Shown here piece after piece: positions 1-64,000 of a stretch of DNA of 64,000 nt. The stretch spans positions 514,555-578,554 of the forward strand of contig NZ_LQMT02000010.1 of NCBI RefSeq assembly GCF_001620365.2, read 5' to 3'. The DNA is from Amycolatopsis keratiniphila subsp. keratiniphila (GTDB lineage: Bacteria; Actinomycetota; Actinomycetes; Mycobacteriales; Pseudonocardiaceae). Made by a program: the position numbers and the translations under genes. The notes below the pieces were generated by a model that was not told where the DNA came from, did no database searches, and was given only the letters and a program-made list of their open reading frames with translations. How positions within the stretch are numbered: position 1 is the stretch's first letter; every line of letters starts with the position of its first letter.

Positions 1-396
1 GCCGGGTTGCGGCTGGCCCGGAACCCGTTGCTGCGCCCGCTGCTGCGGCGCTGGCTCCCGCGGGGCGCGACCGAACGCGGGCTGCGGGAAGCCGTCGGCG
101 CGAACTCCGCGATCGTGGACGACTCCATGGTCGACCGGGTGCACGCGCTGACGAGCCGTCCGGGGAACCGGTCGGCGTTCGTCGACTTCGCCAACACCGA
201 CCAGCCCGATCGCAGTGCCGAGATCCCGAAGATCGCGGTCCCGACGCTGGTCCTGCGCAGCGCCGCCGTCGACGGGCAGCACTTCGCCCGCGACATCCCG
301 GGCGCCGCCGACGAGGTCCACGCCGACGGTGGCCATCTGCTGCCGGAAGAGGCCCCGGACTGGGTGGCCACGGCGATCAAGGATTTCCTGCGATGA
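1..396 (+). CDS. Alpha/beta hydrolase, C-terminal part (5' truncated by window edge)
   Basis: The open frame enters from the left edge and ends in TGA at 394-396, so the N-terminal half with the nucleophile elbow is outside the window. The visible 130 residues fit the cap and C-terminal part of an alpha/beta hydrolase: a strand 'VPTLVLRS' that normally precedes the acid residue, and 'GGHLLPEEAPDWV' carrying the expected catalytic His near the C-terminus. The stop overlaps the next start (ATGA at 393-396), so it is translationally coupled to a second hydrolase. It is the first visible gene of a five-gene catabolic operon. The substrate is unknown; ester or C-C bond hydrolysis in an aromatic or amide degradation route is an inference from neighbours. 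Confidence 0.8.
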   Translation, partial: AGLRLARNPLLRPLLRRWLPRGATERGLREAVGANSAIVDDSMVDRVHALTSRPGNRSAFVDFANTDQPDRSAEIPKIAVPTLVLRSAAVDGQHFARDIPGAADEVHADGGHLLPEEAPDWVATAIKDFLR

Positions 397-1289
397 GGTA
401 CTTCGCCGCCTCCGATGAGAACCGCCGGCTCGACGCGGCCACCCGCCCGACACTGCGCGGCAGCTTCGTCGCCCTGTCCGACGGGGTGACGCACTACGAG
501 CTGACCGGTCCTGACGGTGGGGAACTCGTCGTCCTCGTCGGCGGCCTCACGATTCCGCTGGCCTATTGGGACGGTCTCGCGGCCCGGTTGCACGCCCGCG
601 GCCTGCGCACGCTCGCCTACAGCGCCTACGGACGTGGTTACTCCGACCGCATCCGCGGCCTCTACGACGAAGCGTTGTTCGTCCGGCAGCTCACCGAGCT
701 GACCTCGACCCTGGCTCCCACTTCGCCGTGGCACGTCGTCGGCACCTCGATGGGCGCTCTGGTCGCGATGGCTTATACGAACCTGCACCCCGAATCGGTC
801 ACCACGCTCACCGTGGTCGGACCGGCCGGGCTGGGCGAACGTCCCCGCGCGCAACGGTTGCTGCGCAACGATCTTCTCGCCGGATTCGTCGCCCGGCGCT
901 TCGGCCGCAAGCTCCTGGAAGGGCACCTCGGGCACAACGTCCGCGACCCCGCCCTTTCCGCCAGGCTGGTCGCGATGGTGCGCGACGCCTACCGGTACGA
1001 AGGCTCACTCTACGCGTTCTTCCAGACCCTGCAACGCTTTCCGCTGTACGAACGGCAGGACCTGTTCCGCAGCACCGGCGAGCTGGGGCTCCCCGTCCTG
1101 CTGGTGTGGGGCGACGACGACCAGGTCACCCCGATCACCCACCTCGCCACCATCCGCGAGCTGCTGCACCCGCGGCAGACGCACGTCATCACCGAATGCG
1201 GCCACATGGCCCCCTACGAACGGCCGGACGACGTCGGCGACCTGCTCGCGTCGTTCACCGTTCCCCACCCGGATCGGCTCGAATCGTGA
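393..1289 (+). CDS. Alpha/beta hydrolase fold protein
   Basis: The 298-residue protein has a complete alpha/beta hydrolase catalytic set: nucleophile elbow GTSMG with Ser119, acid residue in 'WGDDDQVTP' near residue 241-243, and His271 in 'ECGHMAPYERP'. The oxyanion region 'VLVGGLTIPLAYW' lies near residue 48. The family includes meta-cleavage product hydrolases, lactonases and esterases. The ATG at 393 overlaps the previous stop and the TGA at 1287-1289 overlaps the GTG of the monooxygenase, so it is in the middle of a coupled operon. Two adjacent hydrolases of the same fold suggest either duplication or sequential hydrolytic steps. The substrate is not readable from the sequence. Confidence 0.88.
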   Translation: MRYFAASDENRRLDAATRPTLRGSFVALSDGVTHYELTGPDGGELVVLVGGLTIPLAYWDGLAARLHARGLRTLAYSAYGRGYSDRIRGLYDEALFVRQLTELTSTLAPTSPWHVVGTSMGALVAMAYTNLHPESVTTLTVVGPAGLGERPRAQRLLRNDLLAGFVARRFGRKLLEGHLGHNVRDPALSARLVAMVRDAYRYEGSLYAFFQTLQRFPLYERQDLFRSTGELGLPVLLVWGDDDQVTPITHLATIRELLHPRQTHVITECGHMAPYERPDDVGDLLASFTVPHPDRLES

Positions 1290-2773
1290 ACGAACCCCTC
1301 GACGTCCTGATCGCCGGCGCCGGTCCGACCGGCACCATCCTGGCCATCGACCTCCTCCGCCGCGGCCTGGCCGTCCGGATCGTCGACAAGGCCCCGCGCT
1401 CCTTCGAAGGCTCCCGCGCCAAAGGCCTCCAGCCGCGCACCCTTGAGGTCTTCGACGACGTCGGTGTGCTCGGCGACGTCCTCGACGGCAGCAGCGACTA
1501 CCCCCGCCTCGGCATCCACCTGGGACCGGTCACCGTCCCGTGGCGGATGTTCCGCAACCGCGAACGCAGCAGCGACGTCCCCTACCCCAACACCCGACTG
1601 ATGCCGCAGTACCGCACGGACAGCGTGCTGCACGACCGGCTCGAGCAACTCGGCGGCAAGGTCGAATACGGCCGCGAACTCGACGGGTTCACCCAGGACG
1701 CCAGCACGGTCACCGCGACCGTGCTCGGCGACAACGGCCCGGAACGGGTCACCGCGCGCTACCTCGTCGGTGCCGACGGCGGGGCCAGCGTCGTCCGCAA
1801 GCACCTCGGCCTCGGCTTCCTCGGCGAGACCCGCGACGGAGACCGGATGCTCATCGTCGACGCCGTCACCACCGGCCTGTCCGGCAACCGGTGGCACGTC
1901 TGGCCAGGAGCGAAAGGCCGGTTCGCGGGAGCTTGCCCGCTGCCGCACACGGACCTGTTTCAGTGGATGATCCGCCTGTCCCCGGACGAAGAACCACCCG
2001 ACGGCGAGGAAGCGATCACCCGGCGGATCCAGGCCCACACCCGCAACCGGTCCATCGCCGTGCGCGACATCCGGTGGCGGTCGGTGTTCCGGCCCAACAT
2101 CCGCCTGGCCGAGGCCTACCGCCGCGGCCGGGTCTTCCTCGCCGGCGACGCCGCCCACGTGCACACCCCGGCCGGCGCGCAAGGCCTCAACACCGGCATC
2201 CAGGACGCCTACAACCTCGGCTGGAAACTCGCCCAAGTCCTCGCCGGAGCCGACCCACATCTGCTCGACAGCTACGAAGCCGAACGCCTCCCCATCGCCG
2301 CCGGCGTCCTCGGGCTGTCCACGAAGAAGTACGAAGGCCTCGCCAAGCTCGACCCGTCGAGCCTGCGCCGCGGCAAGGACGAACAGCAGCTCTCGCTGAC
2401 CTACCACGGCGGCCCTCTCGCCCCCAGCGGAACCGACCGCACGAAGACGCTGCAGGTCGGCGACCGGGCACCGGACGCCGACCTGCCCGGCTCGCGCCTG
2501 TTCGACACCTACCGGGGACCGCACTTCACACTGGTCGCGTATGGCAAGGAGGCTGCGGCGGCGAGCGACGAGCTCGACTGGCCTGCCACGGGAGCGCCGC
2601 TCCGCCGAATCACGGTCGACGACCGGCACGGCTTCCGCGGCAGCTACGGAGTCGAAGGTGACACGCTGCTGCTCGTCCGGCCCGACGGCTACCTCGGCCA
2701 CATCGCCACCCGGGACTTCCTCGCCTCGACCCGCGCCACCACCCGGGCCCTGACCCCGGAGGTGACCCGATGA
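1286..2773 (+). CDS. FAD-dependent aromatic hydroxylase (PheA/TfdB-type monooxygenase)
   Basis: The 495-residue flavoprotein monooxygenase has the N-terminal FAD-binding GxGxxG at residues 11-16 (AGAGPTG), the 'VGADGGASVVR' DG motif near residue 170, and the second FAD motif 'FLAGDAAHVHTPAGAQG' near residue 285. It has a C-terminal thioredoxin-like domain of about 140 residues ending in 'LLVRPDGYLGHIA', typical of phenol or pentachlorophenol hydroxylase relatives. The expected reaction is NAD(P)H- and O2-dependent ring hydroxylation in the cytoplasm. I chose the GTG at 1286 because it overlaps the upstream stop (GTGA) and places the FAD motif at residue 11; longer in-frame extensions lie inside the hydrolase gene. 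The stop overlaps the amidohydrolase ATG. Confidence 0.92.
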   Translation: MNEPLDVLIAGAGPTGTILAIDLLRRGLAVRIVDKAPRSFEGSRAKGLQPRTLEVFDDVGVLGDVLDGSSDYPRLGIHLGPVTVPWRMFRNRERSSDVPYPNTRLMPQYRTDSVLHDRLEQLGGKVEYGRELDGFTQDASTVTATVLGDNGPERVTARYLVGADGGASVVRKHLGLGFLGETRDGDRMLIVDAVTTGLSGNRWHVWPGAKGRFAGACPLPHTDLFQWMIRLSPDEEPPDGEEAITRRIQAHTRNRSIAVRDIRWRSVFRPNIRLAEAYRRGRVFLAGDAAHVHTPAGAQGLNTGIQDAYNLGWKLAQVLAGADPHLLDSYEAERLPIAAGVLGLSTKKYEGLAKLDPSSLRRGKDEQQLSLTYHGGPLAPSGTDRTKTLQVGDRAPDADLPGSRLFDTYRGPHFTLVAYGKEAAAASDELDWPATGAPLRRITVDDRHGFRGSYGVEGDTLLLVRPDGYLGHIATRDFLASTRATTRALTPEVTR

Positions 2774-4047
2774 GCCGCACCCTGCTGCGCGGCGCGAAGG
2801 TCATCACCATGGCCCCGAACCGGCCCGACGCCGAACGCGCCGACATCCTGATCGACGGCGACACCATCGCCGCCGTAAGCGAAGGACTCGACGAATCCGG
2901 CGCGGAGATCGTCGACGTCACCGGCCGGATCATCATGCCCGGCCTGGTCAACGCCCACCTGCACACCTGGCAGACCGCCCTGCGGGGCGTCGGCACCGAC
3001 TGGACGCTCGCGGACTACCTCGGCCGCATGCACGGCGCCGTGGCCCGGCACTACCGCCCCGAGGACATGCGGATCGGCACCCTCGCCGGCGCACTGGACC
3101 AGCTCAGCCGCGGCACCACCACCCTCGGCGACTGGTGCCACAACACCCCCACCCCGGACCACACCGACGCCGCACTCGACGGGCTCGTGGCGTCCGGCAT
3201 CCGCGGGGTGTTCCTGCACGGCACCCCCTACTCCGCACCCGATGCGACCCACCCCGTCAGCGAGGTGGACCGGCTGGCCGCCGGCCCGCTGCTCACCCTC
3301 GGCATGGCCGTCCGCGGACCCCAGCTGTCCACTCCGGACACCGCGGTCGCCGATTTCCGCGCTGCCGCCGAACGCGGCCTCGTGGTGTCGATGCACCAGA
3401 GCGGCGGCGAACCCGGGCCCGGGTGGACCGCGGTGCGGGACGCCGGGCTGCTGAGCCCCCGCACGAACGTCGTGCACGGCGCCGGGCTCACCGACGACTG
3501 GCTCAAGACCCTGGTCGACGCGGGCGCAAGCCTCACCAGCACACCCGAGAACGAACTCGGCCAAGGCCACGGCTTCCCCGTCACCGGGCACCTGCTCCAG
3601 CTGGGCGCCGCACCGTCACTGGGTACAGACACCGACGCCGTCACGCCCGCCGACGTGCTCTCCGCCGCCCGTATCGCCCTGGCACACCAGCGCGGCCACG
3701 ACCACGAGCACCACCAGCGGGCCACCGGCTCCTTCTCCCTCACCGCGACGATCACCGCCAAGCAAGCACTCGCCTGGGCTACCGTCGAAGGCGCCCGGGC
3801 ACTCGGCCTCGCCGACCGCATCGGCCGGCTCGACACCGGCTTGCAGGCCGACCTCGTCGTCATCGACGCCCCGGCGCCGAACCCGATCGCCGCCGCACTG
3901 CACGCCACCGCCGGCGACATCGAAGCGGTCATGATCGCCGGGCGCTGGCGCAAACGCGACCACACCCTCCTCGACGTCGACCTCGGCACCGTGCGAGCCC
4001 AGCTCTACGAATCCGCCGACCGCCTCATCCCGCACCTCACGGGCTGA
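2770..4047 (+). CDS. Amidohydrolase family protein (TrzN/AtzA/cytosine deaminase-like)
   Basis: The 425-residue protein has the amidohydrolase beta-sandwich at both ends and the metal ligands of this superfamily: His63-x-His65 in 'VNAHLHTWQ', later His in 'SMHQSGG' and 'VVHGAGL', and Asp in 'LGTDTDAV'. The C-terminal 'LQADLVVIDAP' is typical of deaminase and chlorohydrolase relatives. It should hydrolyse a C-N bond (deaminase or amidase) of a small molecule. It overlaps the monooxygenase by ATGA (2770-2773) and the TetR gene by TGATG (4045-4049), so all are probably co-translated. With the monooxygenase and hydrolases it suggests catabolism of a nitrogen-containing aromatic, which is inference. 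Confidence 0.9.
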   Translation: MSRTLLRGAKVITMAPNRPDAERADILIDGDTIAAVSEGLDESGAEIVDVTGRIIMPGLVNAHLHTWQTALRGVGTDWTLADYLGRMHGAVARHYRPEDMRIGTLAGALDQLSRGTTTLGDWCHNTPTPDHTDAALDGLVASGIRGVFLHGTPYSAPDATHPVSEVDRLAAGPLLTLGMAVRGPQLSTPDTAVADFRAAAERGLVVSMHQSGGEPGPGWTAVRDAGLLSPRTNVVHGAGLTDDWLKTLVDAGASLTSTPENELGQGHGFPVTGHLLQLGAAPSLGTDTDAVTPADVLSAARIALAHQRGHDHEHHQRATGSFSLTATITAKQALAWATVEGARALGLADRIGRLDTGLQADLVVIDAPAPNPIAAALHATAGDIEAVMIAGRWRKRDHTLLDVDLGTVRAQLYESADRLIPHLTG

Positions 4048-4613
4048 TGGGCACGCGGGACGAACGCGCGAGCCGCACCCGGGCCGACCTGATGGCCGCG
4101 GCGAAACGGTTGTTCGGCGAACACGGTTACCTCGATACCAAGATCGCCGACATCGCCGCCGGGGCCGGCCGCGCCGTGGGCTCCTTCTACACCCACTTCG
4201 ACGACAAGAAACAGCTTCTGACCGCGCTGCGCAACGAACTCACCGAGACAGCAGCACCCGGCCCGGCGAGCGAGGACCCGATCCGCGAGCACGTCACGGC
4301 CTGCTGGACGGCACTGCGCACCCACCGCCCCACCGCCATCGCCCTGCTGCAATCGGCGACCGCCTCCGCCCCGACCTCCGGACAATTGTGGGACGAGCTG
4401 ACCACCTGGACGGTCCCACTGCGCAAGCACCTGGAAAACCGACGCGACCGCGGTGAGCCGCTGACCGGCGACCCCGAACTGCTGGCGACCGCCGTAGGCG
4501 TCATGCTCGCCGGCCTCAACCACGCCCTGCCCGCCGACGACCCACGCGACGGCCGCGTCGCCGACACCGTCACGAACCTCGTCCTCCACGGCCTGACCGG
4601 CCCTGAACAGTGA
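4047..4613 (+). CDS. TetR/AcrR family transcriptional regulator
   Basis: The 188-residue protein has an N-terminal TetR helix-turn-helix at about residues 10-55: 'RTRADLMAAAKRLFGEHGY' followed by the recognition region 'GRAVGSFYTHFDDKKQLL'. The remaining helices form the ligand-binding domain. The ATG at 4047 overlaps the amidohydrolase stop and matches the family's usual length. It is the last gene of the coupled operon, so it probably controls that operon and its own expression. The promoter of the operon lies left of the window, so no operator can be identified here. Confidence 0.88.
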   Translation: MGTRDERASRTRADLMAAAKRLFGEHGYLDTKIADIAAGAGRAVGSFYTHFDDKKQLLTALRNELTETAAPGPASEDPIREHVTACWTALRTHRPTAIALLQSATASAPTSGQLWDELTTWTVPLRKHLENRRDRGEPLTGDPELLATAVGVMLAGLNHALPADDPRDGRVADTVTNLVLHGLTGPEQ

Positions 4614-5148
4614 GATGCTGCCGTGCGTCCGCCTCGAGTCGACGGTAACTTCGCGCAGGGTGAGCGCGGACAGGTCCACTGCGGGCTTTTCCTTGAGCAG
4701 TCCGACGTTCCCGCTCGAAGCGTCGGGCGTCGCCAGGTCCGGGGCGGGGCTGGTCACCGGCGGGTCCCGGCACGAATTCCCCGACCACGGCGTCTGCGTC
4801 AAGTTTCCGCGGCTCACGCCGCCCACCCAGCACCGGATGCACCTCGCCCGCAAGTTCTCGAACCGGATCACCTGGCCTTCGCCCCGTGAACAGAACCGCA
4901 CTCGCGGTTCCGCCTACAGAAGGCGGGCCGGATATTCGAGGAGTTCGCCAACCCGCGCGCGGCGAACGGGCGAGGCCCTCCGCATTCGATCCGTCGGTCG
5001 GCGCGGCTGCGGCGAGCCCGCCCGATAGGGGCATTCTCGCTGGCAGCAGGGTGTCAGGCCGTCCGGCCGTGATCGGCGCCGGATAGCATTTCTTCGGGAG
5101 ATCAGCGGGTCTGCCACCACCGAGGTTCCGACGACCAGCGAGGGCGAT
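4614..5148. other. Gene-free stretch between catabolic operon and LuxR-type regulator
   Basis: About 535 bp contain no reading frame that I can support. The possible frames on both strands are short, have no recognisable domain, and the minus-strand ones simply continue antisense through the TetR gene. The right end should hold the promoter of the LuxR-type regulator, with a plausible ribosome binding site GAGGG at 5140-5144. I see no strong hairpin terminator after the TetR gene. Confidence 0.5.
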
Positions 5149-7437
5149 GTGGTGACGGCGAGTTCACTGCCCGTCGAGCAGACCAGTTACGTCGGGCGCG
5201 GTGGTGAGATCCGCGAGATCATCGAGCTGATCGAGACCGGCCGCCGCCTGGTGACGCTGACGGGACCGGGTGGGGTCGGCAAGACTCGCTTGGCTCAGCG
5301 GGTGGCTGCCGGAGCCGCGAGCGCCTTCGACGGTGATGTGGCCTTCATCGAACTCGCCGAGTTGCGCGAGCCGGACCTGCTGATCAGCACCGTCGCGCAC
5401 CGGCTGGAGCTGGGTGACAACACCACCGCACCGGCGCTAGACGTGCTGACCCGCCAGCTCCGAGACCGCCGGATGTTGCTGGTACTGGACAACTGTGAGC
5501 ACCTGTTGTCGGCCTGTGCCCGGCTGGCGGAGGCGCTGCTGCGTTCGTGCCCCGGCATGGCCATGCTGGCGACCAGCAGACAGTCCCTCGACGTGCCGGG
5601 CGAGCACCTGGTGCCCGTGCGGCCGTTCGCCGTCCCCAGGCCCGGCTTGTCTCCCGACCAGGTGAGCGGCTACGACGCAGTGCGGCTGTTGATCGACCGA
5701 GCCACTGCGGCGGCGGCGCCGCTCTCAGTCACCGAAGCCAACGCCGCTGACGTCGTCAGGCTGTGCCGCGCGCTGGACGGACTGCCGTTGGCGATCGAAC
5801 TCGCCGCGGTGCGGCTAAGGGCGCTGTCGGCCGGTCAGCTCGCCGACCGGCTCGACACGCGGCTGGCCATGTTGCGCGGCGGCAGGCGTGTGTCCGCGCG
5901 CCAGCAGACCTTCCAGGCGCTGCTGGACTGGAGTTACGACCTGTGCACCGGACAGGAAAAACTGTTGTGGGCCCGCACATCGGTGTTCGCGGGCAGCTTC
6001 GACCTCGACGCCGCCGAGGATGTCTGCTCGGGCGACGGCATCGAGCGCGAAGCGGTTCTGGACGGACTCGACGGGCTGATCGACAAGTCCATCCTGTTGC
6101 GCGAGGGCGCCGACACCGCCCGGTACCGGCTGCTGGAGACTGTGCGGCACTACGGCGAGGACCGCTTGGTCGAGCAGGACGGGCAGCACCTGCGCCGACG
6201 GCTGCACCGCGACCACTACCGGCGGCTGACCGACCGGTTCGCCGCCGAGTGGTTCGGGCCGGAGCAGATCGCCTGGGCCGCGTGGATCGACCGTGAGAAC
6301 GCGAACTTGCGGCTGGCACTGGACTTCTGCACCGCGGACCCGGCGGAGGCAGGCACCGGCCTGCGGATGGCCGCCGACGTGTGGAACTTCTGGGTGCGGG
6401 TGAGCACCAAGGAGGGACGGATGTGGTTCGGCAGGCTGCTCGACGCCGCACCTGCCGATGCCCCCGGCAAGGCCACCGGCTTGTTGCTGCACAGCTTCTT
6501 CGCCAACCTGCAAGGCGACACCGACACCCGTGCGGAACTCGACGCGGCGACCCGGATCGCCGAACGCACCGGCGATCGGCACGCCGCGAGCTGCGTGCTG
6601 ATCGTGGCCGGGCACGGCGCGATGATGCGCGACCGAGCCAGTGAAGTCACCACATCGCTGGAGGACGCCGTAGCGACCCTGCGGGAGCTCGGGCGGCCGT
6701 ACTCCATCGCTTGGGGCATGTTCACGCTGGGGCTGTGCACCGGACTGGCCGGCAACGTCTCACGCAGCCGGGAAGTTCTCGACGCGGCCATCGAGATGTG
6801 CGTCGAACACGGCGACCTGTTCCTGCGGTCGTGGACCCTGTGGTCGCGTAGCGCCATTGAATACGCCCACGGCGACGTACAGGTAGCCAAGAAGGCGGCG
6901 ACAGAGGTGCTGCGGCTGCAGCGGTCTCTCCACGACCGGTCGGTCATCGGCTACACCCTGACAGTCCTGGCGGGCTGCGCCGCGAGAACCGGAGACGCCC
7001 GCCGGGCGGCCCGCCTCAGCGGCGCGGCCAGCGTCATGTGGCGCTCCGTCGGCGCCACCATCACCAACCTGACCTCGTTCTCCAGCCATATGCACACCGC
7101 CACGGCCGCGGTCGTCAAGGCGCTCGGGCAGGACAAAGCGGCCGCGGAGTTCACGGCGGGCACGGCCATGTCCACTGCCCAAGCCATCTCCTATGCCCTC
7201 GACGACGCCCCGGACCAGGAACGAGCCCCCGCTCCGAACCTGAGCGGTCTGACCAAACGGGAGTCGGACATCGCCCGTCAGGTCGCCGAGGGAATGACCA
7301 ACCGGGAGATCGCCGCTCACTTCGTCATCGCGCCACGCACCGTCGATACCCACATCACCAACATCATGAACAAACTCGGCGTCCATACCCGCACCAAGAT
7401 CGCGACGTGGGTCCTTGACTCCACGCCCGGCAGCTGA
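5149..7437 (+). CDS. LuxR family regulator with NB-ARC-like ATPase domain
   Basis: The protein has about 762 residues. A P-loop GPGGVGKT at residues 39-46, a Walker B-like 'LLVLDNCEHLL' near residue 110 and the 'LCRALDGLPLAIELAA' region show an NB-ARC/STAND-type ATPase. A helical, TPR-like middle runs to about residue 650. The C-terminal LuxR helix-turn-helix covers about residues 695-757 ('LTKRESDIARQVAEGMTNRE', 'RTVDTHITNIMNKLG'). Such proteins are ATP-dependent transcriptional activators. GTG codons occur at 5149 and 5152; the GAGGG at 5140-5144 fits 5152 slightly better. The next gene is a two-component kinase, but the 190-bp gap argues for separate transcription. Confidence 0.9.
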   Translation: MVTASSLPVEQTSYVGRGGEIREIIELIETGRRLVTLTGPGGVGKTRLAQRVAAGAASAFDGDVAFIELAELREPDLLISTVAHRLELGDNTTAPALDVLTRQLRDRRMLLVLDNCEHLLSACARLAEALLRSCPGMAMLATSRQSLDVPGEHLVPVRPFAVPRPGLSPDQVSGYDAVRLLIDRATAAAAPLSVTEANAADVVRLCRALDGLPLAIELAAVRLRALSAGQLADRLDTRLAMLRGGRRVSARQQTFQALLDWSYDLCTGQEKLLWARTSVFAGSFDLDAAEDVCSGDGIEREAVLDGLDGLIDKSILLREGADTARYRLLETVRHYGEDRLVEQDGQHLRRRLHRDHYRRLTDRFAAEWFGPEQIAWAAWIDRENANLRLALDFCTADPAEAGTGLRMAADVWNFWVRVSTKEGRMWFGRLLDAAPADAPGKATGLLLHSFFANLQGDTDTRAELDAATRIAERTGDRHAASCVLIVAGHGAMMRDRASEVTTSLEDAVATLRELGRPYSIAWGMFTLGLCTGLAGNVSRSREVLDAAIEMCVEHGDLFLRSWTLWSRSAIEYAHGDVQVAKKAATEVLRLQRSLHDRSVIGYTLTVLAGCAARTGDARRAARLSGAASVMWRSVGATITNLTSFSSHMHTATAAVVKALGQDKAAAEFTAGTAMSTAQAISYALDDAPDQERAPAPNLSGLTKRESDIARQVAEGMTNREIAAHFVIAPRTVDTHITNIMNKLGVHTRTKIATWVLDSTPGS

Positions 7438-7629
7438 ACTCGATCCGAGCATTCTTCGGTCCCAGGCAAGACGAACAGTACCTGTCCTGCCGTCACCACA
7501 GTCTTCCGGCGAGGCGGCATAGCGCCCCTTGTCCGCGCGTATAGATGACGGCGAGTGTCATCCTCAGTGGACAATAGGCGGTCACTTTCGGGGAACGACG
7601 TAGCTCGGATCGGCTCCTAACGTCATTTC

Positions 7630-8874
7630 GTGCGCAGGGTGCCGCGGTTCGTCCATAGCCTGCCAAGGCACGCGCAACGCGGGACTGTGGAGTTCCTTCG
7701 TTCGGCAGCGGATGAGTTGCGAGCGCTCGCTCCACGCGAGGTGGTGCGCCGCGCGATCACGGTCGTCGTGGTGGTCGCGGGAGACGCCACTTTCGGTCTC
7801 GTGCGGACCGGTGGTCAGTTGCCTTCGTCCGGGTTCGTCTCGGTCTCTGTGGTCGCGCTCGTGCTCCTGGTCAGGTCGTGTGTGCCGCGAGCCGCGATGT
7901 GTGCTGCCGTGTTCGTCGCGCTGCAGCCGCCACATCTGGGAGTACTGGCCGTTGTGGTGTGCGCGTGGTCGGCGGGGCGCCGTCCACGCGGCCGCTGGAG
8001 CATTGTCGCGGCGGTAGTCGCCTGCGCGTTGCTGTGGGTGGTGTTCCTGATGCCCGCGTTGTGGCCGGCCGCTCCGGAACGGGCTGCCTTGGCGTTGGCC
8101 GGTTTCGCCGTGGTGGTGATCCTGCCGCTGCTGGCAGGCCGTTACATCGCGCAACGGCGGCAGCTGGCGACGGCCTCGGCGCAGGTGGAGGAGCAACTGC
8201 GCAGGGAACGTTCGCTGATGGTGCGGCAGGCACGGTTGCGCGAACGCAGCCGGATCGCCCGCGACATGCACGACGGGCTCGGGCACCGGCTGAGCCTGAT
8301 CTCGGTACTCACCGGAGCGTTGCAGGTGGAAGTCGGGCTGACCGCTCGCGCCAAGGCGACAGTGCAGAGCTTGCACAAGACGTCACTTGCCGCGGTGGTC
8401 GACCTCGCGGCGATGATCGGTGCCCTCACTCCCGAGGCCGCCGCGCACGAAGAACAGGGCACTCATGCGGTCGAGGCGTTGCCACAGCTGGTCGAAGGAT
8501 CGCGGGTGACCGGGTCACAGGTGGACTTCCGCCGGACAGGCCCGCCGCGGGAACTTCCCGCCGCGGTAAGCCGAGCGGCCTACCGGGTCGTCCAAGAAGG
8601 ACTGACCAACGCGCACAAGCACGCCACGGGCGCGGCGATCACGGTCGTGGTCAGCTACGAACCCGACGCGCTGCTGGTGGAAGTGCGCAACGCCGTTCCG
8701 GGCTGCGAAGTACGTGCGCCGTCTCCGGGCACGAGGCTTGGCCTGATCGGGCTGAACGAACGGGTCCGGCTGGCCGGTGGAATCCTGCGGGCGGAGCCCA
8801 CCAGCGAGGGCGGGTTCCGCGTCGCGGCCATCCTGCCGTACGACCCCGAGGACACACATGACCACGAGTACTGA
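7630..8874 (+). CDS. Sensor histidine kinase, HisKA_3 type
   Basis: The protein has about 414 residues. The N-terminal 170 residues form several membrane segments ('ITVVVVVAGDATFGLV', 'SVVALVLLV', 'IVAAVVACALLWVVF', 'GFAVVVILPLL'). The dimerisation/phosphoacceptor motif 'RIARDMHDGLGHRLSLIS' follows with His214. The ATPase domain shows 'VVQEGLTNAHKHA' (N box) and 'RLGLIGLNERVRLAGG' (G box). This is the NarL-type kinase family, which phosphorylates a LuxR-type response regulator. The partner follows 62 bp downstream. There is no recognisable extracellular sensor domain, so the signal may be sensed in the membrane. A close paralogue lies at 13851-15464. Confidence 0.92.
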   Translation: MRRVPRFVHSLPRHAQRGTVEFLRSAADELRALAPREVVRRAITVVVVVAGDATFGLVRTGGQLPSSGFVSVSVVALVLLVRSCVPRAAMCAAVFVALQPPHLGVLAVVVCAWSAGRRPRGRWSIVAAVVACALLWVVFLMPALWPAAPERAALALAGFAVVVILPLLAGRYIAQRRQLATASAQVEEQLRRERSLMVRQARLRERSRIARDMHDGLGHRLSLISVLTGALQVEVGLTARAKATVQSLHKTSLAAVVDLAAMIGALTPEAAAHEEQGTHAVEALPQLVEGSRVTGSQVDFRRTGPPRELPAAVSRAAYRVVQEGLTNAHKHATGAAITVVVSYEPDALLVEVRNAVPGCEVRAPSPGTRLGLIGLNERVRLAGGILRAEPTSEGGFRVAAILPYDPEDTHDHEY

Positions 8875-8936
8875 CGGCATCCCGCTACACTTGCCCTCCT
8901 GACCAGCGCGAACACCGATAACCACACCGAGGGACC

Positions 8937-9623
8937 GTGATCCGGACACTCATCGCCGACGACGAGCCGCTACTGCGGACCGGGATCCGGACCATCCTGT
9001 CGACGGCCGACGACATCACCGTCGTCGGCGAAGCCGGGACCGGTTCGGAGACGATCGACCTTGCCTCCGAGGAACACCCGGACATCGTGCTGCTGGACCT
9101 GCGGATGCCCGGGATAGGCGGACTGGCCGCCATCCCCCGTCTACGGCAGGTCACCCCCGACAGCCGGGTCATCGTGCTGACCACGTTCGACGAGGACCAC
9201 AACATCACCACCGCCCTGGACGCCGGCGCGACCGGATTCCTGCTCAAACGCTCGGCGGCCGAAGAAGTCCTGCACGCCATCCGCGCTGTCCATCAGGGAG
9301 ACACCTATCTGTCCCCGTCGGTCACCCGCAGAGTCGTCGGGATGATCACCACCACCGACCGGCCGCGTCAGCACCGGGCACGCCGGCTTATCGCCACCCT
9401 CACCCCACGCGAACAGGACGTGTTGTGGCTGCTGGGTGAAGGTCTGTCCAATGCGGACATAGGTAGCAGGCTGCGAATGCGTGAGGCGAGCATCAAGACT
9501 TACGTCAGCCGCCTGCTCGCCAAACTGGGGTGCACGAACCGGGTCCAGGCCGCCCTGCTCGTCCGCGACGCCGGAGACGTTCCCCGGCGAGGTGGCGAGA
9601 CCACCTCGCAACTTCGGGACTGA
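8937..9623 (+). CDS. NarL/FixJ-type response regulator
   Basis: The 228-residue protein has a receiver domain with acidic pocket Asp8-Asp9, phosphoacceptor Asp54 in 'IVLLDLRMPG', Thr in 'VLTTFDED' and Lys in 'FLLKRSAAEEV'. A C-terminal LuxR helix-turn-helix follows at about residues 150-210 ('LTPREQDVLWLLGEGLSNAD', 'ASIKTYVSRLLAKLGC'). It starts with GTG at 8937, 62 bp after the kinase, with GAGGGACC upstream. It is the evident partner of the kinase at 7630. It may also serve the orphan kinase at 13851, whose catalytic core is similar. Confidence 0.93.
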   Translation: MIRTLIADDEPLLRTGIRTILSTADDITVVGEAGTGSETIDLASEEHPDIVLLDLRMPGIGGLAAIPRLRQVTPDSRVIVLTTFDEDHNITTALDAGATGFLLKRSAAEEVLHAIRAVHQGDTYLSPSVTRRVVGMITTTDRPRQHRARRLIATLTPREQDVLWLLGEGLSNADIGSRLRMREASIKTYVSRLLAKLGCTNRVQAALLVRDAGDVPRRGGETTSQLRD

Positions 9624-10305
9624 GCTGAACAGCGGTACCGAGGGCCTGCGAAGTACGGAACATTATCAGCGCGGATGCTCCCCATTTCGCCTCTCCCTGC
9701 GACGTGCGGGAACAATGCTTTCCAAAGTCAACACGAAGCGTTCACCAAAGTGCACATTTCCGGGATTCTTTCCCCGCTTCACGTGATCATCCGCCACGAG
9801 ATAACGTCCCAGCATGCCGACACGGCTCGAGGGGACAAAGAAGAACGACGGCGGACGACGCCTGCCCGCGCCGTCCATCGAATTGACGGACGCGCACCCG
9901 GCTCGCCGCCAAGCCCGCTTGCCCGCAAGCACGATCACCTCAAAGTGTGACCCGATCGCAGATGATTTAGTTTTTGTCACCACAGGACGAGTGCCCACAG
10001 TTGTCGATCACCCCTGGAAGACAATTTTCCGACGAACGACGGTTCGCCCCCCTCCACACCGGAGCACAGAGGGGCATATTCAGTTGACTCAACCGTGGAC
10101 GTCAGTGGTAGCCAATTGGCCCGTCTGCTACGTTCCGAACGAAACATGAACGACAACATCGGTTCCCGATTGAGAGATCCGTTAATTCACGCGCTTTCAA
10201 CTTGTCAGCGCAAGGAACGAAACCATTGTATGAATAATCTTCATCCGCGGCGGTGTCCCGGTTAATCCAGCAGCGCGGCGGTGCCGGCCAGGTCAGGAGT
10301 CTACG
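9624..10305. other. Long AT-richer intergenic stretch
   Basis: About 680 bp between the response regulator and a small secreted protein are visibly less GC-rich than their surroundings. I see no supported gene: the open frames are under 115 codons, lack recognisable domains and have no convincing ribosome binding site. A TTGACT at 10084-10089 could be a -35 element, but no good -10 lies at standard spacing. The AGGAG near 10294-10298 belongs to the following small gene. Confidence 0.45.
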
Positions 10306-10578
10306 ATGCCAACCAGGACGCTTGCCGCCGCAGCACTGCTGACCGCCGTGATCGCTATCGGCGTCCTGGCTCCGGCACTCCGTACCGCGGTACCACCGTC
10401 CATGACTCCGGCACCGTCGTGCCTCGCCACAGATCCAGGCATCGCCGCAGGTTCCGGCGGAGCACAGCCGTTCTTGGGGCGAGTGGGGCGATGGATGCTC
10501 TCCACGAAGGTCCTCACCCTGCGGCCGGGCATCCGATCCCGGGTGGAGCGTGCCGCCGGATCGGCATGCCGCCCCTAG
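10306..10578 (+). CDS. Small putative secreted protein
   Basis: The 90-residue frame has a hydrophobic N-terminus (TRTLAAAALLTAVIAIGVL) that looks like a signal peptide or single membrane anchor, then a Pro/Ser-rich stretch and a basic C-terminus. The ATG at 10306 is preceded by AGGAG at a suitable distance, the main support for translation. I do not recognise a family. It stands 43 bp before the frameshifted DUF1345 gene and may be co-transcribed with it. Confidence 0.4.
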   Translation: MPTRTLAAAALLTAVIAIGVLAPALRTAVPPSMTPAPSCLATDPGIAAGSGGAQPFLGRVGRWMLSTKVLTLRPGIRSRVERAAGSACRP

Positions 10579-10621
10579 ACCGGCGCCTTCTGGCCCCCGA
10601 AGTTTTCGAGGAAGTGGATAC

Positions 10622-11243
10622 ATGCTCCGTACTGGCTTACTGATCGTCTCACGCATCATCGAGGTGGCGCTGGTGCTGCTGGGCGCGGCGGTCGTCGTTC
10701 TCGACAGCAGCGTCTACCTGGCGTTGTGGGACCTGGTCGCACTCGCCTATCTCGTGATGCGGGTGCGACGGCTGGTCAGGGCGAAAAGGTCGGGTGATCC
10801 GGCGGACACCACGTGGCTGCGGTCCACCCTGGGGCGCCGCAGCGGGCTGCTGTTCACGCTGTTCACCAGTCTCGTCGGGATCACGGCAGGACTGATGATC
10901 GTGCTGGACGGGGCAGGCGAGACAGAAGCCATCGTGGCCAAGCATCGGTGTCCCCGCAGTGATCTTCGCCTGGCTGATCCTGCATTTCGGGTACGCCGAA
11001 CGCTACGCACGGGACTACTACGCCGCGTTGCCGGATCAGGTTCTGGTCTTCCCCGGTACCGATCGGCCGACGCTCGTGGAGTTCGCGTACTTCTCGTTCA
11101 CGCTGGGGACATCCTTCGCGGTGTCCGATGTGGAGACACGGGGTAAAGCGGTCCGGCTGCGTGTCCTCACGCACAGCGTGCTGGCGTTCCTCTACAACAC
11201 CGCGATCGTCGGCATCGCGGTCGGAGTGATCAGCGGCAAATAG
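10622..11243 (+). pseudogene. DUF1345 membrane protein with one frameshift
   Basis: The ATG at 10622 has a good GAGGAAG site upstream. It opens a membrane protein frame ('ALVLLGAAVVVLDSSVYLAL', 'GLLFTLFTSLVGITAGLMIV') that loses family-like sequence near 10940. The frame one base later continues with the conserved DUF1345 C-terminal half: 'WLILHFGYAERYARDYY', 'VEFAYFSFTLGTSFAVSDV' and a final membrane helix. Together they give about 207 residues, the usual length of the family. A single +1 shift between about 10938 and 10950 joins both halves. It is either a recent disabling mutation, an assembly error or, less likely, a programmed shift. Confidence 0.75.
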
Positions 11244-11277
11244 CCGCTGTCCGATCAAGACACCGGAAAGGGAAGAA

Positions 11278-12888
11278 ATGGTTCGGAAGAAACTCATCGC
11301 GGGCTTGAGCGTGGCCGCGATGACCGGGGCGCTCACGGTGGCGGTCGCCGGCGTTGCGGGCGGCGCTCCCGCGGTGACGTGGTCACCTTGCACCGAGGAG
11401 ATCCTGGTGGGATTCGACTGCGCCACGGTCGCGGTGCCGATGGACTACGCCCATCCCGACGGCAAGCAGATCTCCATCGCGATCAGCAGGCACAAGGCCA
11501 CCGAACCCCAGCGGCGCAGGGGGGTGCTGTTCACCAACCCCGGCGGCCCGGGGGGAACCGGCCGGGACCTGTTGTACAACTACCTCGAGACGCCCTTGGC
11601 CAAGGTGTACGACATCATCGGCATCGACGTACGCGGGCTGGGCGGGTCCACGCCGCTGAACTGCGAAGTGCCGTCCACCCCGGAGCCCGTGCCGACGACA
11701 CGGCCGAGCGACACGGTCTTCCCACGCATCACCGAGTACGAGAAGCAATGGGAAGAGGGCTGTGTCCGCGGCGGTGGCGAATTCCGCAAGCATGTGACCA
11801 CCCCGAACACCGCGCGCGATCTCGACCGCGTCCGCGCGGCACTCGGCGAAGACAAGATCAGCTATCTCGGCGTGTCCTACGGGACGTGGCTGGGCGCGGT
11901 CTACGGACAGCTCTTCCCGGAACACCTCGATCGCAGCGTGCTCGACTCCTCGCTTGACCCCGGCACCACGTGGCACGACCAGGCCTACGACGTCGTCGAC
12001 GCGACCAAGGCCAACTTCGACCACTGGGCGTCGTGGACCGCGCGGCGTGACGCGACCTTCCACCTCGGCACCACTCCGAAGAAGGTCCGCGCGAGCATCG
12101 ACAAGATCGCCGACCGGCTGGCCGTCGAACCGGTCGGCGGGATCGAGAACCAGACCCAGCTCGACCTGGTGGTCGGCCAGTACACCCGCTACCGGCAGGT
12201 GTGGGCGTCCCTTGCTAAAGACCTGCAGAAAGTACAGGCCGAACTACCCTTGCCTGCCGGTGATCCGGCGTTGGCCGACAGCAACCGGCGCGCGGCCGCG
12301 GTGGCGGCCCGGCTCACGGAGCAGGCCAAGACCGAGAACGGGGTCTACCGGACGATCCTGTGCGATTGGGCCTGGCCGACCGATCTGAACGTCTACTACC
12401 GCGACATGCGCCGGGTGCGGGAGACCGTCCCATTCGGCGGCACCGTGCCGCAACTGGCGCCGAACAACTGTTTCTTCCACCAGGGCGACAGGGAACCGTT
12501 GCCGGCGATCGGCAAGGCGAAGTATCCGAAGGGGCTCGTCTTGGCGGCCGAAGGAGACACTCAGACGCCGATGGTCAACGGGGAAGCCATGGCCAGGACC
12601 CTGGGCAGTTCCCTGATCGCGGTGCGCGGTGAGGGCCAGCATGGCCAGTACACCGCGGGCGGCATGGACCCGGCCATCCCGGTCAAGCCCAACCCGTGTG
12701 TCGACGACAAGGTCAACGCTTACCTCGTCGACGGGAAGCTCCCGCCACGGCGCACCGACTGCGACAGCACCAACCCGCCCGCCGCCATCCCCACCGATCC
12801 GGCACCGGGCGTCGAGGACCTGATCGCCGACCTCGGCAGCATCGCCGAACAGCTCCTGCACGCCGTACTGCCTCACCAGGCCCGCTGA
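11278..12888 (+). CDS. Secreted TAP-like alpha/beta hydrolase (tripeptidyl aminopeptidase family)
   Basis: The 536-residue exported protein has a signal peptide in the first 30 residues (KKLIAGLSVAAMTGALTVAV). The alpha/beta hydrolase domain shows 'LFTNPGGPGGTG' (oxyanion region), nucleophile Ser200 in GVSYG, Asp427 in 'EGDTQTP' and His455 in 'GQHGQY'. The C-terminal TAP-like domain ends with 'KVNAYLVDGKLPPRRTDC'. Relatives in Streptomyces cleave tripeptides from the N-terminus of secreted proteins. The ATG at 11278 has a GGAAAGGGAAG ribosome site. A paralogue lies at 15683-17332, also near a paralogous histidine kinase. Confidence 0.92.
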   Translation: MVRKKLIAGLSVAAMTGALTVAVAGVAGGAPAVTWSPCTEEILVGFDCATVAVPMDYAHPDGKQISIAISRHKATEPQRRRGVLFTNPGGPGGTGRDLLYNYLETPLAKVYDIIGIDVRGLGGSTPLNCEVPSTPEPVPTTRPSDTVFPRITEYEKQWEEGCVRGGGEFRKHVTTPNTARDLDRVRAALGEDKISYLGVSYGTWLGAVYGQLFPEHLDRSVLDSSLDPGTTWHDQAYDVVDATKANFDHWASWTARRDATFHLGTTPKKVRASIDKIADRLAVEPVGGIENQTQLDLVVGQYTRYRQVWASLAKDLQKVQAELPLPAGDPALADSNRRAAAVAARLTEQAKTENGVYRTILCDWAWPTDLNVYYRDMRRVRETVPFGGTVPQLAPNNCFFHQGDREPLPAIGKAKYPKGLVLAAEGDTQTPMVNGEAMARTLGSSLIAVRGEGQHGQYTAGGMDPAIPVKPNPCVDDKVNAYLVDGKLPPRRTDCDSTNPPAAIPTDPAPGVEDLIADLGSIAEQLLHAVLPHQAR

Positions 12889-12979
12889 CCCACCCTGTAC
12901 CGCCGGGCCGTGCCCTCCTCCCTCGGGCACGGCCCGGCCCTCACCTCACCACGCAGCCATCGAAAGGAAGAAGTCGACC

Positions 12980-13345
12980 GTGAGCACGAACGAGTTCGGC
13001 GGAGGACAAGACCCGGAGTCGGACATCCTCGTGGTGACCACCAACGACGTCGCGGGATACCGCGTCCAGCGGGTCATCGGCGAGGTGTACGGCGTCACCG
13101 TGCGGTCCCGGCACGTCGGCAGCCAGATCGGCGCCGGGCTGAAATCCATGTTCGGCGGCGAATTGAAGGGGCTCACGAAAACCCTCGTCGACTCCCGCAA
13201 CGAGGCACTGCAGCGCCTCACCGAGCAGGCCCGCGTCCGCGGCGCCAACGCGGTGCTCATGACCCGTTTCGATGTCAACGATGCCCAGGACCTCGGCACC
13301 GAAGTCTGCGCCTACGGCACCGCCGCCGTCATCGAAAAAGCCTGA
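12980..13345 (+). CDS. YbjQ/DUF74 family protein
   Basis: The 121-residue protein fits the YbjQ (UPF0145, heavy-metal-binding-like) family: 'VVTTNDVAGYRVQRVIGEVY' at the N-terminus, then 'SRNEALQRLTEQARVRGANA' and 'AVLMTRFDV', ending in 'EVCAYGTAAVI'. Family members are small pentameric beta-alpha proteins of unclear function. The GTG at 12980 follows GAAAGGAAG. It is followed 27 bp downstream by a small membrane protein, so the two are likely co-transcribed. Confidence 0.85.
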   Translation: MSTNEFGGGQDPESDILVVTTNDVAGYRVQRVIGEVYGVTVRSRHVGSQIGAGLKSMFGGELKGLTKTLVDSRNEALQRLTEQARVRGANAVLMTRFDVNDAQDLGTEVCAYGTAAVIEKA

Positions 13346-13372
13346 CCCACCTCTCACGAAGAAAGAACTCTC

Positions 13373-13750
13373 ATGGACGACGACATCAATTCGGTTCCCA
13401 TCCTGATCATCACCCTGATCCTCGCCCTGCTCTACATCGCCGCGCTGTGGCGTGTTTTCACCAAGGCAGGCCGACCTGGCTGGGCCGCGATCATCCCGAT
13501 CTACAACCTCTACATCCTGACGAAGGTCGCGGGGCGGTCCGGCTGGTGGGTCGTGGGGTTGCTCATCCCCGTCGTCGACATCGTTGCGGGCATCGTGGTC
13601 TCCCTCGGAGTGGCCAAGTCGTTCGGCAAGAGCGGCGCATTCGGCTTTTTCGGACTGTTCGTCTTCGGATTCATCGGATACCCCATCCTCGCTCTCGGCA
13701 GCGCCCAGTACGCCGGGCCGGAGTCTTCCACGTCATTCCAACACGCCTGA
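13373..13750 (+). CDS. DUF5684-type small membrane protein
   Basis: The 125-residue protein has three to four membrane segments ('ILIITLILALLYIAALW', 'WWVVGLLIPVVDIVAGIVV', 'FGFFGLFVFGFIGYPILAL'). Between the first two lies the family hallmark 'FTKAGRPGWAAIIPIYNLY', found in DUF5684 proteins and sometimes fused to signal peptidases. The function is unknown. The start has GAAGAAAG upstream and the gene follows the YbjQ-like gene directly. Confidence 0.85.
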   Translation: MDDDINSVPILIITLILALLYIAALWRVFTKAGRPGWAAIIPIYNLYILTKVAGRSGWWVVGLLIPVVDIVAGIVVSLGVAKSFGKSGAFGFFGLFVFGFIGYPILALGSAQYAGPESSTSFQHA

Positions 13751-13850
13751 AACTCGCGGCACCCCAGTGCCGGATCGGATCCTCGGGGTCTGGTCCGGCA
13801 CTGGAGTCGAATGCGCATGAAACGCGGGTCCTCCCCTTAGGGTGATGCAC

Positions 13851-15464
13851 GTGTCCCAGTTTCTCACCGCGATCTCGCGGCGCCCTGGCGAATTCGCCCG
13901 CGAAATCGTTACGAGAGCCCAGGAAACGTCTCGCCGCGAGTTCGTCGTCGAAGCAGCGTTAATCGCCGTCTGCCTCGCGGCGGACGTATCCTCCGACGCG
14001 TTCCTCGACGACCGCGGCCTCGGACAACTCGCCGGGCTCGCGGCCGTTTACGCGGGGCTGCTCCTGGTCCGGCATCTGTTTCCGGTGCTCGCGCTACTCG
14101 CCGCCGTGCTCCTGCTGTATCCGTACGGTGTGGGCGGGATCAGCATGCTGGTCGTCATCTACTGGGCTGGCTACCGCATCGCGGGCTGGCAACGAGCGTT
14201 CGCCGCGTTCACCGCCGCGATGGCGGTGTCCCTGGTGGTGTCGGGAGACTTGACGACGTTGGCCGTCGGGCCCCTGTCGGTGGCACCCCGGCTGGCCCTG
14301 GTGCTCCTTGGGGTACTGATGCCCTTCCTGCTCGGACGGTTCGCCGCACAGCGAAGTCGGCTCGCGCTGGCACTCGCCTGGCAGGACCGGCACATTCGAC
14401 GCGAACGTGCGCTCCTCGCAACGCAAGCCCGGATGCGTGAACGCAACCGGATAGCCCAGGACATGCACGACGGCCTCGGCCACCGGCTCAGCCTGATCTC
14501 GGTACTCAGCGGTGTAGTGAACCAGAACCCGAACCTGCCTCCCGAAGTACTGCCGACGCTCGACGCGCTGCGCACCACCGCGAACGCCGCCGCGGCCGAA
14601 CTGCAGGACGTCGTCGGAGCGCTGGCACCCGACAGCGACCCAGGCGACGAACCCGGCGCCCACACGGCCGACGCGATCCCCGGGCTGATCGACACCGCCC
14701 GCGCCACCGGAACCGAAATCGGTTACCACCATCTCCCGCCGCCGGACTCGCTGTCCGCGTCGACCAGCCACGCCGCCTACCGAATCGTCCAAGAAGGACT
14801 GACCAATGCCTGCAAACACGCACCAGGAGCCGCCATCACCGCGACGGTGACCTACGAACCCGACGCGGTACTGGTCGAACTCCACAACGACAAACCCCCT
14901 GCCCCCATCGAGCAACCGGCACCCAGCACCAGACTGGGTCTCATCGGACTCACCGAGCGCGTCCGGATCGCCGGCGGAGCACTGCACGCCGGACCGACGC
15001 CCGACGGCGGATTCCGCGTCGCAGCAATACTCCCCTACGACAGCCCTGCCGAAGCACCATCCACCGTGGATGATTCCGAAGTGGATCTCGACTACACGCG
15101 GTCACGCCGCTTCAATGTCCACGCCGGCACCAGCGCCCTCGTTGCCGTCGCCGCCTGCCTCCTCGGCGCGCTGATCCTGCTGGTATGGATCGGCATCAGC
15201 GACGGCGGCTCGAGCGTCCCGGCGAAACTCTACGACTCGATCCCGGTCGGTACCGAGGAATCCGCCGTCAGAGACCTTCTTCCCGCGCCCACCGATTCCG
15301 CTCTTCTCACCATCCGTGCCGGTGCGCCCCCTGAGCCCGAAAGCGCGTCCTGCCTGTACTACCTCGCCGCCGAACAGCCGTCCACGACCCCGGAGTTCAT
15401 CGCGTTCCGCTTCTGCTTCGCCGACGGCCGCCTCGTCGACAAGCAGACCTACACCACCACATAA
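13851..15464 (+). CDS. Sensor histidine kinase with extra C-terminal membrane anchor and extracytoplasmic domain
   Basis: The protein has about 537 residues. Five or six N-terminal membrane helices are followed by 'RIAQDMHDGLGHRLSLIS' (His206), N box 'VQEGLTNACKHA' and G box 'RLGLIGLTERVRIAGG'. After the ATPase domain ends ('FRVAAILPYD') come a linker, another hydrophobic helix 'ALVAVAACLLGALILLVWIG' and about 85 residues containing 'SIPVGTEESAVRDLLP' and two Cys, resembling SmpA/BLIP-like lipoprotein modules. A kinase with a domain across the membrane after its catalytic core is unusual. GTG 13851 is preferred over 13842/13845 because AGGG lies 8 nt upstream. No response regulator is adjacent. 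Confidence 0.88.
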   Translation: MSQFLTAISRRPGEFAREIVTRAQETSRREFVVEAALIAVCLAADVSSDAFLDDRGLGQLAGLAAVYAGLLLVRHLFPVLALLAAVLLLYPYGVGGISMLVVIYWAGYRIAGWQRAFAAFTAAMAVSLVVSGDLTTLAVGPLSVAPRLALVLLGVLMPFLLGRFAAQRSRLALALAWQDRHIRRERALLATQARMRERNRIAQDMHDGLGHRLSLISVLSGVVNQNPNLPPEVLPTLDALRTTANAAAAELQDVVGALAPDSDPGDEPGAHTADAIPGLIDTARATGTEIGYHHLPPPDSLSASTSHAAYRIVQEGLTNACKHAPGAAITATVTYEPDAVLVELHNDKPPAPIEQPAPSTRLGLIGLTERVRIAGGALHAGPTPDGGFRVAAILPYDSPAEAPSTVDDSEVDLDYTRSRRFNVHAGTSALVAVAACLLGALILLVWIGISDGGSSVPAKLYDSIPVGTEESAVRDLLPAPTDSALLTIRAGAPPEPESASCLYYLAAEQPSTTPEFIAFRFCFADGRLVDKQTYTTT

Positions 15465-15682
15465 TGCTCACTCAGATTCCCCTGCCGACCTCGATTTTTC
15501 ACCCATTCGCGCCTTCAGCACGATAGCGACAACCAGAACAGCCTCTTTTCGCATCGACATGACAAAGACACGGACGGAAGTCGAAAACAAGCTTTGCTAT
15601 CACAAGGGTTCACTTTCGACCACATCTCATCGAGTGTCGCAGATCCGCGTCTTCCCTGAGGAGTTCTGCTTATCATGGGCCG

Positions 15683-17332
15683 GTGACCCACACTTCGCGG
15701 CGCAATTTTCCGAAGCTGTTTCGCTTTACCGTTCTGGGTATCGCCACTCTGATGACAATGAGCGCGTGTACCTCGTCTCCGACAGCCGCCTCCGGTTCGC
15801 CCCAAGCACCACCGGATGGTCTCGACGACCTAGCGCGCCAACGGCCACAATGGACAGAGTGCGAGAACGCCGATCTGAAAGACGGCGGTGCGCAGTGCGC
15901 GACCGTGCAGGTGCCGATGGATTACCGCGCTCCCCAAGGCAAGCAACTCACCATCGCCATCGCCAGGAAGAAGGCGACCGACCCGGGCAGGCGGCGCGGA
16001 ATCATGCTGACCAATCCCGGCGGTCCCGGCGCCGAGGGACTCAGCCTCACCCTGGCATTGGAACGCCAGCCCGCCGAAGCCGTGTACGACACCATCGGTA
16101 TGGACCCGCGGGGCGTCGGGAAGTCGACCCCCTTGTTCTGCGACAAGACGGACGAGGCCGCCCTGCCCAGCAGGCCGACCGAGGAGGGCCTGCCGAAGTA
16201 CGTCGCCAAGGCCAAGGCCGCCGAGACCGCCTGTGCGAACGGCGGCGGCGACCTTCGCAAACACATCACCAGCATGAACACCGCGCGGGACATGGACCTC
16301 GTCCGCCGCGTCCTCGGCGAGGAGAAGATCAGCTACCTCGGCTTCTCCTACGGCACGTTCCTCGGTCCGCTCTACGGTGAGATGTTCCCCGAACACCTCG
16401 ACCGCATGGTCCTCGACTCCGCGCAGGACCCCAGGCAGACCTGGCGCCAGGTCGAGCAGGCCGACGTCGAGGCACACCGCGCGAACGTGGCCGCCTGGAA
16501 ACAGTGGACCGCCGACCGTGACAAAACCTTCGGCCTCGGCACCACCCCTTACGAAATCCAGGCCACTTTGGACCGTTTCGCCACGACACTGCGGTCCAAG
16601 CAGTTCGGCGACCTCGATCTGTCGACGTTCGACAACGCCGTCGGGACCGGTGCCCGCTACCGTTCCCTCTGGTCCGCCTTCGCGTGGACTCTGCGCGACC
16701 TCCTGCCTGCCATCAACGGCGCCGACCCCGACGACGAAGCGATCAAAGCCATGGCCCTCCTGGCGCGGCCGGACGGCGACGACGGCAACGCGGTGGCCAC
16801 ACCGCCGACCGAAGCCGATCAGAAGCCCAACGGCACCTACCAGGCGATCCTGTGCGACTGGCAATGGCCTGCCAACCCCGAGGATTACTACGCGGACATG
16901 CGCAAAGTCGCCGAAGAGATCCCTTACGGTGACGCCGTCAGCAGCGTGAGCCCCAACAACTGCATGTTCGCCGCCGGCCGCGACCCGATGACCGCGGTCG
17001 GGAGCCGCAAGTATCCGGCGGGTGTCGTGGTCCAAGGCGAAGGCGACACCCAAACCGCCTACACCAGCGGCTCCGCCGCCGCCGACCACCTGGACATGCC
17101 CCTGATCACCGTGCAGAACAGCGGCATCCACGGCTACTACGGCAGCCGCGGCAACACCTGCGTGGACACCGCGGTCAACGCCTACCTGATCGACGGCAAG
17201 CTCCCCGACCGCCGGACCACCTGCGCCGCCGGCGTGGACACGCTCCCCGACATCGCACCCGGCACAACCGGTGGCCCGCCCGCCCAACGCCCCGACACCT
17301 CCATCGAAGAATTGCTCAACAAGGTGAAGTAG
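15683..17332 (+). CDS. TAP-like alpha/beta hydrolase, probable Tat-exported lipoprotein
   Basis: The 549-residue protein is a paralogue of the peptidase at 11278. The N-terminus carries a twin-arginine motif SRRNF, a hydrophobic stretch and a lipobox-like MSAC with Cys29, so it is probably exported by Tat and lipid-anchored. The catalytic set is Ser222 in GFSYG, Asp455 in 'GEGDTQTAY' and His483 in 'SGIHGYYG'. 'LTNPGGPGAEG' is the oxyanion region and 'NAYLIDGKLPDRRTTC' the TAP-like C-terminus. It should release N-terminal peptides outside the cell. The GTG start is 31 bp before a cupin gene's relatives only on the 3' side; a GAGGAG lies about 20 nt upstream, too far to be decisive. Confidence 0.9.
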   Translation: MTHTSRRNFPKLFRFTVLGIATLMTMSACTSSPTAASGSPQAPPDGLDDLARQRPQWTECENADLKDGGAQCATVQVPMDYRAPQGKQLTIAIARKKATDPGRRRGIMLTNPGGPGAEGLSLTLALERQPAEAVYDTIGMDPRGVGKSTPLFCDKTDEAALPSRPTEEGLPKYVAKAKAAETACANGGGDLRKHITSMNTARDMDLVRRVLGEEKISYLGFSYGTFLGPLYGEMFPEHLDRMVLDSAQDPRQTWRQVEQADVEAHRANVAAWKQWTADRDKTFGLGTTPYEIQATLDRFATTLRSKQFGDLDLSTFDNAVGTGARYRSLWSAFAWTLRDLLPAINGADPDDEAIKAMALLARPDGDDGNAVATPPTEADQKPNGTYQAILCDWQWPANPEDYYADMRKVAEEIPYGDAVSSVSPNNCMFAAGRDPMTAVGSRKYPAGVVVQGEGDTQTAYTSGSAAADHLDMPLITVQNSGIHGYYGSRGNTCVDTAVNAYLIDGKLPDRRTTCAAGVDTLPDIAPGTTGGPPAQRPDTSIEELLNKVK

Positions 17333-17364
17333 CGCGGCCACCGAGATTCGGAACAGTCACGAGC

Positions 17365-18033
17365 ATGAACTCTCCTATAACTGAAGGGATCCTTCCATTG
17401 CCTGAGATCAATCGACGAACTGCCATGGGTGCCGGGCTGGGCATCTCGGCCTTTACCACGGCGGGAACCTCGACCGCCACGACGAGCTACCCAAGGAGCG
17501 ATCAGACCATGAACCACCCCCACCTGTTCAACCTGGCCGACAGTCCCGCCACCGTCGTCGAGGGAGGAAGTCTGCGTGGTGCGCACGAACAGAACTTCCC
17601 CGTTCTCAAGGGGCAAAACGGGTCCGTATACCTCATCCGCCTGGACGTCGGTGGAGTCAGGGAACCCCACTGGCACCCCACGGCGTGGGAACTCAACTAC
17701 GTAATCTCCGGCAAGGTGAAATGGACGATCCTCGGCACTCACCCGGACGGCTCCTACCACCGAGACACCTTCGACGCCGGACAAGGCGATCTGGTCTTCG
17801 CTCCACAAGGGTTCTTTCACTACTTCGAGAACCTCAGCGAGACCGAACCCCTCGACGTGCTGGTCATCTTCAACAGCAGCACCCAAGAACCCAACGACGA
17901 TATCGGCATAGTCGGTACGTTCAACTCCATGCCCCGCGAAGTACTCGCCGCGTGCTTCGGCGTTCCGGCCGCCGCGTTCGACCAGATCCCACGGGAAATC
18001 AAACCAGTCGTCATCACCAGGCGGCACAAGTAG
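17365..18033 (+). CDS. Cupin domain protein, oxalate decarboxylase-like, probably exported
   Basis: The 222-residue protein has a twin-arginine-like leader (INRRTAMGAGLGISAF) and a single cupin: metal ligands His102, His104 and Glu109 in 'PHWHPTAWELNYV' and His152 in 'APQGFFHYFEN'. This fits oxalate decarboxylase or germin-like bicupins, but only one cupin is present. It lies 32 bp after the TAP-like peptidase, so they are probably co-transcribed and both act outside the cytoplasm. The reaction is not certain. Confidence 0.85.
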   Translation: MNSPITEGILPLPEINRRTAMGAGLGISAFTTAGTSTATTSYPRSDQTMNHPHLFNLADSPATVVEGGSLRGAHEQNFPVLKGQNGSVYLIRLDVGGVREPHWHPTAWELNYVISGKVKWTILGTHPDGSYHRDTFDAGQGDLVFAPQGFFHYFENLSETEPLDVLVIFNSSTQEPNDDIGIVGTFNSMPREVLAACFGVPAAAFDQIPREIKPVVITRRHK

Positions 18034-18229
18034 CCGGTACAGGTTCGGCAGCGTCCTCTTCGCGCCGCTGGTGGTCATCAATTGGACACCCCGGCGCCGT
18101 GAACTCTGCAGCGGTCACGGCGGCGGGCTTCGCCGAGCAACTCCGCACGGCCATGGACAACCGCGCGGGCCATCAAGACGGTGCGAACCGTGAGTAGCAG
18201 TTGATGACCTCCCCATCGTGAACGGTCGG

Positions 18230-18500
18230 CTAGAGCTACGACGAGGCGCGGATGATCGCTGGCTGCGCCCGACGGGCGCCCATCCAAGCGTGACCGAGAT
18301 CGTGCGGGAGGTGATCTACGCCGTGCACGCTGAGTCGATGCACAGGTCGAGGATGTCGCTGCGCACCAAGGAACGCCTGATCCACCAGTACGTGCGGGAA
18401 CAGCACGGCGCCGGGGCGATCGAACAGGTTCCTTCCCGACGAAACCACCTACTTACACCCCTACGACGGCACCCTCCGCCGGGCTGCGCCCACCGGTCGA
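18230..18500 (+). pseudogene. Remnant of a Mu/rve-type transposase
   Basis: A stretch of about 60 residues ('HPSVTEIVREVIYAVHAES', 'LRTKERLIHQYVREQHGAG', 'VPSRR') resembles the helical DNA-binding segment that precedes the integrase core in Mu-type transposases of actinobacterial insertion sequences. The expected continuation into the DDE core is missing and the frame changes after 18440. No terminal repeats are visible. I infer a decayed insertion-sequence fragment. Confidence 0.35.
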
Positions 18501-18537
18501 TAGATGCGGGCGCGAGAATCCCGCGCCGAATGAAGAG

Positions 18538-19530
18538 TCATGGCTTCGAAGACGAGGCGTCCTCCGGCGAGATCCGGGCTCCGAGTGCCATCACCGGTAC
18601 CGGGTACCAGCCCTGCCTCAACGGACCGTGTTCGAAAAGGACGACCATCGAGGAGTCCGTGCCACCAACCCAGGCCGAGAGCAGGCGCTGTCCCTCTTTG
18701 TGTCCGGCACGATAGGTCGACTCGACAGTGCGGACTTCGATCACGCTGCCGTCCTCGAACTCGACGGTGATCACGGAGGGTTCGAACGGCCTGCCGTAAG
18801 GCCTCCGCACGGTGATCGACTTCGTAGCGCGCCAGCCCGTCTGCCGCACCACCCGATGCCTCCGTGCCCAGCCTTTCATCGCCGCCAAACTCATCGGTAT
18901 CGCGAATATCGAGACCAGCACGGCGAGAAGATGAACCGCTGCCACGGCACCGTTGAAACCGGCCGCGCCGGTGACGATGCTCGTGGCCGCCATAAGGAAG
19001 GTAAGAACCCAGAACGCGGCGAAGAAACCCGCGTTACGGCTCACGGCACGCAGCCGCAGGGTCGCCACCTCGAACGCCACACCCCCGGTTCCAGCCAGCC
19101 AGGTCGTCACCGGCGCCTGCCGGATCTGCCGCTGTTGCTTCATCGCGGCGAGCCCGGTGACCACGGCCAGCAGGGCCGACGCCGACATCAGCAACGCGTC
19201 GACGACGAACTCGGTCCCGCCCACCCAGAATCGGCCGTACCGGTTCAGGCCGGACCACAGCATCCCGCCGAAGACCACGGCACCCAGGAGCCCGCCCACG
19301 GTGGCGTAGAACAGGTGGAAGCGCCGCAGCATCACCCCGTCCACCGCACTGGAACCCACCACGGCGCCGTTCCGGGGTGGAAAACGCGAATCCCTTGAGA
19401 CGTCCCCGCCTACCCGAACCCCGACAATCCGGGAGCCGTCACGGCCGCCTAGTCCAGGCGCGGACGTCCGCTGCCCCGCGGCCCGTCTCTGCCGCCGGTT
19501 CATCGGCCTGCCCACCTGCTTCTCGGTCAT
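18538..19530 (-). CDS. Uncharacterised membrane protein
   Basis: The protein has about 330 residues. After a basic, disordered N-terminus (NRRQRRAAGQR) there are about four membrane helices ('VGGLLGAVVFGGMLW', 'FVVDALLMSASALLAVVTGL', 'FFAAFWVLTFLMAATSIV', 'VHLLAVLVSIFAIPMSLAAM'). A C-terminal soluble beta-rich part follows ('EPSVITVEFEDGSVIEVRT', 'AGHKEGQRLLSAWVGG'), reminiscent of DUF3592-like extracytoplasmic domains but not clearly assignable. ATG 19530 is chosen; a GTG at 19584 and an ATG 27 bp downstream of 19530 are alternatives, since no start has a strong ribosome site. It stands alone on the minus strand between two mobile-element remnants. Confidence 0.7.
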   Translation of the reverse strand: MTEKQVGRPMNRRQRRAAGQRTSAPGLGGRDGSRIVGVRVGGDVSRDSRFPPRNGAVVGSSAVDGVMLRRFHLFYATVGGLLGAVVFGGMLWSGLNRYGRFWVGGTEFVVDALLMSASALLAVVTGLAAMKQQRQIRQAPVTTWLAGTGGVAFEVATLRLRAVSRNAGFFAAFWVLTFLMAATSIVTGAAGFNGAVAAVHLLAVLVSIFAIPMSLAAMKGWARRHRVVRQTGWRATKSITVRRPYGRPFEPSVITVEFEDGSVIEVRTVESTYRAGHKEGQRLLSAWVGGTDSSMVVLFEHGPLRQGWYPVPVMALGARISPEDASSSKP

Positions 19531-21188
19531 ACCCGAAACACGTCCCACCTCGACCGCCAGTTGCCTCACAGAGACAAACGGCACGTCACTGCCGCGACGA
19601 AACCAACCCGGTCAGGCCGACCTCATCGGCCGGCACGTACAGCACGACCATCCACGGGCTCACCTACCTCGACGAGCACGTCATGGAACGACCCAGCACC
19701 CCTCGACCATACGGTCGAATAGCACGTCCAAGCCCGGCTATATCGCACACTCGAATATGCGCACTGCACGGTGGACGAACCCGACCTGAACGGCGCGGCT
19801 GTGTACGAAGCCGCCGACAAGCCCACTCTCGGCGGCGGCCGCTGGTACGTCCTGCCTTCGAGGGGCTGTCTGTCGAGCGGGAACTGGAGTGGGCGGACGT
19901 CCCGCTGTTCGCGTCGAACGAACCGATCACCCTCGCCGGCAGCCGCGCTCAGCGCGTCCTCCAGCGCCGCATCAATCAGTCCATCGCCGAGTACGAGGTC
20001 CTCAACACCGTCGAACAGTCCTGGGGTGGGCTGTGCACCCACGTGCGAGACGGCTGGAATATCGGCAAGCCGCCGGCTACAAGGCCAAGGGCGTCCCCCA
20101 CCCCCCACCCGAGCCCGGCGAAAGCGGAGAGGGGCAAGACCAAGTATCGGCTACAACACCATCGCGGACCGTCTCAATGCCGACCTCGAGCGCTACCCGC
20201 CGCCGACCGCGCCGCGGCGCCTGGAGCAAGAGCTCCGTAGCCGGGATCCTGCAGAACCCCAAGTACACGGGCTATCAAGTGTTCAACCGACGCGCCACCA
20301 CGTCGAAGCGAGGCAAGGTAGACGAGCCGTTCAAGTCGGTGTGGTCACCGAAGCCGGTCCACGAGCCCTTGATCGCGAAGTGGATGTTCGACGAACTCAC
20401 CAGCCGCCTCGAAGCGCGACGAGGGTCGCGCGCGGACACCCAGCCGAACGCCAACCCCAGCGCCGAACGCACCTACCTCTTCCGCGGCATGGTCTTCCAT
20501 AGCTGCGGACGGCGCATGGTTGGTGACACAAAACACAACCGGCTCTTCTACTACCTGTGCTGGCCGGGCAAGAACAACCGCGGCGGCTCCGGACCTCGCG
20601 CCGGTCTCCCGGCAGCTATCCGGCTCCGCGAGGACGAACTACTCGAAGCCGTTTCAGCTTTCTACGCCGACCGACTCTTCAGCCCCACTAGGAGAGTCAT
20701 CATTGAAGCCGATCTAGCCACTGTGGACGACAGCGCAGCTCAGGAGCGCCGGCGCGAACGTGAGCGCCTTCAACGTCACCTGGCCGATGTGGCCCGCCGA
20801 CAGGACTCGGTTCTGCGCCAGGCCCAGGACGGCGCACCGGACGACCCGTTCGCCAAGGCGCTCCGGCAGAACTACAACAAGCTGGAGGAAGACAAGTCCG
20901 CAGCGCTGGCCGCGCTCGCTCATCTCGACGCCGAGGACAAGACACAGCCGGCGAAGCCCACCTCATCAGACCTGAACCGCCTCGAAGGGCTCCCGCACCT
21001 CCAGGTCAATCTGGCCAATGCGCCTCAGGCCCTGCTACGCCAACTCTTCGAAATCACCCAGCTCACCGTGAACGTCCATGGCGCGGGTGACCAGGTGACG
21101 ATTACCATCAAACTGCCGGTCGAACAGGTACCGGACACAGCTGTAACCGCAGAAAGGATCAACGACGTGATGAGCTCCACCGAAATGC

Positions 21189-21221
21189 AAAAAGTCCCGA
21201 CCGCTACGGTCGAGACTTTTT
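21189..21221 (-). terminator. Terminator of the tRNA-Gln/tRNA-Glu transcript
   Basis: A hairpin of AAAAAGTC / GACTTTTT with an inner CGACC / GGTCG pair and a five-base loop lies 17 nt after the 3' end of tRNA-Glu. Because A- and T-runs flank it on both sides it could work in both directions. It also lies inside the 3' end of the recombinase remnant. Confidence 0.8.
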
Positions 21222-21237
21222 GGGTGGAAGCTGCGCG

Positions 21238-21310
21238 TACCCCCGATGGGATTCGAACCCACGCTACCGGCGTGAGAGGCCGGCGTCCTAGGCCGCTAGA
21301 CGACGGGGGC
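21238..21310 (-). tRNA. tRNA-Glu (anticodon CTC)
   Basis: The minus strand folds as a 73-nt tRNA: acceptor GCCCCCG with CGGGGGT (first pair G-U, as in other actinobacterial tRNA-Glu), anticodon stem GCCGG/CCGGC-like with loop containing CTC, T-loop GTTCGAATC and discriminator A. CCA is not encoded. It follows tRNA-Gln in the same direction by 130 bp. Its 3' side is overlapped by the recombinase remnant, as expected if the tRNA served as an integration site. Confidence 0.93.
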
Positions 21311-21440
21311 TAGGAACTTCTCCTTCAAGAGGAGATTTTCAGTTGTTCACCTGCTGTGTTGCTGTGGAGAAACTTACCAGACCGGGTTTCCCACCTTCGC
21401 AGGGGGGTCACTCTGTGTTTCACTCCGGAGAGTTCTCCAG

Positions 21441-21512
21441 CTGGGGTACCAGGACTCGAACCTAGACTAACTGGACCAGAACCAGTCGTGCTGCCAATTA
21501 CACCATACCCCA
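21441..21512 (-). tRNA. tRNA-Gln (anticodon CTG)
   Basis: The minus strand gives a 72-nt tRNA: acceptor TGGGGTA paired with TACCCCA, D-arm with AATTGGCAGC, anticodon loop with CTG, T-loop GTTCGAGTC and discriminator G; CCA is not encoded. The U1-A72 start is characteristic of tRNA-Gln. It is upstream of tRNA-Glu, probably in one transcript. The genome also has gatCAB in this window, so this tRNA may be charged through Glu-tRNA(Gln). Confidence 0.93.
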
Positions 21513-21563
21513 GTGAGGTACCGTTCCGATCTTGACCGGCTCGGTGCCGCACGAGAAAGAATA

Positions 21564-22388
21564 CTAGAGCACGCTGTTCCGCACCGTGAACGCGGGGGTC
21601 TCAGTAGCGCGCTGAGCGGGCACGCCGAGCTTCGCGAACTCGGAAACCAGCAGCTCAGGCAGCTCGTCGAGGCCCGAGATGGTGTGCACGCCCGCCGGGG
21701 CCCGCTCGGCGATGCCGTCCCGGTCGAGCCAGACGGCGCCCAGGCCGGCGTCGCGGGCGCCGATGGCGTCGGTGTCGAGCTTGTCGCCGACGTGGACCGC
21801 CTGCGCCGGGTCGCAGCCGAGGCCGAGGCAGACCGAGTGGAACATCGCCGGGTCGGGTTTGGCTACTCCGAGTTCACCGGCGATGGCCACGTGGTCGAAG
21901 AACCGGGCGAGACCGAGATCGGCGATCTTCTTGCGCTGATGCGCGCCCGAGGCGTTCGTGACCGCCGCGACGAGAACACCGGCGGCCCGCAACCATTCCA
22001 GACACGGGAGGACATCTTCGAACAATTGCCACGAACGAGTGAGAATTTCACGACGGCGTCTTTCGAACCCGCTGACCTGGTCTTCGTCGGCCAAAATGCC
22101 GATCTCGGCGAGGAAGCATTCGGTACGCCGGTAATGCATGGTCGCGTAATCGATTTCGCCCGCGACCACCAGCGCGACATGCTCTTCGGTGATGAGATCC
22201 CACAGCGGCCAAAGGTCGTTCCGGCCGGTGAGGGCGCCCAGGCTGAGGCGGATCGCCGCGGTGCAGTCGATCAACGTGTCATCGATGTCGAGGCACACCA
22301 ACCGTAACTCCGGGGGCTCCCACGGGGCGCCGTCCGGAGCGTCCGGCGTGGTTCGTGACGAGGTCCGGGGCACGAGAGCGAAATCCAC
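21564..22388 (-). CDS. HAD family hydrolase (probable phosphatase)
   Basis: The protein has about 274 residues with the four HAD motifs in order: DIDDTL (nucleophile and acid Asp), 'AAVTNASG' (motif II Thr), 'GVAKPDPAMF' (motif III Lys) and 'VHVGDKLDTDAIG' (motif IV). A helical cap lies between motifs I and II. It should dephosphorylate a small metabolite. The GTG at 22388 (or the TTG just before it) is the first start; no ribosome site is visible, so translation may be leaderless. It is divergent from the monooxygenase at 22840. Confidence 0.88.
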   Translation of the reverse strand: MDFALVPRTSSRTTPDAPDGAPWEPPELRLVCLDIDDTLIDCTAAIRLSLGALTGRNDLWPLWDLITEEHVALVVAGEIDYATMHYRRTECFLAEIGILADEDQVSGFERRRREILTRSWQLFEDVLPCLEWLRAAGVLVAAVTNASGAHQRKKIADLGLARFFDHVAIAGELGVAKPDPAMFHSVCLGLGCDPAQAVHVGDKLDTDAIGARDAGLGAVWLDRDGIAERAPAGVHTISGLDELPELLVSEFAKLGVPAQRATETPAFTVRNSVL

Positions 22389-22391
22389 CAA

Positions 22392-22795
22392 GTGAGGCTA
22401 GGGCACTCAACGCGATCGCGACTCTGCCGATGAGGTGATTAAGGCTGGTCTGTTCCGGCGCGGGCACTCTACTCCCAGTTGGTGAGATGACGTGTTTTAG
22501 TTACCGGTCAACGGCTAACGCGGGCGGCCGGGTGAAATACGACTCCGTCGCGCCCTGGCCGGTTCGCGGCGCGCACACCCTGTGACGGCAACGAAATCCT
22601 TACCCCGCTTCGAGTCGGGGACCGTCCACAAGGGCGTTTCCGGGATCGGCGTCCTTCCGGGACTCTTCCCGCTTCATTTTCGTCCTTTTTGGACAGTCGG
22701 TGTGGTACACGGACCGGTGAGATCCCGACCATAGCCCGAACGGCGTATCCGCCCGGATGGCGCTTGACGCACTCGTCGGCGAGGTGCATCCTGAG
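22392..22795. other. Divergent intergenic region
   Basis: About 400 bp separate the HAD gene from the monooxygenase. Both promoters should lie here. I see no supported gene, RNA or strong hairpin in this part. The notable element is the palindrome that follows at 22796-22819. Confidence 0.45.
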
Positions 22796-22819
22796 CTTAT
22801 TCAACAAGTGATGAATAAG
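22796..22819. promoter_or_regulatory. 24-bp operator-like palindrome before the monooxygenase
   Basis: CTTATTCA (22796-22803) and TGAATAAG (22812-22819) form a perfect 8-bp inverted repeat with an 8-bp spacer that contains two further matching bases on each side. It is AT-rich in a GC-rich genome and ends 20 bp before the monooxygenase ATG. This is typical of a TetR- or MarR-type operator. No regulator gene is adjacent. Confidence 0.6.
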
Positions 22820-22839
22820 GGTTCGAAGGGGTGGGACGG

Positions 22840-24075
22840 ATGAACGAACGTACGAACTGCGTGATCGTCGGCGGTGGCCCCGCGGGGATGGTCGCCGGAT
22901 TGCTGCTGGCCAGGGCCGGGGTCGAGGTCACCGTGCTGGAGAAGCACAAGGACTTCCTGAGGGACTTCCGCGGCGACACCGTGCACCCGTCGACGTTGAC
23001 GTTGCTCGACGAGCTGGGCCTCAGCGAGAAATTCCTCAGCCTGCCGCACAGCCAGATCGCCTACGCCGGCTTTCCCGCCGAGGACGGCACGATGATGCGC
23101 CTCGCCGACCTGACCAGGCTGAAGGTGGCGCATCCGTACATCGCCATGGTCCCGCAGTGGGACTTCCTGGACCTGCTCGCCGACGCCGGCGCGAAGGAGC
23201 CCACGTTCACGCTGCGGCAGAGCACCGAGATGACCGGGCTGATCTTCGAACACGGCCGGGTGAGCGGGGTCCGCTACCGCGACGCCGACGGCAAGACCGG
23301 CGAACTGCGCGCCGACCTGGTGATCGCCGCCGACGGCCGCTGGTCGCTGGCCCGTCGCGAGGCCGGGCTGATGACGAAGGACTACCCCATCCCGTTCGAC
23401 GCGTGGTGGTTCCGGATCTCGCGGCGGGACGGCGAACGCGAGGGCATGCTGACCCCGAAGATGCGGGATCGCCGTTTCGCCGTGCCGTTGCCCCGCAAGG
23501 GCTACTTCCAGATCGCGTACCTCAGCCCCAAGGGCCAGGACCTGCGCGAGAAGGGCATCGAGGCGTTCCGGGAGAACGTGGCCGCGATCCTGCCCGAGCT
23601 GGCCGACCGCGTGGACGAGCTGAAGACGACGGACGACGTCAAATTCCTCGACGTCAAGATGAACCTGCTGCGGAAGTGGCACCTCGACGGGCTGCTGTGC
23701 ATCGGTGACGCGGCGCACGCGATGTCGCCGGTCGGCGGGGTCGGGATCAACCTCGCGGTGCAGGACGCGGTCGCGGCCGCCGCCCTGCTCGCCGAACCGC
23801 TGCGCCGGGGCAGGCCGTCGGCGGCGGAGCTGGCGAAGGTCCGCAAGCGCCGTCTCGCGCCCACGATGCTGGTGCAGGGGTTGCAGCGGATGTTGCACAA
23901 GAACGTCATGGGGCCGGTCATGGCGGGCAAGCGCAACGGCCCGCCCGCGCCGATGGTGAAGCTGTTCGGCCGGTTCCCCGTGCTGTCCTACGTCCCCGCG
24001 CGGCTGCTGGGCCTGGGGCTGCGGCCCGAGCACGCCCCGGCCTTCGCGCGGCGGGCGATGGAACCGGCCGGTTAG
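22840..24075 (+). CDS. FAD-dependent monooxygenase (UbiH/PHBH-like)
   Basis: The protein has about 411 residues. It has an N-terminal FAD motif 'VIVGGGPAGMVAGLLLARAG', a 'DLVIAADGRWSLARR' DG motif near residue 165, and 'LLCIGDAAHAMSPVGGVGIN' near residue 285, which binds the FAD ribityl chain. The C-terminus is short and helical, without the thioredoxin-like domain seen in the hydroxylase at 1286. ATG 22840 is preferred to GTG 22831 because AAGGGG lies 8 nt upstream. The substrate is unknown; it stands alone with its own palindromic operator and converges with the FAH-family gene. Confidence 0.9.
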   Translation: MNERTNCVIVGGGPAGMVAGLLLARAGVEVTVLEKHKDFLRDFRGDTVHPSTLTLLDELGLSEKFLSLPHSQIAYAGFPAEDGTMMRLADLTRLKVAHPYIAMVPQWDFLDLLADAGAKEPTFTLRQSTEMTGLIFEHGRVSGVRYRDADGKTGELRADLVIAADGRWSLARREAGLMTKDYPIPFDAWWFRISRRDGEREGMLTPKMRDRRFAVPLPRKGYFQIAYLSPKGQDLREKGIEAFRENVAAILPELADRVDELKTTDDVKFLDVKMNLLRKWHLDGLLCIGDAAHAMSPVGGVGINLAVQDAVAAAALLAEPLRRGRPSAAELAKVRKRRLAPTMLVQGLQRMLHKNVMGPVMAGKRNGPPAPMVKLFGRFPVLSYVPARLLGLGLRPEHAPAFARRAMEPAG

Positions 24076-24084
24076 CGTCCGGAT

Positions 24085-24137
24085 GCTATGAACGGTCCGT
24101 TCCTTGCAAATTTTGCAAGGAACGGACCGTTCATAGC
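24085..24137. repeat. 42-nt-core palindrome, copy a (convergent gene ends)
   Basis: A perfect inverted repeat with 26-bp arms and a single central base. The core runs from AAC at 24091 to TTC at 24132, exactly 42 nt. It begins 9 bp after the monooxygenase stop and ends just before the stop of the convergent FAH gene. Forty-seven central bases (24088-24134) are identical to copy e at 37043-37089. It may terminate both transcripts. Confidence 0.85.
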
Positions 24138-24140
24138 GCG

Positions 24141-24911
24141 CTAGACGTCCTGAACCGGGTTCGTCAGCGTGCCGATGCCTTCGATGGTGATCGAGACCGA
24201 CTGGCCGTCCTCGATCGGGCCGACGCCCTCGGGCGTGCCGGTCAGGATGACGTCACCGGGCAGCAGGGTCATCACCCCGGACACGAACTCGACCAGCTCG
24301 GGGATCTTGTGCACCAGGTCCGACGTCCGGCCGTCCTGTTTCAGGACACCGTCCACCTCGGACTTGAGCGCGAGATCGGCCGCGTCGAGCGAGGTCTCGA
24401 TCCACGGGCCGAGCGGGCAGAAGGTGTCGAAACCCTTCGCCCGGCCCCACTGGCCGTCGGACTTCTGCAGGTCACGCGCGCTGACGTCGTTCGCCACGGT
24501 GTAGCCGAGGATCGCGCTCGCCGCGCGGGCGGCGGGCACGTTCTTGACCGGCTGGCCGATGACGATGGCCAGCTCGCCCTCGAAGTCGACCCGGCCGACG
24601 CCGCGCGGGCGGCGGATCGGCACGTTGGGCCCGATCACCGTGGTCGACGGCTTGATGAACAGCATCGGGTCCTGCGGGATCTCGTTGCCGAACTCGGCCG
24701 CGTGCTTGGCGTAGTTCCGGCCGACCGCGATCACCTTCGACGGAAGGATCGGCGCGAGCAGCCGGACGTCGGCGAGCGGCCAGCGCTTGCCGGTGAAGTT
24801 GGGGTTGCCGAAGGGGTGCTCGGCGATTTCCAGTACCTGGGCGTCGTCGCCGTCCCCTTCGATCGAAGCGAACGCGACACCACCGGGATGAGCAATTCGG
24901 GCTAGACGCAC
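24141..24911 (-). CDS. Fumarylacetoacetate hydrolase family protein
   Basis: The 256-residue protein has the FAH fold: 'KVIAVGRNYAKHAAEFG', the metal-binding Glu residues in 'VDFEGELAIVIG', 'GYTVANDVSARDLQ' and 'LTGTPEGVGP'. Members are 2-hydroxyhepta-2,4-diene-1,7-dioate isomerases, acylpyruvate hydrolases or oxaloacetate tautomerases. GTG 24911 gives the usual family start (RLARIAHPGG). The gene lies 19 bp downstream of cimA in the same direction and is probably in its transcript. Confidence 0.88.
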   Translation of the reverse strand: MRLARIAHPGGVAFASIEGDGDDAQVLEIAEHPFGNPNFTGKRWPLADVRLLAPILPSKVIAVGRNYAKHAAEFGNEIPQDPMLFIKPSTTVIGPNVPIRRPRGVGRVDFEGELAIVIGQPVKNVPAARAASAILGYTVANDVSARDLQKSDGQWGRAKGFDTFCPLGPWIETSLDAADLALKSEVDGVLKQDGRTSDLVHKIPELVEFVSGVMTLLPGDVILTGTPEGVGPIEDGQSVSITIEGIGTLTNPVQDV

Positions 24912-24930
24912 TCCCCCACTGTACGACTCC

Positions 24931-26556
24931 TCACGCCGACGCCTCCCTGAGGGACTTGTGCACGAGCGCGTCGCACAGCGCCAGCCAGCTCGCCTCGACG
25001 ATGTTCCCGTGCACGCCGACGGTGGTCCACTCGCGCTCGCCGTCGCTGGTCTCGACGAGCACGCGGGTGACGGCGTCGGTGCCCGGATGGCCGGGCAGGA
25101 TCCGCACCTTGTAGTCGGCCAGCTCCACACTGTCCAACCAGGACAGATGCGGGCTGAGCGCCTCGCGCAGGGCGGCGTCGAGCGCGTGCACGGGGCCGTT
25201 GCCCTCGGCGGTCGCGATCACGCGCTGCCCGGCGACGTGCACCTTGACCGTCGCTTCGGAGACGACCTCGCCGTCGGACCGGTGGTCCAGGACGACGCGG
25301 TACGACTCCAGTTCGAACGGCGGTTCGTCGAGGACGTCGCTCTGCGGGCCGTCGACCTCCCGCCGCAGCAGCAGTTCCAGTGAAGCGTCCGCGGCTTCGA
25401 AGGACCAGCCTTCGGATTCGAGGCGTTTCACCTTCTTGACGGCGCTCGTCAGCGCATCGGGCTGGCCGGCAAGGTCGACCCCGAGCTCACGTCCCTTGAG
25501 CTCCAGGCTGGCCCTGCCGGCCATCTCGGTAACCAGTACCCGCATGTCGTTGCCGACCGAAGCTGGATCGATGTGGTTGTACAGCAACGGATCCACCTTG
25601 ATCGCGCTCGCGTGCAGTCCCGCCTTGTGGGCGAAGGCCGACGCCCCTACGTAAGCCTGGTGGGTGTAGGGGGCGATGTTCGCGATTTCGGCAAGGGCAT
25701 GGGAGACCCGGGTGAGCTCGGCGGCGCCTCCGGTCGGGAGGACCTCCATGCCGAGCTTGGTCACCAAGTTCCCTGTCACGGCGAAAAGATCGGCGTTACC
25801 CGCCCGTTCGCCGTAACCATTGGCGGTGCACTGGACGTGCGTCACGCCGGCCTGCACGGCGGCGACGGAATTCGCCACCGCGCAGGAAGTGTCGTCCTGA
25901 CAATGGATTCCGAGCCGGAATCCGGTCCTTTCCTTGACCTCGCGGACGGTTTCCGCGAGGCCGAGTGGCAGCCGGCCGCCATTGGTGTCGCACAGCACTG
26001 CGACGTCGGCGCCCGCGTTCACTCCCGCGTCGAGCACCTTCAGGGCGGTGTCCGGAGAGAACGCGTAGCCGTCGAAAAAGTGTTCCGCGTCGAGGAAGAC
26101 GCGACGTCCTTCGCCGACGAGGAACGCGACGGTGTCGCGCACCATCTCACACGCCTCGTCGACGTCGACCCGCAGCGCGCGTTCGATGTGCCGCAGATCC
26201 GACTTGGCCACGAGCGTGACCACCGGCGCCTGGGAATCGAGCAGCGCACGCACCTGCTGATCCTGCTCGGCCCTGGTGCCCACCTTCCGCGTCGCGCCGA
26301 AAGCGACGAGCGCGGCGTGACGCAGTTTCAGCTCGCCCGAAGCGGCGCGGGCGAAGAATTCCGTGTCCTTGGGCAGCGCGCCCGGCCACCCGCCTTCGAT
26401 GAACCCGACCCCGAGATCGTCGAGCAGCCTCGCCACCGCCAGTTTGTCCGTGACGGAGTAGGAGATCCCCTCGCGCTGCGCGCCGTCGCGCAACGTCGTG
26501 TCGTACAGATGGAAGGCGTCGCCGAGTGGCGTATCGGCGGGCTCCTTGCGGGTCAC
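24931..26556 (-). CDS. cimA: (R)-citramalate synthase
   Basis: The 541-residue enzyme belongs to the HMGL-like LeuA/CimA family: 'LYDTTLRDGAQREGISYSV' at residue 18 carries the catalytic Arg-Asp of the TIM barrel, 'GLHASAIKVDP' is in the linker region, and the C-terminal regulatory domain ends at 'LCDALVHKSL'. It condenses acetyl-CoA with pyruvate to citramalate, giving 2-oxobutyrate for isoleucine without threonine. Supporting this, its leader peptide contains three consecutive Ile codons. GTG 26556 has GAGGAGAT upstream. leuB, the next gene upstream, also acts in this route. A simple 2-isopropylmalate synthase role is less likely. Confidence 0.9.
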   Translation of the reverse strand: MTRKEPADTPLGDAFHLYDTTLRDGAQREGISYSVTDKLAVARLLDDLGVGFIEGGWPGALPKDTEFFARAASGELKLRHAALVAFGATRKVGTRAEQDQQVRALLDSQAPVVTLVAKSDLRHIERALRVDVDEACEMVRDTVAFLVGEGRRVFLDAEHFFDGYAFSPDTALKVLDAGVNAGADVAVLCDTNGGRLPLGLAETVREVKERTGFRLGIHCQDDTSCAVANSVAAVQAGVTHVQCTANGYGERAGNADLFAVTGNLVTKLGMEVLPTGGAAELTRVSHALAEIANIAPYTHQAYVGASAFAHKAGLHASAIKVDPLLYNHIDPASVGNDMRVLVTEMAGRASLELKGRELGVDLAGQPDALTSAVKKVKRLESEGWSFEAADASLELLLRREVDGPQSDVLDEPPFELESYRVVLDHRSDGEVVSEATVKVHVAGQRVIATAEGNGPVHALDAALREALSPHLSWLDSVELADYKVRILPGHPGTDAVTRVLVETSDGEREWTTVGVHGNIVEASWLALCDALVHKSLREASA

Positions 26557-26597
26557 GGGAATCTCCTCGTGGTGGCGGCAAAACGTGTTCAGGCAAC

Positions 26598-26628
26598 AAA
26601 AAAACCTCCCGCATGGGTGCGAGAGGTT
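26598..26628 (-). terminator. Attenuator hairpin upstream of cimA
   Basis: On the minus strand AACCTC-CGC / GCG-GAGGTT forms a stem with one mismatch and a six-base loop, followed by seven U. It lies 41 nt before the cimA start and 26 nt after the leader peptide stop. This is the arrangement of a ribosome-mediated attenuator. Confidence 0.8.
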
Positions 26629-26654
26629 GCGCGCCGGGGGCTCTTGTGGAGCTG

Positions 26655-26696
26655 TTATCCGGCGTGCTCGGCGATAATGATGGTGCAGGAGGTCAC
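26655..26696 (-). CDS. Leader peptide of the cimA attenuator (Ile-Ile-Ile)
   Basis: GTG at 26696 opens a 13-codon frame, MTSCTIIIAEHAG, ending in TAA at 26655-26657. The three Ile codons in a row, followed 26 nt later by a Rho-independent hairpin and then cimA, are the classical design by which slow translation at scarce isoleucine prevents termination. No Shine-Dalgarno site is visible; the promoter position suggests a leaderless transcript that starts at or near the GTG. Confidence 0.7.
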   Translation of the reverse strand: MTSCTIIIAEHAG

Positions 26697-26702
26697 GGAC
26701 GC

Positions 26703-26731
26703 ATCATGGCACACGCTCTTCCCCTCGTCCA
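26703..26731 (-). promoter_or_regulatory. Putative promoter of the cimA leader
   Basis: On the minus strand TGGACG (26726-26731) and CATGAT (26703-26708) are spaced by 17 bp, and the -10 element lies 6 nt before the leader GTG. The match to the vegetative consensus is moderate, but the position mirrors the ilvB leader promoter. Confidence 0.5.
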
Positions 26732-26783
26732 CAACCCGGGCGACAGTTCCCACACTCCGGGACCACGCGTCCCTGCCGCCGAC

Positions 26784-26836
26784 GTTGCGAAAGCCACTTT
26801 CGCAACGTTGAAGGTTGCGAAAGTGGCTTTCGCAAC
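26784..26836. repeat. 42-nt-core palindrome, copy b
   Basis: Two perfect 23-bp arms flank a 7-nt loop. Each arm is itself almost a palindrome (GTTGCGAAAG / CTTTCGCAAC), so the element is nested. The core from AAA at 26790 to TTC at 26831 is exactly 42 nt. It lies between leuB and the cimA promoter, in tandem with copy c. Confidence 0.8.
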
Positions 26837-26900
26837 ACACCCCAGGCAAGGGTTTCTTCACGGGCCTGCCACCGCGCCCCCATCGCACCCTCACGCAGCA

Positions 26901-26942
26901 AAGGGGCCCTTCACCGCATGAGATGCGGCGAAGGGCCCCTTC
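26901..26942. repeat. 42-nt-core palindrome, copy c
   Basis: AAGGGGCCCTTC and GAAGGGCCCCTT are perfect 12-bp arms. One mismatch separates them from inner CCGCAT/ATGCGG arms, with a 3-nt loop. The core is exactly 42 nt (AAG 26901 to TTC 26942). It lies 12 bp after the leuB stop and could terminate leuB. Nearly the same sequence occurs after ilvC (copy i). Confidence 0.8.
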
Positions 26943-26954
26943 AGCCCGAAGAAA

Positions 26955-27998
26955 CTACTGAGTGACCGGGCGCACGTTCGACGACACCAGTGCCGCCAGC
27001 CGGTCACCGATCGCGTGCGTCGCACCGGGCGAAGCCTGGTCGCGGGTCGCGAGGTCGAAGGCCACCGAGGCCTCGATCCGCCGCGCCGCTTCCTTCTGTC
27101 CCAAGTGGTCCAGCAGCAGCGAGACCGAGAGCACCGCGGCGGTCGGGTCGGCGAGACCCTGGCCCGCGATGTCCGGCGCGCTGCCGTGCACCGGCTCGAA
27201 CATGCTCGGGTTCCGCCGGGTGATGTCGAGATTCCCGCTCGCCGCCAGCCCGATGCCGCCGGTCACGGCGGCCGCCAGGTCGGTGATGATGTCGCCGAAC
27301 AGGTTGTCCGTCACCACGACGTCGAAGCGGGACGGGTCGGTCACCAGGTGGATGGTCGCGGCGTCCACATGGGAGTAGGCGACGGTCACCTCCGGGTGCT
27401 CCAGCGAGACCTCTTCGACGATCCGCGACCACAGCGAGCCCGCGTACTCCAGCACGTTCGTCTTGTGCAGGAGCGTCAGGTGCTTGCGAGGCCGCGCCTC
27501 GGCCCGGTTGAACGCGTCGGTCACCACACGCCGGACGCCGAACGCCGTGTTGACGCTGACCTCCGTCGCGATCTCGTTCTCGGTGTCCTTGCGCAGCAGG
27601 CCACCGTTGCCCGCGTACGGGCCTTCGGTGCCTTCACGCACGACGACCATGTCGATCTCGCCCGCCTCGGCGAGCGGTCCGCGCACCCCCGGGTACAACC
27701 GGGCGGGGCGCAGGTTCACGTGGTGGTCGAGCTCGAACCGGAGCCGCAGCAACAGGCCACGCTCCAGGATGCCGCTCGGCACCGTCGGGTCGCCCACCGC
27801 GCCCAGCAGGATCGCGTCGTGCTGACGGAGTTCACCGAGTACCGACTCCGGGAGCAGCTCACCGGTGGAGTGCCACCGGGCGGCGCCGAGGTCGTAGTTC
27901 GTGATCTCCGCCGTCGGTACGACCTCACCGAGCACCTTGAGCGCCTCGGAGACCACTTCGGGCCCGATCCCGTCTCCTGGGATCACCGCGAGCCGCAT
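26955..27998 (-). CDS. leuB: 3-isopropylmalate dehydrogenase
   Basis: The 347-residue enzyme starts '[19 protein letters not shown]', characteristic of LeuB. It contains the substrate Arg-rich helix region '[20 protein letters not shown]', the metal-binding '[16 protein letters not shown]' and the NAD site '[19 protein letters not shown]'. It oxidatively decarboxylates 3-isopropylmalate in leucine synthesis and, with citramalate-derived 3-methylmalate, can serve isoleucine synthesis. ATG 27998 is chosen because GGAGGTG lies 5-11 nt upstream. cimA follows in the same direction but has its own attenuated promoter. Confidence 0.95.
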
Positions 27999-28160
27999 CC
28001 ACACACCTCCGTAGACCAGGCCACCGGCAGTCCGGATGGCCCATCCGCAAGAAAACGCCAGCAGCGGAAGGTTACCGGCCGTAGCCCGGTAGCCGTAGCC
28101 GCACCACCCTTATGCCGGAACCTCCCACAGAGCGAGACAGCCGAAAGAGTGAAAACAAGA

Positions 28161-28200
28161 AGGGACGCCCTGGCGCAAAGCATGCCGCCAGGGCGTCCCT
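28161..28200 (-). terminator. Terminator after the subtilisin-like protease
   Basis: A perfect 15-bp stem (AGGGACGCCCTGGCG and its complement) with a 10-nt loop starts 34 nt after the protease stop. It is followed on the minus strand by a T-rich tract TTCTTGTTTT. This is a standard Rho-independent terminator, distinct from the 42-nt-core palindromes. Confidence 0.85.
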
Positions 28201-28234
28201 CACCTCATCGAACGCGGGTTATCGCACTATCGCG

Positions 28235-31200
28235 TCAGCCCACACCGATCGGCTGACGTCCGGTGTGCCGCCCGCCGTTGCCCGGCCGGTCGACACCCGT
28301 GTCGCCACCACCGTTGTTCGTCTGGATCTTCACCACGTTCGCCCGGTTGCCCGAGGCGTTGTGGTGCTCGATCGCCAGCAGGCCCAGCACGGTGTCCTGC
28401 GCGGCCGCGTTGCGGTTGACCACCAGCGCCGTGCCCGGCTTCGCGACGTAGCCCAGCGCGGAGTCGCCGCCGCCCTGGACGGTGTACGCGGGAGCCAAGG
28501 CGTCGAACGAAAGCGGCGTGCCGACGTAGTCGATCGTCGACGAGTCCGCACCCGGCGCCGCGTAGAACCCGGAGGTCCCGACGGTGTAGCTGATCTTGTG
28601 CGACGCGGCGTTCGGGTCGATGCCCAGCGCGGCGATGCTCACCGGCAGGACGACGACGTTGGTGTCGTACACGTTCGTGTCGACGTCGCCGAGCTGGCCG
28701 TTGATCGGCTGGATGTCCACCTGCGGGAAGCCCGGCTTCAGCGCCACGGTGACCGCCACGAGGACGTCGGTCGACGTCACCTTGGTCACATAGGTCTCGA
28801 AGTCCGGCTGCCCGTCGCCCGTGGTGTCGATGTCCACGAACGGCGAGGTGTTGCTGCCCAGGTTGGCCAGGTCGCTCCAGGTGGTGAGACCGAAGGCCAG
28901 CAACGCGTTCTCCGGCTCACCCTGCGCCTTGGCCAGCGGAGCGGTCGACGCCGCGCCGATGTAGCGCAGGTCGGCGCCCTTGGCGGTCTGGTTCAGCGTG
29001 CAGTCGGTCGTGACGTCGCCGTCGCATTCCGGCAGCTGCGGGGATTCCGCCTGCAGTTCGAGCACGCTGATCAGCGAGCGGTACCGCTGCGCACCGGAAC
29101 CCTGATCCACACCCTTGCCGGTCAGGTTCAGCACGGCCTGGTTCTGGCCGGCGCCGAAGTTGACGTTGCCCGGGGTGTTGATGGACGAGACGGGCTTCGG
29201 CGCGGAGTACACCGAAAGCCGCAGCGGAACGGTCGTGCCGCTCTTCGGGGTGAACGCGATCCGGCCGGAGGCGTCCGCCACGAACTGGCGGGCGAGGCCG
29301 ACCTGCGTGGCCGCCATGGTCGGATCCATGACCTTGCGGAGCGCCTTGGGGTCGGCGATCTTCAGGGTCACCTTCACCAGCGCGATACCGCGCGGGCTCA
29401 GCTTCACCGTCGGCTTGTCCACTGTGTACTCGACACCGGGGAGCGAGTTCACGGCTTCGTAGCCCACCGAGTACTCGACCGGCTTGATGCCCTTGTTGAC
29501 CACCTTGACCGTCTTGGTCAGGGTGACCGGACCGCCCGCTTCGACGACGCCGAAGTTGACCGAGACGAAGCCGGGGTTGTCGACGACGTAGGCCAGGACC
29601 TGGTTGTCCAGCGCGGCCTTCGCGTCGATCCGGCCACTGCCGACGCGCTGCGGACCGTAGACCCGGCCCGACGCGTCACGGATGTCGTGGCCGGCGGTGT
29701 TGATGACCGAGGCCTTGACCTCCTCGACCGACCAGTCCGGGTGCGCCTGACGGATCAGGGCGGTGATACCCGAGGTGTGCGGAGCCGCCATCGACGTACC
29801 CGAGATGACCAGGCGACCGGACCCGCTGCCGCTCAGCGCGGACGCGATCGAGTCACCGGGCGCCGCGACGTCCGGCTTCACGGCCGGGCCGCGCCCGCCA
29901 CGCGAGGTGAACGAGCTCGGGGTGTCCACAATGGACTGATCGGTGGTCGGCACGGACACGCGGCCCTTGCCGGTCATGCGGACCTGCAGCGTGCCCGCGG
30001 CCACCGCGGGGCGGACCGAGGCGGTCGCGCTGCCGGTCAGCTGGAACGTCGGCAGGGCCGCGTTGCCCGCGATACCCGCCGTGAAGTGCTCCAGCGTCGA
30101 GGAGAACAGCGCACCCTTGGCGCCGGCCGCCTGCGCGTTGTTCGAACGGGCGCCCGAACCGCAGGCGCGGGTCGCGTCGTTGTCGTCCCATTCGAGGAAC
30201 ACGATCTTGCCCGCGGCCTTGGCCTTGTCGGCCTCGGAGTACGGCTTGCAGCCGGCGGCGTTGTCGGCCGACAGCGTGACCACCGGCGCGGTGACGTCGA
30301 GCGTGTCGTAGGTCGCGTAGTTCTGGCTGAACTGGCCGGTCTTCGCGCCCTTCACGCCGTCGGGAGCGACGGCTTCGACGGCGTCGCGAAGGACGGACGC
30401 GTCACGGCTGCTGGCGACGGTCAGCGCCTCGGGCGTGTTGCCCGGTGCGCCGCCGACGTCGTTGAGGTCGCCGCCGTTGCCCGCGGAGAACACCGGGACG
30501 ACGTTGTTCGCGGCGATCTTGCGCACGAACAGCGAGTCCGGGTCGTCCGGGGTGGCGAAGTCGCCGCCCAGCGACAGGTTGACCACGTCGAGGTGGTCGG
30601 TGAAGTCGCCGTCGCCGTCCGGGTCGAGCGACCAGTCGAGTGCCTGCGAGGTGACGTTGGTCGAGCCGTCGCAGCCGAAGACCTTGATGGCGTACAGCAG
30701 GGCCTTGGGCGCGGTGCCCGGGCCGATCTGCATCGCTTCGATCTTCTTCTTGTTCAGCTTCTTGTAGTCACCGGTGAAGGTCTTGCCCGCCTCGTCCACA
30801 CCGAATCCGGCGACCGTGCCCGCGACGTGCGTGCCGTGGTGGCCGCACGAGATCGGGTTGGGGTCCGGCTTCGGGGTGTTGAGGGCCGGGTCGTCGCTGC
30901 CCGAGTCGTAGACGTCGCCGACCAGGTCGATACCGCCGACGACCTTGTCGGTCGGGAAGGCGGGGGTGGCCTGGTCGCGGTTGATCGCCTTGTACGCCTC
31001 GGCCGTCCCCGGACCGCCGAAGGTGGCGTGGGTGTAGTCGATGCCGTCGTCGATCACGCCGACGCGGATGCCGTCGCCGTAGCGGCCGGTCTGCTGCCAC
31101 GACGCGAGCGTGTTGGTCAGCTGGACCGCGCTGGAGTTGGTGCGGGTCTTGGGGACCACCTTCTTGACCGAGACGACGTCCGGCCGCTTCGCCAGCTCGC

Positions 31201-31639
31201 GGATCTTCGCCGCGTCGGCCGTGACGACCGCTCCGGCGACCGCGTTGGCGGTCTGGGTGACCAGCTGGGTGCCGGCGTCGGCGGCCTTGAGCTGACCGAC
31301 GACGGAGTCCACCGTCGCGGCCGCGGCGGCCTTGGCGTCCTTCGCGGCCTTCTTCGCCTTCTCCTTGCCGGCGCCCTTGTTCTGCTCGGCGTTGAAGGCG
31401 TCGACGGCGGGCTGCTTGGCCAGCTCGACGAACGCGGTGATCTGCCCCTGGGCGGCCTTGAGCTTCGGCTCGACCTTCCCCTGGAATCCGTTACGGTCGA
31501 TCTTCGCCGGCGTGACACCGTCCGCGAGGGGGACATCCTGCGCGGCTGCGGTCGCCCCGGTCACGGACGTCGCGAGCAACGCGGCGAAGACCGCGGCCGA
31601 TGAGCGGATGGCCCACCGGGGTACGCGGGATCTGTTCAT
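28235..31639 (-). CDS. Secreted subtilisin-like serine protease (S8) with I9-type propeptide and PA insert
   Basis: The 1134-residue protein has a signal peptide (residues 1-33). A propeptide up to about residue 165 with an Ala/Lys-rich helix follows. The S8 domain has Asp197 ('VGVIDDGIDYTH'), His268 ('CGHHGTHVAG') and Ser616 ('SGTSMAAPHTSG'). Between His and Ser a PA domain is inserted (about residues 440-560, 'KIVFLEWDD'). A long C-terminal region of beta-sandwich type follows to the end, probably for attachment or substrate binding. It acts outside the cell. The start has GAGGG upstream. It is monocistronic, with its own terminator. Confidence 0.93.
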   Translation of the reverse strand: MNRSRVPRWAIRSSAAVFAALLATSVTGATAAAQDVPLADGVTPAKIDRNGFQGKVEPKLKAAQGQITAFVELAKQPAVDAFNAEQNKGAGKEKAKKAAKDAKAAAAATVDSVVGQLKAADAGTQLVTQTANAVAGAVVTADAAKIRELAKRPDVVSVKKVVPKTRTNSSAVQLTNTLASWQQTGRYGDGIRVGVIDDGIDYTHATFGGPGTAEAYKAINRDQATPAFPTDKVVGGIDLVGDVYDSGSDDPALNTPKPDPNPISCGHHGTHVAGTVAGFGVDEAGKTFTGDYKKLNKKKIEAMQIGPGTAPKALLYAIKVFGCDGSTNVTSQALDWSLDPDGDGDFTDHLDVVNLSLGGDFATPDDPDSLFVRKIAANNVVPVFSAGNGGDLNDVGGAPGNTPEALTVASSRDASVLRDAVEAVAPDGVKGAKTGQFSQNYATYDTLDVTAPVVTLSADNAAGCKPYSEADKAKAAGKIVFLEWDDNDATRACGSGARSNNAQAAGAKGALFSSTLEHFTAGIAGNAALPTFQLTGSATASVRPAVAAGTLQVRMTGKGRVSVPTTDQSIVDTPSSFTSRGGRGPAVKPDVAAPGDSIASALSGSGSGRLVISGTSMAAPHTSGITALIRQAHPDWSVEEVKASVINTAGHDIRDASGRVYGPQRVGSGRIDAKAALDNQVLAYVVDNPGFVSVNFGVVEAGGPVTLTKTVKVVNKGIKPVEYSVGYEAVNSLPGVEYTVDKPTVKLSPRGIALVKVTLKIADPKALRKVMDPTMAATQVGLARQFVADASGRIAFTPKSGTTVPLRLSVYSAPKPVSSINTPGNVNFGAGQNQAVLNLTGKGVDQGSGAQRYRSLISVLELQAESPQLPECDGDVTTDCTLNQTAKGADLRYIGAASTAPLAKAQGEPENALLAFGLTTWSDLANLGSNTSPFVDIDTTGDGQPDFETYVTKVTSTDVLVAVTVALKPGFPQVDIQPINGQLGDVDTNVYDTNVVVLPVSIAALGIDPNAASHKISYTVGTSGFYAAPGADSSTIDYVGTPLSFDALAPAYTVQGGGDSALGYVAKPGTALVVNRNAAAQDTVLGLLAIEHHNASGNRANVVKIQTNNGGGDTGVDRPGNGGRHTGRQPIGVG

Positions 31640-31881
31640 GAGTACGTGCCCTCACTCGAGGCCTTGACTCGGAACCTGCCTGCCGCTCGAACACACCCCC
31701 GACGGTGAGCCCCGGCGCCGCGCCGTGCCCTTGACGGCGCGATGGTTCGGCCTCGCCGGAAGAACCTATCGGGGGACCAGCCCGACTTCAGTAGGCATTT
31801 TTCACCGTTATTGAATCTTGCTCTGCGATCTCGCGAACCCCGCACACACAACAACCGCAGTTAGTCGGCTAATTGCGGAAT

Positions 31882-31936
31882 GCGCGTGAAGGCCCCCTTC
31901 CCTCGACTCAGCCGAGGGAAGGGGGCCTTCACGCGC
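31882..31936. repeat. 42-nt-core palindrome, copy d
   Basis: Perfect 24-bp arms with a 7-nt loop; core AAG 31889 to TTC 31930 is exactly 42 nt. The element lies 10 bp after the serA stop, on the 3' side of serA. The rest of the gene-free stretch 31640-31881 should hold the protease promoter, where I see nothing else definable. Confidence 0.85.
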
Positions 31937-31946
31937 TAATCGGAGG

Positions 31947-33545
31947 TCAGCCGAAGTTGACCGCGCGGATCGTGTGCGCGCCCACGGTGGCGCCGATCGG
32001 CTCCAGCAGGTGCGAGTCGACGGAACGGTCCACGCGCAGCAGCATGACCGCGTCCGCGCCGTCGGTGGTCTGGCTGATCTGCGCGGCCTCGATGTTGAGG
32101 CCCGCCTCGCCGAGCAGCGTGCCGACGCGGCCCATGATGCCCGGGCGGTCCGGGTATTCGAGCAGCAGCACGTTGCCTTCGGCGCGCAGATCGAAGTGAC
32201 GGCCGTTGACCTCGACCAGCTTCTCGACCTCGTCCTTGCCGGTGACCGAACCGGACACCGAAAGGGTCGAGCCGTCGGCGTGGACCGCGCGGACGGTGAC
32301 CAGGCTGCGGAACTTGGGGCTTTCGGTCTCGGTGACCAGATCGACCTGGACACCCAACTCTTCGGCCACACGCGGCGCGTTCACGAAGGTGACCTGGTCC
32401 TCGACGACGCCGGAGAACACACCGCGCTCGGCCGCGAGCGGCAGCACGCTGACGTCCTCGGCCGCCAGCTCGCCCTTGACCACGACGGTGACCGAGGCCG
32501 GGGCCTTCGGGTTCAGCGCGGTCAGCACGGTGCCGAGCTTCTGGGTGAGCGAGAGGTACGGCCGGACGTGCTCGCCGACCGTGCCGCCGCCCGCGACGTT
32601 CACCGCGTCCGGCACGAAGTCGCCGCGCAGCGCGAGCAGCACGGACTTCGCGACGTCGGTGCCCGCGCGGTCCTGCGCCTCGGCGGTCGACGCGCCCAGG
32701 TGCGGGGTGACGACGACGTTCGGCAGGCCGAACAGCGGGCTCTCGGTGGTGGGCTCGGTGACGAACACGTCGATACCGGCACCGCCGACGTGGCCGGAGC
32801 TGACCGCGTCCGCCAGCGCCTGCTCGTCGATGAGGCCACCGCGCGCGGCGTTGACGATGATGACGCCCTGCTTGGTCTTCTTCAGCGCCTCGGCGCCGAT
32901 GAGGCCCTTGGTCTCCGGGGTCTTCGGCAGGTGGATGGAGATCGCGTCGGCGCGCTCCAGCAGCTCGTCCAGCGTGACCAGCTCGATGCCGAGCTGCGCG
33001 GCGCGGGCGGCCGAGACGTAGGGGTCGTAGGCGATGATCTTGGTGTCGAACGCGGCGAGCCGCTGCGCGAACAGCTGGCCGATCTTGCCGAGGCCGACCA
33101 CACCGATGGTCTTGCCCTGGATCTCGACGCCGGAGTAGGCGCTGCGCTTCCACGCGCCGCCCTGGAGGCTCTGGTCCGCGGCCGGGACCCGGCGGGCGAC
33201 GGCGAGCAGCAGCGCGACGGCGTGCTCGGCGGCGGAGACGATGTTCGACGTCGGCGCGTTGACGACCAGCACACCGCGTTCGGTGGCGGCGGGGACCTCG
33301 ACGTTGTCCAGCCCGACGCCGGCGCGGGCGACGACCTTGAGCGAAGTGGTGGCGCCGAGGACCTCGGCGTCGACCTTGGTCGCGGACCGCACGAGCAGCG
33401 CGTCCGCCGTCTTCACGGCTTCGAGCAGCGCGGGGCGGTCCGTGCCGTCCACATGCTGGACCTCGACCTCGTCGGAGAAGACACTCAGCACGGAAGGCGC
33501 GAGCTTCTCGGCGATGAGGACGACGGGCTTGTTCGGCTTGGTCAC
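31947..33545 (-). CDS. serA: D-3-phosphoglycerate dehydrogenase
   Basis: The 532-residue protein is a long-form (actinobacterial type) SerA. It has substrate/NAD domains with 'KTIGVVGLGKIGQLFAQRL' (NAD Rossmann motif), catalytic Arg ('NAARGGLID'), Glu and His ('VVTPHLGAS'), an intervening ASB domain, and a C-terminal ACT domain ('LLLEYPDRPGIMGRVGTLLG') that binds serine for feedback inhibition. It catalyses the first step of serine synthesis. GTG 33545 is chosen for the GGGAG 8-12 nt upstream; longer frames add unrelated residues. It lies between leuB and ilvC, an order common in Actinobacteria. Confidence 0.95.
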   Translation of the reverse strand: MTKPNKPVVLIAEKLAPSVLSVFSDEVEVQHVDGTDRPALLEAVKTADALLVRSATKVDAEVLGATTSLKVVARAGVGLDNVEVPAATERGVLVVNAPTSNIVSAAEHAVALLLAVARRVPAADQSLQGGAWKRSAYSGVEIQGKTIGVVGLGKIGQLFAQRLAAFDTKIIAYDPYVSAARAAQLGIELVTLDELLERADAISIHLPKTPETKGLIGAEALKKTKQGVIIVNAARGGLIDEQALADAVSSGHVGGAGIDVFVTEPTTESPLFGLPNVVVTPHLGASTAEAQDRAGTDVAKSVLLALRGDFVPDAVNVAGGGTVGEHVRPYLSLTQKLGTVLTALNPKAPASVTVVVKGELAAEDVSVLPLAAERGVFSGVVEDQVTFVNAPRVAEELGVQVDLVTETESPKFRSLVTVRAVHADGSTLSVSGSVTGKDEVEKLVEVNGRHFDLRAEGNVLLLEYPDRPGIMGRVGTLLGEAGLNIEAAQISQTTDGADAVMLLRVDRSVDSHLLEPIGATVGAHTIRAVNFG

Positions 33546-33646
33546 GATACGGCTCCCACTATCTGGTCTGTGCCTGCGACTCACTGTTGACGGTCACGCC
33601 GTTGTGCCCGGTTGCGCCGCAGTTTAGACCTGGTGACAGGGGATTG

Positions 33647-34213
33647 TTAACTCGCCCGTAATCCCGCGAAAACGAGCTCGAGGAGCCGTTCGAGGCCCTT
33701 GTCACCCGAAAGGTGTTCGCTGGCCCAGGAAAGCGCGTGCAGCAGCACCAGTAATTCGTGCACTGTGACGTCGGCCCGGAGCTCACCCGAGGCCTTCGCC
33801 CTTTCCACCAGTTGGGACACCTGGTCCCGCATCGCGTGACATGACGCGTACAGCGGCGAGGTCTCGTCGTTGAGGACGTCGACCATCAGCTCGGGCAGTC
33901 CCCGGTAGCGCGCCGACTGTTCACCCATCCCGGCGAACCAGGCCTTCAACGCCTCCACCGGCTCCGGGGAGCCCAGCAGCTCGCGAGCCGCCCCGGCCTG
34001 CGCGTCGAAGCCCTCACGGAGCACCGTCTCGACCAGCGCCTCCCTCGTCGGGAAGTGCCGGTAGAGCGTTCCGATGCCGACTCCGGCCCGGCGCGCGATC
34101 TCTTCCAGGGACGCCTCGACCCCGTTCGAGGCGAAGGCGCGTCTCGCCTCTTCGAGGAGGCGCTCGTAGTTGCGCCGGGCGTCCGCCCGCAGCGGCTTCT
34201 TCTGGATGTCCAT
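33647..34213 (-). CDS. TetR family regulator of the adjacent LLM oxidoreductases
   Basis: The 188-residue protein has a TetR helix-turn-helix at about residues 15-60 ('RRAFASNGVEASLEEIARRA', 'GVGIGTLYRHFPTREALV') and an all-helical ligand domain. It is divergent from two LLM-type oxidoreductases. Two copies of a CGGAGGC-type palindrome lie in the 96-bp region between them, one of them inside the predicted promoter. This supports repression of the oxidoreductase operon, and probably of itself. Confidence 0.9.
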   Translation of the reverse strand: MDIQKKPLRADARRNYERLLEEARRAFASNGVEASLEEIARRAGVGIGTLYRHFPTREALVETVLREGFDAQAGAARELLGSPEPVEALKAWFAGMGEQSARYRGLPELMVDVLNDETSPLYASCHAMRDQVSQLVERAKASGELRADVTVHELLVLLHALSWASEHLSGDKGLERLLELVFAGLRAS

Positions 34214-34232
34214 CGCGCTCCCGAGCCTAGTC

Positions 34233-34288
34233 TCGACAAATCGGAGGCAGCCTCCGTATAGTCGGGCGACGTAAGCGGAGGCAGCCTC
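34233..34288 (+). promoter_or_regulatory. Promoter with two TetR-type operators
   Basis: A -35 TCGACA (34233-34238) and -10 TATAGT (34257-34262) are spaced 18 bp. The palindrome CGGAGGCaGCCTCCG (34242-34256) fills the spacer. A second copy, CGGAGGCAGCCTC (34276-34288), lies downstream, with centres 34 bp apart. Binding at the first site would block RNA polymerase directly. Confidence 0.7.
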
Positions 34289-34309
34289 ATGTTAGCTGGG
34301 GAGACGGAA

Positions 34310-35218
34310 ATGGCCTTGATCGAAGAAACCCGGGACCGGCTGGGAGCGGTGGGTGTCTGGCTGCCGGTCGGCATGTTCACGCCGACACCGGACGAGGAAC
34401 GGCGGGCGATGCGACGTCTGGAGGAGCTGGGTTACCGCACCGTTTGGGGAGGCGAGGGGCCTGGCAACCGGGAGCTGTTCGCCTACAGCGCCATCACGCT
34501 CGCGGCCACCGAACGGGTGGTGGTCGGCACCGGGATCGCGAACATCTGGTCGCGGCCCGCGTACACCGCCCACAGCGGCGGGCGGACGCTCGCGCAGGCG
34601 TTCCCCGGCCGGTTCGTGCTCGGCGTCGGGATCGGACACTCGTATCAGGCGGCGAAGGCGGGCTCGGACTACCGGCCGCTCGACCAGACTCGCGACTACC
34701 TCACGGCCATGGCCGCGGCGGCGGATGAATTCCCTTCGCCGGTCCCGTTCCCGCGTGTCCTGGCCGCCGTCGGGCCGAAGATGCTCGAACTCGCGAGGGA
34801 TCTCACGGACGGGGCGCATCCGTTCGCCCAGCCCTTCGAGCACACGCCGTACTCGCGCGCAATCCTCGGCCGGGACAAGCTGCTCATCCCCACCCATTCC
34901 GTTCTGCTCGGCGACCGCGAACAGGCGCGGAAGAGCGTGGCGAGGGACATCGGACTGATGAAGCAGTACGGCATCCCGCACTATTTCAAGGGCTGGAAGC
35001 GGCTCGGCTACACCGACGCGGACATCGACGACGTCAGCGACCGGCTCGTGGACGGGCTGACCGCGTGGGGCGACGAAGAGCGGATCGCCGGGCGGCTCAA
35101 GGAACTCGTGGACGCCGGCGCGGACACCGTGCTCGTCAATCCGGTCGGGGATGACCTCGCGTCCATCGTGGACCAGCTGGAACGGCTCGCCCCGGCACTG
35201 ACGGCGGTGACCCGATGA
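34310..35218 (+). CDS. LLM-class F420-dependent oxidoreductase
   Basis: The 302-residue protein has the luciferase-like TIM-barrel features: 'LGAVGVWLPVGMF', 'LEELGYRTVWGGEG', 'VGTGIANIWSRPAYTAHSG', 'AFPGRFVLGVGIGH' and a C-terminal 'LKELVDAGADTVLVNPVG'. This group usually reduces or oxidises small molecules with coenzyme F420. ATG 34310 is preferred to ATG 34289 because GGGGAG precedes it. Its TGA overlaps the next ATG (35215-35218), so the two LLM proteins are coupled and may form a heteromeric enzyme or act in series. Control is probably by the divergent TetR protein. Confidence 0.9.
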   Translation: MALIEETRDRLGAVGVWLPVGMFTPTPDEERRAMRRLEELGYRTVWGGEGPGNRELFAYSAITLAATERVVVGTGIANIWSRPAYTAHSGGRTLAQAFPGRFVLGVGIGHSYQAAKAGSDYRPLDQTRDYLTAMAAAADEFPSPVPFPRVLAAVGPKMLELARDLTDGAHPFAQPFEHTPYSRAILGRDKLLIPTHSVLLGDREQARKSVARDIGLMKQYGIPHYFKGWKRLGYTDADIDDVSDRLVDGLTAWGDEERIAGRLKELVDAGADTVLVNPVGDDLASIVDQLERLAPALTAVTR

Positions 35219-36051
35219 GCGTCGGCATCTGGACGTTCGCGTTCGACGGCAAGGAAATCGGCGAAGTCCGCGAGGCGGCCGCGGAAGTCGAGGAGCTCGG
35301 TTTCGACACCTTGTGGTTCGGGGAGTACCTGGGCCGGGAGGCGTTCACGCAGGCAGGCCTGCTGCTCGCGGCGACGTCCCGGCTGACCGTCGCCACCGGG
35401 ATCGCGCGGTTCTCGCATCGGGCACCCGTCGCGGCGGCCGCCGCCGAGCGAACCCTCGCCGAGGCCTATCCCGGCCGATTCGTCCTCGGACTCGGCGGGC
35501 ACCTTCCGGGTGCGAAGCCGCTGGAGGGGATGCGCGGCTATCTCGACGAGATGGACCGGACCGAACTGTCCACACCGGACTCCCCACGCCGGCGCGTGCT
35601 GGCGGCACTGGGACCGAAGATGCTCTCCCTGGCCGCGGAACGCACCGATGGGGCGCATACGTACTTCGTCCCCGTCGAGCACACCGCGCTGGCGCGGGAG
35701 ACCATCGGGCCTTCGGCCTTCCTCGCCGTCGAGCAGGCCGTCGTACTGGGATCGGACCGGGAGATCGCGCGGCGGCACGTGTCGATGTACCTGGATCTGG
35801 CGGCCCACCATCAGGCGAATCTGCGGCGGTTCGGATTCACCGAAGAGGATTACGGCTCCGACAAGCTGGTGGACGCGCTGGTCGCGGTCGGGGAGGACGA
35901 GATAGACGCGCGGGTGCGCGCGCACCTGGACGCCGGGGCGGATCACGTCTGCCTGCAGGTCCTGACCGGCGACGAGCGGATCCCGCTGGCCGAATGGCGG
36001 GTTCTGTCGGGGGTCGGGGGTAGCGTGCGGGAGCGTGACGTCACCGGCTGA
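35215..36051 (+). CDS. LLM-class F420-dependent oxidoreductase (second)
   Basis: The 278-residue paralogue of the preceding gene shows 'VEELGFDTLWFGEYLG', 'VATGIARFSHRAP', 'AYPGRFVLGLGGHLPG' and 'VRAHLDAGADHVCLQVL'. It is shorter than the first by about 25 residues. The ATGA overlap couples it to the first LLM gene, and its 3' end overlaps the ankyrin gene by 17 bp. Its substrate is not readable. Confidence 0.9.
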   Translation: MSVGIWTFAFDGKEIGEVREAAAEVEELGFDTLWFGEYLGREAFTQAGLLLAATSRLTVATGIARFSHRAPVAAAAAERTLAEAYPGRFVLGLGGHLPGAKPLEGMRGYLDEMDRTELSTPDSPRRRVLAALGPKMLSLAAERTDGAHTYFVPVEHTALARETIGPSAFLAVEQAVVLGSDREIARRHVSMYLDLAAHHQANLRRFGFTEEDYGSDKLVDALVAVGEDEIDARVRAHLDAGADHVCLQVLTGDERIPLAEWRVLSGVGGSVRERDVTG

Positions 36052-36991
36052 ACTCGCCTTCGAGAACGCACGGGAACTGATCGACGCGCGAGACCTGGCC
36101 GGGCTCGCGCGCCTGATCGGCGACCTGCCCACCCTCGTCCACGCGCACGGGAAGAACGGGAACGACCTGCTCGGCATGGCCGCCGCGACCTGCGACGAGC
36201 GGCTGTGCCGGATCCTGCTCGACCACGGCGCCGATCCGGCCTCCGCCAACGTGCACGGCTGGACGGCGCTGCACCAGGCCGGGTACGCCGGGCTGCCGCT
36301 GCTGGTCACGATGCTGCTCGAAGCGGGCGCCCCGGTCGACGTCCCGGCCCGGGGCGACGGTGGCACGCCGCTGGTGGTCGCGTTGTTCTGGGGCCATCGC
36401 GAGGCCGCGGAGCTGCTGGCTTCGCACAGCCTCTCCCCCGGCAACCTCCGGGTGGCGGCGGGGCTCGGCGTTGCCGACCTGCTCGACGAGCTGCTCGCAC
36501 CGGACGGCACACTCGCCCCCGCGGCGGGCGCGCATCGCGAATTCCACCGGCCGCACAGCGGTTTCCCGGAATGGCGGCCGAGCGACGATCCGGCCGAGAT
36601 CGTCGACGAGGCGCTTTCGTGGGCGGCGCGGAACGACCGGTCCTCCGCCGTGCGCACACTGGTGGAGCGAGGTGCCCACGTGAACGCCGACGTCTACCGG
36701 GGTACCGCGCTGACGTGGGCCGCGGCTCAGGGAAAGGCTTCGGCGATCCGTACCTTGGCCGAGCTGGGTGCTTCGGTGAACCACCAGGGCACCTTCGGCG
36801 GGCTTTCGCATGGCGAAGGTGTCACGGCGCTGCATCTGGCCGTGCAGGGCGGACATGTGGACGCCGTGCGGGCGTTACTGGAAGCCGGAGCGGATCCTTC
36901 GCTGGAGGATTCGCTGTACCGGTCGTCGGCCTTGGGGTGGGCCGAGCATTTCGAGCAGGCGGAGATCCTTGCGGTGCTGCGAGGCGCCTGA
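36035..36991 (+). CDS. Ankyrin repeat protein
   Basis: The 318-residue protein contains at least five ankyrin repeats: 'LCRILLDHGADPASANVHGW', 'LVTMLLEAGAPVDVPARG', 'GGTPLVVALFWGHREAAELL', 'AVRTLVERGAHVNADVYRG' and 'AVRALLEAGADPSLEDSLY', the last two in the C-terminal half. It is cytoplasmic, with no signal or membrane segment. The GTG at 36035 overlaps the LLM gene by 17 bp, so it belongs to the TetR-controlled operon. It may mediate protein contacts; any link to the oxidoreductases is inference. Confidence 0.88.
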   Translation: MTSPAELAFENARELIDARDLAGLARLIGDLPTLVHAHGKNGNDLLGMAAATCDERLCRILLDHGADPASANVHGWTALHQAGYAGLPLLVTMLLEAGAPVDVPARGDGGTPLVVALFWGHREAAELLASHSLSPGNLRVAAGLGVADLLDELLAPDGTLAPAAGAHREFHRPHSGFPEWRPSDDPAEIVDEALSWAARNDRSSAVRTLVERGAHVNADVYRGTALTWAAAQGKASAIRTLAELGASVNHQGTFGGLSHGEGVTALHLAVQGGHVDAVRALLEAGADPSLEDSLYRSSALGWAEHFEQAEILAVLRGA

Positions 36992-37039
36992 GCTTTTGTG
37001 CCTGTCGCGCCATCGCGGAGGCGCCCGACCGGCTCGCAC

Positions 37040-37092
37040 GCCATGAACGGTCCGTTCCTTGCAAATTTTGCAAGGAACGGACCGTTCATGGC
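37040..37092. repeat. 42-nt-core palindrome, copy e
   Basis: Perfect 26-bp arms around one central base; core AAC 37046 to TTC 37087 is 42 nt. The central 47 bases equal those of copy a, 13 kb away. It lies 48 bp after the ankyrin gene and 20 bp before copy f. Confidence 0.85.
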
Positions 37093-37112
37093 ACGGCCAC
37101 CGGTTCCCCAAG

Positions 37113-37167
37113 TGTCATGAAAGGGTCGTTCAGGACGAAAAACGTCAGGAACGACCCTTTCATGACA
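37113..37167. repeat. 42-nt-core palindrome, copy f
   Basis: Perfect 19-bp outer arms, a two-base mismatch, inner GACG/CGTC and a loop of five A. The core from AAA 37120 to TTC 37161 is 42 nt. It shares its outer arms with copies g and h but has a different centre. It is in tandem with copy e downstream of the LLM/ankyrin operon. Confidence 0.85.
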
Positions 37168-37252
37168 TCCGCGAGAGACGTGTCCCGATCCTGACGCCCG
37201 CTGGCCCGCCGCCCCCTCGCCGAAAGTACGACGCTCGCCGAACAATGGACCC

Positions 37253-38194
37253 ATGCGAGCGATCAGCCAAAAGCACCTGGGCGGCCCCGAAGTACTCGAA
37301 CTCGTCGACGTCGGAAGACCCACCCCGGGCCCGACCCAGATCCTGGTCCGGGTGCACGCCGCCGGCGTCAACCCGGTCGACTGGAAGACCCGCGAGACCG
37401 GCGGCATCGGCCCGATGGGCGATCCGCCGTTCATCCTCGGCTGGGACGTGTCCGGCGTGGTCGAGGAGGTCGGCGCGGGCGCGTCGCTGTTCTCCCCCGG
37501 CGACGAAGTCTTCGGCATGCCGTCGTTCCCGTTCCAGGCGGGCGCGTATTCCGAGTACGTCGCCGCGCCGAGCCGTCACTTCGCGCGCAAGCCGTCCACT
37601 TTGGACCACGTGCACGCGGCCGCGGTCCCGCTCGCGGGACTGACCGTCTGGCAGAGCCTCGTCGACACGGCGGACATCCAGCCCGGGCAACGGATCCTGA
37701 TCCACGCGGCGGCGGGCGGCGTCGGGCATCTCGCGGTCCAGATCGCCAAGGCGCGCGGCGCGTACGTGATCGGGACGGCCAGCGCGGCCAAACACGAGTT
37801 CCTCCGCGGACTCGGCGCGGACGAGCTCATCGACTACCGCACGACGGACTTCGCCGACGAAGTCCGCGACGTGGACGTCGTGCTCGACACGATCGGCCTG
37901 GAGTACGGGCCCCGGTCGCTCAAGACGCTGCGCCGCGGCGGCAGGCTCGTCCAGCTCACCCGCACGAACGACGAGCGACTGCCGGAACTGGCCGAGGCCG
38001 CCGGAGTCATCGCCGGGTTCACCCTCGCCGAGCCGGACCGCACCGGACTGCTCGCGCTGGCCGAACTCGTCGACAGCGGACGACTCAAGCCGACCATCGA
38101 CACGGTGTTCCCGCTGGAAGAGGCCGCGAAGGCCCAGGAACTCGTGGCGGCGGGTAAGACAACGGGAAAGGTCGTGCTGTCCGTCGTGGAGTGA
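37253..38194 (+). CDS. Zinc-independent NADPH:quinone oxidoreductase-type MDR protein
   Basis: The 313-residue protein belongs to the medium-chain dehydrogenase family: GroES-like N-terminal domain ('VRVHAAGVNPVDWKTR', 'LGWDVSGVVEEVG'), then the Rossmann domain with 'LIHAAAGGVGHLAVQIAKARG' and 'VDVVLDTIG'. The Cys/His zinc ligands of alcohol dehydrogenases are absent, as in quinone oxidoreductases. It reduces quinones or enones with NADPH in the cytoplasm. The ATG at 37253 is the first good start; the gene stands alone after copies e and f. Confidence 0.9.
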   Translation: MRAISQKHLGGPEVLELVDVGRPTPGPTQILVRVHAAGVNPVDWKTRETGGIGPMGDPPFILGWDVSGVVEEVGAGASLFSPGDEVFGMPSFPFQAGAYSEYVAAPSRHFARKPSTLDHVHAAAVPLAGLTVWQSLVDTADIQPGQRILIHAAAGGVGHLAVQIAKARGAYVIGTASAAKHEFLRGLGADELIDYRTTDFADEVRDVDVVLDTIGLEYGPRSLKTLRRGGRLVQLTRTNDERLPELAEAAGVIAGFTLAEPDRTGLLALAELVDSGRLKPTIDTVFPLEEAAKAQELVAAGKTTGKVVLSVVE

Positions 38195-38196
38195 CC

Positions 38197-38460
38197 TCAG
38201 GCGGGCAGGTCGAATTCGCCGTCCTGGACGCCCTTCACGAAGGCGTCCCATTCCGTCGGCGTGAACACGAGGATGTGGCCGTCCGGATCCGAGGCTTGCC
38301 GCATCGCGGTGTAGGTGACGCCATCGGTGTGCGACACCAGCGCGTACTCGGCCCGGTCTTCGAGGTTCGCGCCCTCCGGTTCCGCCCGGATCCACACCGC
38401 ATCGCTCAAGTCCAGGTCCGGCCGGATATGAGCCTTGTCGTCCACCGGCTGCTCACTCAT
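38197..38460 (-). CDS. DUF397 family protein
   Basis: The 87-residue protein has the DUF397 signature: 'LDLSDAVWIRAEPEG', 'VSHTDGVTYTAMRQASDPDG' and 'LVFTPTEWDAFVKGVQDGEF'. Members are small actinobacterial proteins, usually paired with an XRE-type regulator and affecting development. Here no XRE partner is adjacent. ATG 38460 gives the usual length. The gene lies two bases beyond the convergent oxidoreductase stop. Confidence 0.88.
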   Translation of the reverse strand: MSEQPVDDKAHIRPDLDLSDAVWIRAEPEGANLEDRAEYALVSHTDGVTYTAMRQASDPDGHILVFTPTEWDAFVKGVQDGEFDLPA

Positions 38461-38494
38461 GGTGCCCACGCTATCGCTTTCCGGTACGCAAAAC

Positions 38495-38537
38495 GAAGGG
38501 GCCCTTCACCGCATCGCATGCGGCGAAGGGCCCCTTC
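38495..38537. repeat. 42-nt-core palindrome, copy i
   Basis: GAAGGGGCCCTTC arms of 13 bp, one mismatch, inner CCGCAT/ATGCGG and a 3-nt loop. The core from AAG 38496 to TTC 38537 is 42 nt. It is almost identical to copy c after leuB. It lies 9 bp after the ilvC stop and may end the ilvBNC transcript. Confidence 0.85.
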
Positions 38538-38546
38538 AGCCCACGA

Positions 38547-39599
<1,053 letters not shown>

Positions 39600-40106
39600 C
39601 TAGCGAGCGGAGGTGGCGGTGATCGAGCGGGAGCCCCGGCCGACCGCGACCATTCCGGACTGGACCAGTTCACGGATGCCATAGGGCTCCAGCATCCGGA
39701 GCAGGGCACCGATCTTGTCCGAGGTCCCGGTGGCTTCGACGGTGAGCGCCTCGGGCGACACGTCCACCACCTTCGCGCGGAACAACTGCACTGTTTCGAG
39801 GACCTGGCTGCGCACGGTGTTGTCGGCCCGGACCTTCACGAGCAGCAGTTCACGCTGCACGGCTGTGGACTTTTCCAATTCCACGATCTTGATGACGTTG
39901 ACCAGCTTGTTGAGCTGTTTGGTCACCTGTTCGAGCGGTAGCTCCTCAACGGCGACCACGATCGTCATCCGGGACACCTCGGGATTCTCCGTGGGCCCGA
40001 CGGCGAGGGATTCGATGTTGAAACCACGCCGGGAGAACAGTCCGGAAACCCGCGCGAGGACACCGGGCTTGTTCTCGACCAGAACGCTCAGGGTGTGCAC
40101 GCTCAT
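39600..40106 (-). CDS. ilvN: Acetolactate synthase small (regulatory) subunit
   Basis: The 168-residue protein has an N-terminal ACT domain ('[20 protein letters not shown]') and the C-terminal ALS small-subunit domain ending with '[15 protein letters not shown]'. It activates the catalytic subunit and confers valine feedback. Its ATG overlaps the ilvB stop (ATGA, 40103-40106), ensuring coupled translation of the two subunits. Confidence 0.96.
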
Positions 40107-41977
40107 CGGGCGTCTCCTTCTGTGGCGGCGTTCAGCTCCGCCTCGGCGGCGACCTCGTCGTCGTCGAAGAGCGGACGGATCCCGCGCACGGCCATGATTT
40201 CGTCGTTACCGGTGCCCGCGGCCACCATGGGCCACACCTGGGCATCCTTCCCCACCACGAAATCGATCACGACGGGGCGGTCGTTGATCTCCATGGCACG
40301 CCGGATGGTGGCGTCGACGTCCTCCTTGGTCTCGCAGCGGAGCCCGGCGCAGCCGAGCGCCTCCGCGAGGAGGGTGAAGTCGGGGATGCGGTGCTTGTGG
40401 GTACCGAGATCGGTGTTGGAGTACCGCTCGGAGTAGAAGAGGTTCTGCCACTGACGGACCATGCCCAGGTTGCCGTTGTTGATGACGGCGACCTTGATCG
40501 GCGCGCCTTCGATGGCGCAGGTGGCCAGTTCCTGGTTGGTCATCTGGAAACAGCCGTCGCCGTCGATGGCCCAGACCTGCTTGTCCGGCACGCCGAACTT
40601 GGCGCCCATCGCGGCGGGGACGGCGAAGCCCATCGTGCCGAGACCGCCGGAGTTGATCCAGGTGCGCGGGTTCTCGTACTTCACGAACTGCGCGGCCCAC
40701 ATCTGGTGCTGGCCGACGCCCGCGGTGTAGACCGCGTCCGGGCCGACGAGCGAACCGATGCGCTCGATGACGTACTGCGGCGAAAGCGTCCCGTCCTCGG
40801 GCCACTCGTAACCGGCCGGGTAGTCGTCGCGCCAAGCGCTCGCCTGCGTCCACCAGTCCTTCAGGTCCGGCTTCGCGGACTTGTCGGTCTCGGCGCGGAC
40901 GGCCTCGATCAGCTCGGTGATGATCTCCGCGCAGTCGCCGACGATCGGCACGTCCGCCTTGCGGTTCTTGGAGATCTCGGCGGGGTCGATGTCGGCGTGG
41001 ACGACGGCGGCGTCCGGCGCGAACGAGGACAGCTGCCCGGTGACGCGGTCGTCGAAGCGGGCGCCGAGGGCGATCAGCAGATCCGCCCGCTGCATCGCGG
41101 CGACCGCGGCGACCGAACCGTGCATGCCCGGCATGCCGAGGTGCTGCGGGTGGGAATCGGGGAACGCGCCACGCGCCATCAGCGTGGTGACGACGGGGAT
41201 GCCGGTCAGCTCGGCCAGTTCCATCAGCTGGCGCGAGGCGTCGGCCTTGACCACGCCACCGCCGACGTAGAGCACCGGGCGCCGCGACTTGCTGATCAGC
41301 CGCGCGGCCTCGCGGACCTGCTTGCCGTGCGGGCGCAGCGTGGGCCGGTACCCCGGCAGCCGCAGCTCCGTCGGCCAGGAGAAGGAGGTCATCTCCTGCA
41401 GGACGTCCTTGGGGATGTCCACGAGGACCGGGCCGGGGCGGCCGGTCGAGGCGAGGTGGAAGGCCTCCGCGATGGTGCGCGGGATGTCCGCCGGGTCGGT
41501 GACCAGGAAGTTGTGCTTGGTGATCGGCATCGTGATGCCGCAGATGTCGGCTTCCTGGAAGGCGTCCGTGCCGATCAGCGCACGGGACTGCTGACCGGTG
41601 ATGGCGACGACCGGCACCGAGTCCATGTTCGCGTCGGCCAGCGGGGTGACCAGGTTGGTCGCGCCGGGGCCGGAGGTGGCCATGCACACACCGACCTTGC
41701 CGGTCGCCTGCGCGTACCCGGTGGCGGCGTGGCCGGCGCCCTGTTCGTGACGGACCAGGACGTGGCGGACCTTCGTCGAGTCGAGCAGCGGGTCGTACGC
41801 CGGGAGAATGGTGCCGCCGGGAATACCGAACACGACCTCCGCGCCCACCGCCTCGAGCGAGCGGACGAGCGACTGCGCGCCCGTGACCCGCACCGGGGTC
41901 CCGGCGGGCGGCGCCGGCTTGGGTCGGGCACCGGAGGTACCGGAGTTCGCATCAGCTCGCGAGGTGGCACTAGTCAT
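40103..41977 (-). CDS. ilvB: Acetolactate synthase large subunit
   Basis: The 624-residue ThDP enzyme has the catalytic Glu in '[18 protein letters not shown]', the FAD-binding middle domain and the ThDP/Mg motif '[20 protein letters not shown]' continuing to '[12 protein letters not shown]'. It makes acetolactate from pyruvate and acetohydroxybutyrate from 2-oxobutyrate. The N-terminus carries about 30 extra Ala/Pro/Ser-rich residues, as in other actinobacteria. It is preceded by a leader peptide and attenuator. Gene order ilvB-ilvN-ilvC is standard. Confidence 0.97.
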
Positions 41978-42055
41978 CGCTGTTTGCCTCGTCTTGTCTA
42001 GTCACTCGTTCGGGTATTCATTGGCTGGTTCGGCAGTGAAATTGTTCCAGGCAAC

Positions 42056-42092
42056 AAAAAACCCCCGCCGACCGGAGTGGTCGCACGAGGGT
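42056..42092 (-). terminator. Attenuator hairpin upstream of ilvB
   Basis: On the minus strand ACCC-CG / CG-GGGT outer pairs and CGACC/GGTCG inner pairs form a stem with a five-base loop, followed by six U. It lies 79 nt before the ilvB ATG and 27 nt after the leader stop. The leader can also pair internally: ACTTCCC with GGGAAGT, and two copies of GCGTCGACGC as alternatives, as needed for a terminator/antiterminator switch. Confidence 0.82.
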
Positions 42093-42118
42093 CGCGCGTC
42101 GACGCAGCGGAGACTTCC

Positions 42119-42166
42119 CTAAGCGTCGACGCGCTTGGGAAGTACGAGGCCGGTCTGCGTTGTCAC
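42119..42166 (-). CDS. Leader peptide of the ilvBNC attenuator (Leu-Val-Leu)
   Basis: GTG at 42166 opens a 15-codon frame, MTTQTGLVLPKRVDA, ending in TAG at 42119-42121. Leu-Val-Leu codons act as the sensor for branched-chain aminoacyl-tRNA supply. The predicted transcription start coincides with the GTG, so the transcript is probably leaderless. Overlapping alternative stems follow the peptide. Confidence 0.75.
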   Translation of the reverse strand: MTTQTGLVLPKRVDA

Positions 42167-42173
42167 GAGAGTG

Positions 42174-42203
42174 AAGCTAGCCGGTCGCCGTCAAGAGTGT
42201 CAA
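42174..42203 (-). promoter_or_regulatory. Promoter of the ilvBNC leader
   Basis: On the minus strand a perfect TTGACA (42198-42203) and TAGCTT (42174-42179) are spaced 18 bp. Transcription is expected about 7 nt downstream, which is exactly the leader GTG at 42166. Confidence 0.75.
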
Positions 42204-42297
42204 CTCTGCGGGACGGCGATTCCGCATGCTGGACATCTCCGGCGTGTGGTGCGACCCGCGTTCGGGGCCTCGAAGGCGGCGGTGCACCATCTTTGAC

Positions 42298-42756
42298 GTG
42301 GCAGAAGAAAAGCAGCGGGAACAGGTGAACGAGGACCGCAAGGCCGTCTTCAAGATCCCGAACACGGCATTGCTGGCGATCGCTTTCCTCGTCGTTTGTG
42401 TGACGCCTGTCGCGTTCGGCGACGTGCCGTATCTCCAGTGGCTCTACCTCTTCCCGATCGCGCTGGCGGTGTTCGTCATCCGGACCCGCACGACGGCGAC
42501 GGCCAAGGGACTGGAGGTACGGACGATGTTCGGGCGGAAAGACCTGCCGTGGACCTCGCTCAAAGGCCTCGCCATCACTGACAAGGCGAAGGTGCAGGCG
42601 GTGCTGAAGGACGACACCAAGGTCGCCCTCCCCGCCGTGCGCACCCGCCATCTTCCGGTGATCTCGCTGGTCAGCGCGGGCCGGATGGCCGATCCGTCCG
42701 GGCTGACCGACGACGTGACCGAGGCTCCGGAAAAGCGCGACGATTCCGGGGAGTAG
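42298..42756 (+). CDS. PH-like domain membrane protein
   Basis: The 152-residue protein has two adjacent membrane helices ('ALLAIAFLVVCVTPVAF', 'LQWLYLFPIALAVFVI') and a C-terminal bacterial PH-like domain ('TATAKGLEVRTMFGRKDLPW', 'LKGLAITDKAKVQAVLKDD'). Such proteins (bPH6 group) are membrane-attached and uncharacterised. GTG 42298 gives the family-like start (AEEKQREQ). It reads away from the ilvB promoter and towards ilvD. Confidence 0.82.
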   Translation: MAEEKQREQVNEDRKAVFKIPNTALLAIAFLVVCVTPVAFGDVPYLQWLYLFPIALAVFVIRTRTTATAKGLEVRTMFGRKDLPWTSLKGLAITDKAKVQAVLKDDTKVALPAVRTRHLPVISLVSAGRMADPSGLTDDVTEAPEKRDDSGE

Positions 42757-42819
42757 GATTGGTAGGACCAGTTTGGCGCTCGTTCGCCCTGGTCCCCATC
42801 CCGAACCTTGGAGTCAGCC

Positions 42820-44664
42820 GTGCCTCAACTCCGTTCCCGGACCACCACCCACGGCCGCAACGCGGCGGGCGCGCGCTCGCTCTGGCGCGCCACCGGAATG
42901 ACCGACAGCGACTTCGGCAAGCCGATCGTCGCCATCGCGAACTCCTACACCCAGTTCGTGCCGGGGCACGTGCACCTCAAGGATCTCGGCGAGATCGTGG
43001 CGAACGCGGTGAAGGAGGCGGGCGGGGTCGCCCGTGAGTTCCACACGATCGCCGTCGACGACGGGATCGCCATGGGGCACAGTGGAATGCTCTACTCGCT
43101 GCCTTCGCGCGAGATCATCGCGGACTCCGTCGAATACATGGTGAACGCGCACCAGGCCGACGCGCTGGTCTGCATCTCCAACTGCGACAAGATCACCCCG
43201 GGCATGCTGAACGCCGCCATGCGGCTGAACATCCCGGTGGTGTTCGTCTCGGGTGGGCCGATGGAGGCCGGGAAGGCCGTGGTCGTCGGCGGGGTCGCGC
43301 AGGCGCCGACCGACCTCATCACCGCGATCGCGGCTTCGGCCAGCAGCGAGGTCGACGAGGACGGGCTGTCCATTGTGGAGCGCTCGGCCTGCCCGACCTG
43401 TGGTTCGTGCTCGGGCATGTTCACCGCGAACTCGATGAACTGCCTCACCGAGGCGCTCGGGCTCTCCCTGCCGGGCAACGGCTCCACCCTCGCCACGCAC
43501 GCCGCCCGCAGGGCGCTCTTCGAGGACGCCGGGCGCACGGTCGTCGAGCTGTGCAAGCGCTGGTACTCTCACGACGACGAGTCGGTGCTCCCGCGCTCGA
43601 TCGCGTCGAAGAAGGCGTTCGAGAACGCGATGGCCCTCGACATGGCGATGGGCGGTTCGACCAACACGGTGCTGCACATCCTCGCCGCCGCGCAAGAGGG
43701 CGAGGTCGACTTCACCATCGACGACATCGACGCCATCGGCCGCCGCGTGCCGTGCCTGTCGAAGGTCGCGCCGAACTCGGACTACCACATGGAGGACGTC
43801 CACCGCGCCGGCGGAATCCCGGCGATCCTCGGCGAGCTGCACCGCGGTGGGCTGCTGAACACCGACGTCCACTCCGTGCACTCACCGGATCTGGAGACGT
43901 GGCTGTCCACTTGGGACATCCGGGCGAAGGAGCCTTCGGAGCGGGCGATCGAGCTGTTCCACGCGGCGCCGGGCGGGGTCCGCACCACCGAGGCGTTCTC
44001 CACCGAGAACCGTTGGTCCTCTTTGGACACCGACGCCGTCGGCGGCTGCATCCACGACGTCGAACACGCCTACACCAAGGACGGCGGGCTCGCGATCCTG
44101 CGCGGCAACCTCGCCGAGAACGGCGCCGTCATCAAGTCGGCGGGCATCGACGAAGAGCTGTGGCATTTCGAGGGCCCGGCCCGGGTGCTCGAAAGCCAGG
44201 AGGAGGCGGTTTCGGCCATCCTCAAGAAGGAGATCCAGCCCGGTGAGGTGCTGGTGATCCGCTACGAAGGCCCGGCGGGCGGCCCGGGGATGCAGGAGAT
44301 GCTGCACCCGACGGCGTTCCTCAAGGGCTCGGGGCTGGGCAAGAAATGCGCGCTGATCACCGACGGCCGGTTCTCCGGCGGCTCGTCGGGCATCTCGGTC
44401 GGGCACATCTCGCCCGAGGCCGCCGCGGGCGGGGCGATCGGCCTGGTCCAGAACGGCGACCGGATCCTGCTCGACGTCCACGAGCGGCGGCTCGAACTGC
44501 TCGTCGACGAGGACGTGCTCGCCGAACGGCGCGCGAAGATGGAGGCGAGCGAGCGGCCGTGGCAGCCGGTCTCGCGGGACCGGAAGATCACCGCCGCGCT
44601 GCGCGCCTACGCGCGGATGGCGACTTCGGCCGACACCGGCGCCGTCCGCGACCCGAACAAGTAG
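42820..44664 (+). CDS. ilvD: Dihydroxy-acid dehydratase
   Basis: The 614-residue enzyme has iron-sulfur ligands in '[11 protein letters not shown]' and '[17 protein letters not shown]', and the C-terminal '[20 protein letters not shown]'. It converts dihydroxy acids to 2-oxo acids in branched-chain amino acid synthesis. GTG 42820 is preferred because GGAG lies 6 nt upstream. It stands opposite ilvBNC with its own promoter, 63 bp after the PH-domain gene. Confidence 0.96.
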
Positions 44665-44681
44665 CGGTCACCTTCCCCAAA

Positions 44682-44736
44682 TGTCATGAAAGGGTCGTTC
44701 AGGACATCTTTTGTCCTGAACGACCCTTTCATGACA
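44682..44736. repeat. 42-nt-core palindrome, copy g
   Basis: Perfect 25-bp arms with a five-base T-rich loop; core AAA 44689 to TTC 44730 is 42 nt. It lies 17 bp after the ilvD stop, between ilvD and the convergent DoxX gene. The outer arms equal those of copy f. Confidence 0.87.
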
Positions 44737-44746
44737 CTCGCGAAAG

Positions 44747-44770
44747 CCGCACTTAGAGGACTGAATGCGG
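44747..44770. repeat. 24-bp palindrome family, copy 1
   Basis: A 24-bp imperfect palindrome with CCGCAC/GAATGCGG ends around the asymmetric core GAGGACT. It lies 4 bp after the convergent DoxX stop. The same unit occurs at 50778 and twice at 62974-63039. Confidence 0.7.
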
Positions 44771-44774
44771 GTGG

Positions 44775-45341
44775 TCAGCGGCAGAGGACGATCACCACGA
44801 CCGAAGCCGCCGCAGCGAGAAGAAGCCCGATCAGCCCGAACGAGAGCGGCCGCTTCCGCCACGGCGTGTTGACGTCCAGCGCGATCCGCCCGGAGCCCGC
44901 GAGCAGGACGGTCAGCGAAGCCGCGGCCAGCAGGAGTTCGAACTCGAAGCCCTGCCCCTGCTTCTGGAAGAATCCGCCGCCGAACTTCACGTAGACGATG
45001 TTCGCGCAGACGCCGAGCAGCGCGGCGGCGCCGATCGGGGTGAACAGGCCCACCAGCACGAGCGCACCGCCGACCACCTCGCTGATCCCGGTGATCCACG
45101 AGAGCAGCGTGGTCTGGCTGGTGTAGCCGAATTCGCCGAGTGCCCTGGCGAAGCCGCCGACCCCCGGGCCGCCGAAGGCGCCGAAGAGGTGCTGGAGCCC
45201 GTGCGCGCCCATCGTCACGCCGAGCACCACTCGCAGGACGAGCAGACCGAGATCGATCCCGCCCCTGGTCTCCGCCGGGCCGGGGCCGCTGTCGGCGTCG
45301 GCCACGTCCGAGATCATGCTGGTCTGATAGTCATCGCTCAC
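44775..45341 (-). CDS. DoxX family membrane protein
   Basis: The 188-residue protein has four membrane helices ('LLVLRVVLGVTMGAHGLQHL', 'ITGISEVVGGALVLVGLF', 'AALLGVCANIVYVKF', 'FELLLAAASLTVLLAG') and a fifth at the C-terminus. The 'GAHGLQHLFG' and 'FGGGFFQKQGQGFEFELLL' motifs are typical of DoxX. Members of this family affect thiosulfate or redox metabolism; here the role is unknown. It ends convergent to ilvD. Confidence 0.88.
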   Translation of the reverse strand: MSDDYQTSMISDVADADSGPGPAETRGGIDLGLLVLRVVLGVTMGAHGLQHLFGAFGGPGVGGFARALGEFGYTSQTTLLSWITGISEVVGGALVLVGLFTPIGAAALLGVCANIVYVKFGGGFFQKQGQGFEFELLLAAASLTVLLAGSGRIALDVNTPWRKRPLSFGLIGLLLAAAASVVVIVLCR

Positions 45342-45394
45342 GCGCGAAGGGTAGGGGAAACCGGCCCGTCAGGCGACCGAACCGCCGGAACGGC

Positions 45395-46246
45395 TCAGAA
45401 CAAGGTCGCCGGCTCGACCGGTTCGGGTTCCGGCAGCGGGTCGAGATCGGGCACCAGGGCGCGTACGTCGTCGTGGAAGCGGCGGGCGAGCGCCGGGGCG
45501 TCGTCGTTGTCGGGGGTGTGCACGAAGACCGTCGGCGACCGGCCCTCCCGCAGCCATCCGGCGACCACCTCGGCCCACGGCCGCCATCCCTCGACGGTCA
45601 CCTCAGTCGCGTCACGGCCCAGATAGCGGACGATCGGCCGGTCGGTCAGCGCCCGCGTCCGCCGCGGCAGCCGCGGTTTCTTCGCCCAGGCGTCCTGTTC
45701 CGCTTCGCTGATCGGCGGGCTCGCGAAGAAGACCTCGGTGTCGAACGGCACCCACTCGGCACCCGCGTCGGTCAGTGCCGTCTCCAGCAGCGCCGTCGCG
45801 CGGGTGTCGCTGTGAAACCCGGGGTGACGCACCTCCACGGCGCGCCGGAGACCGGCGGGGAGACGGCGCAGGAAGCGGCCGAGGGCGTCGACGTCCGGCG
45901 GGCCGAACGAGGCGGGCAGCTGGGTCCACAGGACCGCCCGCTCGCCGAGGGGTTCGACCGCGTCCAGGAACGCCCGCATCTCGGTCTCTACCCCGGCGAG
46001 CCGTTTCTCGTGCGTGACGACCTTGGGCAGCTTGACCACGAACCGGAAACCGGGACCGGTCTGCCGCGCCCACGTCTCGACGGTCTCCCTGGCGGGGGTC
46101 GCGTAGAAGGTCGTGTTGCCCTCGACCGCGTTGCACCAGCCTGCGTACGCCCGCAAACGCTCCCCCGCGGGCAGCGACCGCGGCAGGAACCGGCCCGCCC
46201 ACGCCTTGTGCGTCCACATCGCGCAGCCGACATGAAGATTCGCCAC
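45395..46246 (-). CDS. DUF72 family protein
   Basis: The 283-residue TIM-barrel protein has the DUF72 hallmarks: 'LHVGCAMWTHKAW' start, 'YAGWCNAVEGNTTFYATPA', 'FRFVVKLPKVVTHEKRL', 'VLWTQLPASFGPP' and 'AVEVRHPGFHSD'. The function is unknown. GTG 46246 is the first start in frame before this hallmark. It follows the hydroxyacid dehydrogenase by 5 bp, so they share a transcript. Confidence 0.88.
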   Translation of the reverse strand: MANLHVGCAMWTHKAWAGRFLPRSLPAGERLRAYAGWCNAVEGNTTFYATPARETVETWARQTGPGFRFVVKLPKVVTHEKRLAGVETEMRAFLDAVEPLGERAVLWTQLPASFGPPDVDALGRFLRRLPAGLRRAVEVRHPGFHSDTRATALLETALTDAGAEWVPFDTEVFFASPPISEAEQDAWAKKPRLPRRTRALTDRPIVRYLGRDATEVTVEGWRPWAEVVAGWLREGRSPTVFVHTPDNDDAPALARRFHDDVRALVPDLDPLPEPEPVEPATLF

Positions 46247-46251
46247 GATGC

Positions 46252-47157
46252 TCAGTATTCGCCGTGGACCAGGTTCTTCGGCAGCTCCCCGCCCAGATAG
46301 TGGCTCAACTCCCGCACCACCACCGCGTAGGCGCGCTGCCGCCGCCCGCTCACCGCGCCCGCGACATGCGGTGTCAGCAGCAGTCCCGGCACGTCCCACA
46401 GCGGATGCCCCTCGGGCAGCGGCTCCGGATCGGTGACGTCGAGGGCGGCGCGCAGCCGTCCCGACGCGAGTTCCGCGACGAGCGCGCTGGTGTCCACGAC
46501 CGGACCCCGCGACACGTTGACGAGGATCGCGTCATCCGGCATCGCGGCCAGGAACTCCGCGTCGACCATGCCCCGCGTATGCGGCGTGAGCGGCACCATC
46601 AGGACGGTGATGTCGTGTTCGGGCAGCAGGCCGGGGAGTTCGTCGTTGCCGTGGACGCCCTCGCGGGCCGTCGCGCCCACCATCGTGCAGCGCACGTCGA
46701 ACGTCTCCAGCCGCCGTCGCAGATGCCTGCCGAGGTCGCCCGCGCCGATGATCAGGGCCCGCTTGCCCTGCAGGGTGTCCGTGGTCCGCCGTTCCCAGTG
46801 CTTCCGCCGGTGGCCGTCGGCGAAACCGTCGAGGTCCCGGTAGATCGTCAAGAGGACCGCGACGACCCACTCGGCCGAGCTTCCGCCGTGCGCGCCGCGG
46901 CAGGTCGAAAGCAGCACGCCGTCCGGCACCTTGCCCACCCACTCCTCGGCGCCCGCCGCCAGCAGCTGCACGAGTTTGACGTTCGGCAGTTCGCGCCAGA
47001 GTTCCTCGCTGGGCCCCTCACCGGTCACGAGGACCTCGGCCTCGGCGGCTTCCGCGGGCACCGGCTCCCCGCGGCGGTACACCACCGGACGCACGCCCTC
47101 GATCTCCGAAAGCGCGGCCACTCCCTCTTCGTCGGGCACGAGAACGGTCACAGTCAT
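46252..47157 (-). CDS. D-isomer 2-hydroxyacid dehydrogenase
   Basis: The 301-residue protein has the NAD-binding 'RALIIGAGDLGRHLRRRL', catalytic Arg in 'LVNVSRGPVVD', Glu in 'DVTDPEPLPEGHP' and His in 'LLTPHVAGAV'. It oxidises or reduces a 2-hydroxy acid with NAD(P)H; the substrate is not clear. ATG 47157 is preferred over upstream starts because the family begins directly with this strand (TVTVLVPDE). It is divergent from the lipoprotein gene at 47395. Confidence 0.9.
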   Translation of the reverse strand: MTVTVLVPDEEGVAALSEIEGVRPVVYRRGEPVPAEAAEAEVLVTGEGPSEELWRELPNVKLVQLLAAGAEEWVGKVPDGVLLSTCRGAHGGSSAEWVVAVLLTIYRDLDGFADGHRRKHWERRTTDTLQGKRALIIGAGDLGRHLRRRLETFDVRCTMVGATAREGVHGNDELPGLLPEHDITVLMVPLTPHTRGMVDAEFLAAMPDDAILVNVSRGPVVDTSALVAELASGRLRAALDVTDPEPLPEGHPLWDVPGLLLTPHVAGAVSGRRQRAYAVVVRELSHYLGGELPKNLVHGEY

Positions 47158-47394
47158 GATCGCCACGGTATCGAGCACCGCTGTGTGTCTGTCGGTGAAC
47201 CCGCGTCCGCGATCGACGTCGGCAGGGCGCCTGCTGCAGAAGTGAGTCACTGAGAGCGGACAGGGCGCCCTACCACCGCGATAGCGGGGCCTTCGGCCGT
47301 AGCGGGTTCACGCGTATGGTCACTTTCCGCGTACATCTCAGCTCCGCCATAGGCTCTTACCCGTGGCTCACGTACGCCCACCTAGGCTGGGCCC

Positions 47395-48618
47395 GTGCGT
47401 ACCCGGTACCGGCGGAAATGGACCGCGCCGCTGGCCATGCTGGCCTGCGGCGCGCTGATGCTCTCCGGTTGCGCCGAATTCGACAACACGGCCGCCGGGC
47501 AGAAGTTCACCCCGGTCAACCCGCCGTCCCCCGAGGTCCCGCCGCAGATCGGGCCGGGCGGTGAAGCGGGCGAAGCAGGCCCCGGCCGGGGAAACGGGCC
47601 GAACCAGGCGCCGACGCCGGTCCCGCCGCCGCAGGGCTGCAAGGACTTCGACAAGGCCGTCATCGCGACCTGTCTGGACACCGTCGCCGCCGTGGCCGCG
47701 ATCCCCGGTGACGGCAGCGCCCCCAGCGCGCTCGCCGGGGAACGCAAGAGCGGCCGGATCCTGCTCGCCGCCGCGGAGAAGGACCCGGCCGAGTGGGCGA
47801 CCGTTCCCGTGGACGGCTCCGGCGACGGCGGCCTCACGTCGCTCGCCCTCTCCCCCGGTTTCGCCGAAGACCAGCTCGTCTTCGCCTACATCACCACGCC
47901 GACCGACAACCGGGTCGTCCGCCTGGCGAAGGGCCAGGCGCCGAAACCGGTGCTGACCGGGATTCCCAAGGGGGCCACCGGCAACCGCGGCGCGATCGGC
48001 ACCGACGCCAAGGGCGCGCTCCTGGTCGCCACCGGCGACGCGGGCAACCCCGGGCTCGCGGCCGATCCGGCGTCGCTCGCCGGGAAGGTGCTGCGCATCG
48101 ACACCTCCGGCAAACCGGCGGCGGGCAATCCCACCGCCGGTTCGGCGGTCTTCTCGACCGGTGTGCACTCCCCCGGCGGGATCTGCCGCGACCAGGCCGG
48201 TTCCCGCGTGTGGCTCACCGACCGGCTGGCCGACAAGGACGTCCTGTACCGGCTTCGCGGCGGCCAGCCACTGACCACCCCGGCCTGGAGCTGGACCGAC
48301 AAACCCGGCGTGGCGGGCTGCGCCGATTTCGTCGGTACCACCGGATATCTCTCCATCACCACGTCCATCGCGGGCAACCTGCAGAACCTGCCGGTCACCC
48401 CGGACGGAGCGGTGACCGGCAAGCCCAACGTCGCCATGGACGGCAAGGTCGGCAAGCCGCCGAAGACCTTCGGCCGGATGTCCGCGATGAGCATGATCAA
48501 CCCGCAGATCGCGGTCGCCGGGACGATCAACAAGGACGGCGGCTCGCCGGTTTCGAGCGACGACCGCGTCGTCATCATCACGCCGTCGGCCAGCTCCGGC
48601 GGGGGCGGCAAGGACTGA
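47395..48618 (+). CDS. Lipoprotein with PQQ-dependent sugar dehydrogenase-like beta-propeller
   Basis: The 407-residue protein has a signal peptide ending in the lipobox LSGC (Cys26) and a Pro/Gly-rich linker to about residue 80. A six-bladed propeller region follows ('GGLTSLALSPGFAEDQLVFA', 'NRGAIGTDAKGALLVATGD', 'LAGKVLRIDTSG', 'STGVHSPGGICRD'). The catalytic His and PQQ residues of soluble glucose dehydrogenase cannot be confirmed by eye. It is anchored on the outer face of the cell membrane. The gene is alone on the plus strand. Confidence 0.85.
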   Translation: MRTRYRRKWTAPLAMLACGALMLSGCAEFDNTAAGQKFTPVNPPSPEVPPQIGPGGEAGEAGPGRGNGPNQAPTPVPPPQGCKDFDKAVIATCLDTVAAVAAIPGDGSAPSALAGERKSGRILLAAAEKDPAEWATVPVDGSGDGGLTSLALSPGFAEDQLVFAYITTPTDNRVVRLAKGQAPKPVLTGIPKGATGNRGAIGTDAKGALLVATGDAGNPGLAADPASLAGKVLRIDTSGKPAAGNPTAGSAVFSTGVHSPGGICRDQAGSRVWLTDRLADKDVLYRLRGGQPLTTPAWSWTDKPGVAGCADFVGTTGYLSITTSIAGNLQNLPVTPDGAVTGKPNVAMDGKVGKPPKTFGRMSAMSMINPQIAVAGTINKDGGSPVSSDDRVVIITPSASSGGGGKD

Positions 48619-48625
48619 GCTGTCC

Positions 48626-50023
48626 TCAGCGGGACGGCCGCGGGTGGGGCGCCGGTGCGAACCGCGTGAACGACGGCGGCATCGGCTTTTCCTTGCGGTC
48701 CGGGTCGAAAAGCTCCGGTACGAGGCGGTAGCCGTCGCCCAGCGCGTTCGCGGCGGCGGTGAGCCGGTGCGGTTCGGTGGACGGCCAGCGGCCGGTGTCC
48801 ACCCGGGACAGCAGGGTGCGCAGCAGGACGATCTCCTCGGCCGCGTTGAACGAGCAGTGACCGCCCCGGTTCACGTAGGTCTGCCGCAGCAGCGCGGGAT
48901 CGCCGTTGCGCCGGACCTGGTCGCCGTACCACCGGGCCTGTCCGGCGACGGCGCCGCCGTCACCTGTGGTGTGCGTGGTCAGCACGGGCGACGGCGTGGT
49001 GCCGCGCGCCACGGTGTAGTGCCGCATGTAGGCCTCGGCCTTCGGATCCGCCGAAATCCGCGGGGCCTCGGCGAGCCGGTCCAGGTCGGCTTCCAGATCC
49101 ACGCCGCCCGTCCGGTAGGCATGCCGGACCAGGTCGAGACCGGTGGACCGGGCGAGCTGACGCCGATAGTCGATCCCGGTGTTCGACGACGGGTTCCCGC
49201 CGGCCCGGCGCTCGATTTCGGGACGCGTACCCGGTCCGTAGCCGTACAGGTAAGCGCCGGCGACCCACATCGCCTGGTGGGCGAGACGGTCGGCGAGGGC
49301 CGTCGGCTCCGGTTCGTGCGCGAGCGCCCAGCCGGGGATGGTGCCCAGCGCGCCTGCCAGCGCGATCCGCGCCCGGCCCGCGTCGGTCTTCTGCGCTTCG
49401 GCGACGGCGGCTTCGAGTGCCGCCTTCGAGGCCGCCGGATCACGAGGCCGGACCAGGTCGATGTCCGCGTCCGGCGCCAGCAGCGTCTTGAGCGCGAAGA
49501 GCATGTCCAGCGCGCTGTTCCACGTGCCGTGCGCGTCGTACTCGCCGCACTGCGCCAGGACACCGTCGAACCGGCCCGGGTTGTCCTCGGCCAGCTTCAA
49601 GGAGATCACGGCGCCCATGGACATTCCGCTGGTGACGGTCCGCCGCGGTTCGCCCACGTTGGCCTCGAACCAGTCCAGCAGCGCGATCTGATCGGTCAAG
49701 GCTTCTTCGATCGCGTGCCCGAAGGTGCCCTTGTAGTTCGACGCGGCCAGCGCGTAACCCTGATCGAGCAGCCAAGCCTCGGTCTCGGGTCTGGTGGACA
49801 ACATGATCTGCTTCGGCGCCCATGGATCCACATAGAGCCCGTGGCTGTACAGCACCAGCGTGCCGTTCCAGCGTTTCGGCACTTTGACCAGGTAGTCGGC
49901 TCCGTCGATGGTGCCTTCGTAAATACGCGCGCGCCCTTCGGCGGCCGCCGGCGCGGCGGTGAACAGCGCACCGAAAAGAACCGCGACGAGCACGGTGACG
50001 AGTGTCCTGCGTGAAGTGGTCAT
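48626..50023 (-). CDS. Secreted alpha/beta hydrolase
   Basis: The 465-residue protein has a signal peptide ('RRTLVTVLVAVLFGALFTAA', then AAPAAA). Its alpha/beta hydrolase fold has 'WNGTLVLYSHGLY' (oxyanion region), nucleophile Ser in 'TSGMSMGAVISLKLA' and a possible catalytic His in 'YVNRGGHCSFNAAEE'. Asp is probably in 'THTTGDGGAVAG'. The substrate is unknown. ATG 50023 is chosen because the signal peptide begins there. A 16-bp palindrome lies 14 bp upstream. Confidence 0.88.
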   Translation of the reverse strand: MTTSRRTLVTVLVAVLFGALFTAAPAAAEGRARIYEGTIDGADYLVKVPKRWNGTLVLYSHGLYVDPWAPKQIMLSTRPETEAWLLDQGYALAASNYKGTFGHAIEEALTDQIALLDWFEANVGEPRRTVTSGMSMGAVISLKLAEDNPGRFDGVLAQCGEYDAHGTWNSALDMLFALKTLLAPDADIDLVRPRDPAASKAALEAAVAEAQKTDAGRARIALAGALGTIPGWALAHEPEPTALADRLAHQAMWVAGAYLYGYGPGTRPEIERRAGGNPSSNTGIDYRRQLARSTGLDLVRHAYRTGGVDLEADLDRLAEAPRISADPKAEAYMRHYTVARGTTPSPVLTTHTTGDGGAVAGQARWYGDQVRRNGDPALLRQTYVNRGGHCSFNAAEEIVLLRTLLSRVDTGRWPSTEPHRLTAAANALGDGYRLVPELFDPDRKEKPMPPSFTRFAPAPHPRPSR

Positions 50024-50037
50024 GCAGAACAAAATAG

Positions 50038-50053
50038 GTGACCAAATGGTCAC
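50038..50053. promoter_or_regulatory. 16-bp palindrome before the secreted hydrolase
   Basis: GTGACCA and TGGTCAC form a perfect 7-bp inverted repeat around two A. It ends 14 bp upstream of the hydrolase start and overlaps the stop codon of the upstream cupin gene (50050-50052). It may be an operator controlling the hydrolase. Confidence 0.45.
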
Positions 50054-50745
50054 ATGTCAATGCGGTACTCCGTCCGCCTCCCGCACATCCCGTAACCGCC
50101 CTCTTCGGACGGACCGGCGACCCGGACGCCGGAGTGCTGCAAGTGGCTCGCGTCGCCGTTCGCGAGCGCCCTCAAGTGCTCGCCGGTCAGCTCGGCGGCG
50201 GCCAGCGCACCGGCGCGCCAGCGTGGGAGCCATGCCTCGACCTTCGGCGCGACCAGCGCGGCGGCCGCGCGATGAAAGTCCCGCAGCGGACCGGGATCCC
50301 CCGCGACGAGCGCGTCGCGCATCGGCAGATAGCCCTCGATCGCGAGATCACGGCGACGGCGGGCCGCGTCGTCGTCCGCGGGCATCGCGGCGGCCTCCGC
50401 GTACGCGTCCGGGTCGGCGAGGACCGGCGATGGGAAGGTGAAGACCGCGTCGCCCGCTTCGGGCAGCCCGCTGTTCTGCATGAGCACGGTGATCCGCAGG
50501 TCGTCGCGTTGCACCATCCGGTGGACCGTGCCGGGCGCGAACCACGCGACGACACCGGCTTCGAGCTCGGTCTCCCGGTAGCCGCCGACGTCGAGTGTCT
50601 GCACCCCGCCGCGTCCGCCGGTGACGACGTAGGCCTCGGTACAGGCGAGATGCAGATGCGGGCTGCCGCCGCACACCCCGTCCGCGGCTTCCCATTCGTA
50701 GGCGCACAGATGGGAAAGCCCGATACCGCCAGGAAGCGGGAACAC
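50050..50745 (-). CDS. Cupin domain protein
   Basis: The 231-residue protein has a cupin with metal ligands in 'GSPHLHLACTEAYVVTGGRG' (His-x-His and Glu) and His in 'FAPGTVHRMVQ', followed by a helical domain of about 120 residues. It resembles cupin regulators or sugar-binding proteins, but the function is not clear. The GTG at 50745 has a strong GAGGAGAT upstream. The hydrolase gene follows by 26 bp. Confidence 0.85.
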   Translation of the reverse strand: MFPLPGGIGLSHLCAYEWEAADGVCGGSPHLHLACTEAYVVTGGRGGVQTLDVGGYRETELEAGVVAWFAPGTVHRMVQRDDLRITVLMQNSGLPEAGDAVFTFPSPVLADPDAYAEAAAMPADDDAARRRRDLAIEGYLPMRDALVAGDPGPLRDFHRAAAALVAPKVEAWLPRWRAGALAAAELTGEHLRALANGDASHLQHSGVRVAGPSEEGGYGMCGRRTEYRIDM

Positions 50746-50777
50746 GATGATCTCCTCGATGAAAGCGCTTTCTCAAC

Positions 50778-50801
50778 CCGCATTCAGAGGACTGAACGCG
50801 G
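50778..50801. repeat. 24-bp palindrome family, copy 2
   Basis: A 24-bp palindrome (11-bp arms including one flanking base, one mismatch) with the same GAGGACT core as copy 1. It lies 11 bp after the stop of the membrane protein at 50813 and 32 bp upstream of the cupin start. Confidence 0.7.
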
Positions 50802-50812
50802 GAGGAGGGCTA

Positions 50813-51322
50813 TCAGGGACGACGGGTGCGGGTCTCGGCACGCAGGCGCCGGACGTCGAAGAACGCCACGACGACGGAGACCGCGGCGGCCACCAGGCCG
50901 AGATAGCGGCCGAGGCCGGTCCCGATCTCGATACCGGCGGCGGAGAGGATCCCGCGCTGGTCGGCGTCGAACTGCCAGTCGAGGGTGGTCCAGCCCAGCA
51001 GCATCAACAGCAGCGCGCCGATGGCAGCCATCAGCCACAGATGCGGCAGGCCCGCCCGGCGGACGGCGTCGACACGGCCGAACAGCACGACCGCGAGGCC
51101 GGGAAGGAACAAGAGGAAGAGCGGCGCCCAGGCGAGGAAGCCCGAACGCCACGCGTCACGCGTGACGTCGGTGGCGGGCAACGTCTTCAGCACGTCTTCG
51201 ATCTCCGGGCGCGAGGCGGTCAGCGTCGTCCACGGAAGGAACAAGGCCACCAGCGCGAGCAGCCCGGCCGCGAGGCCGAGCCACTCACGCCAGGTGACCT
51301 TCTTCAAAGCGAGATCAGGCAC
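50813..51322 (-). CDS. Membrane protein downstream of gatB
   Basis: The 169-residue protein has four membrane helices ('[18 protein letters not shown]', '[17 protein letters not shown]', '[17 protein letters not shown]', '[16 protein letters not shown]'). The first loop carries 'LPWTT' with a following soluble loop. I do not recognise a characterised family. GTG 51322 overlaps the gatB stop by 8 bp, so it is translated with the gatCAB operon. Confidence 0.82.
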
Positions 51323-52820
51323 CGACTCGCTCGACGATCAGTTCGCGCACGCGTTTGGCGTCGGCCTGGCCCTTGGTGGCCTTCATGACCGCGCCGACGA
51401 TCGCCCCGGCCGCGGCCACCTTGCCGCCGCGGATCTTCTCGGCGACGTCGGGCTGCGCGGCCAGCGCCTCGTCGACCGCCGCGATGAGCGCGGAGTCGTC
51501 GGAGACGACCTTCAGGCCGCGCTTCTCGACGACCTCGGACGGCGAACCCTCGCCGGCGAGAACGCCCTGCACGACCTCCTTGGCCAGCTTGTTGGTCAGC
51601 TCACCGGCGTTGACCAGCGCGATGACCTCGGCCAGCTGCGCCGGGGTGATCGCCAGCTCGGCCAACTCGATCTCGCGGGAGTTGGCCTCCTGCGCCAGCG
51701 TGTTGACCCACCAGCTGCGGGCCTCGTCCGGCGTCGCGCCCGCCTCGACGGTCGCGGCGACCAGATCGACCGCGCCGACGTTGAGCAGGTCCCGCAGCGC
51801 CTCGTCGGTCAGGTTCCACTCCTGCTGGATGCGCTTGCGGCGCTCCGACGGCATCTCCGGCAGCGTCTTGCGCAGCTCCTCGACCCATTCGCGCGACGGC
51901 GCGATCGGGACCAGGTCGGGCTCCGGGAAGTACCGGTAGTCCTCGGCGGTTTCCTTGGTGCGGCCCGACGACGTGGTGCCGTCGGCCTCCTGGAAGTGCC
52001 GCGTCTCCTGCTTGATGGAGCCGCCCTCGGCGAGGATCGCCGCCTGGCGGGTCATCTCGTAGCGCACGGCGCGCTCGACGCTGCGCAGCGAGTTGACGTT
52101 CTTGGTCTCGGTGCGCGTGCCGAATTCGGTCGCGTCCTTGGCCATCAGCGAAACGTTCGCGTCGCAGCGCAGTGAACCCTGGTCCATGCGGACGTCGGAA
52201 ACGTCCAGCGCGCGCAGCAGATCCCGCAGGGCGCTCACGTACGCGCGGGCGACCTCGGGGGCACGGCCGCCGGTGTGCTCGATCGGCTTGGTGACGATCT
52301 CGATCAGCGGAACGCCGGCGCGGTTGTAGTCGAGCAGCGAGTGCTCGGCGCCGTGGATGCGACCGGTGGCACCGCCGACGTGCAGCGACTTGCCGGTGTC
52401 CTCCTCCATGTGCGCGCGCTCGATCTCGACCCGCACGACCTCGCCGTCGTCCAGCGTCACGTCGAGGTAGCCGTTGAAGGCGATCGGCTCGTCGTACTGC
52501 GAGGTCTGGAAGTTCTTCGGCATGTCCGGGTAGAAGTAGTTCTTCCGGGCGAACCGGCACCACTGCGCGATCTCGCAGTTGAGCGCGAGGCCGATGCGGA
52601 TCGCGCCTTCGACCGCCTTGCCGTTCACGACCGGCAGCGAACCGGGCAGGCCGAGACAGGTCGGGCACACCTTGGTGTTGGGCTCGCCGCCGAACTCGTT
52701 GGCACAGCCGCAGAACATCTTGGTGTTCGTGTTCAGCTCGACGTGCACCTCGAGGCCCAGCACCGGGTCGAACCGCTCGATGACGTCGGCGTAGTCCATC
52801 AACTCAACCACGGCGGTCAC
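51315..52820 (-). CDS. gatB: Asp-tRNA(Asn)/Glu-tRNA(Gln) amidotransferase subunit B
   Basis: The 501-residue protein has the cradle domain with '[20 protein letters not shown]' and '[15 protein letters not shown]' (zinc-site Cys), '[20 protein letters not shown]', and the C-terminal YqeY-like tail ('[19 protein letters not shown]', '[16 protein letters not shown]'). It binds the misacylated tRNA and phosphorylates the acyl group. GTG 52820 overlaps the gatA stop (GTGA, 52817-52820). Confidence 0.97.
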
Positions 52821-54334
52821 TTCTTTCCTCCCAGCTCCGGAACCTCGTGCACCAGCGAGCCGCCGTTGGCGGCGTCGCGCGCGACCTCGTAGGCGGCGCC
52901 GACGCGGTACAGCCGGTCGTCGGCCATCGCCGGGGCCATGATCTGCAGGCCGACCGGCAGCCCGTCCTCATGCGACAGTCCACTCGGGACACTCATCGCG
53001 GCGTTGCCTGCGAGGTTCGACGGGATGGTGCAGAGGTCCGCCAGGTACATCGCCATCGGGTCGTCGACGCGCTCGCCGATCTTGAACGCCGTGGTCGGCG
53101 TGGTCGGCGAGACCAGCACGTCCACCTTTTCGTAAGCGGCTTCGAAGTCGCGCGTGATGAGCGTGCGGACCTTCTGCGCCGAGCCGTAGTACGCGTCGTA
53201 GTAACCCGACGAAAGCGCGTACGTGCCGAGCATGATGCGGCGCTTGACCTCGGGGCCGAAGCCCTTCTCGCGGGTCAGCGACATGACCTCTTCGGCGCTG
53301 TGCGCGCCGTCGTCGGACACGCGCAGGCCATAGCGCATGGCGTCGAACCGGGCGAGGTTCGACGAGCACTCGCTCGGCGCGATCAGGTAGTACGCGGGCA
53401 GCGCGTAGGTGAAGTTCGGGCACGAGACCTCGACGACCTCGGCGCCGAGCGCGCGCAGCTGTTCGACGGCGGCCTCGAACGACCGCAGCACACCCGGCTG
53501 GTAGCCGTCGCCGGCGAATTCCTTCACCACGCCGACACGGACGCCCTTGAGGTCACCGGTGAGGCCCTGGCGGGCCGCGGCGACCACCGGCGGGACCGGC
53601 GCGTCGATCGAGGTCGAGTCCATCGGGTCGTACCCGGCGATGACCTCGTGCAGCAGGGCGGCGTCGAGCACCGTCCGCGCGCAGGGGCCGGCCTGGTCGA
53701 GCGAGGAGGAGAAGGCGACGAGACCGTAGCGGGAGACACCGCCGTACGTCGGCTTCACGCCGACGGTGCCGGTGACCGCGCCGGGCTGGCGGATCGAGCC
53801 GCCGGTGTCGGTGCCGATCGCGATCGCGGCCTCGAACGCCGCGATGGACGCCGAGGAGCCACCGCCGGAACCGCCCGGGATGCGGGCGTGGTCCCACGGG
53901 TTGTGCGTCGGGCCGAACGCGGAGTTCTCCGTGGAGGAGCCCATCGCGAACTCGTCCATGTTGGTCTTGCCGAGCACCACGACACCGGCCTCGCGCAGCT
54001 TGCGCGTCACGGTGGCGTCGTACGGCGGGAGCCAGTTCTCCAGGGTCTTCGAACCGACCGTGGTCGGGATGCCCTTGGTGGTCAGCACGTCCTTGAGCGC
54101 CAGCGGGACACCGGCGAGCGCCGACTTCGGCGCGTTGCCCTCGGCGACGTCGGCGTCCACCGCGCGGGCGGCTTCGAGCGCGCCCTCGGTGTCGACGTGC
54201 AGGAAAGCGTGGATGTGGTCGTCGACCTCGGCGATCCGGTCCAGGTGGGCCTGCGTGACCTCGACGGCCGAGACCTCACGGGCCTGGATCTTCTCCGCCA
54301 GCTCGGCGGCGGTGAGCTTGATGAGTTCGGTCAC
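52817..54334 (-). CDS. gatA: Asp-tRNA(Asn)/Glu-tRNA(Gln) amidotransferase subunit A
   Basis: The 505-residue amidase has the Lys81, Ser156 (cis) and Ser180 catalytic triad in 'GVPLALKD', '[12 protein letters not shown]' and '[12 protein letters not shown]'. It releases ammonia from glutamine for transamidation of the tRNA-bound acid. It is coupled to gatC (ATGA at 54331-54334) and gatB. A tRNA-Gln gene is in this window. Confidence 0.97.
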
Positions 54335-54630
54335 TGTTCTTCTCCCAGAATCCGCGGCACCCGGAAACGACCCTCTTCGCTGGCCGGCGCACCGGCCAGC
54401 GCCTGCTGCTGGGTCAGCCCCGGTCGGACCGTGTCCTCACGGAACACGTTGGTCAGCGGCACGGCGTGCGACGTGGGCGGGACGTCCTCGCCTGCGACCT
54501 CGCTCACCTTGGCCACCGAGTCCAGGATCTGGTCGAGCTGGCCTGCGAAGACGTCCAGCTCCTCTTCGGTGACGGCAAGCCTGGCCAGCTTGGCGAGGTG
54601 TGCGACCTCGTCGCGGGAAATGTTGGGCAC
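54331..54630 (-). CDS. gatC: Asp-tRNA(Asn)/Glu-tRNA(Gln) amidotransferase subunit C
   Basis: The 99-residue protein matches the GatC length and motifs: '[20 protein letters not shown]', '[15 protein letters not shown]', '[14 protein letters not shown]'. It stabilises the GatA-GatB complex. GTG 54630 is chosen because it gives the normal start (PNISRDEV). It is the first gene of gatCAB, divergent from the ACT-domain gene; the 244-bp gap between them should hold both promoters. Confidence 0.95.
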
Positions 54631-54874
54631 GCGGGTGACTCCCGGGGTGTGCTGTGCGGGTTCTGTCGGAAGCTGCAAGTCTATGGTGGCGGCGTCGGCG
54701 GACTCGACTGGGTTATGCCGCGGCCTGCGCTCCCATGTCGGGTAAGGAGTGCCTGGTTCGTTATCCCGCGCCCCGGACGTCGGTCCCCATTACCTCGTCC
54801 GGTCTGTCACAATCGGCGCCCGGCGTAGCGCGTTCCACGGCGAGGCTGGGACGCCTGAGGCGAGAGGGGCGCGT

Positions 54875-55528
54875 GTGTCGTTCCTGATCCGGGTCCAATT
54901 ACCGGACACCCCGGGGACCCTCGGCGCGGTCGCCACCGCGCTCGGCACCGTCGGCGCCGACATCCTGAGCGTGGACGTCGTCGAACGGGGCGGCGGTGTC
55001 GCCATCGACGACCTCGTCGTCGAAATCCCCTCCGGCAGGCTGCCGGACGCGCTGATCACCGCCGCCGAAAGCGTCGACGGGGTCGAGGTCGACGCCGTCC
55101 GGCCGTATGCCGGGGTGCTGGACACCCATCGCGAGCTCGAACTGGTCGAGGAGATCGCCGCGAAGCCCGCTTCGGGGCTGGAGATCCTCGCCGAAGGTGT
55201 GCCGAGGATCATCCGGGCGGGCTGGGCCGTCGTCGTCGAACACGCCGAAGCGGGCGCGATCCGGCTGGCGTCGTCCAACGCCGCGCCCGAGACGCCGATC
55301 ACCGACCTGCCGTGGCTGCCGCTGGAACGCGCCACCATCCTCGACGCCGAGGAGGCCTGGGTGCCGGAAACGTGGAAGGAACTGGGGACCGAACTCGCGG
55401 CGACTCCGCTGGGGAAGCCCGGCAAGGCGCTGCTGGTCGCGCGGCCGGGCGGGCCGAACTTCCGGGCCGCCGAAGTGGCGCGGCTGGCGCACTTCGCGGG
55501 GATCGTCGCCGTCGTACTGGACAGCTGA
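54875..55528 (+). CDS. ACT domain protein
   Basis: The 217-residue protein starts with an ACT domain at residues 3-75 ('RVQLPDTPGTLGAVATALG', 'GADILSVDVVERGGG'), followed by about 140 residues with no clear domain and a C-terminal 'EVARLAHFAGIVAVVLDS'. ACT domains bind amino acids, so this may be a sensor or regulatory subunit. GTG 54875 follows GAGAGGGG. It is a single gene with palindrome h after it. Confidence 0.85.
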   Translation: MSFLIRVQLPDTPGTLGAVATALGTVGADILSVDVVERGGGVAIDDLVVEIPSGRLPDALITAAESVDGVEVDAVRPYAGVLDTHRELELVEEIAAKPASGLEILAEGVPRIIRAGWAVVVEHAEAGAIRLASSNAAPETPITDLPWLPLERATILDAEEAWVPETWKELGTELAATPLGKPGKALLVARPGGPNFRAAEVARLAHFAGIVAVVLDS

Positions 55529-55546
55529 CCTTCGGTTTCGCTCACT

Positions 55547-55607
55547 GGATGTCATGAAAGGGCCGTTCAGGACATTTTTCGTCCTGAACGGCCCTTTCAT
55601 GACATCC
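55547..55607. repeat. 42-nt-core palindrome, copy h
   Basis: Perfect 27-bp arms with a 7-nt loop, the longest in the window; core AAA 55557 to TTC 55598 is 42 nt. It lies 18 bp after the ACT gene stop, between convergent genes. Confidence 0.87.
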
Positions 55608-55677
55608 GAGAAGGGGTTCAGCTCACGAGTCGAAGATCGCCTCGGCCCAAGCGCGGGTCAGCTTCGCTCAGGCAGCG

Positions 55678-55802
55678 TTACTCACGAGGCTCGCGCCACT
55701 TGCGGTCCGGGGGATCATCGCGCATCTCGTCCAGGTCTGCTTCCCAGCCAGCCCCTTCCAGCGCGAGGATGTCGGCGGTGGTGATCGCCGTCGCCGACTT
55801 CA

Positions 55803-55803
<1 letters not shown>
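55678..55803 (-). CDS. Antitoxin-like small protein coupled to a GNAT gene
   Basis: The 41-residue frame 'SATAITTADILALEGAGWEA' then 'DLDEMRDD' resembles the C-terminal half of VapB-like antitoxins of actinobacteria, which end in a short acidic 'GWEGDLDEMR'-type tail. Its ATG overlaps the GNAT stop (ATGA), supporting translation by coupling. It lacks the N-terminal DNA-binding half. It may be a remnant or a minimal protein that binds the acetyltransferase. Confidence 0.55.
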
Positions 55804-59113
<3,310 letters not shown>

Positions 59114-59135
59114 GACGGGCACGCTACCGCGCCGC

Positions 59136-60173
59136 TCACCAGCCTTCAGGCGGTTCGGTGAAAGCCTTGCCTGCCTCACGGCTGAGCGTGAGCGCACGGC
59201 GCATCCACTCGGGAGTGGCACCGGCGAGCCCGCACGCCGAGGTCGGCACGACCTGCTCCGCGAGGATCTCACGGCGGAAACCGAGCCGGTCGACGAGCTT
59301 GAGCACGGGCGTGACCACGTCGCGCAGCTCCACCGGCACGCCGGGGTCCGTGGTGGGGACGAGCCCGAGCATCAGCGTGGTGCCGGAGTCCAGCGTCTCG
59401 CCGATTTCGTCGAGCAGCGCGGGCGAAGCACCCTTCAGCAAGGCGAAATCGAACGCGATCGCCTTCGCTCCCGCCGCGCGCAGCAACGAGATCGGCGGCT
59501 TCTCGGCGCAGCAGTGCACCGCGACCGGCTGACCGGTGATGCGCTCCGCCCCCGAGATCACCGTCGACAGCAGCTCGCGGGCTTCCGGCGCGGGCACTGC
59601 GGGAACGGTGCCGTAGCCGGACGCCGTCGGGAGATCCCCGGCGAGGACCGCGGGCAGCGACGGCTCGTCGAACTGGAGCACCACCGGCGCGCCGATACGC
59701 GATTTCAGTTCCTCGACGTGCCCGGCCAATCCGTCGAGCAGCGATGCGGCGAAGTCACGCAGCGCGCCCCTGTCGGTGAGCACCCGGTGCCCGCGCGGCA
59801 GTTCGACGTTCGCGGCCAGCGTCCACGGCCCGGCGACCTGGATCTTGAAGGCAGGCGGCGCCGCCCCCGCCTTCTCCCTGGCCTCCTGGACGGCGTCGAG
59901 GTCCCAGTTCATCAGGTCGAGGGCCCGGCGGTGATCGTGCCCAGGACGGGCGGTGACGCGATAGCCGCTCGGCACCACCTCGACGGCGAGGTCGACCAGC
60001 AACGCCGCCGTCCGGCCGATCATGTCGGCGCCGACACCGCGGGCGGGAAGTTCGGGCATACAGGGGAATTCGGGCAGTTCGCCGAACACGATCGAAGCGG
60101 CCTCGACCGGATCGGTGCCGGGCAGGGAACCGATCGCGGTGGCCGCGCCGAGGGGCCAAGGTCGTTCGTTCAC
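59136..60173 (-). CDS. Cobalamin-independent methionine synthase-like protein (MetE C-terminal domain only)
   Basis: The 345-residue protein matches the zinc-bearing C-terminal barrel of MetE: 'GAATAIGSLPGTDPVEA' start, 'VVLQFDEPSLPAVLAG' (catalytic Glu), 'VAVHCCAEKPPISLL' (His-x-Cys zinc ligands) and 'SACGLAGATPEWM' (third Cys). Full MetE has about 750 residues. Short actinobacterial versions such as this may act with a separate methyl donor; the substrate is unknown. GTG 60173 has GGGGAG upstream. It is the first gene of the ligA operon. Confidence 0.88.
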   Translation of the reverse strand: MNERPWPLGAATAIGSLPGTDPVEAASIVFGELPEFPCMPELPARGVGADMIGRTAALLVDLAVEVVPSGYRVTARPGHDHRRALDLMNWDLDAVQEAREKAGAAPPAFKIQVAGPWTLAANVELPRGHRVLTDRGALRDFAASLLDGLAGHVEELKSRIGAPVVLQFDEPSLPAVLAGDLPTASGYGTVPAVPAPEARELLSTVISGAERITGQPVAVHCCAEKPPISLLRAAGAKAIAFDFALLKGASPALLDEIGETLDSGTTLMLGLVPTTDPGVPVELRDVVTPVLKLVDRLGFRREILAEQVVPTSACGLAGATPEWMRRALTLSREAGKAFTEPPEGW

Positions 60174-60293
60174 ACCCGGATTCTCCCCTTGGTCCGAGTG
60201 TGCGGGGAGGCGGGGCACGGGAGGACACGGACATTCGACGCAATTGCCGTCGACGAGCCCGAGACGGCACTGAGCGCATTACGCTGACCTGCC

Positions 60294-61100
60294 ATGACGA
60301 GCTCTCCACAGCCCGCCGGCTGGTATCCCGACCAGCAGAACCCCCGGGTGTACCGGTGGTGGGACGGGCAGGCCTGGACCGCGAACACGCGGCCGTCGCA
60401 CGACGCCGAGATGATCGAACTGGACATCGAAGGCGCCGCCGACCCGGACAAGATCCGGGCACAAGCGGCGAGGGGCACGCAGGGCCGGGCCACCGGGGTG
60501 GTCGGCGGCGGCACGCTGTTCTCCGAACCCGTGCTGGTGGTCAACCAGCGCGCGAAACTCATCGAGATGTCGAACGAGTTCGGCGTGTTCGACCAGAACG
60601 GCAACCGTCTCGGCGGCGTCGTCCAGGTCGGGCAGAGCACGTTGAAGAAGGCCATCCGGCTGCTCACGAACTACGACCAGTTCCTGACCCACCGCTTCGA
60701 AATCCGCGACGCGAACCACAGCACCGTGCTGAAGGTGACGCGGCCGGCGAAGGTGTTCAAATCCCGGTTCCTGGTGACGAAGGCCGACGACTCCCCCATC
60801 GGGGAGATCGTGCAGGAGAACGTCTTCGGGAAGATCCGGCTGGGTTTCGTGGTGAACGGCCAGAAGGTCGGCGGGATCTTCGCGGAGAACTGGCGGGCGT
60901 GGAACTTCGTGATCAAGGACCACGCCGACGCCGAGATCGCGCGGATCACCAAGACCTGGGGCGGTTTCGTGAAGGCCGCGTTCACCACCGCCGACAACTA
61001 CGTCGTCGAGATCCACCGGCCGCTGCGGGATCCGCTGGCTTCGATGGTGGTCGCTTCGGCACTGACGATCGACACGGCGCTGAAGCAGGACGATCGCTGA
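60294..61100 (+). CDS. DUF2510 domain fused to LURP/scramblase-like domain
   Basis: The 268-residue protein has an N-terminal DUF2510 motif ('PAGWYPDQQNPRVYRWWDGQ' then AWT, residues 7-30) and a C-terminal LURP-one/scramblase-like beta barrel ('VLVVNQRAKLIEMSNEFGVF', 'LLTNYDQFLTHRFEIRDANH', 'RITKTWGGFVKAAFTTADNY'). The two-domain arrangement is common in actinobacteria but uncharacterised. It may bind membrane lipids. It is separated from the metallo-beta-lactamase gene by the repeat array. Confidence 0.88.
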   Translation: MTSSPQPAGWYPDQQNPRVYRWWDGQAWTANTRPSHDAEMIELDIEGAADPDKIRAQAARGTQGRATGVVGGGTLFSEPVLVVNQRAKLIEMSNEFGVFDQNGNRLGGVVQVGQSTLKKAIRLLTNYDQFLTHRFEIRDANHSTVLKVTRPAKVFKSRFLVTKADDSPIGEIVQENVFGKIRLGFVVNGQKVGGIFAENWRAWNFVIKDHADAEIARITKTWGGFVKAAFTTADNYVVEIHRPLRDPLASMVVASALTIDTALKQDDR

Positions 61101-61114
61101 AGCAGCGCAGCTTC

Positions 61115-61263
61115 GCGTGACTGAGTGGACGGCACGTGTGATCAGAGGGGCGACACGCGTGACTGGAGGGACGACACGCGCCCGCAGCCAGGGCTGCCGC
61201 GCGTCGTTCCCCTGGACACGTGTGTCGTCCACCTGATCACGCATGTCGTCCCGCCAGACACGC
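61115..61263. repeat. Compound array of six 21-bp units, three direct and three inverted
   Basis: Units of 21 bp at 61115-61135, 61136-61156 and 61157-61177 read forward (GCGTGACTG.. to ..GACGACAC pattern). Units at 61201-61221, 61222-61242 and 61243-61263 read on the opposite strand. The 23-bp centre (61178-61200) has its own GCAGCC/GGCTGC palindrome. The whole forms a large imperfect inverted repeat in the gap between two plus-strand genes. Confidence 0.85.
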
Positions 61264-61382
61264 GAAACCACCCTTCCGTAGTGACCGGGGTCTCACCCCG
61301 CTCAAGTGGACACTCGGCTTCCGGCGGCACAAAGTGGTGGGACTGGGCGGCACACCGGTGTGCGTCCGGGACGGAGGTCACC

Positions 61383-62420
61383 ATGGAACCGTTGCCGGAA
61401 GACGGCGAACGGGACTGGGCCGAGCCAGGCGTCTACACGGTTTCGCCGGGGGTCCACCGGATCCCGCTGCCCTTGCCGCAGGACGCGCTGCGCGCGGTCA
61501 ACGTCTACGTCGTCACCGACGGCACCCGTCTGGTCCTCGTGGATTCGGGCTGGGCGCTGGAGTCGGCGCGCGAACGGCTTTCGCGCGGGTTGAAGGCGCT
61601 CGGCGCGGATCTCGGCGACATCGACGAGTTCCTGATCACCCACGTGCATCGCGATCACTACACGCTGGCCGTGGAACTGCGCCGCGAGTTCGGCGGCAAA
61701 CTCGGGCTCGGGAAACGGGAAGAGCCGTCGCTGGTGCGCTCCGGTGATCCGGACCGTTTCCCGATGGAGGCGCAGGTCGGCCTGCTCCAGCGCTGCGGCG
61801 CGGACCCCGTCGTCGAGGAACTCGCCAGGGCCTTCGGCGGCGTCCGGCACACCGAGGCGCATCTGTGGGAACAGCCCGACGAATGGCTCGTCCCCGGCAA
61901 ACGCGCGATCGTGCCCGGCCGCGAGTTCGACGTCGTGCACACGCCGGGCCACACGGACGGGCACGTCGTCTTCGTCGACGACGAGGCGGGGCTGGTGTTC
62001 TCCGGCGACCACGTGCTGCCGCACATCACGCCGTCCATCGGGTTCCAGCCGGTGCCCACGGAATTGCCGCTGAGCGACTACCTCGACTCCCTGCGCCTGG
62101 TCCGCGAGATGCCGGACCGGCGCATGCTCCCGGCGCACGGCCCCGTCACCGGCAGCGTCCACGCCCGCGTGGACGAATTGCTGGAGCACCACCGCGACCG
62201 GCTGGAGGTCATGGGCGCCGAGATCACCGCGGACGACACGACGGCGTACGAGGTCGCTCTGCGGCTGGGCTGGACGCGCAAGCAGCGCAAACTGCCCGAC
62301 ATGGACCCGTTCAACCAGATGCTCGCCGTCCTCGAGACCGGTTCGCATCTGGATCTGCTGGTGGCCCAAGGAAAACTCACCGCGACCGAGACCGACGGGG
62401 TGCGACACTACGCCTCATGA
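61383..62420 (+). CDS. Metallo-beta-lactamase fold hydrolase
   Basis: The 345-residue protein has the metal motif HVHRDH in 'FLITHVHRDHYTLAVEL', His in 'VVHTPGHTDGHVVFVDD', Asp in 'LVFSGDHVLP' and His in 'MLPAHGPVTG'. The C-terminal winged-helix-like region ('ADDTTAYEVALRLGW') is as in LACTB2-like hydrolases. The substrate is unknown; nuclease or thioester activity is possible. ATG 61383 has GGAGG upstream. Its stop overlaps the GNAT start (ATGA). Confidence 0.9.
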   Translation: MEPLPEDGERDWAEPGVYTVSPGVHRIPLPLPQDALRAVNVYVVTDGTRLVLVDSGWALESARERLSRGLKALGADLGDIDEFLITHVHRDHYTLAVELRREFGGKLGLGKREEPSLVRSGDPDRFPMEAQVGLLQRCGADPVVEELARAFGGVRHTEAHLWEQPDEWLVPGKRAIVPGREFDVVHTPGHTDGHVVFVDDEAGLVFSGDHVLPHITPSIGFQPVPTELPLSDYLDSLRLVREMPDRRMLPAHGPVTGSVHARVDELLEHHRDRLEVMGAEITADDTTAYEVALRLGWTRKQRKLPDMDPFNQMLAVLETGSHLDLLVAQGKLTATETDGVRHYAS

Positions 62421-62860
62421 TCATCCGTCAAGCGCGCCGGGAAGACGTCGCGGCGATCGTCGGGATGCTCGCCGACGACCAGATCGGCAGCACCCGTGAT
62501 TCGGCCGACGACCTCACGCCGTACCTGAAGGCCTTCGAGCAGATCGACGCCGATCCGGCGCAGCTGCTGATCGTCGCCGACGACGGCGGGGAGGCCGTCG
62601 GCACGCTCCAGCTGTCGATCATCCCCGGCCTGGCCAGGAAAGGCGCGCTGCGCGGGCAGATCGAGGCCGTCCGGGTGCGGGCGAGCCATCGTGGCTCCGG
62701 CCTCGGCGGCGAGCTGATGACGTGGGCCATCGACGAATCGCGGCGGCGGGGCTGCGCCCTCGTGCAGCTGACGTCGGACGTGAAACGCGAGGACGCGCAC
62801 CGGTTCTACGTGCGCCTCGGCTTCGAGGCGACGCACACCGGCTTCAAGCTGAAGTTCTAG
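62417..62860 (+). CDS. GNAT family N-acetyltransferase
   Basis: The 147-residue protein has 'IIRQARREDVAAIVGMLADD' at the N-terminus, the acetyl-CoA motif 'VRVRASHRGSGLGGELMTW' and 'DAHRFYVRLGFEATHTGFKL' at the end. It overlaps the metallo-beta-lactamase stop by ATGA and is therefore translated with it. The substrate is unknown. Confidence 0.9.
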   Translation: MIIRQARREDVAAIVGMLADDQIGSTRDSADDLTPYLKAFEQIDADPAQLLIVADDGGEAVGTLQLSIIPGLARKGALRGQIEAVRVRASHRGSGLGGELMTWAIDESRRRGCALVQLTSDVKREDAHRFYVRLGFEATHTGFKLKF

Positions 62861-62890
62861 CCCGCCCCGCATTTGGCTCGGTGGTGGGGT

Positions 62891-62933
62891 GAAGGCTCCC
62901 TTCGCCGCGTCCGATGCGACGAAGGGCCCCTTC
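62891..62933. repeat. 42-nt-core palindrome, copy j (imperfect)
   Basis: GAAGGCTCCCTTC and GAAGGGCCCCTTC flank an imperfect centre (CGCGT / ATGCG). Two mismatches weaken the arms, but the core from AAG 62892 to TTC 62933 is exactly 42 nt. It lies 30 bp after the GNAT stop, between convergent genes. Confidence 0.75.
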
Positions 62934-62973
62934 GCCTCCAATCACGCGAGTCCCGCGCCAACTTTGCCCCGCG

Positions 62974-63039
62974 CCGCATTTCGTCCTCTAAATGCGGTAG
63001 TTGCACGCGCAAGGACCGCATCCAGAGGACTAAATGCGG
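62974..63039. repeat. 24-bp palindrome family, copies 3 and 4 in inverted order
   Basis: Two 24-bp units (62974-62997 and 63016-63039) of the CCGCATTT / AAATGCGG family are in opposite orientation. They are separated by 18 bp that contain a TTGC/GCAA palindrome, so the whole forms one large hairpin. It ends 4 bp after the mnmA stop. Confidence 0.75.
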
Positions 63040-63042
63040 GGG

Positions 63043-64000
63043 TCAGCGGGTTCCGGAGATCTTCGCGCTGCCGAGCACCAGGTCGCCCTCGGCGGCATCG
63101 GTGCGGTAAAGCACGACGACCTGCCCCGGAGCGACGCCGCGCAGCGGCTCGCGCAGCTGGATGGTGACCGAGTCGCCGGAGACCTCCGCGACGGCCTCGA
63201 CGATCCCGCCGTGCGCGCGCACCTGCACGACGCATTCGGTGGGGCCGTCCAGCGGCCGCTCGCTCGGCCAGATCGGGCGGTCCGCCTCGATCACGTTCAC
63301 GCCCAGGTCCCGCGCGGATCCGACCTTCACGGTGCCCGAAACCGGCTCCAGCGAAAGCACGTAGCGCGGCCGCCCGTCCGGCGCCGGCGCCTCGATGCCG
63401 AGGCCCTTGCGCTGGCCGACGGTGAAACCGTGCACGCCGGTGTGCTCACCGAGCACGGCGCCGGTCTCGGCGTCGACGAGCTGACCGGGACGCTGCCCGA
63501 GCCGCTTCTCCAGGAAGCTCTTCGTGTCGCCGTCCGGGATGAAGCAGATGTCGTGGCTGTCCGGCTTCTTCGCCACCGACAGGCCACGGCTCGCGGCCTC
63601 GGCGCGGACGTCGGTCTTCCACGAATCACCCAGCGGGAACAGCGAATGCCGCAGCTGCTCCGGAGTGAGCGAAGCCAGCACGTACGACTGGTCCTTGCCC
63701 GTGTCGACGCTGCGCCGCAGCTCCGGCACACCGTCCACAAGGGACAGACGGGCGTAGTGCCCGGTGGCGACGGCGTCGAAGCCGAGCGCCATCGCCTTGT
63801 CCAGCAACGCCTCGAACTTGATCTTCTCGTTGCAGGTGACGCACGGGTTCGGCGTCCGGCCCGCGGCGTACTCTCCGACGAAGGTCTCGATGACCTCTTC
63901 GGTGAAGCGCTCGGCGAAATCCCAGATGTAGAACGGGATACCGAGGATGTCCGCCGCCCGCCGAGCGTCGCCGGAGTCCTCGATCGTGCAGCAGCCGCGG
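63043..64000 (-). CDS. mnmA: tRNA-specific 2-thiouridylase (5' truncated by window edge)
   Basis: The visible 319 residues lack only the N-terminal ATP pyrophosphatase loop. The catalytic Cys is in '[19 protein letters not shown]', '[12 protein letters not shown]' follows, the second Cys is in '[12 protein letters not shown]', and '[14 protein letters not shown]' leads to the C-terminal beta domain. It thiolates U34 of tRNAs for Lys, Glu and Gln. tRNA-Gln and tRNA-Glu genes are in the window. The frame is open to the right edge at 64000. Confidence 0.95.

Follow-up and report, generated by a model that had tools for sequence, protein, structure and literature searches.

A predicted isoleucine-responsive attenuator ahead of the citramalate synthase gene cimA in Amycolatopsis keratiniphila and related actinomycetes

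The citramalate synthase gene cimA of Amycolatopsis keratiniphila subsp. keratiniphila lies within the 64,000-nucleotide stretch of DNA analyzed here (the window), on its minus strand. It is preceded by a short open reading frame rich in isoleucine codons, a hairpin that we call P1 and an intrinsic terminator with a run of seven U, in this order (Table 1). We consider it very likely that this leader is an isoleucine-responsive, ribosome-mediated transcription attenuator, which senses isoleucine through charged tRNA-Ile and in which P1 serves as the antiterminator. If this assignment is true, isoleucine supply governs the citramalate synthase of actinomycetes in most of the class, and the pyruvate route to isoleucine gains support as an active, regulated pathway alongside threonine deaminase.

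Results

The gene and its surroundings. The cimA product scored 572.7 bits against the TIGR00977 citramalate synthase model (cut-off of 450) and came nowhere near the cut-off of any 2-isopropylmalate synthase model. A dedicated LeuA is encoded elsewhere in the genome (877 bits over TIGR00970), as is a biosynthetic threonine dehydratase. The separate LeuA, the equivalog match and the codons of the leaders (isoleucine for cimA; leucine, valine and isoleucine for ilvB, see below) support a role of the enzyme in the biosynthesis of isoleucine rather than leucine, as had been proposed in an earlier, sequence-only reading of this DNA. The gene thus belongs to the pathway of the amino acid that its leader codons read, as is the case for leader attenuators. 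A scan for relatives of cimA placed A. decaplanina, among others, closest to the window. Between leuB and the cimA promoter, two copies of GCGAAAGCCACTTTCGCAAC (20 nt) in inverted orientation lie 27 nt apart (26787-26833); the genome has 143 forward and 137 reverse copies of this sequence, which makes it an abundant palindromic repeat. Another strong palindrome, AAGGGGCCCTTCGCCGCATC...GATGCGGTGAAGGGCCCCTTT, is located just past leuB (26897-26945) and is possibly the leuB terminator or a member of another repeat family.

Table 1. Features of the cimA leader region and of the related ilvB leader (positions in the window)
Feature	Position	Strand	Remarks
leuB	28004-26955	-	Upstream neighbor of cimA, same strand
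Candidate promoter	26703..26734	-	-10 CATGAT 26708-26703, extended context TGTG(G/C)CAnnnT; weak -35-like TTGTGG 26734-26729 (by eye only)
Leader ORF, 13 residues MTSCTIIIAEHAG (M-TSCT-III-AEHAG)	26655..26696	-	GTG 26696, TAA 26657-26655; predicted leaderless
Three control Ile codons ATC ATT ATC	26673..26681	-	14, 11 and 8 nt 5' of the P1 5' arm
P1 5' arm GCACGCCGG	26659..26667	-	Overlaps the final leader codons; one A.C mismatch at 26665
P1 3' arm CCGGCGCGC	26629..26637	-	RNAalifold fold and class-wide covariation
Intrinsic terminator hairpin AACCUCUCGCA CCCA UGCGGGAGGUU	about 26603..26628	-	RNAalifold, covariation, folding energy
Terminator U-tract, 7 T	26598..26604	-	Read from the sequence
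cimA, citramalate synthase, 541 aa	24931..26556	-	GTG start at 26556, GAGGAG ribosome-binding site; TIGR00977 equivalog
ilvB(NC) leader/attenuator, leader MTTQTGLVLPKRVDA	42056..42172	-	Second R1 match in the window, E = 4e-7

The leader peptide. The leader reads GTG ACC TCC TGC ACC ATC ATT ATC GCC GAG CAC GCC GGA TAA; its 13 residues and three consecutive isoleucine codons, as well as the terminator with its U-run and cimA behind it, are directly legible in the letters and had been recognized in the earlier reading. All of the 80 closest cimA loci, which come almost without exception from Pseudonocardiaceae, have a short ORF upstream in which two or more isoleucine codons follow each other. 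The run comprised two codons in 11 loci, three in 65 and four in 4, being at least three in 69/80. In Markov shuffles the longest isoleucine run was two in 3.3% and three in 0.1% of the cases, and neither the reverse strand nor the sequence 1 kb further upstream of the 80 loci contained such runs, the count there never exceeding one. Homologous isoleucine leaders were also found class-wide. The cimA leaders in the records of Rhodococcus rhodnii NRRL B-16535 (L039) and Nocardia sp. NRRL S-836 (L068) resemble those of Kibdelosporangium and Lentzea, and the organism names of these two records look doubtful.

The putative promoter. A plausible promoter just ahead of the leader GTG had likewise been suggested, and the comparison of leaders supports this. 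The CATGAT -10 element of the window ends 6 nt ahead of the GTG. An extended -10 (TGTGGCAnnnT type) is present in 97/132 cimA leaders, compared to 11% of shuffled regions, and in 86 of these 97 it is separated from the start codon by 6-8 nt. As the start codon follows a conserved -10 at this distance, leaderless transcripts are predicted, and the spacing suggests that transcription of the cimA leader starts at or beside the leader start codon. Leaderless transcripts are common among actinobacterial leaders (PMC8079986).

The two hairpins. RNAalifold analysis of 66 distinct aligned leaders gave two hairpins, P1 and the terminator. The earlier reading had the terminator hairpin right and missed P1, which sits between leader and terminator. 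On the 3' side of the leader TAA follow the loop, CCGGCGCGC, and then AACCUCUCGCA-CCCA-UGCGGGAGGUU-U7. The isolated segment of P1 plus terminator folds at -35.6 kcal/mol, with a z of -6.4 relative to dinucleotide shuffles. A class-wide alignment of 93 sequences, which was fitted to the covariance model and hence somewhat favors pairing statistics, had standard pairs in 97.7% of the cells and changes on both sides at 13/19 pairs (5/9 for P1 alone). Compensatory cells numbered 127, compared to 25 in shuffles (0 of 500), and shifting of the 3' partners by 1-3 columns lowered the pairing to 40-64%. Swapping of arms between sequences, an independent test, gave z values of -16 for P1 and -14 for the terminator, and lent convincing support to no pairing beyond these two. 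At position 26665 of the window, the leader has CAC (His), which creates an A.C mismatch in P1, the sole mismatch there among the 93 aligned copies. In Kutzneria sp. CA-103260 (L073 2354-2459) the leader ends early (MALHTVIIIS*) and P1 is retained, hence the RNA structure is separable from the coding constraint.

Occurrence with cimA. The covariance model R1 was built from the alignment of Pseudonocardiaceae leaders. Of 90 cimA genes sampled class-wide from 297 genomes, 73 are preceded by the R1 element, which is missing at the other 17 loci. An order-wide search found matches in 103/150 genomes at E <= 1, mostly far below this value, and all 30 of the loci retrieved from it are positioned before cimA. 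Leader, P1 and terminator are therefore kept before cimA both in Pseudonocardiaceae and class-wide, and the earlier reading decisively survived the conservation check in relatives that had been proposed with it. The R1-positive families include some that resemble, at a guess, Streptomyces and Streptosporangiales. The sampled genomes of one family (f2) contain no cimA above the cut-off and gave no R1 match better than E = 0.06. Families f19 and f27 have cimA above the cut-off, and none of their sampled genomes has such a leader (loci L083, L094, L104, L108, L110, L111, L116, L124, L134, L143, L155 and L163); control of cimA may differ in these two families. Rfam, searched at gathering and permissive thresholds with the window stretch and 14 related loci, returned no relevant family and no T-box match.

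A related leader before ilvB. The second R1 match in the window precedes ilvB and has the P1/terminator architecture of the cimA leader, with leucine and valine codons. Other genomes of the order also have a second R1 match, 8-13 kb from the first, which lies before ilvB in most of the cases identified. The geometry of 17 ilvB leaders is like that of cimA, and their control codons are for valine, leucine and isoleucine. Thus, as judged from the sequences, cimA and ilvB carry related attenuators, the codons of which match the amino acids that each enzyme serves. This correspondence between codon and enzyme is independent support for the notion that cimA serves isoleucine.

Geometry. In 129 of 133 automatically parsed leaders, an isoleucine codon precedes P1 by 10-13 nt as counted to its first base, with exactly 11 nt as the most common distance. 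The gap between P1 and the terminator stem is 0-1 nt in 125/133. The position of the stop codon varies, between 4 nt ahead of P1 and 23 nt past the start of the 5' arm. Bacterial ribosomes extend about 12 nt past the translated codon (PMC4833913); with the key isoleucine codon in the A site, the front edge would just reach P1, leaving P1 free. With the ribosome at the stop codon, the 5' arm of P1 would be covered for any of the stop positions observed. The fixed isoleucine-to-P1 distance and the wandering stop codon fit the need for a stalled ribosome to leave P1 free and for one at the stop codon to cover it. These observations also bear on a non-regulatory explanation, by which P1 and the terminator merely end the transcript of leuB and the isoleucine-rich frame is coincidental. 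The gene leuB is indeed upstream on the same strand and the hairpin is a good terminator. Yet the isoleucine run is far above chance, its distance to P1 is fixed, a conserved promoter sits between leuB and the leader, and the element accompanies cimA class-wide, with a related one before ilvB that has the matching codons. We regard this explanation as extremely improbable.

Proposed mechanism. In the attenuator model, transcription would begin at or beside the leader start codon, and the isoleucine-rich leader would be translated by a ribosome that trails RNA polymerase. With charged Ile-tRNA available, the ribosome would clear the isoleucine codons, reach the stop codon and cover the 5' arm of P1; the terminator would then fold and transcription would end ahead of cimA. 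When Ile-tRNA is scarce, the ribosome would stall on the isoleucine codons, its front edge stopping just ahead of P1, and the hairpin would be free to fold and to act as antiterminator, such that cimA is transcribed. The transcription start, the translation of the leader, the stalling and the antitermination step are all events that we infer. Since P1 would be free when isoleucine is short and covered when it is plentiful, and since the gene is biosynthetic, P1 should be the antiterminator.

The classical, trp-type arrangement assigns P1 the opposite role, that of an anti-antiterminator. A ribosome stalled at the isoleucine codons would block the 5' arm of P1, and the freed 3' arm or loop would pair with the terminator (2:3 or loop:4), resulting in read-through. 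The cimA region does have the leader, the control codons, the two hairpins and the terminator. For Corynebacterium ilvB-II, a loop:arm4 antiterminator has been proposed in which the P1 loop pairs with the right arm of the terminator (PMC10272879), and visual comparison shows a match between arm 4 (GGGGUC) and some Streptosporangiales-like loops (GGACCCC). However, the 2:3 pairing was worse within a sequence than with random partners (self -4.85 vs cross -5.10 kcal/mol, z +3.3), and on this self-versus-cross comparison we reject a classical 2:3 antiterminator for the cimA leader. Over the whole set, loop:arm4 pairing gave a z of -1.4, with 174/2000 permutations as good, which is not significant. 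Moreover, nearly all leaders have the stop codon beside or within the P1 arm, and P1 would therefore be blocked at both positions of the ribosome. In a thermodynamic simulation with a ribosome mask, the terminator was equally formed in every ribosome position and no switch was seen, some low minimum values in this simulation being probably due to register errors in the cut points; a terminator probability that is constant in any ribosome state also argues against the trp-type arrangement. As the defining 2:3 antiterminator is not supported, we do not class the cimA element as a classical trp-type attenuator, and we consider that scheme unlikely.

With regard to P1 as the antiterminator, the manner in which it would act on the terminator is the least certain step. 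The two hairpins have no bases in common, an extension of P1 into the base of the terminator was rejected, and no competing pairing with which the terminator could not coexist found support in the arm-swap tests. A weak signal was seen for pre:arm4 pairing (z -2.5, 7/2000), which may be due to shared ancestry. As no classical overlapping antiterminator is supported, we infer the action of P1 against the terminator, and we give an even chance to the proposal that P1 hinders it by abutment at the polymerase exit, without competition for shared bases. The broader proposition is that the whole cimA/ilvB leader family switches without competing base pairing, the hairpin abutting the terminator (0-1 nt) at the exit of RNA polymerase and the ribosome permitting or covering the hairpin; we advance it tentatively, as less likely than not. 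The same abutment could be read in terms of pausing. Here, P1 would be mainly a hairpin that pauses RNA polymerase to await the ribosome, and the timing between the two would regulate, with no RNA antiterminator. P1 ends right before the 5' arm of the terminator and would be at the polymerase exit while the terminator is made, and an alternative pairing was not found, both of which suit this account. A pure pause hairpin, however, would require neither a constant spacing of 10-13 nt between an isoleucine codon and P1 nor abutment to the terminator, and we hold this account to be improbable.

Discussion

The cimA and ilvB leaders would make a clean pair of related attenuators, one for isoleucine and the other for leucine, valine and isoleucine, in which codon identity follows the pathway. 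The leaders would offer a well-conserved system for testing the mutual exclusion of two abutting hairpins. The element may also matter in the engineering of isoleucine-, propionyl- or 2-oxobutyrate-dependent products of antibiotic producers.

A T-box binds uncharged tRNA directly. The T-box of actinobacterial ileS and the cimA leader would have in common the sensing of Ile-tRNA in the 5' RNA, which in cimA would be accomplished by a translated isoleucine leader instead. Leader-peptide attenuators known in actinobacteria belong to ilvB, leuA, trp and tRNA synthetase genes (PMC1262725), and of the eight reported in S. lividans none is for cimA (PMC8079986). The sequence-only reading knew of no described cimA attenuator in this group, and we found no published description of one in a literature search that excluded Lopatovskaya et al. 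2010 (Mol Biol 44:128), which could already predict one. The LEU element of actinobacterial leuA also places a leader peptide ahead of a paralogous synthase; it carries leucine codons and a pseudoknot and lacks a terminator (PMC1262725), whereas the cimA leader has isoleucine codons and an intrinsic terminator. The classical attenuators of E. coli trp and ilv share with cimA the leader peptide with control codons and the intrinsic terminator ahead of a pathway gene, and differ from it in that the cimA leader has no supported 2:3 antiterminator and a predicted leaderless start.

The closest likeness is to the leaders of actinobacterial ilvB(N/H)C (ilvL; Seliverstov 2005, PMC1262725; S. lividans, PMC8079986; M. 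tuberculosis ilvB1, PMC13236596). There, too, the leader is short, in many cases leaderless, and carries branched-chain control codons; several groups have (K/R)R(V/A)G at its end. As in these leaders, a GCGCG hairpin overlaps the end of the cimA leader, the control codons precede this hairpin by about 8-17 nt, and the terminator is 0-2 nt downstream of it. The ilvB location and the mixed Leu/Val/Ile codons are not shared; given its location at cimA and its isoleucine codons, the element is a relative of the ilvB-type attenuator and not the ilvB element itself. In S. coelicolor, regulation by the ilvB leader was reportedly unaffected by changes to the control codons (cited in PMC1262725), a result that counts against the attenuation reading of the cimA leader, as do the A.C mismatch in the P1 of the window's own copy, the 17/90 class-wide loci that lack the element, the lack of support for a pairing that competes with the terminator and the formation of the terminator in all ribosome positions of the simulation. 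In M. tuberculosis ilvB1, a ribosome at the stop codon masks the anti-terminator and stalling at LVVI permits it, and changing LVVI to AAAA abolishes induction (PMC13236596); this is the same logic as that proposed here for cimA. In C. glutamicum, the antiterminator hairpin of ilvBNC is beside the terminator with slight overlap (PMC11857589), and in ilvBNC and ilvB-II alike it is set against the terminator and begins just past the control codons, as P1 does (PMC11857589, PMC10272879). The three-hairpin ilvBNC leader differs in that its antiterminator hairpin and terminator overlap by a GCC trinucleotide, whereas those of cimA abut and have no bases in common. The cimA element would thus be an addition to the known branched-chain leader attenuators of actinobacteria.
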